Source: Candidatus Lindowiibacteriota bacterium
GTDB lineage: Bacteria > Lindowbacteria > 2-12-FULL-62-27
Assembly (NCBI GenBank): GCA_023249255.1
Contig: JAHFCY010000014.1
Span: forward strand, 1-27,612
Length of the DNA: 27,612 nucleotides
Direction of reading: 5' to 3'
Position 1 is the first letter of the stretch. Each line of letters begins with the position of its first letter. Below the pieces are notes generated by a model, which was not told the DNA's origin, ran no database searches, and worked only from the letters and a program-made list of their open reading frames with translations. Positions 1 to 27,612 of this stretch are shown one piece after another. The position numbers were made by a program, and so were the translations under genes.

Positions 1-134
1 GTGGCGGTGGTTCTCTTGTACATCTTGACCATCTGCGAACTCATCACGAGAACGGGCGCGGCAACGGTGATGGTAATGGCCACGGCGACCAACAACTCGA
101 CGATGCTCACGCCAGATTGCGAACTCCGCTTCAT
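1..134 (-). CDS. Prepilin with N-terminal methylation motif, PilW-like (partial, runs off left edge)
   Basis: The reverse complement from ATG 134 reads MKRSSQSGVSIVELLVAV and continues with a hydrophobic helix, open to the window edge (44 codons visible). This is a type III (prepilin-peptidase) signal: a short basic leader, Gly before the cleavage site, then V-S-I-V-E with Glu at mature position 5. Such proteins are type IV pilus or type II secretion pseudopilin subunits, processed by PilD at the inner membrane. The start overlaps the stop of the upstream gene as ATGA (131-134), so translation is probably coupled. Third position after a FimT/GspH-like and a PilV-like gene suggests PilW or a GspJ-like minor pilin, but the C-terminal part that would decide is outside the window. 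Confidence 0.8.
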   Translation of the reverse strand, partial: MKRSSQSGVSIVELLVAVAITITVAAPVLVMSSQMVKMYKRTTA

Positions 135-529
135 CGCAGACCCTTCAACATTTCGTAGGTCAGCGTCTTGTCTTTGCCGTAAACTTTGTAATGGACCTTC
201 AGAACCAACCGATCGACATATCCGGCCACCTCCGACGATTTGGCAAGTTCGTAGGTGTATCCGCTGTAATCACCCTCCGTAGTCGCAAATTCGTCGCTTG
301 CATTGAATGACTTGCAACAGGCAACGGTGCTGATGTAGGTCGAGGGAACAGCGTTGTACTCGTCCATTTTGGACTGCGCGAGGATGTTGGCAATCAGGGT
401 TTTTCTCGCATTATCAAGACTTTTGGAGGCGGTCGAGAAGGCGTCCATCACCGCCACCATTCCGATCGACAGGACAAACACCCCCAACATCGCGTCGATC
501 AGGGCGAATCCCTTTTCACGGGCAATCAA
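131..529 (-). CDS. Minor prepilin, PilV-like
   Basis: A 132-residue protein from TTG 529. The leader is M-I-A-R-E-K-G followed by F-A-L-I-D and a 20-residue hydrophobic helix, the class III prepilin pattern. The frame stays open upstream to 616, but those extra residues overlap the preceding gene and would give an atypically long leader. TTG 529 gives a 7-residue leader, with a GGGAG about 13 bases upstream. Mature position 5 is Asp instead of the usual Glu. The soluble part has two Cys (in ACCKS). The gene overlaps the FimT-like gene by 14 bases and the next prepilin by 4, so the three are one operon. It is probably a minor pilin that primes pilus assembly; PilV is assigned from position and size only. 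Confidence 0.75.
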   Translation of the reverse strand: MIAREKGFALIDAMLGVFVLSIGMVAVMDAFSTASKSLDNARKTLIANILAQSKMDEYNAVPSTYISTVACCKSFNASDEFATTEGDYSGYTYELAKSSEVAGYVDRLVLKVHYKVYGKDKTLTYEMLKGLR

Positions 530-1079
530 AGGCCTGGTAACACTCCCGGGTGCGGTTGGTGCTCGTGGTGAGCGTGATTGTTGTGAACTTTGTCGGCGAG
601 GTGGACGTGTATGCATTGGCCGGATTTGTTTTAGATACTGACGCGCACAGGATGAGCGTGCCGCTGCCGGTGGTCGTTGCCGTTCCCGTCGGAAGGAATG
701 TCCAAGTCACCGTGGACGGTCCCGGAATGGTCGTGGTGATATTCATGAATGAACCGTCGATCAAATGATATTCACCGACCAGGATGTCCGTCGCCGGGTC
801 GTCGTAAGTAGCGTTGTCGTTCACATCGACCCATCCGCGGACGTACCGGTTGGTCGAGGTGGTTGTATCAATCAGAAAATAGCATTTATGGGTGGTGTTG
901 CTCCATGCGGCCAGAGATGTCGCCCGTGCGAGCGCGACAACCGCGTGCATAGCGTTTTGATATGCTGTATCGTCCGCTCCGGTCCGTAATTTGGTGGCCG
1001 CACCGCCCACGATGATCCCCATGACCGCGACGACAACCAACATTTCCGTAAGCGAAAACCCGGCATTTCGTTTGTTCAT
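516..1079 (-). CDS. Minor prepilin, FimT/GspH-like
   Basis: A 187-residue protein with leader MNKRNAG and mature start F-S-L-T-E-M followed by a hydrophobic helix of about 20 residues, a textbook prepilin-peptidase site with Glu5. The remainder is Thr/Ser-rich and beta-like, with one Cys mid-way (ILCAS) and others near K-C-Y and the C-terminus (E-C-Y..D-C-P), which fits FimT/FimU or GspH. It is the first gene of the minus-strand prepilin cluster. The Shine-Dalgarno is weak (AGAAGA upstream of ATG 1079). The 175-base gap to the divergent gene at 1255 must hold promoters for both directions. FimT versus GspH cannot be separated here because no pilus ATPase or secretin gene is visible. Confidence 0.8.
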   Translation of the reverse strand: MNKRNAGFSLTEMLVVVAVMGIIVGGAATKLRTGADDTAYQNAMHAVVALARATSLAAWSNTTHKCYFLIDTTTSTNRYVRGWVDVNDNATYDDPATDILVGEYHLIDGSFMNITTTIPGPSTVTWTFLPTGTATTTGSGTLILCASVSKTNPANAYTSTSPTKFTTITLTTSTNRTRECYQAFDCP

Positions 1080-1121
1080 TTGACGGATTCTTCTGCAAAT
1101 CCTGCTCTTCGGCCGCGCTTA

Positions 1122-1137
1122 TGGTAAGAAATTTGCT
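1122..1137 (+). promoter_or_regulatory. Candidate sigma-54 (-24/-12) promoter
   Basis: TGGTAAGAAATTTGCT fits the sigma-54 consensus TGGCACG-N4-TTGCW, with GG at 1123-1124 and GC at 1135-1136 exactly 10 bases apart. The predicted transcript start is near 1148, about 107 bases before the ATG at 1255. The same gene run encodes a sigma-54 activator at 3629, which makes the match more credible. A single match of this kind can occur by chance. Confidence 0.45.
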
Positions 1138-1254
1138 ATATAACCTGTGAATGTGGATGTTACAGCCATTGTCCATTGGGGAGGATGCGTCGGGAGATGT
1201 CAAATTTTTTTTACAAAGTCAATGAAATTTTACTTTTTTGACGGAGAAGCCTGA

Positions 1255-2931
1255 ATGAAAATTTTAACGGCGGTCATGGTGTGTCTTCTGACTCTCGCCG
1301 CGTACTGGCCGGCCCTCCACAACGAATTTGTAATGGACGACACATCCGTCATCGGCGGAAACCAGGATTTTCTGGACGTGCAGAATTATTCCTGGTTTTT
1401 TTCCGCCCGGGGGTATTTCGAAATCTCCCGTGAGGAATCGTACAGGCCAATCGTCACGTTGACCCATATTCTCGACGCCCGGGTATGGCGCGCCCAAGGT
1501 GGCCACATCCTGAATTTGGCGCTTCATGCGGGGATCGGATTCATGCTTGCCGACATCGGGTTCGAGTTGGGCCTTCCCGCCGCCTCAGTCCTCCTCGGGT
1601 CGGCGCTGTTCCTCGTTCATCCGGCGTACAGCGAAACCGTGTATGTGATCACGTATCGGGAGGATCTTCTTTGCGGCTTTTTCTTGCTTGTCGCCTTTCG
1701 CCTGCTTCTCGGAGGATCGGTATGGTGGGCACAGGCGCCTTATTTGATCGCGCTGTTTTCAAAAGAAATAGCGGTCCCGTTGCCGCTCGCTCTCTGGGTT
1801 CTCAATCGAATGAGGCCGGGAACGTTCAACGCCCGGCAACTGACCACGACCTGCGCAATGGCATCCCTCTATATCTATATTCGCTTCTTTGTTTTTCCCT
1901 CACCCAACATGGCTCTGGCGCATCCGACTTTCCTCCACTGGGCGCCGGCCGAGATGCGGATACTCCTGAACTACGCGCGGCTCATCGTCTGGCCGGATAC
2001 GCTTTCGATCGATCATCGCACGAGTCTCTTCAAGACCGCGTCGATCCCGCTGATGATCCTCGCTTCGGCGATCGTTCTGTTTTCGGCATACGGATTGGTT
2101 CTGGCGTGGCGTCGGCGGAGTCTGCACGCGTTTTTTTTCGGATGGGGCCCGGTCATGTCCATCCCCGTCTGGAATTTGATTTCAATCGCAAATGGTTCCG
2201 CCGAACGGTACCTTTATATACCGATGATCTTCCCGAGCCTTGGGATGGCGCACATGGCGAACGTCCATTTGCTTGAAGGAGGCGGTTGGCGGGGCGGATC
2301 AGTCGCCCGGAAGGGTTTGTGGGTTGTCATCATTCTGATCTTGGCGGCCTTGGGAGCACGAACACACGTTCGAGGCTACGACTATCGAAATTACAGGGCG
2401 ATTCTTCAAAAAGAAATCAATATCAATCCGAAATGCGCCATCTGCGCCTACATGCTGTCTTTGGAATACGAAAATTTGAATGACATGCCGACGGCTCGTC
2501 ACTGGGCTGAACGGTCGCTGGAAATCGATCCCGAATTTTATCCTGCGCATCTCCAATTGGCCCGATCGGACATGGCCGCGAACCATCTGGCGGACGCCCG
2601 GAAACATCTCGATTACGTTTTGAAAACCCAGCCGATCGACGCGGATGTGGCGCTTCACGTGGCCTGCTACTACATGAAAATCGGCGACACGCCTTCCGCG
2701 CAGGCTTGGGCGTCCAACGCGGCTTTGACGAAATCGCGCTGGCCCTCGCAGTTAATCTACGACATTCTTCGCGACGTGCGGCAACAGATTCATACGCTGT
2801 CCAAGTCTGACACGGGCGTGCTGAATGAGCCCAAGGTTGCGGGATTCCCCCCGGCTCCGGATGGCCTTCCGTTCCCGCCCGCCCCGGACGCCCGGGCGAC
2901 GCCGGATGCTGAGTCGTCCGATTCCCCTTGA
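1255..2931 (+). CDS. Polytopic membrane glycosyltransferase with C-terminal TPRs (TMTC-like)
   Basis: A 558-residue protein from ATG 1255, preceded by GGAG (1243-1246). It opens with a hydrophobic helix ending in Y-W-P-A-L, then F-V-M-D-D-T-S-V-I. That acidic pair in the first loop is typical of GT-C glycosyltransferases, where it coordinates the metal or lipid-phosphosugar donor. Many membrane helices follow up to about residue 360, including A-E-R-Y-L-Y-I-P, a signature of the TMTC (DUF1736) family. From about residue 385 to 510 come TPR-like helical repeats (CAICAYMLSLEYENL, ARHWAERSLEIDPEFYPAHLQLA). The C-terminus is a Pro/Ala/Asp-rich tail. TMTC proteins are O-mannosyltransferases in animals; bacterial relatives are mostly uncharacterised. 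It is the first gene of a plus-strand run with a lipoprotein, an NtrC regulator and another GT-C enzyme. Glycosylation of envelope or pilus protein is a guess from context. Confidence 0.75.
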   Translation: MKILTAVMVCLLTLAAYWPALHNEFVMDDTSVIGGNQDFLDVQNYSWFFSARGYFEISREESYRPIVTLTHILDARVWRAQGGHILNLALHAGIGFMLADIGFELGLPAASVLLGSALFLVHPAYSETVYVITYREDLLCGFFLLVAFRLLLGGSVWWAQAPYLIALFSKEIAVPLPLALWVLNRMRPGTFNARQLTTTCAMASLYIYIRFFVFPSPNMALAHPTFLHWAPAEMRILLNYARLIVWPDTLSIDHRTSLFKTASIPLMILASAIVLFSAYGLVLAWRRRSLHAFFFGWGPVMSIPVWNLISIANGSAERYLYIPMIFPSLGMAHMANVHLLEGGGWRGGSVARKGLWVVIILILAALGARTHVRGYDYRNYRAILQKEININPKCAICAYMLSLEYENLNDMPTARHWAERSLEIDPEFYPAHLQLARSDMAANHLADARKHLDYVLKTQPIDADVALHVACYYMKIGDTPSAQAWASNAALTKSRWPSQLIYDILRDVRQQIHTLSKSDTGVLNEPKVAGFPPAPDGLPFPPAPDARATPDAESSDSP

Positions 2932-3004
2932 AGATTTTTTATCCGGCGCATATCATTTCAGCGTGAAACAGTTCCTGTATCCTGAACGGCTTTGGCGGAG
3001 CCTC

Positions 3005-3619
3005 GTGATCCGGCGGGGCGCTGCGCTCGGGTTCCTGTTGATTCTCCTCGCTTGCGGGGAGGATCCCAACCGGATTTTGACCCGCGTCAGATATCTCCAG
3101 GGCAAAGAGCAATACAAGGAAGCCCTCGACGCCGCGCTGGCGGGCGCGGACCACACGCGCGGAAAAGACCGCGCGGAAATTCTCCTGAAAGCCGCCGAGA
3201 CGGCTTTCGCCCTGGATGCGAAAACCGGCAAGAAGGGATACGCTCTCCAGGCGATTCAGATTCTGAAAACCGTCATGGACGAAAGAAAAATGATTGATGG
3301 CCGTCCCCAGGATCTGGCGGCGAAAATTTTCGAAGCCCACGGAAAAATCGACAAAGCCTCCAAGTATCTTCTGCTCGCCGAAAAAATGGCCGGACAGGAA
3401 AACAAGGACTTGGCGGGAAATTACCGGATCGACCTCATCCAGTTGTACAGGAAATCAGCCTCACTGCAACAGGCGATCGACGAAGCGAACGTCTTCATGA
3501 GCACATACCCCCGTCACCCCCGCCGGGCCGAACTTGAAACACAGTTGCATCAAATGGAAGCCGAACGGGATGCCGAATGGAACGCCGAGCATTCTTCAGA
3601 TGCAACATCCTCGCGATAA
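3005..3619 (+). CDS. Small lipoprotein with helical (TPR-like) repeats
   Basis: GTG 3005 gives M-I-R-R-G-A-A-L-G-F-L-L-I-L-L-A-C, a compact lipoprotein signal with lipobox L-L-A-C (Cys at about residue 17), preceded by GGAG with 4-base spacing. The frame is open further upstream into the previous gene, so GTG 2963 or an ATG near 2908 cannot be excluded. The mature part (about 190 residues) is alpha-helical, with pairs of amphipathic helices such as YLQGKEQYKEALDAALAGA and AAKIFEAHGKIDKASKYLLLA, resembling TPRs. It is probably anchored in the outer or inner membrane. It lies 9 bases before the NtrC-family gene, so it belongs to the same operon. No specific family was recognised; it could be a pilotin-like or assembly lipoprotein. 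Confidence 0.65.
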   Translation: MIRRGAALGFLLILLACGEDPNRILTRVRYLQGKEQYKEALDAALAGADHTRGKDRAEILLKAAETAFALDAKTGKKGYALQAIQILKTVMDERKMIDGRPQDLAAKIFEAHGKIDKASKYLLLAEKMAGQENKDLAGNYRIDLIQLYRKSASLQQAIDEANVFMSTYPRHPRRAELETQLHQMEAERDAEWNAEHSSDATSSR

Positions 3620-3628
3620 ATCAGCGGC

Positions 3629-4987
<1,359 letters not shown>

Positions 4988-4994
4988 GGCCGTC

Positions 4995-6242
4995 GTGGCC
5001 GCGTGGGCTGTCCGATTGCGAACGCATGCCGTCTTTTTCGTTCTGCCTGGCGTGTATGCCGTCCTCGCGCTGAACAACATCGGATTTCTGGCCGGATTCA
5101 CCGGCGACGAAACCGCGTATCGGACGGCCGCATGGGAAATACTTGGCTCCGGCCCGGCGACAAATCTCGAACATCCGCTCCTGGCCAAAACTCTTCAGGC
5201 CTTCGGCGCCATTTTTGCCGTTTTTTTTCACGCCGATCCGGTTGTCGGCATGCGGATCGTTTCCGTCCTCGCCGGCGCGCTTGCGCTGGCCGCAACGTAC
5301 GCGATCGGCGCGCAGTTCGCCTCTCCCGCGGCCGGTCTTGCGGCGTCTGTCCTGCTTCTCGGCAACACGATGTTCTTTGTCCACGCGCGGCTGATCTCTC
5401 CTGAAATGACCGCCATCGGATTTTTGATGGCCGGCCTCTATTTATTTCTCATCGCCGATGACTCGCTCTCGGGCGCGTTTCTCGGCCTGTCGCTTGCGGC
5501 GAAATGGATCGGCGTGTGGCTTGTGCCCTGGGCGCTCGTTCGGATCGTCCTCGCGCGCGGCTTAAACCCGGCGGCGAAATTTCTCGGATGCTGCATTCTT
5601 CTTTACACCCTCGGCAACGCCGCGTATTTTCGAAATCACACCCTTTCGGAATTTTTCCGCTGGCCTCTCTCCATGTTGAGCTATCACGAAATTCACGCGC
5701 CGAATTCGCCCGAAAACGGATCGCCCGCATGGACGTGGTTTACCGTCCCCCAGCAACTCTATTACGCCCGTCTTCCCTCCAGCCCCGGCTCGGCGGCCCT
5801 CGTGATGAGCGCGATCAATCCGGTCGTGTTCGTTCTCGTTCTGCCCGCGCTGATCGCGGCGTTTTGGCCGGGCGCGCCCCGCCCCCGTCGGCTTCTTGCC
5901 GAAGCCGCGCTGTGCCTGTACGCGCCGTGGCTGTTTGTCGCGCGTCCGACCTATGTGTTCTACGCGCTGACCGTCATTCCGATTCTCGCCGTTCTTGAAG
6001 CGATGCTATTGATGTCTCTCCGGGAACAAGGAAAAATCTCCCGCGCTCTGGCGGTCGTGGCTTTGGGCGTGTCTTTCGCCGCGTTCGTGCCGTTTTATCC
6101 GGCTGCCGTGGGCCGGCCCATCGGCGAATCCCATGAACGCGCCCTGGCCCGTCTGAATTTTTACAGGCGCCCGGTTCATTATTCGATGTTCTGCCAGTCG
6201 TGCAACAAGTTTTTCGGTCCGGCCGACGAGCCGCCAAAATGA
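4995..6242 (+). CDS. ArnT/PMT-like (GT-C) membrane glycosyltransferase
   Basis: A 415-residue polytopic protein starting at GTG 4995, with GAGG five bases upstream and 7 bases after the NtrC stop. After a first hydrophobic helix it has F-T-G-D-E-T-A-Y-R, the Asp-Glu motif in the first periplasmic loop of GT39/GT83-type enzymes that use polyprenyl-phosphate sugars. N-L-E-H-P-L-L-A-K follows, the typical HP motif of PMT/ArnT proteins. Numerous hydrophobic helices extend to about residue 370. The soluble C-terminus holds C-Q-S-C-N, a CxxC pair of unknown use. It should transfer a sugar to protein or lipid at the periplasmic face. It is the second GT-C enzyme of this operon, next to ffh, whose start lies 9 bases downstream. 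Confidence 0.8.
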   Translation: MAAWAVRLRTHAVFFVLPGVYAVLALNNIGFLAGFTGDETAYRTAAWEILGSGPATNLEHPLLAKTLQAFGAIFAVFFHADPVVGMRIVSVLAGALALAATYAIGAQFASPAAGLAASVLLLGNTMFFVHARLISPEMTAIGFLMAGLYLFLIADDSLSGAFLGLSLAAKWIGVWLVPWALVRIVLARGLNPAAKFLGCCILLYTLGNAAYFRNHTLSEFFRWPLSMLSYHEIHAPNSPENGSPAWTWFTVPQQLYYARLPSSPGSAALVMSAINPVVFVLVLPALIAAFWPGAPRPRRLLAEAALCLYAPWLFVARPTYVFYALTVIPILAVLEAMLLMSLREQGKISRALAVVALGVSFAAFVPFYPAAVGRPIGESHERALARLNFYRRPVHYSMFCQSCNKFFGPADEPPK

Positions 6243-6251
6243 GGAGATGTC

Positions 6252-7559
6252 ATGTTTGATGCATTGAACCGGCGCCTCGGCGCGCTGTTTAAAAAAATCC
6301 GGGGACAGGCCCGGCTGACCGAAGCCAACGTCATGGACGCCGTGAAGGAAGTCCGCACGGCGCTTCTCGAAGCCGACGTCAGTCTCGCCGTCGCGCGGGC
6401 GTTCACGGAGGAAATTCGCGTCAAGGCGATGGGGTCGGAGGTTCTCTATTCGATCCGGGCGGCCGACGCGTTCGTCAAAATCGTCCATGACTCGCTTGTG
6501 AAATTTTTGGGCGGCGCCGTCGCCCCGTTTCGGCTTGACCGCCGTCCGTCCGTCATCCTGATGATGGGCCTTCAGGGCAGCGGCAAAACAACGACCGCCG
6601 GGAAACTCGCCGCGTATTTTTCAGCTCAACAAAAATCGTCTCTTCTCACGACGCTCGACCGCAGCCGTCCCGCCGCCGCCGAACAGCTTGAAAAACTCTC
6701 GAAAACCGCCGGCGTGTCATATCTTCGGACGGCCGGCGACGCCGCATCGTCCGCCCGCGCCGCCTACGAGGAAGCCCAGCGGCGCAATATCGCCGTCGTC
6801 GTCCTCGATACGGCCGGCCGCACGGAAGTCGATCCGGCCGTCTTCGCCGAACTTCGCGCCGCCCGCGACGCCGTGCCCGTCGAGAAAAAAATTCTCGTGC
6901 TGGACGCAATGACGGGCCAGGCCGCGGTCAACATTGCCAAAGGATTCGCGGACGAAGTCGGAGTCGACGGCGTGATCCTGACCAAATTCGATTCCGACAC
7001 CCGCGGCGGCGCGGCCCTGTCGGTCTATCATTTGTTGCGCTCGCCGATCGTCTTTGTCGGCGAGGGCGAAACGCTGGACCGGCTTGCGCCGTTTCATCCC
7101 GACCGTATCGCCGGCCGGATCCTCGGCATGGGCGACATCGTGACGCTCGTCGAAAAAGCCGAGCAGGTTGTGAAAGTCGAGGAGGCGGAAAAGGCGGCCA
7201 AACGGATGGCCAGAGGCGAAATGACGTTCGAGGATTTTCTCGACCAGCTTCGCGCCGTCCGCAAGATGGGCCCGCTCGGGGAACTCCTTCAGCATCTGCC
7301 CGGCGGGATGACCGGAAAAATCAAGATAGAGGCGGTGGGAGAGGAAGGCGAAAAAGGATTGAAAAAAATAGAGGCGATCATTCTCTCGATGACCCCGCAG
7401 GAGCGCCGCCGGCCCGACCTGCTCATCCCCTCCCGACGAATTCGCATCGCCAAAGGCAGCGGCGTCCACGTCGAGGAGGTCAACCGCCTCGTCAAGCGGT
7501 TCGAAGATATGAAAAAAATGATGAAAAAAGCCGTAAAATTGGGTATGATGGGCCGTTGA
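6252..7559 (+). CDS. ffh: Signal recognition particle GTPase Ffh
   Basis: A 435-residue SRP54 homologue that binds SRP RNA and signal peptides and targets nascent membrane proteins to FtsY/SecYEG. Order: N-domain helical bundle (1-90); G-domain with P-loop GLQGSGKT (106-113), substrate-sensing TLDRSRPAA, switch DTAGR (186-190) and TKFD (244-247) followed by SDTRGG; then the Met-rich M-domain from about 310 to the end, containing MGPLGELLQHLPG and ending MKKMMKKAVKLGMMGR. The P-loop and switch motifs are intact. The start at ATG 6252 has GAGGAG upstream, overlapping the end of the previous gene, so it is translated within the same operon. It precedes rpsP, a common bacterial order. Confidence 0.97.
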   Translation: MFDALNRRLGALFKKIRGQARLTEANVMDAVKEVRTALLEADVSLAVARAFTEEIRVKAMGSEVLYSIRAADAFVKIVHDSLVKFLGGAVAPFRLDRRPSVILMMGLQGSGKTTTAGKLAAYFSAQQKSSLLTTLDRSRPAAAEQLEKLSKTAGVSYLRTAGDAASSARAAYEEAQRRNIAVVVLDTAGRTEVDPAVFAELRAARDAVPVEKKILVLDAMTGQAAVNIAKGFADEVGVDGVILTKFDSDTRGGAALSVYHLLRSPIVFVGEGETLDRLAPFHPDRIAGRILGMGDIVTLVEKAEQVVKVEEAEKAAKRMARGEMTFEDFLDQLRAVRKMGPLGELLQHLPGGMTGKIKIEAVGEEGEKGLKKIEAIILSMTPQERRRPDLLIPSRRIRIAKGSGVHVEEVNRLVKRFEDMKKMMKKAVKLGMMGR

Positions 7560-7573
7560 AGGCTTAGGTTCAA

Positions 7574-7680
7574 ATGGGATAACCTTTGGCCACTGACAGA
7601 CACGCACCCGCAGTCACAGACTTGCACTTATTTCTGTGATATCTGTGTGTGTCTGTCTGTGTCTGTGTGTGGCTATGGTT
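7574..7680. repeat. Hairpin-forming dispersed repeat, copy A
   Basis: This stretch between ffh and rpsP matches another copy at 15447-15578. Both begin ATGGGAYAACC-YTTGGCCAC followed by CAGACACGCACC and end in a TG/CTG-rich arm closing with GTGTGGC or TCTGTGGC and then GGTT. The two ends are imperfect inverted repeats (AACC..GGCCAC..ACAGACAC against its complement), so a long imperfect hairpin or cruciform is possible. No reading frame runs through it. It is MITE-like or REP-like, but no target-site duplication was identified. Confidence 0.65.
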
Positions 7681-7718
7681 CGTGGTGATGGTTCCCATCA
7701 GTTGACAGGAGGTTTGAC

Positions 7719-7970
7719 ATGGCAGTGACATTGAGGCTTCGGCGGGTGGGCAAGAAGAAACACCCGTTTTATCGGATTGTCGCGGCGGATCACCAGATGC
7801 CGACCGACGGGCGGTTTTTGGAAAATGTCGGCACGTACGATCCGCTGAAACATCCCGCAAAGGTCGACCTGAAAGCCGACCGCGTGAAAGTGTGGCTTGA
7901 CAAGGGCGCGACGCCGTCGGACACCGTCCGCAGCATTTTGCGTCGCCAGGGGTTCTTTAAAAAAGTTTGA
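7719..7970 (+). CDS. rpsP: 30S ribosomal protein S16
   Basis: An 83-residue protein beginning MAVTLRLRRVGKKKHPFYRI, the hallmark N-terminus of bacterial S16, followed by VAADHQMPTDGRFLENVGTYDP and a C-terminus with DTVRSILRRQGFFKK. Length is normal for the family. A strong AGGAGG sits a few bases before ATG 7719. It is a 30S assembly protein binding 16S rRNA. It is followed directly by trmD, with a TTGA start/stop overlap. The KH-domain protein (KhpA) and RimM genes often found here are absent. Confidence 0.97.
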   Translation: MAVTLRLRRVGKKKHPFYRIVAADHQMPTDGRFLENVGTYDPLKHPAKVDLKADRVKVWLDKGATPSDTVRSILRRQGFFKKV

Positions 7971-8713
7971 ACTGGACGGTCCTGACGCTGTTTCCGGGAT
8001 CGTTTCGCGGCGGCGTGCTGGCCGAGAGCATTTTGGGCCGTGCGGTCGAAGCGGGATTGATTTCCGTGACTGCGGTGAACATCCGTGATTTTGCCGACCC
8101 GCCGCACCGTGTCTGCGATGATGCGCCCTATGGCGGCGGTCCCGGCATGGTGATGAAACCGGAACCGATTGTCCGGGCGTTTCGCGCGGAGGTCGAGGGC
8201 AAAGCCGACCGCGTGATCGCGTTGTCGGCGGCAGGCGTTCCGTTCAGCGACCGGATGGCGCGGGACTTGAGCGCACTTGGGCACGTGTGCCTCATCTGCG
8301 GTCATTATGAGGGCATCGACCAGCGCGCGATCGAGGCGGCCGGCGCGCAGGAAGTGTCGATCGGAAATTTTCTGACGTCGGGCGGCGAGACCGCGGCTCT
8401 GGCCGTCATCGACGCGGTGTCGCGGTACGTGCCCGGGGTGATCGGCAAGGAGGAATCGCATTCGGAAGAGTCCTTCACCCTGCCGGCGGGCGTGCTCGAG
8501 TATCCGCACTATACGCGTCCGGCCGATTTTGAAGGCCGGATCGTTCCGGAGGTTCTTCGGGGCGGAGACCACGGCGCGGTGAGGCAGTGGCGTCTTCGCG
8601 AAGCGATCGTTCGGACGGCCCGTCGTCGGCCCGATATTCTGGACGAACAAAAAATATTGCAGTCGGAACTGGCTGACGTGTACGTTCAACTCAGGAAAGA
8701 AGGTGTGGTGTGA
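7967..8713 (+). CDS. trmD: tRNA (guanine-N1)-methyltransferase TrmD
   Basis: A 248-residue SPOUT-class enzyme that uses S-adenosylmethionine to methylate N1 of G37 in tRNAs with G36, preventing frameshifting. The N-terminus [12 protein letters not shown], the [17 protein letters not shown] loop, [12 protein letters not shown] and [20 protein letters not shown] (trefoil-knot cofactor site) match the family. The PHYTRPADF segment near residue 180 is also characteristic. The only start that leaves the N-terminus intact is TTG 7967, overlapping the rpsP stop by four bases (TTGA), so translation is probably coupled to S16. The stop overlaps the start region of rplS. Confidence 0.96.
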
Positions 8714-9255
8714 TGATTGACCATCGGCTCGAAGTTTTTGAACATCGGCAATTGAAGAAAAATGTCCCGGAGATTTCGCCCGGAGATACCGTTTCGGTCT
8801 ACGTCAAAGTCATCGAAGGCGGCGAGGAGGGCAAACAGGAAAAAGGCAAACGCGGCAAGAAAGAGGGCGGCAAGGAGGCCAAGGAACGCATCCAGAAATT
8901 CGAAGGCACCGTCATCGCCCTCCACGGCACCGGGATACGCAAAACCATGACCGTCCGGAAAATGTCCTGGGGTGTCGGCGTCGAGCGTGTGTTTCTTCTG
9001 CATTCGCCCAAAGTCGACCGCGTGAAAGTCGAACGGCATGGCAGGGTCCGGCGCGCCAAGTTGTTTTATCTGCGCGGCCGATCGGCCAAGGCCGCCCGGC
9101 TCGCGGAAGTCCAGCGCGGGGATTCGGCGGCTGCGGCGTCGACTGCGTCCGACAAGGCGATATCAAAGTCTGCGGTGGAATCTCCGTCCGCGCCAGCGCC
9201 GGCTGATTCCGCTCCAGCCGCTCCGCCAACATCCCCGGAGACCCGCGCCAAATAG
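8713..9255 (+). CDS. rplS: 50S ribosomal protein L19 with internal insertion and long C-terminal tail
   Basis: The L19 core is clear: [17 protein letters not shown] near the start, then [38 protein letters not shown] and [20 protein letters not shown]19 is usually about 115 residues; this one is 180. Two additions explain the difference. One is a Lys/Gly/Glu-rich insertion at about residues 37-56 ([20 protein letters not shown]) in an early beta-strand loop. The other is an Ala/Pro/Ser-rich tail of about 50 residues after [11 protein letters not shown] 8713 overlaps the trmD stop by one base (TGATG); GTG 8710 is an alternative. L19 lies at the 30S-50S interface. Confidence 0.94.
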
Positions 9256-9347
9256 CGGCTAATTCGCCGAAATCTTTTTCATTTGTCCCAAAAGTCGGCA
9301 TTCCGTATCCTATCGGCACGACGGCTGCGGGTAAAATCATCGCGCGT

Positions 9348-9761
9348 ATGTCCGACCGCGTTTACCGGATCGAACTTTCAGGAAAATTCTACACGGCTGA
9401 ACTTGCGGCGAAAGGCCGCGCTCCATTTTCGCCGGGCGACCGGGTCTACGTCCGCGTCATGTCCAAATCGGGCGCGCGGGCATATTTGGAAATTGTCGAA
9501 CCTGACTATCCGAATATCGAGTCCCCGGGTCCGCGCGACCTGTCGCGCCTGGCCACATCGGCCGGCTGGCCGGATGACGACGCATCCCGCTCTCTCGTTG
9601 CGGCCCTCGTCGCCCGCCGCCTCCCTCTGCGGTCCGAGCCGGCCGGCCGCATCTACCTCCAGCTGAAATCCATGGACCATCCGACAGCTGAAGACGCCGG
9701 TCGGCTCTTGAGCCAAATGGGCCAAATGCCCTTGATTGACAATCCGCAGGCCAAGGATTAG
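9348..9761 (+). CDS. Small protein of unknown function, distantly FliK-like
   Basis: A 137-residue soluble protein. The N-terminal half has a short beta-barrel-like pattern (FSPGDRVYVRVMSKSGARAYLEIVEP). The second half, LARLATS..GWPDDDASRSLVAALVARRLPLR, resembles the stretch that recurs in flagellar hook-length control (FliK) proteins, where a phrase of the type 'LGLP-D--NR-LV-ALL--GLPL' is common. The FliK C-terminal domain is missing and there are no flagellar genes here, so no function is assigned. There is no good Shine-Dalgarno. TAAAAT at about 9335-9340 could be a -10 element placing the transcript start only a few bases before ATG 9348. The stop lies 13 bases before the next gene. Confidence 0.6.
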   Translation: MSDRVYRIELSGKFYTAELAAKGRAPFSPGDRVYVRVMSKSGARAYLEIVEPDYPNIESPGPRDLSRLATSAGWPDDDASRSLVAALVARRLPLRSEPAGRIYLQLKSMDHPTAEDAGRLLSQMGQMPLIDNPQAKD

Positions 9762-9774
9762 TATCGGAATCGTC

Positions 9775-10611
9775 GTGATCAAAACTTATTATCGTCCCCA
9801 AAGCCTCGATGAGGCGTTGAAATTGATTTCCAACGAAAGTGAAAAAAATGCGCCTCTGGCCGGAGGAACGACGCTCGCGCTTAATCCCCGCGGAATCGAC
9901 GGTCTCGTCGATCTGGCCGGCCTGAAACTTTCCGGCATCCAGCGCCCGCCGCTTGGCCTTCGCATCGGCGCGACCACGCCGATCCGCGAAATCCAGCGAT
10001 CCGAGCCGGTCCGGCAATTCGCCGGCGGCATCCTCGCCGAATCGGCCAAAAATTATTTGACCGCGCTCATTCGAAACCGCGCGACGATCGGAGGCGTTCT
10101 TTCGGCCGGAAATTTCTGGGCGGATATCTCCACCGCGCTGGTCGCTCTCAACGCGTCGCTTCGCGTCATGCGGCTGGGCAACGGCGGCGGAAAACCGCAG
10201 GACGTTCTCGTGCCGCTGGAGGAATTCGTTCAAAAAGGACCGCGCAAGAGTCTCGCGGGAGGAATTCTCGCGGAGATTCAGGTTCCGACTCCCGCGTCCG
10301 GGTCCAAATTCGCCTGCACGCGTCTCGCAAAAGTCGAAACGGACATTTCGATTCTGTCCGCGGCTGTCATGGTGACGCTTTCCGGAAAATCCGTCCAGGC
10401 CGTCCGCGTCGTCGTCGGAACCGGCGCCCGGCCCGTTCGACTGCGTTCCATCGAGGACCGTGCCGCCGGCAAATCGATCGAGCAGATCCGCGATGCCGCC
10501 GCGCAGGCCGCTTCGGAAATTCCGGCTGAGTCCGACATCCGCGCGTCGGCCGATTATCGGCGCGCCGTCGCCGCCGTGCTCGTCCGCCGGCTCTTGCAGT
10601 CTCTGACTTGA
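9775..10611 (+). CDS. Molybdenum hydroxylase FAD-binding subunit (CoxM/XdhB-like)
   Basis: A 278-residue protein starting at GTG 9775. N-terminal YYRPQSLDEALKLI leads to APLAGGTTLAL, the first FAD pyrophosphate-binding motif. RNRATIGGVLSAGNFWADIS is the second (TIGG) motif. A C-terminal CO dehydrogenase flavoprotein domain with ILSAAVMVTLS follows from about residue 175. Family members pass electrons from the [2Fe-2S] subunit to FAD and on to NAD or a quinone. The next two genes encode the [2Fe-2S] and molybdopterin subunits, so this is the middle-sized subunit of a complete three-part enzyme. The Shine-Dalgarno is poor and the frame is open upstream to 9736, inside the previous gene. Confidence 0.93.
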   Translation: MIKTYYRPQSLDEALKLISNESEKNAPLAGGTTLALNPRGIDGLVDLAGLKLSGIQRPPLGLRIGATTPIREIQRSEPVRQFAGGILAESAKNYLTALIRNRATIGGVLSAGNFWADISTALVALNASLRVMRLGNGGGKPQDVLVPLEEFVQKGPRKSLAGGILAEIQVPTPASGSKFACTRLAKVETDISILSAAVMVTLSGKSVQAVRVVVGTGARPVRLRSIEDRAAGKSIEQIRDAAAQAASEIPAESDIRASADYRRAVAAVLVRRLLQSLT

Positions 10612-10632
10612 AATTTCCAAACGGGAGGATCC

Positions 10633-11121
10633 ATGAAATTAAACGTCACGATCAACGGTGAAGCGAGGGAATTCGACATTCACCCGAAAGACATGCTGCT
10701 CGATGTCCTGCGCGACGAGGGATATTCGGGCGTCAAACGCGGCTGTTCGACCGGAGACTGCGGCGCCTGCGCCTGCATGGTCGGCGGCAAGGCGGTCAAT
10801 ACATGCATCCTGTTCGCCGCCCAGTGCGAAGGCGCGGCCATCACCACCGTCGAGGGTATCGGCAACCCAAAAGCGCCAAGCCCGGTCCAGAAGGAAATGT
10901 GTGACGCCGGCGGAATCCAGTGCGGCTTCTGCGTCCCGGGCATCGTCGTCTCCGCCACCGCGCTCCTGAAAGAAAATCCGGAGCCGACCGTTGACGAAAT
11001 CTGCGAGGCGCTGGATGGCAACCTCTGCCGCTGTACCGGCTACGTCAAACAGATCGAGGCGATTTCCCGCGCCGTGAGAGACGTCCGAAAATCGCGCGGA
11101 TCGAAATCAGGGGTGGCCTGA
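10633..11121 (+). CDS. Molybdenum hydroxylase [2Fe-2S] subunit (CoxS/XdhC-type)
   Basis: A 162-residue protein with the two iron-sulfur modules of the xanthine oxidase family. The plant-ferredoxin-like cluster is ligated by the Cys residues in RGCSTGDCGACACMV and VNTC (about residues 40-62). The alpha-helical cluster is ligated by CGFCVPG and CRCTGY (about residues 98-140). Lengths and spacings are normal. It relays electrons between the molybdenum centre and FAD. A GGGAGG lies seven bases before ATG 10633. The stop is five bases from the start of the large subunit. Confidence 0.96.
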   Translation: MKLNVTINGEAREFDIHPKDMLLDVLRDEGYSGVKRGCSTGDCGACACMVGGKAVNTCILFAAQCEGAAITTVEGIGNPKAPSPVQKEMCDAGGIQCGFCVPGIVVSATALLKENPEPTVDEICEALDGNLCRCTGYVKQIEAISRAVRDVRKSRGSKSGVA

Positions 11122-11126
11122 CGACG

Positions 11127-13505
11127 ATGTCACCGGTCAAATCCCCGTCCCGCCTGAAATTGCGTCCCAGACCCGAAAAAAGCCCGGCGGCTGATTTCAA
11201 AGTCGTTCATCAAAACGTCGAGAAAGTCGACGGCATGGTCCTCGCCACCGGCGCGGCGCAGTTCGTCGATGACGTCAAATTCCATAATCTCCTCCATATT
11301 AAAATGCTCTACAGCCCGCATGCCCACGCCCGCATCGTCAAAATCGATGTTTCCAAAGCCGAACGGCTCAAAGGCGTCAAATGCGTGCTCCATTTCGGAA
11401 ACGTCCCGCGAGTTCTTCATACGACGGCCGGACAGGGATATCCGGAGCCGTCGCCATACGACGCTGTGATGTTCGACAACAAAGTCCGGTTCGTGGGCGA
11501 CCGGGTTGCGGCGGTCGCGGCCGACTCGGCCGAGATCGCCGAAGAGGCATGCCGGTTGATTCGGGTCGATTACGAGGAATTGCCGCCGGTGTTTGATCCC
11601 GAGGCGGCGATCAAGGCCGGCGCGCCGATGATTCACGACGAGTCCGATATCCGCGGCGCCCACGACGCCAAACGCAATCTCGCCGCGCGCATCGACGTGG
11701 AAATCGGCGATGTCGACAAGGGTATCGCGAAGTCCGACTACAAATTTGAGGACCGATATGAACTCGGATATGCCCAGCACTGCCCGATCGAGCCGCACGT
11801 GTGCATCACGTATCTGGATGACCGCGACCGGTTGGTCATTCGCACAAGCACGCAGGTGCCATTTCACGCTCGCCGCATCTGCGCGCAGGTGTTGCAGATT
11901 CCCGAGTCGCGCATCCGCGTCGTCAAACCCCGTGTCGGCGGCGGATTCGGCGCCAAACAGGAAGTCTTTCTCGAGTACGTCGCCGGATTGGTCACGCTTC
12001 GCACGCGCCGTCCGGCCAAGATCGAGCTGACCCGCGCCGAGGAGTTTTACACTTCCCGCACGCGCCATCCGCACATCGTCAAACTCCGGGTCGGCGTCAA
12101 AAAGAACGGCCTCATCGATACGCTCGACATGTATGCTCTTTCCAATACCGGCGCGTACGGCACCCACGGGCTGACCGTCGTCTGCAACTGCGGCTCGAAA
12201 GTGATTCCGCTCTACAACAAGGCGAAAAATATGAAATTCATCGGCGAGGCCGCTTACACCAATCTTCCGGTCGGCGGGGCTTACCGCGGATACGGCGGCA
12301 CGCAGGGATTTTTTGCACTGGAATCACTCATGGATGACATGGCCGAACACATGGGCGTCGATCCGCTTGATCTCCGGCGGAAAAATCACATTCGGAAAGG
12401 CGAAAGTTCTCCGATGTTCGCGGCGCTGGGCGAAGGCAAGGAAGGGTATGACCAGTCCATGCAGTCGTGCAAATTGGGGGAATGCATCGAGATCGGCGCC
12501 AACGCCATCGACTGGGACAAGGAGCGCAAGAATCACGGATCGGGTCCCGTCAGAACCGGCGTCGGCTGTGCGATCCTCATGCAGGGTTCCGGCATTCCCG
12601 GCATCGACATGGGCGCGGCCACGATCAAACTCAACGAGGACGGAGCATTCAACCTTCTCGTCGGCGCGACCGATCTCGGCACCGGCAGTGACACGGTCCT
12701 GTCGCAGATCGCCGCCGAAGCCCTCGCCGTGTCGATTGACAAGATCGTCGTCTACTCGTCCGACACCGACTTTACGCCCTTTGACGTCGGCGCCTACGCG
12801 TCATCGACCACCTACATTTCGGGCGGCGCGGTCAAAAAGGCGGCTGATACCGTCCGCCGGCAGATCATCGCCGTCGCGGCTGAAATCCTGTCGGAAAAAC
12901 CGGATCATCTGTTCTGCGAAGACGGCCATGTCGTGTCGAAAAAGACGAAGAAAAAAATTTCGTATCGCACGATTTCCCTGCGGTCGCTCTATTCGCGAAA
13001 TCAAATCCAGATCGAGGCGACTGAATCGCATGTGTCCTACGTCTCGCCGCCGCCCTTCGCCGCGCATTTCGCCAAAATCGCCGTCGACACCGAAACCGGT
13101 CATGTCAAACTTCTGAAATACATCATGGCTGTCGACTGCGGCGTCGCGATTCACCCGAAACTGGCCGAGGGCCAGTCCGAAGGCGCCGCGATGAACGGCA
13201 TCTCCTACGCGCTGACGGAGGAATTCGTCTTCAACGCCCGCGGCGCGATGGTCAACGCCAGTTTCCTTGACTATAAACTTTTTTCGACGCGTGATCTGCC
13301 CGAGATGAAAACATTTCTCGTCCCGTCCTACGAGCCGTCAGGGCCGTTCGGCGCCAAAAGCATCGCCGAAATCAACATCAATGGCCCGGCTCCCGCCATC
13401 GGCAACGCCATTAAAAACGCCTGTGGCGTCCGTCTCAAAGCCATTCCGTTCACGCCCGAAAAAGTCCTCGGCGCCATTCGCCGCCGCGGCCGCCGGTCGG
13501 CCTGA
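11127..13505 (+). CDS. Molybdenum hydroxylase large subunit (xanthine dehydrogenase family)
   Basis: A 792-residue protein binding molybdopterin-cytosine dinucleotide or molybdopterin. Motifs in order: an N-terminal aldehyde oxidase hammerhead domain beginning VEKVDGMVLATGAAQFVDD; KPRVGGGFGAKQE (cofactor); GGAYRGYGGTQGFFALES with the substrate-proximal Arg; GATDLGTGSDTVLSQIAAEAL; and GPFGAKSIAEI near the C-terminus, whose Glu corresponds to the catalytic base (usual GxKGxGE). The AYRGYG motif, with no AYRCSFR, argues against aerobic CO dehydrogenase and for hydroxylation of a purine or other N-heterocycle. The substrate cannot be told. No dedicated XdhC-type maturation gene is next to it. Confidence 0.94.
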   Translation: MSPVKSPSRLKLRPRPEKSPAADFKVVHQNVEKVDGMVLATGAAQFVDDVKFHNLLHIKMLYSPHAHARIVKIDVSKAERLKGVKCVLHFGNVPRVLHTTAGQGYPEPSPYDAVMFDNKVRFVGDRVAAVAADSAEIAEEACRLIRVDYEELPPVFDPEAAIKAGAPMIHDESDIRGAHDAKRNLAARIDVEIGDVDKGIAKSDYKFEDRYELGYAQHCPIEPHVCITYLDDRDRLVIRTSTQVPFHARRICAQVLQIPESRIRVVKPRVGGGFGAKQEVFLEYVAGLVTLRTRRPAKIELTRAEEFYTSRTRHPHIVKLRVGVKKNGLIDTLDMYALSNTGAYGTHGLTVVCNCGSKVIPLYNKAKNMKFIGEAAYTNLPVGGAYRGYGGTQGFFALESLMDDMAEHMGVDPLDLRRKNHIRKGESSPMFAALGEGKEGYDQSMQSCKLGECIEIGANAIDWDKERKNHGSGPVRTGVGCAILMQGSGIPGIDMGAATIKLNEDGAFNLLVGATDLGTGSDTVLSQIAAEALAVSIDKIVVYSSDTDFTPFDVGAYASSTTYISGGAVKKAADTVRRQIIAVAAEILSEKPDHLFCEDGHVVSKKTKKKISYRTISLRSLYSRNQIQIEATESHVSYVSPPPFAAHFAKIAVDTETGHVKLLKYIMAVDCGVAIHPKLAEGQSEGAAMNGISYALTEEFVFNARGAMVNASFLDYKLFSTRDLPEMKTFLVPSYEPSGPFGAKSIAEININGPAPAIGNAIKNACGVRLKAIPFTPEKVLGAIRRRGRRSA

Positions 13506-13531
13506 AGAGGACAGCTGCGCAACCCCTCACC

Positions 13532-13858
13532 ATGCCGCATTGGGTCATTGGATTTCTCGCATTCACGTTCGTCGCCCACTGCGCGGCATTCACTATTCTC
13601 GGTGTCCGCCGCAAAAAATCGTATTACTTTTTTCTGACCGGAACGTTTTTCTGCCTCACGGCGGTCTACGTCCTGAAATTTCTTGAGTTGAAACCGATGG
13701 TCATGAACACGGAGATGCCCTGGATCATGATCATCCGGATTGCGGCCATCCTCTGTACGCTGACGTATCTGACGACGATCGCGTGCACGCCCGACACGTG
13801 GCTGAACCGTCTCATCGCCTCTCGCCGGCGTGCCGGGCCGGGATCCTCCGCCGACTGA
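13532..13858 (+). CDS. Small integral membrane protein, unknown function
   Basis: A 108-residue protein with three likely membrane helices: HWVIGFLAFTFVAHCAAFTIL, a second around YYFFLTGTFFCLTAVYVLKFL, and a third around MIIRIAAILCTLTYLTTIA. A short basic C-terminus (NRLIASRRRAG) favours a cytoplasmic end. It was not recognised as a member of a named family. It lies 26 bases after the large hydroxylase subunit and 22 bases before the FtsB-like gene, so it is probably co-transcribed. Only a weak GAGGAC stands well upstream of ATG 13532. Confidence 0.6.
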   Translation: MPHWVIGFLAFTFVAHCAAFTILGVRRKKSYYFFLTGTFFCLTAVYVLKFLELKPMVMNTEMPWIMIIRIAAILCTLTYLTTIACTPDTWLNRLIASRRRAGPGSSAD

Positions 13859-13880
13859 TGGCGCGAGGAAGGATTCGGCC

Positions 13881-14204
13881 ATGGACTCCAAAAAAATCCG
13901 CCTCCTCCTCAACACCGTTCTCATCCTCGCCTTTCTGGTCGCCTTCCGCGATTTTGTGGTCCTGCGGAAAAAAACCCGGACCTATCAGCAGCAGATTCAG
14001 GAACTGAAAGATGAGATTGCGGCCCTTCGCCAGGAAGAGGACGCGCTTCGCCAGAAAGTCTATAAACTCGAATCGGATCCGATGACGATTGAACGCGAAG
14101 CCCGCAACCGGCTGAACATGATCAAACCCGGGGAAGAACCGATCCCGCCGGATACATCGGCCGCTTCGTCCCAAAAATCCAATCCCGCGCCGCCCCGCCG
14201 CTGA
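13881..14204 (+). CDS. Septum formation initiator family protein (FtsB/DivIC-like)
   Basis: A 107-residue bitopic protein from ATG 13881, preceded by GAGGAAGG. Short N-terminus, one membrane helix (LLLNTVLILAFLVAFRDFVVL), then a coiled coil (YQQQIQELKDEIAALRQEEDALRQKVYKLESD). The family ending follows: a short helix with I-E-R-E-A-R-N-R-L-N-M-I-K-P-G-E-E, equivalent to the AREELGMVKPGE of FtsB/DivIC. These proteins join FtsL and FtsQ (DivIB) at the division site. The extra Pro/Ser-rich tail of about 25 residues is not typical. The frame is open further upstream to 13830, but the Shine-Dalgarno favours 13881. Confidence 0.82.
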   Translation: MDSKKIRLLLNTVLILAFLVAFRDFVVLRKKTRTYQQQIQELKDEIAALRQEEDALRQKVYKLESDPMTIEREARNRLNMIKPGEEPIPPDTSAASSQKSNPAPPRR

Positions 14205-14209
14205 CCCGC

Positions 14210-15436
14210 ATGTCTCCCCGATCCATCGGTGTCGGACAGTTTCCGCCGGATTATCCGCGGAGCATCTGCGCGGTTCTGCCCACGGCCCTTCACGCCATCG
14301 GCGTGCCTCTGCCGCGTGGCTACGCGCTTCTCGACCTGCCTCATCTTCGCCGCCGGAAATTTCGAAGACTTTTCTTTTATTTCCTCGACTCGCTCGGGTT
14401 GGACGCCTGCAGAAAAAGCGGCGGGTTGTTCAGCCGCCTGCTCAAAACACACGGCCTGCCGCTCACATCGGTTTTCCCGTCCATCACCAGCACCGCCCTC
14501 TGTTCCATTTACACGGGTCTTCCACCGGCCCGGCACGGCGTCATGGGCCACAAAATATTTTTTGACGAAATCCAGTCCGTCGTCGACGTCCTCAAAATGG
14601 AAATTCCCGGGTTTCACCGTCCTTTGAAATCCGTCGGCCTGTCGGTCAAACACTGGCTGCGCGTGCCGCCGCTGCTCGGCCCCCTGTTCCTTCGGCGCCG
14701 CAAGGCCGTGCACATTTCGCCGCATCCGATCCTGCATTCGGGCATCTCCGACATGATTTATGAACAACTCCGGCGCGAGGGATACGAGGAATACATCGAG
14801 GGAATCAACAAGGCCGAATATTTTCTCAAAAACGGATACGACATCGTGAATTTTTATCAGCACGGCATCGACGAATCGACCCACCGGTTCGGCGACGGAT
14901 CCGAGCAGGTCTTCTTTTCCCTGCGAAACATCGAGGGCGGCGTGCAGTGGCTTGCCGACCATCTTCCGCCGGCCGTCCTCCGCACCACGCTGTTTGTGCT
15001 GGTGTCTGACCACGGCCAGAACACGTTCCAGCCCGGCCGGATCCTCCATTTTCCGTACGACGAAATTCAAAGACAGAAACAGGCGCTCGGCCTCGTCGCC
15101 GTCGGAACGTCCGGCCGGTTCGCTCACGTCTACAGCGCGCGATATCCGAACCCGGCGCTTCAACTGTGGCTTGAGAAAAAATGCAAAGGAAAGGCGTCGG
15201 TCGTTCCGCGACACACATCCTGGCAGTTGGCCGGCGGCGCCGGTCCGGTTCCGCCCTACGCCCGCCGCCTTGGCGAGTACACGCTGCTCCTGCATCCCGG
15301 CGTGCGCCTCCGCGTCGAGTTCACGCCGCCGAAAGAGGAAAAAGTTCTGCATTTTTCATCGGCCAACCATGGATCGCTGACTGCCTCCGAACTCAACGTC
15401 CCTGCCCTCTTCGTTCCGATGGATGAAATCCGGTAG
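14210..15436 (+). CDS. Alkaline phosphatase superfamily phosphodiesterase
   Basis: A 408-residue protein of the type I phosphodiesterase/nucleotide pyrophosphatase group. FFYFLDSLGLDA supplies the first metal-binding Asp. TSVFPSITSTALCSIYTGLPPARHGVMGH carries the Thr nucleophile region. NFYQHGIDESTHRFG gives the Asp/His pair, LVSDHGQN the Asp-His pair and SSANHGSL the last His, so both metal sites appear complete. No clear signal peptide is visible. It hydrolyses phosphodiester or phosphonate bonds; the substrate is unknown. The start at ATG 14210, five bases after the previous stop, lacks a Shine-Dalgarno, and a slightly later start is possible. The stop is about 10 bases before repeat copy B. 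Confidence 0.82.
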   Translation: MSPRSIGVGQFPPDYPRSICAVLPTALHAIGVPLPRGYALLDLPHLRRRKFRRLFFYFLDSLGLDACRKSGGLFSRLLKTHGLPLTSVFPSITSTALCSIYTGLPPARHGVMGHKIFFDEIQSVVDVLKMEIPGFHRPLKSVGLSVKHWLRVPPLLGPLFLRRRKAVHISPHPILHSGISDMIYEQLRREGYEEYIEGINKAEYFLKNGYDIVNFYQHGIDESTHRFGDGSEQVFFSLRNIEGGVQWLADHLPPAVLRTTLFVLVSDHGQNTFQPGRILHFPYDEIQRQKQALGLVAVGTSGRFAHVYSARYPNPALQLWLEKKCKGKASVVPRHTSWQLAGGAGPVPPYARRLGEYTLLLHPGVRLRVEFTPPKEEKVLHFSSANHGSLTASELNVPALFVPMDEIR

Positions 15437-15446
15437 GCACTCGGTG

Positions 15447-15578
15447 ATGGGACAACCCTTGGCCACACACAGACACGCACCAGCCCGCACATATCCCCAC
15501 TTTTCATGTTAAAATCTGTCTGTGTCCCTGCCGGCAGGCAGGTGTGTGTGTCTGTCCGTGCTGGTCTGTGGCTTGGTT
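15447..15578. repeat. Hairpin-forming dispersed repeat, copy B
   Basis: This is the second copy of the element at 7574-7680, again just downstream of a plus-strand gene. The left arm (15447-15480) and right arm (about 15543-15578) are imperfect inverted repeats: AACCCTTGGCCACACACAG against the complement of CTGTGGCTTGGTT, and GCACCAGC against GTGCTGG. It is longer than copy A because the centre differs and carries the palindrome CCTGCCGGCAGG (15527-15538). It ends about 10 bases before the convergent gene on the minus strand, so it may also act as a bidirectional transcription barrier. Confidence 0.65.
15527..15542. repeat. CCTGCCGGCAGGCAGG palindromic motif, short copy
   Basis: A 12-base perfect palindrome (CCTGCCGGCAGG) with one extra CAGG unit. 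It is a truncated form of the 22-base palindrome at 20740-20761. It sits inside repeat copy B where copy A has no equivalent, so it looks inserted or amplified. Confidence 0.6.
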
Positions 15579-15587
15579 TGCGTTACA

Positions 15588-16361
15588 TCACATCTGATCC
15601 CTGATCCACTCCCGAAGCGACATGCGGTCGGAGTCCATCATCCCGCCCGCGTCCTCGTCCAAAAATTTGATCGCGATGAACTGACGGTATCGCCGGTCCC
15701 AGCTTTCTTCGATCCGCAGGACTTCGCCGCTGCAGGGCATGAGCGGATATTTGATCGACCGGAAAAAAATGGTGCAGGGCTGTCCCGTCGAAAGCGGCGG
15801 CGGATCATCGGTCATTTTTTCGAGGACGTTCATGTGTGCGCCGACGCCGTTTTCGTTGATGCCGCTCGTGAGGCCCCGCATGAGGTGGTGTTCGGTTCGG
15901 ATTTCGACTTCGAGCCGTTCCGTCACCAGGCGGTAGGATGCCGTCGGCTTGACTGTCTTCCATGCCCGATCCAGGCTCTCCTTGTCCATCGGTTTTGAGA
16001 TGAGACTGCGCACGAGCGGTATGAATGTTTTTACGTTGTACGGTTTTTGGAGAAACGCCGTAGCGCCGCCGTTCATCGCCCGCGGCTCGATTTCGGCGCC
16101 GCGCCGGTGCGTCAGCACGACCACGGGGACCGAGAACGTGTTTTCCGTCGTCCGAAGTTTTTCGAGCAGAAAAAATCCGCTGATGTCGGGCAGGGCCAGT
16201 TCCTGAATGACGATGTGCGGTTTGATCCGTTTGGCCAGTGCGAAGCCCTCGATGCCATCGGCTGTCGTGATGACGTCGATGTCGTGCTCGTTCAGCCGCT
16301 CGGTCAAAAGGCCGCCTAACTCGGGATCGGGATCGATCAGCATTGCGCGCCAGAGTGCCAT
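15588..16361 (-). CDS. Degenerate receiver protein with a PilZ-like C-terminal domain
   Basis: A 257-residue protein. Residues 5-125 follow the receiver fold: A-M-L-I-D-P-D-P-E-L at the acidic pocket, PHIVIQELALPDISGF, VVVLTHRRGAEIEPRAMNGG and ATAFLQKPYN. The phosphoacceptor Asp is replaced by Glu (E54, IQEL) and one acidic-pocket residue by Pro (P11), while Thr and Lys are kept. It probably cannot be phosphorylated normally. Residues about 140-245 resemble PilZ (VEIRTEHHLMRGLTSGINENGVGAHM), but the canonical RxxxR and D/NxSxxG residues are not intact, so cyclic-di-GMP binding is doubtful. It is last in the archease-RtcB-GT2-PolX run, with its start 9 bases after the polX stop. Confidence 0.75.
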   Translation of the reverse strand: MALWRAMLIDPDPELGGLLTERLNEHDIDVITTADGIEGFALAKRIKPHIVIQELALPDISGFFLLEKLRTTENTFSVPVVVLTHRRGAEIEPRAMNGGATAFLQKPYNVKTFIPLVRSLISKPMDKESLDRAWKTVKPTASYRLVTERLEVEIRTEHHLMRGLTSGINENGVGAHMNVLEKMTDDPPPLSTGQPCTIFFRSIKYPLMPCSGEVLRIEESWDRRYRQFIAIKFLDEDAGGMMDSDRMSLREWIRDQM

Positions 16362-16370
16362 GATGGTCTT

Positions 16371-18071
16371 TTACGTTTTTCCGAGGACTTTTTCCACCCG
16401 CAAGGTGTTGATCACGTCTTTCTTCGTGAGCCACCCCCGCCGGGCCGCCGACACCCCGAACCGCATGTCGTCCAGGCCTTCGACCCGGTGCGCGTCGGGA
16501 TTGATGCTGATTTTCACGCCCAGCTCCGCCGCTCGTTTGGCGTTCGCCGGATCGATGTCAAGCCGCTGTGGATTGGCGTTGAGTTCGATCGCCTTGCCGT
16601 GTTTTGCGGCGCATCGGAGCACTGCTTCCCAGTCGAATTCGTAACCCGGGCGGCTCAAAAGCAATCGGCCGGTCGGATGGGCCAGAATGTTCACGCGTGG
16701 ATGCTCCAGCGCCCGGCAGATGCGTTTGGTCATCTCGTCTGATTTCATGCCGAAATTGCTGTGGATTGCCGCGATCACGACGTCGAGTTTTTCCAGCATC
16801 GCATCGTCGTAATCGAGCGTTCCGTCCGGCAAAATGTCGACTTCGCTCCCGGTCAGAATCCGTATGCCGGGATTTTTTTTGTTCAAGGCTGCGATTTCCG
16901 ATATCTGCTTGTTCAACCGCTCTTCCGAGAGACCGTTCGCGTAGGAGGACGTCTTTGAGTGGTCGGTGATCGCCAGATAGCTGTACCCGCGCGATTTCGC
17001 CGCGTCCGCCATCGCCTCGATGCTTGCTTTGCCGTCGCTCCAGGTTGTATGCACGTGAAACACGCCGCGGACGTCGTTTTCCGTAATCAGGTCCGGCAGT
17101 CGCCCTTCGGCCGCCGCCTCAATTTCGCCGCGGTCTTCCCGAAGTTCCGGCGGAATGAAGTCGAGTTTGAAAATTTTAAAAAATGCCTCCTCGTCCTTCG
17201 CCGCGATCCTCCGATTTCCTTTGAATACACCGTACTCGCTGATCTTGAGCCCCCGGTCCTTGGCCAGACTTCGCATCGCGATATTGTGCGCCTTCGAGCC
17301 GGTGAAATGATGGAGCGCGTAGGGGAACTCAACGTCCTTGACGATCCGCAAGTCCGCCTGGATTTTTCCGTCCAGCCTGACGCTTGTCTTGGTCTCGCCG
17401 CTGCCGATGACGTCGCTCACGCCATCGGCCTTCACGAACCACGCCGACACATCGTCCGGCCGGTCGGAACTGACGACGATGTCCATGTCCTTCACGATTT
17501 TTTTCCGCCGCCGAAGCGATCCGGCGATCTCGATCCGCCGAGCCGCCTTGCATTTTTTAAGATGGGCGACCAGCAATTCCGCCAGCGGCAGAACGTCGGC
17601 CAGAAGGTGCTGGTCTTTGAATGTCGACAGAAGCTGGATGCCGTCCAAAATTTTTGTCTGCGATTTTTCTCCGAATCCATCCAGCCCGGCCAGCCTGTTT
17701 CCTTTGCAGGCTTCCTCCAGCTCCGTTACCGTGCTGATTTTCAATTTGTCGTGCAGGAGCCGCGTGCGTTTGGGTCCAAGAGACGGAATCCGGAGCATCT
17801 CGACCAGCCCCGGCGGAATTTGCGCCTTGATCTCCTCGTAATACGCCAGCCGCCCGGTCGCGCAATACGTGTGTATTTTTTCCGAAATCGCCTTTCCGAT
17901 CCCCGGAATTTCCTGAAGTTGTTTCTCGTCCAGGTCCGCGATCCGCCCCGGATACGTGTCGACCGCCCGAGCCGCGTTTTCGTAAGCGCGGATTTTGAAC
18001 ACATTCTCGCCCAGAAGTTCGAGGAACACGCCGATTTCAGAAAGAAGCTCGGATATCGGATGATTGTCCAT
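16371..18071 (-). CDS. polX: DNA polymerase/3'-5' exonuclease PolX
   Basis: A 566-residue family X DNA polymerase for gap filling in base-excision repair. Order: 8-kDa-like domain (1-80) with helix-hairpin-helix LQEIPGIGKAI; a second HhH (IPSLGPKRTRLL) near 95-106; palm with GSLRRRKKIVKDMDIVV, giving catalytic D195 and D197 and third D240 (IQADLRIV); and finger residues around FTGSKAHN. A C-terminal PHP domain starts with FHVHTTWSDGK (about 338-348) and continues through ITDHSKTS, GSEVDIL, AIHSNF and NAHR-like metal ligands (NPDAHR). Length matches bacterial PolX. It starts at ATG 18071, 12 bases after the GT2 stop, preceded by AGGA. Confidence 0.96.
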   Translation of the reverse strand: MDNHPISELLSEIGVFLELLGENVFKIRAYENAARAVDTYPGRIADLDEKQLQEIPGIGKAISEKIHTYCATGRLAYYEEIKAQIPPGLVEMLRIPSLGPKRTRLLHDKLKISTVTELEEACKGNRLAGLDGFGEKSQTKILDGIQLLSTFKDQHLLADVLPLAELLVAHLKKCKAARRIEIAGSLRRRKKIVKDMDIVVSSDRPDDVSAWFVKADGVSDVIGSGETKTSVRLDGKIQADLRIVKDVEFPYALHHFTGSKAHNIAMRSLAKDRGLKISEYGVFKGNRRIAAKDEEAFFKIFKLDFIPPELREDRGEIEAAAEGRLPDLITENDVRGVFHVHTTWSDGKASIEAMADAAKSRGYSYLAITDHSKTSSYANGLSEERLNKQISEIAALNKKNPGIRILTGSEVDILPDGTLDYDDAMLEKLDVVIAAIHSNFGMKSDEMTKRICRALEHPRVNILAHPTGRLLLSRPGYEFDWEAVLRCAAKHGKAIELNANPQRLDIDPANAKRAAELGVKISINPDAHRVEGLDDMRFGVSAARRGWLTKKDVINTLRVEKVLGKT

Positions 18072-18083
18072 GCCGATCCTATT

Positions 18084-18845
18084 TTATGCGCTCCCGCGCC
18101 GTCCCGCAATCGACGCGTATTTCAACTTAAGCCGGATCAACGACCCCATCGACCGGACAATCGCAGAGGCCACACGCACGCGCGAGTCGGCGCGGTTTGT
18201 CCACCGAACCGGAATTTCGTGGAGGTGCCGGCCCGCGCGTTTCGCCCGAAGGATGACCTCGACGTCGAATGTCCAGTCGCGGCAGAGAAGGTCACGGAAG
18301 AGTTCCCGCGCAACGTCTGTCCGAAACGCCTTGAGGCCGCATGTGAAATCCGACACGTCGGGCATGAACGCCATGCGTACCATGCGGCGGAAAATTTCCC
18401 CGCAGGTTTCCCGGATCCACGGCTGATGCCGCTCGATGACCGATCCCGGCAGTCGTCGGGACGCGATTACAACGTCGCGGTCGTCCAGCGCCGCGGCGAA
18501 CGGCTTGAAAAAACTCACGGGGACCGACAGATCGGCGTCTGTGAACAACAGCCGTTCCGTCCGGCACGCCTCGATGCCTGTCACAATTGCCATCGCTTTG
18601 CCTTCGCACCGATCTTTTCGGATCACAGAGCCGGCGTCGTTCAATGCGGCCTTCGCGGTTTCAGCAGTGCCGTCCGTCGATCCGTCATCGACGACGATGA
18701 GTCGCCACTCCCTCGCTGACCCGGTCGTCGCCGACTGGATCGTTCGGATCGTCCCGGCGATGACGGCCGACTCGTTGTGCGCCGGAATAATGATCGTGCA
18801 TGAGCCACCCGTCCGCCCGGCCGTCTCCGATGGTGCGCCGCTCAT
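18084..18845 (-). CDS. GT2 family glycosyltransferase (dolichyl-phosphate mannosyltransferase-like)
   Basis: A 253-residue protein from ATG 18845, overlapping the rtcB stop as ATGA. The GT-A fold motifs are clear: CTIIIPAHNESAVIAGTI, LIVVDDGSTDGTAE, LLFTDADLSVP (DAD metal/donor site), then SRRLPGS and FTCGLKAFR with RDWTFDVEVILRAKRAGRHLHEIPVRW. This pattern belongs to the DPM1/GtrB-like group, which transfers a sugar from a nucleotide donor to polyprenyl phosphate. There is no membrane anchor, so it acts at the cytoplasmic face. It could supply the lipid-linked sugar for the GT-C enzymes at 1255 and 4995, although it lies in a different operon with RtcB and PolX. The sugar is unknown. Confidence 0.9.
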   Translation of the reverse strand: MSGAPSETAGRTGGSCTIIIPAHNESAVIAGTIRTIQSATTGSAREWRLIVVDDGSTDGTAETAKAALNDAGSVIRKDRCEGKAMAIVTGIEACRTERLLFTDADLSVPVSFFKPFAAALDDRDVVIASRRLPGSVIERHQPWIRETCGEIFRRMVRMAFMPDVSDFTCGLKAFRTDVARELFRDLLCRDWTFDVEVILRAKRAGRHLHEIPVRWTNRADSRVRVASAIVRSMGSLIRLKLKYASIAGRRGSA

Positions 18846-20260
18846 CCCTTGATCACGCAAAGAGGTTTTAGTCGCGCCACGCGGTTGGCCAGACCGTTGG
18901 CCACGACCGCGTCGACCACCTGTTCAATGTCTTTGTATGCTTCCGGCGCCTCTTCCGCGAGTCCCTTTTTCGATCCGCCCCGGACTTCGATCCCCTTTTG
19001 ACGCAGTTCTTCAATGAGTCTGCCGACGTTCACGCGCTGTTTGGCGGCCGTTCGCGAGAGAACCCGGCCCGCTCCGTGACAGACCGTGAAATAACTTTTT
19101 TCCGCCGCTGGCGTCCCGACCAACAGATACGACGCCGTGCCCATGTCGCCCGGAATGATGACCGCCTGCCCGGGGAATGCGCGCGTCGCTCCCTTGCGGT
19201 GAACGAGAAGCCTCCGCATCCGGCCTTCCCGTGCGTAATCCTCTTCTTTTGCGATGTTGTGCGCGACGTCGTAGACCAGCCTCAATCCGAGTGACTGCGA
19301 ACTTCCCGAAAATATTTTTTGGAAAACTTTCCGTACGAGATGCATGAGCGCCTGCCGATTCGCGAACGCGTAATTCGCCGCCGCCCGCATGGCGCCGAGA
19401 TATTCGCGGCCGAGATCGTCACTCACCGGCAGGGGAGAAAGCTGGGCGTCGGTGACCTGGATGCCGAACGTCGACAGCGCTCTCTTCGAACGTTTCCAGA
19501 ATTCGTCCGAGACCTGATATCCCAACCCGCGCGATCCGGAATGGATCATCACTGCCAGCGTTCCCTCCGCCACGCCCCATTCCGCCGCCCGCTCCGAATC
19601 AAAGACTTTCTCGACGGCCTGGACTTCCATGAAATGATTGCCCGATCCCATCGTCCCGCATTGATCTTCCCCGCGCTTTTTCGCCGCGTCCGACACCACG
19701 TCCGGATCGGCGCCGTCCAGCGATCCATGATCCTCGATCCGCTCGATGTCTTCCGCCTCGCCATATCCCATCTCCACGATCACCGGCGCGCCCTCGCGAA
19801 GAACACGATCGAGCGCCGCGCCTTTCAGCCGGATCGGACCGCCCACGCCAAGTCCGCTTGGAATTTTCCGAAACATTTCCTCCACGAGATCGACTTTCCG
19901 CTCGCTCGTCAATTCCGCCGCCGAAATATTCGTCGTCATGAGCCGCACGCCGCAGTTGATGTCCGCGCCGACCCCGCCCGGGCTGACCCATCCATCCCGC
20001 GCGTCAAACGCCGCCACCGCGCCGATCGGAAATCCATATCCGAAATGCGCGTCCGGCATGAGGTGGACCGGATCGATCACGTCCGGCATCGACGCCACGT
20101 TCACGATCTGCGTGTATGTTTTGTCCGCGCGAATCGCGGCCAGAATTTCCCCCGTGGCGTACACGTGCACGTCGCTTCGCATGCCCGGCACGCCGTTTTT
20201 TCGGATGAGATAGTGATGGGTTCCGACAGATTCAAAATTCGGTTCGGGCATCGTACTCAC
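18842..20260 (-). CDS. rtcB: RNA-splicing ligase RtcB (RNA 2',3'-cyclic phosphate / 5'-OH ligase)
   Basis: A 472-residue RtcB, a GTP- and Mn-dependent ligase joining 2',3'-cyclic phosphate (or 3'-phosphate) and 5'-OH RNA ends. Motifs: LMPDAHFGYGFPIG (68-81), GGVGADINCGVRL with metal-binding D100 and C103, GTMGSGNHFMEV (H209), MIHSGSRGLG (H240), YDVAHNI (H334) and VCHGAGR, whose His (H395) is the residue expected to be guanylylated. All active-site residues are present. GTG 20260 is chosen because AGGAG lies six bases upstream; ATG 20251 is an alternative. It lies 9 bases after archease, its activating partner, and its stop overlaps the GT2 start. Confidence 0.97.
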   Translation of the reverse strand: MSTMPEPNFESVGTHHYLIRKNGVPGMRSDVHVYATGEILAAIRADKTYTQIVNVASMPDVIDPVHLMPDAHFGYGFPIGAVAAFDARDGWVSPGGVGADINCGVRLMTTNISAAELTSERKVDLVEEMFRKIPSGLGVGGPIRLKGAALDRVLREGAPVIVEMGYGEAEDIERIEDHGSLDGADPDVVSDAAKKRGEDQCGTMGSGNHFMEVQAVEKVFDSERAAEWGVAEGTLAVMIHSGSRGLGYQVSDEFWKRSKRALSTFGIQVTDAQLSPLPVSDDLGREYLGAMRAAANYAFANRQALMHLVRKVFQKIFSGSSQSLGLRLVYDVAHNIAKEEDYAREGRMRRLLVHRKGATRAFPGQAVIIPGDMGTASYLLVGTPAAEKSYFTVCHGAGRVLSRTAAKQRVNVGRLIEELRQKGIEVRGGSKKGLAEEAPEAYKDIEQVVDAVVANGLANRVARLKPLCVIKG

Positions 20261-20269
20261 AGCCGGCTC

Positions 20270-20704
20270 CTACACGTCGACGATGTAATGGAGCTGGGTC
20301 CGCTCCAGTGTCGAGATCGCCCGCAGATCGTGGTAGGTGACGCCTTTGATTTCGGTTTCGAGTTTCAGATTTAAATTGTCGGCGTTCTGAAAATAAATCT
20401 CGCCGTCGATCCGCCCCTTGCGTGTGTCCGCGCGGATCCGCCAGCCGCTCGCAACAAGCTGCCGCTGGTAATACGCGTCAAGGTGTGTGGCAATCCATGT
20501 GTGCAGAAGATCCGTGGTCGATGGTTCGGCCAGATGGATCGGCTCCGGGGTTCCGCGATTGCCGGTCCGAAACAAATCCGCCGCGCCCTGCCCAAACAAA
20601 ATCTCATACATCGCCCTCACCGCGTCACAAAACGCTTCCTCCGCCGTGAACGCGCTGACCTCCACGCCGTAGTCGGCCGTATGGTCCGTGAATCGGTACG
20701 CCAT
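20270..20704 (-). CDS. Archease, RtcB cofactor protein
   Basis: A 144-residue protein with the archease start Y-R-F-T-D-H-T-A-D-Y-G-V, a middle region TTDLLHTWIATHLDAYY, and the ending VTYHDLRAI followed by a short beta-strand, typical of the metal-binding archease fold. Archease speeds RtcB guanylylation and allows multiple turnover. The gene directly precedes rtcB in the same direction, which supports the call. There is no Shine-Dalgarno. TATACT sits six bases before the ATG, so the message probably begins at or next to the start codon (leaderless). Confidence 0.93.
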   Translation of the reverse strand: MAYRFTDHTADYGVEVSAFTAEEAFCDAVRAMYEILFGQGAADLFRTGNRGTPEPIHLAEPSTTDLLHTWIATHLDAYYQRQLVASGWRIRADTRKGRIDGEIYFQNADNLNLKLETEIKGVTYHDLRAISTLERTQLHYIVDV

Positions 20705-20739
20705 ATTCGAAGTATATCTGATTTTTGTTTCGGGTGCAG
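20705..20739 (-). promoter_or_regulatory. Candidate promoter of the archease-rtcB operon (leaderless)
   Basis: On the minus strand TATACT (20716-20711) is a good -10 hexamer, with a weak -35-like CTGCAC (20739-20734) after a 17-base spacer. The expected transcript start is at about 20704, the A of the archease ATG. The weak -35 overlaps the edge of the 22-base palindrome at 20740-20761. Confidence 0.5.
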
Positions 20740-20761
20740 GCCTGCCTGCCGGCAGGCAGGC
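20740..20761. repeat. 22-base perfect palindrome built on CCTGCCTGCCGGCAGGCAGG
   Basis: Perfectly self-complementary over 22 bases, made of CCTG units mirrored as CAGG. A shortened copy lies at 15527-15542. From memory, and unverified, this sequence recurs in genomes of uncultivated bacteria and yields peptide strings such as ACRQAG when it falls inside genes. It lies just upstream of the archease promoter. Confidence 0.7.
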
Positions 20762-20775
20762 GGCGGAAATAAGGT

Positions 20776-20806
20776 GGAGCGAGCGGCTGCCGCAGCCGCC
20801 CGCTCC
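20776..20806. repeat. 31-base near-perfect inverted repeat
   Basis: GGAGCGAGCGGCTGC (20776-20790) is followed after one base by GCAGCCGCCCGCTCC (20792-20806): 15 pairs with a single mismatch. It lies in the divergent gap between archease and the aminotransferase. There is no T-tract on either side, so it is not an obvious intrinsic terminator. It may be an operator or a cruciform-forming repeat. Confidence 0.6.
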
Positions 20807-20933
20807 ATAAGTTCGGATAAACAGGGTAAAGGGAGGGAACCTTTGACCGCTATGCTCTACTGATCGTCACGATTGTGGAAAACTTTAGCGCTTCACCCCG
20901 CTTTCATGAAAATTTTATGCCATTTTTCGGATC

Positions 20934-20962
20934 TTGCGCGTTTTTCCTTACCCTGATATGTC
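20934..20962 (+). promoter_or_regulatory. Candidate promoter of the DegT-family aminotransferase (near leaderless)
   Basis: TTGCGC (20934-20939), a 17-base spacer and TATGTC (20957-20962) give a moderate sigma-70-like promoter. The predicted start is near 20969, two bases before ATG 20971. The absence of a Shine-Dalgarno before that ATG fits a leaderless message. Confidence 0.4.
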
Positions 20963-20970
20963 TGTCGGCC

Positions 20971-22110
20971 ATGAAACCGGCGGCAAAGATTCCCGTGATG
21001 GATCTGACGGCCCAGGATCAGCCGGCCGGCAAGGCGATCCTCAAGGCGATTCAGCAGGTGATCAAGCAAAAAGCGTTCATCAATCCGCCCATCCTCGGAC
21101 AATTCGAGCAGGCGTTCGCCAAATGGGTTGGCCGAAAAGAGTTTGTCGGCGTCAATTCCGGCACGGCCGCGCTGTTTCTGGCGCTCAAAGCCATGGGGAT
21201 CGGGCCGGGCGACGAGGTCATCACGACGCCGTTTACCTTCATCGCGACTCTCGAATCGATCATCTACGCCGGCGCCAAACCGGTCATGGCCGACATCGAC
21301 CCCGACACGTTCTGCCTTTCGCCCGTCGCCGTCCGAAAAGCGCTCACTTCCAGGACAAGGGCGATCATTCCGGTCCATCTCTACGGCCACCCCTGCGACA
21401 TGGACGAGTTCATGGCCATCTCCAGGGAGGCAAATGTCAAAATTCTGGAAGACGTGGCCCAGGCCCACGGCGCAACGTGGCGCGGCCGGAAAGTCGGGGT
21501 GTTTGGCCACGCGGCGGCGTTCAGCTTTTACCCCGGAAAAAATCTGGGCGCCTATGGGGATGCCGGCGGAGTCGCGACCGACGATCCCGGCATTGCCGAG
21601 CGCCTGCGGATTCTTCGAAACCACGGCCACCACCAGAAATATATCCACGATGTCGAAGGTTACAACGAACGGCTCGACGGTATGCAGGCGGCTGTCCTCC
21701 TCGCCAAACTGCCCCACCTCGACCTCTGGATCAAACAGCGCCAGGCGATCGCAAAAGATTATAACCGCGCTTTGAAATCTCTCTCGGACCAAAAAATAGG
21801 GATTCGGATTCCGCCGGTTCGGCCAGAGACGACCCACGCCTACCACCTGTACGTACTTCGGATCAAAGACCGGGAACGCATTTCAAAGTCTCTGACTGAG
21901 GCTGGGATATCGACGGCCGTTCATTATCCGATACCGCTCCACCTACAGCCGTGTTTCGCGTATCTCGGTTACAGGAGGGGAGACTTTCCGGAATCCGAAC
22001 GGGCGGCGCAGGAGGTCCTCTCCATTCCGCTCTATCCGGGCATGACGAAATCCCAGGAGAAGCGAGTTATCAACACAATTATCAACATTTTTAGTGGAAA
22101 ATCTGTCTGA
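20971..22110 (+). CDS. DegT/DnrJ/EryC1/StrS-family PLP aminotransferase
   Basis: A 379-residue sugar-type aminotransferase from ATG 20971. NSGTAALFLALKAMGIGPGDEVITTPFTFIATLESI is the N-terminal PLP-phosphate and substrate region. ILEDVAQAHGATW carries the cofactor-ring Asp (D161). AAFSFYPGKNLGAYGDAGGVAT contains the Schiff-base lysine (K190). RNHGHHQKYIHDVEGYNERLDGMQAAVL and THAYHLYVLR are family hallmarks. These enzymes aminate nucleotide-linked keto-sugars for O-antigen, pilin or S-layer glycans. The frame extends upstream to 20875, but those residues are unlike the family, and 20971 gives the usual beginning. It stands alone between divergent operons, so its pathway partners are not visible; the membrane glycosyltransferases nearby could be consumers. 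Confidence 0.93.
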   Translation: MKPAAKIPVMDLTAQDQPAGKAILKAIQQVIKQKAFINPPILGQFEQAFAKWVGRKEFVGVNSGTAALFLALKAMGIGPGDEVITTPFTFIATLESIIYAGAKPVMADIDPDTFCLSPVAVRKALTSRTRAIIPVHLYGHPCDMDEFMAISREANVKILEDVAQAHGATWRGRKVGVFGHAAAFSFYPGKNLGAYGDAGGVATDDPGIAERLRILRNHGHHQKYIHDVEGYNERLDGMQAAVLLAKLPHLDLWIKQRQAIAKDYNRALKSLSDQKIGIRIPPVRPETTHAYHLYVLRIKDRERISKSLTEAGISTAVHYPIPLHLQPCFAYLGYRRGDFPESERAAQEVLSIPLYPGMTKSQEKRVINTIINIFSGKSV

Positions 22111-22132
22111 CAGGGAGGTTTTCGTCCATAAT

Positions 22133-22165
22133 TTGTCAACAATTTTTTTCACATCGTGTTGACAA
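22133..22165. repeat. Inverted repeat TTGTCAACA / TGTTGACAA
   Basis: Two perfect 9-base arms (22133-22141 and 22157-22165) are separated by 15 bases, just after the aminotransferase gene and in an AT-rich stretch. The related TTATCAACA occurs twice at the end of that gene (22067-22075, 22079-22087). This could be a protein-binding site (DnaA-box-like) or a weak hairpin behind the gene. Confidence 0.5.
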
Positions 22166-22255
22166 TTTATCCCATTTCCGGGAAAATTTTTTCCCAAAAA
22201 TCAAAGTATAACCTGTTGAAATTCATATAGATTATAATTCTTCGAAAAAATTAAC

Positions 22256-22283
22256 TTGATTTTTTCCACACCCGATGTAATAC
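22256..22283 (+). promoter_or_regulatory. Candidate sigma-70-type promoter of the structured RNA
   Basis: TTGATT (22256-22261), a 16-base spacer and TAATAC (22278-22283) give a good vegetative promoter at the end of an AT-rich stretch. The expected transcript start is near 22290, at the left end of the GC-rich structured region. No coding start follows within 500 bases, which points to an RNA gene. Confidence 0.6.
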
Positions 22284-22289
22284 TCCGGT

Positions 22290-22647
22290 GGTCCATTCGT
22301 TATAGTTTGGAAGCGAAAGCTTCCGAGCGGTCAAGGATGACGGGTGAGGTGACGGAGTAGAATCCAAGCCTCGGGGGCGGATGCCCCGAGTAGGGAAGCG
22401 GTGAATGGAGAGAGCCAGTCAACTGAGGGGCGGGCACTCCAGCCGAAGCAGGACATTATCCATTCATTGATATCAATGCCGCAGGATTGAATGCGGTAAT
22501 CGCCGGCCCAAGACAGGTGAGGCTAATATAATATAGAGGGAGGGACGCGGCTGAACCAGCGGTTCGGCTCATCGCGTCGCGTTTAATACGCCCATATTTC
22601 CCCCTCTCGAAGGTGCCCATTCTTCACGGATGGGCACCTCTTTTTTT
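22290..22647 (+). ncRNA. Candidate structured non-coding RNA of about 360 nt, class unknown
   Basis: No plausible gene runs through this stretch, but it folds into many consistent helices. GGAAGC-GAAA-GCTTCC (22309-22324) has a GNRA loop. CTCGGGG/CCCCGAG pairs 22370-22376 with 22384-22390. A 10-pair helix joins 22399-22408 and 22460-22469. A 7-pair helix joins 22477-22483 and 22492-22498. A branched domain is closed by 22535-22540/22602-22607 and encloses 22544-22549/22573-22578 continued by 22550-22557/22561-22568, plus a small hairpin at 22579-22591. A promoter precedes it and an intrinsic terminator ends it. I saw none of the conserved RNase P, tmRNA, SRP or 6S segments, nor a cobalamin, T-box or Mg riboswitch core. 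It could be a long leader for the downstream HicB gene, but the terminator and a separate promoter argue for a free RNA. Confidence 0.7.
22611..22647 (+). terminator. Strong intrinsic terminator
   Basis: AGGTGCCCAT (22611-22620) pairs perfectly with ATGGGCACCT (22630-22639), possibly two pairs more inside the loop, and is followed by C and seven T (22641-22647). This is a textbook Rho-independent terminator on the plus strand. It ends the candidate RNA, as no gene lies between it and the aminotransferase stop more than 500 bases away. Confidence 0.9.
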
Positions 22648-22793
22648 GACTACAGGGATGTAGGAATCCCGTGGGAACCCATACACGAGTCGGAGTGAGT
22701 TGTGCAGGGATGGGCGAAGCGGGGTGAACACACGGACGGCTTGATACCGTTTTGAAATGGCTCATTTCCGGTTCCTTTTGGTAATTGTCTTGC
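22648..22793. other. Gene-free stretch with small hairpins
   Basis: No credible gene is seen. The stretch has short complementary segments: GGGAT/ATCCC right after the terminator, TGGG/CCCA, and CCG..GAAATG-GCT-CATTTC..CGG (helix 22754-22759 with 22763-22768). There is no T-tract and no match to a known element. It leads to the HicB promoter. Confidence 0.4.
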
Positions 22794-22837
22794 TTGCGTG
22801 CGTCCATCATTGACGGTAAGATTTGGCTTGGAGGTGT
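22794..22837 (+). promoter_or_regulatory. Candidate hicB promoter and ribosome-binding site
   Basis: TTGCGT (22794-22799), a 17-base spacer and TAAGAT (22817-22822) form a sigma-70-like promoter, with transcript start near 22829. GGAGGTG at about 22830-22836 is a strong Shine-Dalgarno before ATG 22844 and defines that start. Confidence 0.5.
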
Positions 22838-22843
22838 AACGAC

Positions 22844-23056
22844 ATGAAATACCGTGTCTACATTCAGCAGGATGAGGACGGCATATTTGTGGCCGAGTGT
22901 CCGAATTTGCCGGGGTGCGTGTCACAGGGCAGGATGAGAGACGAGGCAATGAAAAGCATCGAGGACGCGATTGCCGGTTATCTGGCCAGTCTCAAAAAAC
23001 ACGGCGATGCGATTCCCCCGCCGATTTACGAGGACGTAATTGAGGTTGCCGGTTGA
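22844..23056 (+). CDS. hicB: HicB-family antitoxin
   Basis: A 70-residue protein: MKYRVYIQQDEDGIFVAECPNLPGCVSQGRMRDEAMKSIEDAIAGYLASLKKHGDAIPPP. This is the partial RNase-H-like fold of HicB (often annotated as a type II antitoxin or UPF0150), with the hallmark ECP-LPGC-SQG segment. There is no C-terminal DNA-binding domain, as in the short HicB class. It begins at ATG 22844 with GGAGGTG upstream. In intact pairs HicB blocks the HicA mRNA interferase. Here the partner directly downstream is broken, so this looks like an orphan antitoxin, possibly kept to neutralise a HicA elsewhere or simply not yet lost. Confidence 0.88.
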   Translation: MKYRVYIQQDEDGIFVAECPNLPGCVSQGRMRDEAMKSIEDAIAGYLASLKKHGDAIPPPIYEDVIEVAG

Positions 23057-23215
23057 GTCCCAAACTGCCCGTCGTCTCCGGCCTCCACGTCGTTAAGATT
23101 TTTGAAAAGCTCGGTTACCAATCCGATCATCAAACCGGCACTCTTATATATCTGTAGCGCAGAGCTTGATTCCCACCAAAAAAAGGAATGTGATCGAACT
23201 GGCACGTGGGGTGAC
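23053..23215 (+). pseudogene. hicA: Decayed HicA toxin
   Basis: A TTG start overlapping the hicB stop (TTGA) opens a 34-codon frame, ending at TAG 23155-23157. It reads SPKLPVVSGLHVVKIFEKLG and YQSDHQTGTLIYL. This matches the HicA start (KLPVVSGKEVIKALEKLGF followed by a GSH motif), but the catalytic GSH His is replaced (GTL) and the frame stops where the family continues for about 25 more residues. In another frame just after it (about 23160-23215) DSHQKKECDRTGTW resembles the HicA ending H-K-K-E-L-D-R-G-T-L. This suggests a frameshifted and eroded gene instead of a clean truncation. The end coordinate is approximate. Confidence 0.65.
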
Positions 23216-23245
23216 TTGCCTCTTTTTCCGCGCGTGCGATACAAT
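23216..23245 (+). promoter_or_regulatory. Candidate promoter of the AmmeMemoRadiSam/F420 gene run (leaderless)
   Basis: TTGCCT (23216-23221), an 18-base spacer and TACAAT (23240-23245) give a fair sigma-70-like promoter with transcript start near 23252. That coincides with GTG 23252 and is six bases before ATG 23258. No Shine-Dalgarno is present, so the message appears leaderless. Confidence 0.5.
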
Positions 23246-23257
23246 CACTTCGTGACG

Positions 23258-24115
23258 ATGATAAATGTTCGTCCTTCTGTCTTGGCCGGTACATGGTATC
23301 CGGAGGATCCAGTCGAACTTCGTCTCTCGATCGAATCGTGGATGGCCCGGCATCGACAAGGTCTGTCCGCACCGGCGCCGGTCGGGCGTCTGATCGGCCT
23401 GGTTCTTCCGCACGCCGGCCATCTCTACAGCGGATTGACGATGGCCGCCGGCGTTGCCCGAATTGCTCGTGATCGCGTTTCGCGCGTCGTGCTCATCGGT
23501 CCGTCCCACCGCATGGCGGTCCGCGGCGCGGCGGTGTCGGGCGCGACGCATTTCGAAACTCCGCTTGGCGCGGTTCCGGTCGACGCCGATGCGGTTCGGC
23601 GATTGCATGCGGCCGGGGTCGGGATAACCGACGCGCCTCACGCCAAAGAACACAGCCTTGAGATCATTCTGCCGTTTCTGCAAGCGGCGTTGGAGTCGTT
23701 TTCGATCGTTCCGATCCTCGCGGGGCTGATCGATGATGACGATCGCGAATTTTTGGGCCGGCATCTTGGTGAACTTCTCGACGACCGCACGATTCTCATT
23801 GCGAGTTCCGATTTCATTCATTACGGCGCCGAATTCGATTACATGCCTGACGTCGGCCGCAACGTCCGCGCGGGCGTCCGAAAATTGGACGAAGAGGCGA
23901 TCGAATACATCCGGGCGATGGATGTCGAAAAACTTCTGGCGTTTCGCCGGAAAACAGGCGCGACCATCTGCGGGATTCTGCCCATCGCCGTCGCGATGGC
24001 GGCGTTTCCCAAATCCACGCGCGTCGACTATGTCCATTACAGCCAGAGCGCGGATGTGTCGGGCGACACCGGCCACATGGTGAGCTACGCCGCGCTCGCC
24101 TTTTACGCGCCGTGA
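23258..24115 (+). CDS. amrB: AmmeMemoRadiSam system protein B (MEMO1 family)
   Basis: A 285-residue MEMO-family protein from ATG 23258 (GTG 23252 is equally possible). NVRPSVLAGTWYPEDP is the family start. Motifs of the metal site follow: VLPHAGHLYSGLTMA, VVLIGPSHR, AKEHSLEIILPFLQ, ILIASSDFIHYG and a Cys in ATICGILPI. The end has HYSQSADVSGDTGHMVSYAALAF. MEMO proteins resemble class III extradiol dioxygenases; human MEMO1 binds copper or iron through His, His and Cys. In prokaryotes the gene travels with AMMECR1 and a radical SAM gene; the radical SAM member is not in the window. The next gene starts within its stop (GTGA). Confidence 0.93.
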   Translation: MINVRPSVLAGTWYPEDPVELRLSIESWMARHRQGLSAPAPVGRLIGLVLPHAGHLYSGLTMAAGVARIARDRVSRVVLIGPSHRMAVRGAAVSGATHFETPLGAVPVDADAVRRLHAAGVGITDAPHAKEHSLEIILPFLQAALESFSIVPILAGLIDDDDREFLGRHLGELLDDRTILIASSDFIHYGAEFDYMPDVGRNVRAGVRKLDEEAIEYIRAMDVEKLLAFRRKTGATICGILPIAVAMAAFPKSTRVDYVHYSQSADVSGDTGHMVSYAALAFYAP

Positions 24116-24711
24116 GTGATCCCGTCTGGATTCCGCCCGAGTCCCGCGCGATGCTTCTTGCGCTGGCCCGCGCCGCAGTTCGGCGCGCCGCCGCGGGTAA
24201 ATCACGCGAGCCGGTGGATCCTCTGCCGGATTCGCCGCCTATCCTTTACGAAAAGGGCGCGACCTTTGTAACACTGACCCAAAATGGACGATTGCGCGGA
24301 TGTATTGGAACCATCGAGGCCCAGGATCCTCTGTGGCGCGCTGTGTGGGACGCGGCTTGGGACGCCGCAACGGGCGATCCCCGGTTTTCGCCGGTCAGAC
24401 CCGACGAGGCGGCGGCCCTCAAGATCGAAATTTCAGTTCTGACGCCGATGCGGGAAATACCGTCGTGGGAAGAGTTCGTCGCGGGCCGGGACGGCATTCT
24501 GATTTCCGCCGCAGGCGGACGCGGCGTGTTTTTGCCGAAGGTCGCCGAAGAAATGGGCTGGACGCGCGAGCAAACGTTGACGGCTCTGTGCAAAAAGGCG
24601 GGCCTTCCGCCTGACGCTTGGAAACGGCCCGGCATGAAATTTCGGACGTTCGGCGCGGAAGTGTTTGGCGAACCGGATTCTTCTGTTGTGGACGGTCGGC
24701 CGCAAAGATAA
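24112..24711 (+). CDS. amrA: AmmeMemoRadiSam system protein A (AMMECR1 domain)
   Basis: A 199-residue protein from GTG 24112, overlapping the protein B stop by four bases (GTGA). It has the AMMECR1 signature: FVTLTQNGRLRGCIGTIEAQDPLWRAVWDAAWDAATGDPRFSPV, then ALKIEISVLTPMREI and an ending GVFLPKVAEEMGWTREQTLTALCKKAGLP..W. Human AMMECR1 is linked to Alport syndrome with elliptocytosis; the bacterial function is unknown. A role together with the MEMO protein and a radical SAM enzyme in a modification reaction has been suggested. Here it is followed by F420 synthesis genes. Confidence 0.93.
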   Translation: MSDPVWIPPESRAMLLALARAAVRRAAAGKSREPVDPLPDSPPILYEKGATFVTLTQNGRLRGCIGTIEAQDPLWRAVWDAAWDAATGDPRFSPVRPDEAAALKIEISVLTPMREIPSWEEFVAGRDGILISAAGGRGVFLPKVAEEMGWTREQTLTALCKKAGLPPDAWKRPGMKFRTFGAEVFGEPDSSVVDGRPQR

Positions 24712-24774
24712 CATTCGGACATGACCGACAGGATGAAGGGAATCCCGCGAAGTCCACGGATGGACGGGAGCGGG

Positions 24775-25764
24775 ATGAAAGCCATGCAGATCAGGTGTGT
24801 GGTTCTGGCGGGCGGTGTTGGCGCGGCAAAATTTGTCGAGGGGCTGGCGCGGGTGGCGGACCCGTCACGGCTCACAATTATCAGCAACACCGGCGACGAC
24901 GTCGAACTGCACGGCCTCTGGATCAGTCCCGACGTCGATACCATGCTCTACACGCTGGCCGGAATCGCAGATCCCGACAAGGGCTGGGGAATCCGCGGCG
25001 ACACGTTTGAAACCCTGGACGCGCTGGGCCGACTCGGCGAGGAGACATGGTTTTGGCTGGGCGATCGCGATCTGGCGACGCACCTCTTTCGGACGCGTCT
25101 TCGCGCCGAAGGACGCATGGCAACGGCCATCACGCGGCGGATTGCGAAACGGCTCGGCGTCTGCGCGACGGTTTTGCCGATGACCGATGGGTCCGTCCGA
25201 ACGATGGTGCGCACGACTCAGGGGGATCTGCCGTTTCAGGAATATTTTGTGAAACACGCCTGCCTGCCGGATGTGGTCGATGTTCGTTTCGAAGGCGCCG
25301 AATCCTCTGTCCCGTCGCCGGACGTTTTGCGCGCAATCGAATCGGCCGACGTCATCGTCATCGCGCCGAGCAATCCCATCGCCAGCATCGGGCCGATTCT
25401 CGCTCTGCCGGGCATTTGCCATGCATTGAAATCCGCGCGCGCGCCGAAGATCGCCGTCAGTCCGCTGGTTGGCGGCCGGTCGATCAAAGGTCCGAGCGAT
25501 CGGATGATGAGCGCGAAAGGATTCTCGCCGGACGCGATCGGCGTCGCAAATTATTACCGGGGGCTGATCGACGGTCTTGTGATCGACCGACTCGACGTAG
25601 CCCGCGAACCTTCCATCCGCACGCTCGGGTTGGACGTGCTCGTGACCGACACCCTCTTGACGTCGGCGGACCGAAAAACGGCGCTGGCAAAAGAAACGAT
25701 CGAATGGGCGAATACATTCCATGACCAACATCGTCATTCCCGTCAAAAACCCGTCCTCTGCTAA
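24775..25764 (+). CDS. cofD: 2-phospho-L-lactate transferase CofD (F420 biosynthesis; FbiA in actinobacteria)
   Basis: A 329-residue protein from ATG 24775, just behind GGGAG. ATG 24784 and ATG 24721 are alternatives. VVLAGGVGAAKFVEGLARV is the nucleotide-binding start. LTIISNTGDDVELHGLWISPDVDTMLYTLAG is the characteristic CofD segment. VIVIAPSNPIASIGPILALPGI and AVSPLVGGRSIKGPSDRMM complete the active site. CofD transfers the phospholactyl (or phosphoenolpyruvyl) group from a guanosine diphosphate carrier to Fo, making F420-0. The last 44 bases overlap the start of cofC in another frame, so the two are strongly coupled. Fo synthase and CofE are not in the window. Confidence 0.95.
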   Translation: MKAMQIRCVVLAGGVGAAKFVEGLARVADPSRLTIISNTGDDVELHGLWISPDVDTMLYTLAGIADPDKGWGIRGDTFETLDALGRLGEETWFWLGDRDLATHLFRTRLRAEGRMATAITRRIAKRLGVCATVLPMTDGSVRTMVRTTQGDLPFQEYFVKHACLPDVVDVRFEGAESSVPSPDVLRAIESADVIVIAPSNPIASIGPILALPGICHALKSARAPKIAVSPLVGGRSIKGPSDRMMSAKGFSPDAIGVANYYRGLIDGLVIDRLDVAREPSIRTLGLDVLVTDTLLTSADRKTALAKETIEWANTFHDQHRHSRQKPVLC

Positions 25765-26425
25765 ACAGCGGCTCGGCGACGTTTTGACGCCGGACCAGCG
25801 CCGGGAACTTGCCCTGGCGATGCTGGATCACGTCGTCGAGCAGACATCCGCCGCGGCGTTGCCGCACCACATCCTCGTTGTCACCGATTCGGCCGAGATC
25901 GAGTCGCGTGTCCGTCCCCGCGGCGTGTCCATCCTGCTGGAAGAGCGGGCGCGAGGCGAGACGGAGGCGGTCGAGGAGGCGACGCGATGGTCGATTCGGA
26001 ACGAGTTCGAACGTCAGCTTGTCATTCCGGCCGACATGCCGAATCTTACGTCGGCGGACATCGATACGCTGTTGTCGGAACCTGCGCCCAAGCCTTCTGT
26101 GGTTCTTTCACCCGCAGTCGGCGACGACGGCACAAACGCGATCCTCACATCGCCTCCCGACGCGATAACATTCCGGTTCGGCCGCCGAAGTTTTCCGGAT
26201 TATGTCGAGCAGGCGCGCCGGCGCAACATTGCCTGTAAGATTCTCCGCCTGCCGAATCTGGTGCTTGATCTGGATTCATTCGAAGACGTCAAGCAGTTTT
26301 TGGATCAGACAACGGCCATGGATGGCCAAGTGTCGAACGGGACAGGGATGTCAACCGTTCGACCGGCGGCCGGACCGCTGTTTCGCCTTCTCTCCGGGTG
26401 GAATTTACGCGAACGCGTGAACTGA
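25721..26425 (+). CDS. cofC: 2-phospho-L-lactate (or PEP) guanylyltransferase CofC (FbiD in actinobacteria)
   Basis: A 234-residue nucleotidyltransferase beginning MTNIVIPVKNPSSAKQRL, the CofC signature, followed by LTPDQRRELALAMLDHVV, ILVVTDS, LVIPADMPNLTSADI (metal/donor site), VVLSPAVGDDGTNAIL and FRFGRRSFPDYVEQA. It activates 2-phospholactate or phosphoenolpyruvate with GTP to give the substrate of CofD. The order cofD then cofC with a 44-base overlap leaves little doubt. About 25 C-terminal residues after DQTTA are poorly conserved. It converges on the vapC stop with only 7 bases between, and no clear terminator is seen there. Confidence 0.94.
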   Translation: MTNIVIPVKNPSSAKQRLGDVLTPDQRRELALAMLDHVVEQTSAAALPHHILVVTDSAEIESRVRPRGVSILLEERARGETEAVEEATRWSIRNEFERQLVIPADMPNLTSADIDTLLSEPAPKPSVVLSPAVGDDGTNAILTSPPDAITFRFGRRSFPDYVEQARRRNIACKILRLPNLVLDLDSFEDVKQFLDQTTAMDGQVSNGTGMSTVRPAAGPLFRLLSGWNLRERVN

Positions 26426-26432
26426 CGTTTAT

Positions 26433-26834
26433 TTATGACGTCTGGATGAATTGCGTGACAACCTGAGGGATGGACAGGAAGTGGATGTCGGCCGTCACAA
26501 CGGTCAACCCGTGTTGCATGGCCGATGCGGCGATCCAAATGTCGTTGACGGGGACGGGCGTCCCGCGGCGCCGAAGGTCATCGAAGATGGCGGCATAGCG
26601 TTTGGAGGTTTCAGGGTCGATGGCATCGATCTGCACCCGGGGGGATGACAGGAAGCGCTCCAAATCCTGCAGATTGGATTTTTGCTTCGATCCGCGCTCA
26701 AATCCGACATGGAGTTCTCCGAGAACCACTGGCGTGAAATGGATTTCGTAGGCCTGGCGCACGAGACGTGCGGCCTCCTCCAACCCCCGGATCAGCGTTG
26801 AATATCCGGACGTGTCCAGAAGGATGCGGCTCAT
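26433..26834 (-). CDS. vapC: PIN-domain toxin ribonuclease, VapC family
   Basis: A 133-residue PIN protein from ATG 26834, whose start overlaps the antitoxin stop as ATGA. The acidic catalytic set is present: RILLDTSGYS (first Asp), VVLGELHVGF (Glu), VNDIWIAASAM (Asp) and VVTADIHF (last Asp). Family members cleave tRNA or rRNA when not bound by the antitoxin. The frame stays open upstream of 26834, but that part overlaps the antitoxin gene and is not family-like. Length is usual for VapC. Confidence 0.93.
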   Translation of the reverse strand: MSRILLDTSGYSTLIRGLEEAARLVRQAYEIHFTPVVLGELHVGFERGSKQKSNLQDLERFLSSPRVQIDAIDPETSKRYAAIFDDLRRRGTPVPVNDIWIAASAMQHGLTVVTADIHFLSIPQVVTQFIQTS

Positions 26835-27100
26835 TTCCAGATGTCGGGGTCGATCCGGCGCTGTTCGGATAATATTTTGTCGAAATCCCGCGCCTCCTTT
26901 TTGGTCCATTTTCCGATCAGGTCGTCCAGGTCGTGGAATTCGACCGGCTTGCCCTGTCCCGCAGCCGGCGTTGCAATCCCCACCGCTTTTTTCAACAGCT
27001 CAATGACCGTCCGATTCAGGCTCGCGCCCTTTTTTTGGGCCTCAGCCCGCAGCCGCTCCTCCAACGCGGCGTCGATCCCCCGAAACGCCATCTGCTTCAT
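26831..27100 (-). CDS. vapB: Ribbon-helix-helix antitoxin, VapB/FitA-like
   Basis: An 89-residue protein. The N-terminal half FRGIDAALEERLRAEAQKKGASLNRTVIELLKKAVG is a ribbon-helix-helix DNA-binding fold (strand, helix, turn with G-x-S-x-N, helix). The C-terminal half (about 45-89), with LDDLIGKWTKKEARDFDKIL, would wrap the toxin. AGGAGG lies six bases before ATG 27100. The antitoxin precedes the toxin and overlaps it by four bases. It should repress its own promoter through the repeats at 27112-27139. Confidence 0.9.
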   Translation of the reverse strand: MKQMAFRGIDAALEERLRAEAQKKGASLNRTVIELLKKAVGIATPAAGQGKPVEFHDLDDLIGKWTKKEARDFDKILSEQRRIDPDIWK

Positions 27101-27111
27101 GCCCCACCTCC

Positions 27112-27162
27112 TGATAGCATTTATGATAGCATAATGCTAACAAATATGCGATCGTCTGTCAA
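27112..27162 (-). promoter_or_regulatory. vapBC promoter with overlapping operator repeats
   Basis: On the minus strand a perfect -35 TTGACA (27162-27157), a 17-base spacer and TAGCAT (27139-27134) make a strong promoter. Around and just downstream of the -10 lie TGATAGCAT repeats (plus strand 27112-27120 and 27124-27132, 12-base period) and the 13-base palindrome TAGCATAATGCTA (27127-27139). This arrangement is typical of autoregulation by a ribbon-helix-helix antitoxin. Confidence 0.8.
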
Positions 27163-27233
27163 TGAACACAGACGGGAAATACCCCGCCCTGATTCGACTT
27201 GACGTTCAACCCGGGTGTTGTTTTCATGCATGC

Positions 27234-27419
27234 ATGCCTCGCAAGTTTGGTCTTTTTCCATGCCTCATCCCCCGCTTGCTCCTGATCGGCTCGACCTGCA
27301 GCCTGTTCGCGTTCGCCGGGTGGGCGGCAACATACCGCGTCGTGGACATTGAAGGCTTGCCGCAAAAACGGCGGTCTCGCAAAAAAACGTGGTCAGCCGT
27401 CGTAAAGGACGATCGATGA
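27234..27419 (+). CDS. Small membrane or exported protein, unknown function
   Basis: A 61-residue protein if ATG 27234 is used: a basic start (MPRKFG), a hydrophobic helix (LIPRLLLIGSTCSLFAFAGWAA) and a very basic end (LPQKRRSRKKTWSAVVKDDR). The frame is open to ATG 27162, but that start overlaps the vapB -35 box and has no Shine-Dalgarno. The stop overlaps the next ATG (ATGA, 27416-27419), which supports it being translated. Not recognised as a family. Confidence 0.4.
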   Translation: MPRKFGLFPCLIPRLLLIGSTCSLFAFAGWAATYRVVDIEGLPQKRRSRKKTWSAVVKDDR

Positions 27420-27612
27420 ACGCCAACATCGTTTTCAGACTTACCACGCTGCTTCTGATTATGGTTGCTTTGTCGATCCCCGCCCATGCCCGCCCGGGCG
27501 ACACGCACATCGTTAAACTGAGTCCCGTTGCGGTGGGGGCGATGGAACTTGGAGTGAGACATAACGCGCAGCGGATGATATCCCTATCCGATCAGCGGCC
27601 GGCGAATGTGCG
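27416..27612 (+). CDS. Exported protein with Sec signal peptide (partial, runs off right edge)
   Basis: From ATG 27416 the sequence reads MNANIVFRLTTLLLIMVALS followed by IPAHA-RPGD, a classical Sec signal with AHA as the likely signal peptidase site, then about 40 mature residues (DTHIVKLSPVAVGAMELGV, RHNAQRMISLSDQRPANV) to the window edge. The frame is open at the edge, so length and family are unknown. Its start overlaps the previous small gene as ATGA. Confidence 0.6.
   Translation, partial: MNANIVFRLTTLLLIMVALSIPAHARPGDTHIVKLSPVAVGAMELGVRHNAQRMISLSDQRPANV

Follow-up and report, generated by a model that had tools for sequence, protein, structure and literature searches.

The interval that separates the gene of a DegT aminotransferase (20875-22110) from a HicB-like gene and, beyond it, the Memo, AMMECR1, CofD and CofC genes (AmmeMemoRadiSam/F420 operon) raises the question of whether it holds an RNA gene, as an earlier note on this DNA had proposed, and whether such an RNA falls into a described class or acts on its own. 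The interval lies in a stretch of 27,612 nucleotides, here called the window; it is contig 59 in an assembly (G000) that spans 3.35 Mb and is 88.7% complete. Among the relatives that we compared, only two belong to the same family as the window genome: Ca. Lindowbacteria bacterium RIFCSPLOWO2_12_FULL_62_27 (MFPR01000004; G001), a member of another genus, and a third family member (G002), whose genome is 81% complete.

A BLAST search against 98 genomes returned, beside the window's own sequence, one homologue, which was found in G001 in two segments and which is flanked there by DegT and Memo, with gene order and orientation as in the window. When positions 22111-23251 were compared by BLAST with the 643-base intergenic region of G001, alignment in the expected orientation was obtained inside the RNA only; its flanks do not align, and nothing is conserved past the terminator. 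By structure-aware alignment the two RNAs are 64% identical overall, while the identity of the neighbouring proteins is 56% for Memo and 62% for DegT. Near-invariant blocks of 15, 21 and 36 bases stand out, the nearly unchanged segments being ACGGAGTAGAATCCA, GAGYAGGGAAGCGGYGAATGG, CATTATCC, CGCCGGCYCAAGA and the 36-base run at 22587-22622. The RNA is present as a single copy in each of the two genomes, in each of which the 25-mer CGCCCATATTTCCCCCTCTCGAAGG likewise occurs once and nowhere else within 3 mismatches. The interval had been described as lacking a credible protein gene, and this is borne out, as there is no conserved open reading frame and the short frames of the two genomes lie in different frames. 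A small protein on either strand was rejected for the same want of conserved frames, as was the minus-strand frame running through the invariant block, which has zero synonymous changes and diverges straight after the block.

The signals that would delimit the RNA are also shared by the two genomes (Table 1). As to the promoter assigned to it in the earlier note, the -35-like element stands, since it is conserved together with its spacing, the conserved CCATTC following TTGATT at a distance of 37 bases in the window and in G001 alike; for the -10, AATACT is a better choice than TAATAC. AATACT is a weak match to the consensus that was absent from the list of a simple promoter scan, and its counterpart in G001 is TGG-GATGAT with an identical 17-base spacer. 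At the other end, the terminator has the perfect stem and the seven T that were ascribed to it, with its stem-loop spanning 22611-22639, but the stem counts 12 pairs rather than 10. The identical -35 element, the equal spacing and the conserved blocks together indicate purifying selection on sequence and layout, and we consider that the syntenic, block-conserved homologue in a second genus provides strong evidence for selection on an RNA element at this place. Fold energy by itself cannot assign the strand, since the reverse complement, too, is more stable than dinucleotide shuffles; it is the predicted promoter and terminator that favour the + strand.

Table 1. Features of the proposed RNA and of its downstream neighbour, in window positions
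Feature	Position	Strand	Evidence or remark
-35-like element TTGATT, inside AACTTGATTTT (22253-22263)	22256-22261	+	identical 11-mer in G001
Probable -10 AATACT, TGT before it (extended -10 like), spacer 17	22279-22284	+	read from sequence
Proposed RNA, ~357 nt	22291-22647	+	start placed by the promoter, end by the terminator; homologue G001:C4; without Rfam match
Predicted 5' domain: four hairpins enclosed by the helix CCAUUCG/YGAAUGG (22293-22299 with 22402-22408)	22291-22409	+	equal fold, each sequence alone
Hairpin GGAAGC-GAAA-GCUUCC; in G001 GGAA-GGUAA-UUCC	22309-22324	+	folds of both
Hairpin GUCA-RGGA-UGAC	22330-22341	+	pairs at probability 0.7-0.93 in the window and in G001
Hairpin with internal loop, around GGA-GUAGAA-UCC; holds the 15 invariant bases ACGGAGTAGAATCCA	22348-22370	+	alignment, folds
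Hairpin GGGGC-N4-GCCCC	22374-22387	+	alignment, folds
Conserved GAGYAGGGAAGCGGYGAAUGG, its end forming part of the 5' domain closing helix	22388-22408	+	19 of 21 bases identical in G001
Hairpin CCGCA-GGAUUGAA-UGCGG	22479-22496	+	equivalent G001 hairpin CCGAUC-GGAA-GAUCGG
Conserved CGCCGGCYCAAGA	22501-22513	+	window/G001 comparison
36 contiguous invariant bases: UACGCCCAUAUUUCCCCCUCUCGAA and terminator 5' arm	22587-22622	+	window/G001 comparison
Intrinsic terminator: 12-pair stem, 5-base loop, then C and T7	22611-22647	+	conserved in G001
Memo promoter-like TTGCCT-N18-TACAAT (G001 TTGCCC-N17-TACAAT)	23216-23245	+	not part of the RNA

Measured against dinucleotide shuffles, the predicted fold had a z of -5.2 for 22284-22647 and of -4.6 for the RNA of the window (-3.4 without the terminator), and the G001 homologue reached -3.4, which fell to only -1.6 when its terminator was left out. 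The 5' domains (~118 nt), folded alone, gave an identical helix set in both genomes. With the variable sites shuffled in one of the two sequences, so that the agreement expected from the invariant bases alone served as the baseline, we found the agreement of the 5' domain to be borderline (fractions 0.07-0.08, counting pairs within 2 columns); across ~70 predicted pairs the two sequences show 2 double and ~9 single compatible changes. The hairpin at 22309-22324, described before as GNRA-capped, is present in both genomes, but its loop in G001 is not a GNRA tetraloop. Farther downstream, the 10-pair long-range helix that had been drawn between GUGAAUGGA and UCCAUUCAU (near 22459-22467) is missing in G001, where other sequence follows the conserved CATTATCC. 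The hairpin at 22479-22496 differs from its G001 counterpart in stem sequence and carries GGA in the loop in both, and for the 3' domain as a whole the agreement between the window and G001 showed no excess over shuffled variable sites (n=2 sequences). When each homologue is folded singly at full length, the two structures differ, and the C-rich CCCCCUCU can pair with 22425-22434 in a consensus fold or, in the ensemble of the window's RNA, with 22535-22543. Thus, of the highly structured RNA with its list of helices, what stands is the 5' junction common to both genomes, on borderline agreement, while the long-range helix does not and the branched 3' domain lacks an excess in these two sequences; the detailed fold in the earlier note is over-read. 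On the basis of the modelled folds, the 5' domain is probably the folded core of the RNA.

The position of the RNA upstream of, and codirectional with, the same operon in both genomes raised the possibility that it is a long 5' leader of Memo-AMMECR1-CofD-CofC, that is, a riboswitch or attenuator with a signal-controlled terminator. The sequence of the terminator arm is indeed unusually conserved, and two pairing partners are conceivable for GAAUGG at 22403-22408, the 5' CCAUUC and CCCAUUC of the terminator arm, so that the RNA resembles attenuating leaders and riboswitches in having a helix-closed 5' domain of which one strand could pair with the terminator arm. It differs from them in that the downstream gene has a promoter-like sequence of its own and lies at a long and variable distance. 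In both genomes this candidate promoter of Memo stands by the start codon, its TACAAT ending 6-7 bases ahead of it amid sequence that is otherwise unalignable, which would leave a read-through message without an evident ribosome-binding site. From the terminator to the Memo start there are ~605 bases in the window, with the HicB gene and HicA-like remains between, versus ~200 unrelated bases in G001, and conservation stops at the terminator. Since Memo appears to have its own promoter and the distance differs so widely, we consider a riboswitch leader unlikely.

Several further observations concern the surroundings of the RNA. The Memo message is apparently nearly leaderless (23216-23254), a layout that DegT in G001 may share. 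The HicB-like antitoxin gene between the RNA and Memo (22844-23055) is missing at the equivalent place in G001; it is followed from ~23055 by a frame judged by eye to be HicA-like, with an early stop near 23157, and the whole (22844-23210) is probably a decayed toxin-antitoxin pair. At 23252-26425, the genes of the AmmeMemoRadiSam B and A proteins adjoin cofD and cofC of F420 biosynthesis, and further genes of the run in G001 encode an F420 ligase and an oxidoreductase that depends on F420; the presence of F420 genes beside Memo and AMMECR1 in both genomes suggests that this pair is linked with F420 in Lindowbacteria. On the other side, adjoining RtcB RNA ligase and archease genes (18842-20704) are divergent from DegT, and RtcB adjoins DegT in G001 too. 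Before them, a + strand open frame of 586 amino acids (16959-18719) has zero Pfam matches and overlaps a - strand frame of 566 amino acids.

As to known classes, a search of Rfam 15, riboswitches included, gave 0 matches above the gathering cut-off, and scans of both homologues at E<=10 with permissive filters gave chance matches only, in agreement with the RNA having been left unassigned. There was no covariance-model match to RNase P RNA (RF00010) at 22200-22700, nor to bacterial SRP RNA (RF00169) or 6S RNA (RF00013) at the locus, and neither ARAGORN nor Rfam found tmRNA (RF00023) in the region of the RNA. True RNase P RNA lies at G000:C20 and G001:C4:99517, true SRP RNA at G000:C168 and G001:C2, and matches to 6S RNA at G000:C259 and G001:C4:314990 exceed the cut-off; a true tmRNA is found elsewhere in G001, and G000, an incomplete genome, gave no tmRNA match above the cut-off. 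Given that RNase P, SRP and 6S RNA are encoded elsewhere in both genomes and tmRNA elsewhere in G001, the RNA is none of these. A cobalamin riboswitch, suggested by eye from the brief resemblance of AGGGAAGCGGUGAAU to its core, was rejected, as neither homologue matches it at E<=10.

It is also very improbable that the RNA belongs to a known class but has diverged so extremely that the Rfam models miss it. Lindowbacteria form an isolated phylum, and the models are built on few genomes of such phyla; yet they do detect RNase P, SRP and 6S RNA here and tmRNA in relatives, and the permissive scans yielded chance matches only for both homologues. A CsrB/RsmZ-type titrator, whose loop GGA motifs would keep CsrA from messages, has a slender chance at best, for although the RNA is stand-alone with its own terminator, comes close in length to CsrB (~370 nt) and carries loop GGA in two hairpins common to both genomes (GUCA-RGGA-UGAC and that at 22479-22496), and although csrA is present in G001, CsrA was not found in the window's genome (88.7% complete), the GGA counts show no enrichment over what composition predicts (11 observed against 8.1 expected in the window, 10 against 7.9 in G001), and the 36-base invariant 3' block would be left unexplained.

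The distribution of the RNA is narrow. A covariance model of the 5' domain, run over 386 genomes, placed it in the window genome and in G001 only, and a pattern scan of GTDB species genomes returned the same Lindowbacteria contig and one chance match only. In G002 (81% complete) none was found by BLAST, covariance model or pattern; a search for Memo in that genome was likewise negative, and its best DegT counterpart sits in another gene cluster. Covariance matches in G007, G084 and at a second place in G001 were rejected because their blocks are broken, their surroundings are coding-like and their E-values are at chance level over 386 genomes. A pattern match in Desulfobulbaceae (L009) lies inside an open frame and does not align beyond the motif, and those in 36 viral contigs are 16-base chance matches with weak model scores. 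A mobile element or repeat was dismissed on the single copy per genome and the lack of any phage or plasmid match. The RNA is probably restricted to the Lindowbacteria lineage, a phylum that one paper calls closest to Spirochaetes (PMC12236494).

The position in two genera and the conservation of the sequence, with no conserved frame, no known family and a separate promoter-like sequence for Memo, led us to read 22291-22647 as an RNA gene. We consider it likely, judging from sequence comparison, that this is the stand-alone gene of an undescribed ~357-nt non-coding RNA of Ca. Lindowbacteria with its own sigma-70-type promoter and terminator. The earlier note is right that there is a real RNA gene here and rightly placed it in no known class; its view that the RNA acts on its own accords with the syntenic homologue, the missing Rfam class, the housekeeping RNAs lying elsewhere and the separate downstream promoter-like sequence.

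Such an RNA would act in trans. The 5' domain, with its closing helix around four hairpins, would be a folded core and perhaps a protein-binding site, whereas the invariant C-rich 3' segment UUUCCCCCUCUCG would probably be the active end. This segment is complementary to G-rich tracts of the RNA itself (22425-22434 and 22535-22545), which could mask it; once unmasked it could pair, for example, with G-rich ribosome-binding sites. The folded 5' domain together with the self-maskable invariant segment suggests a trans-acting RNA that binds protein, pairs with G-rich targets, or both, although pairing through the C-rich segment, taken on its own, is a doubtful guess. No Hfq was found in G000, G001 or G002, all of them incomplete genomes, and its absence from what was found in either carrier weakens Hfq-aided trans base-pairing. 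That the RNA represents a new functional class, for instance by serving in an RNA-protein machine or through a catalytic or sensing activity of its own, in Lindowbacteria and close kin only, strikes us as quite improbable.

Few large conserved bacterial RNAs exist, and those that have been characterised often have unusual functions; the present one adds a conserved RNA gene outside the known classes from a little-studied phylum, and with its exact coordinates, homologue and conserved blocks a direct search for relatives, transcripts and partners becomes possible. Like 6S, SRP and RNase P RNA and tmRNA, it is single-copy and of a similar order of size, but these have their own loci elsewhere in the carriers (for tmRNA, in G001 only). 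With OLE, GOLLD, ROOL, HEARO and raiA, stand-alone structured RNAs that comparative genomics brought to light (PMC12286853), it shares the character of a long intergenic non-coding RNA with conserved blocks, and the function of GOLLD and ROOL is unknown as well. It differs from all five in giving no covariance-model match to any of them, and, unlike such orphan RNAs, it has no phage or tRNA-island context and no HNH, IscB or IsrB neighbour, being a chromosomal, single-copy element. As such it joins the orphan conserved bacterial RNAs.
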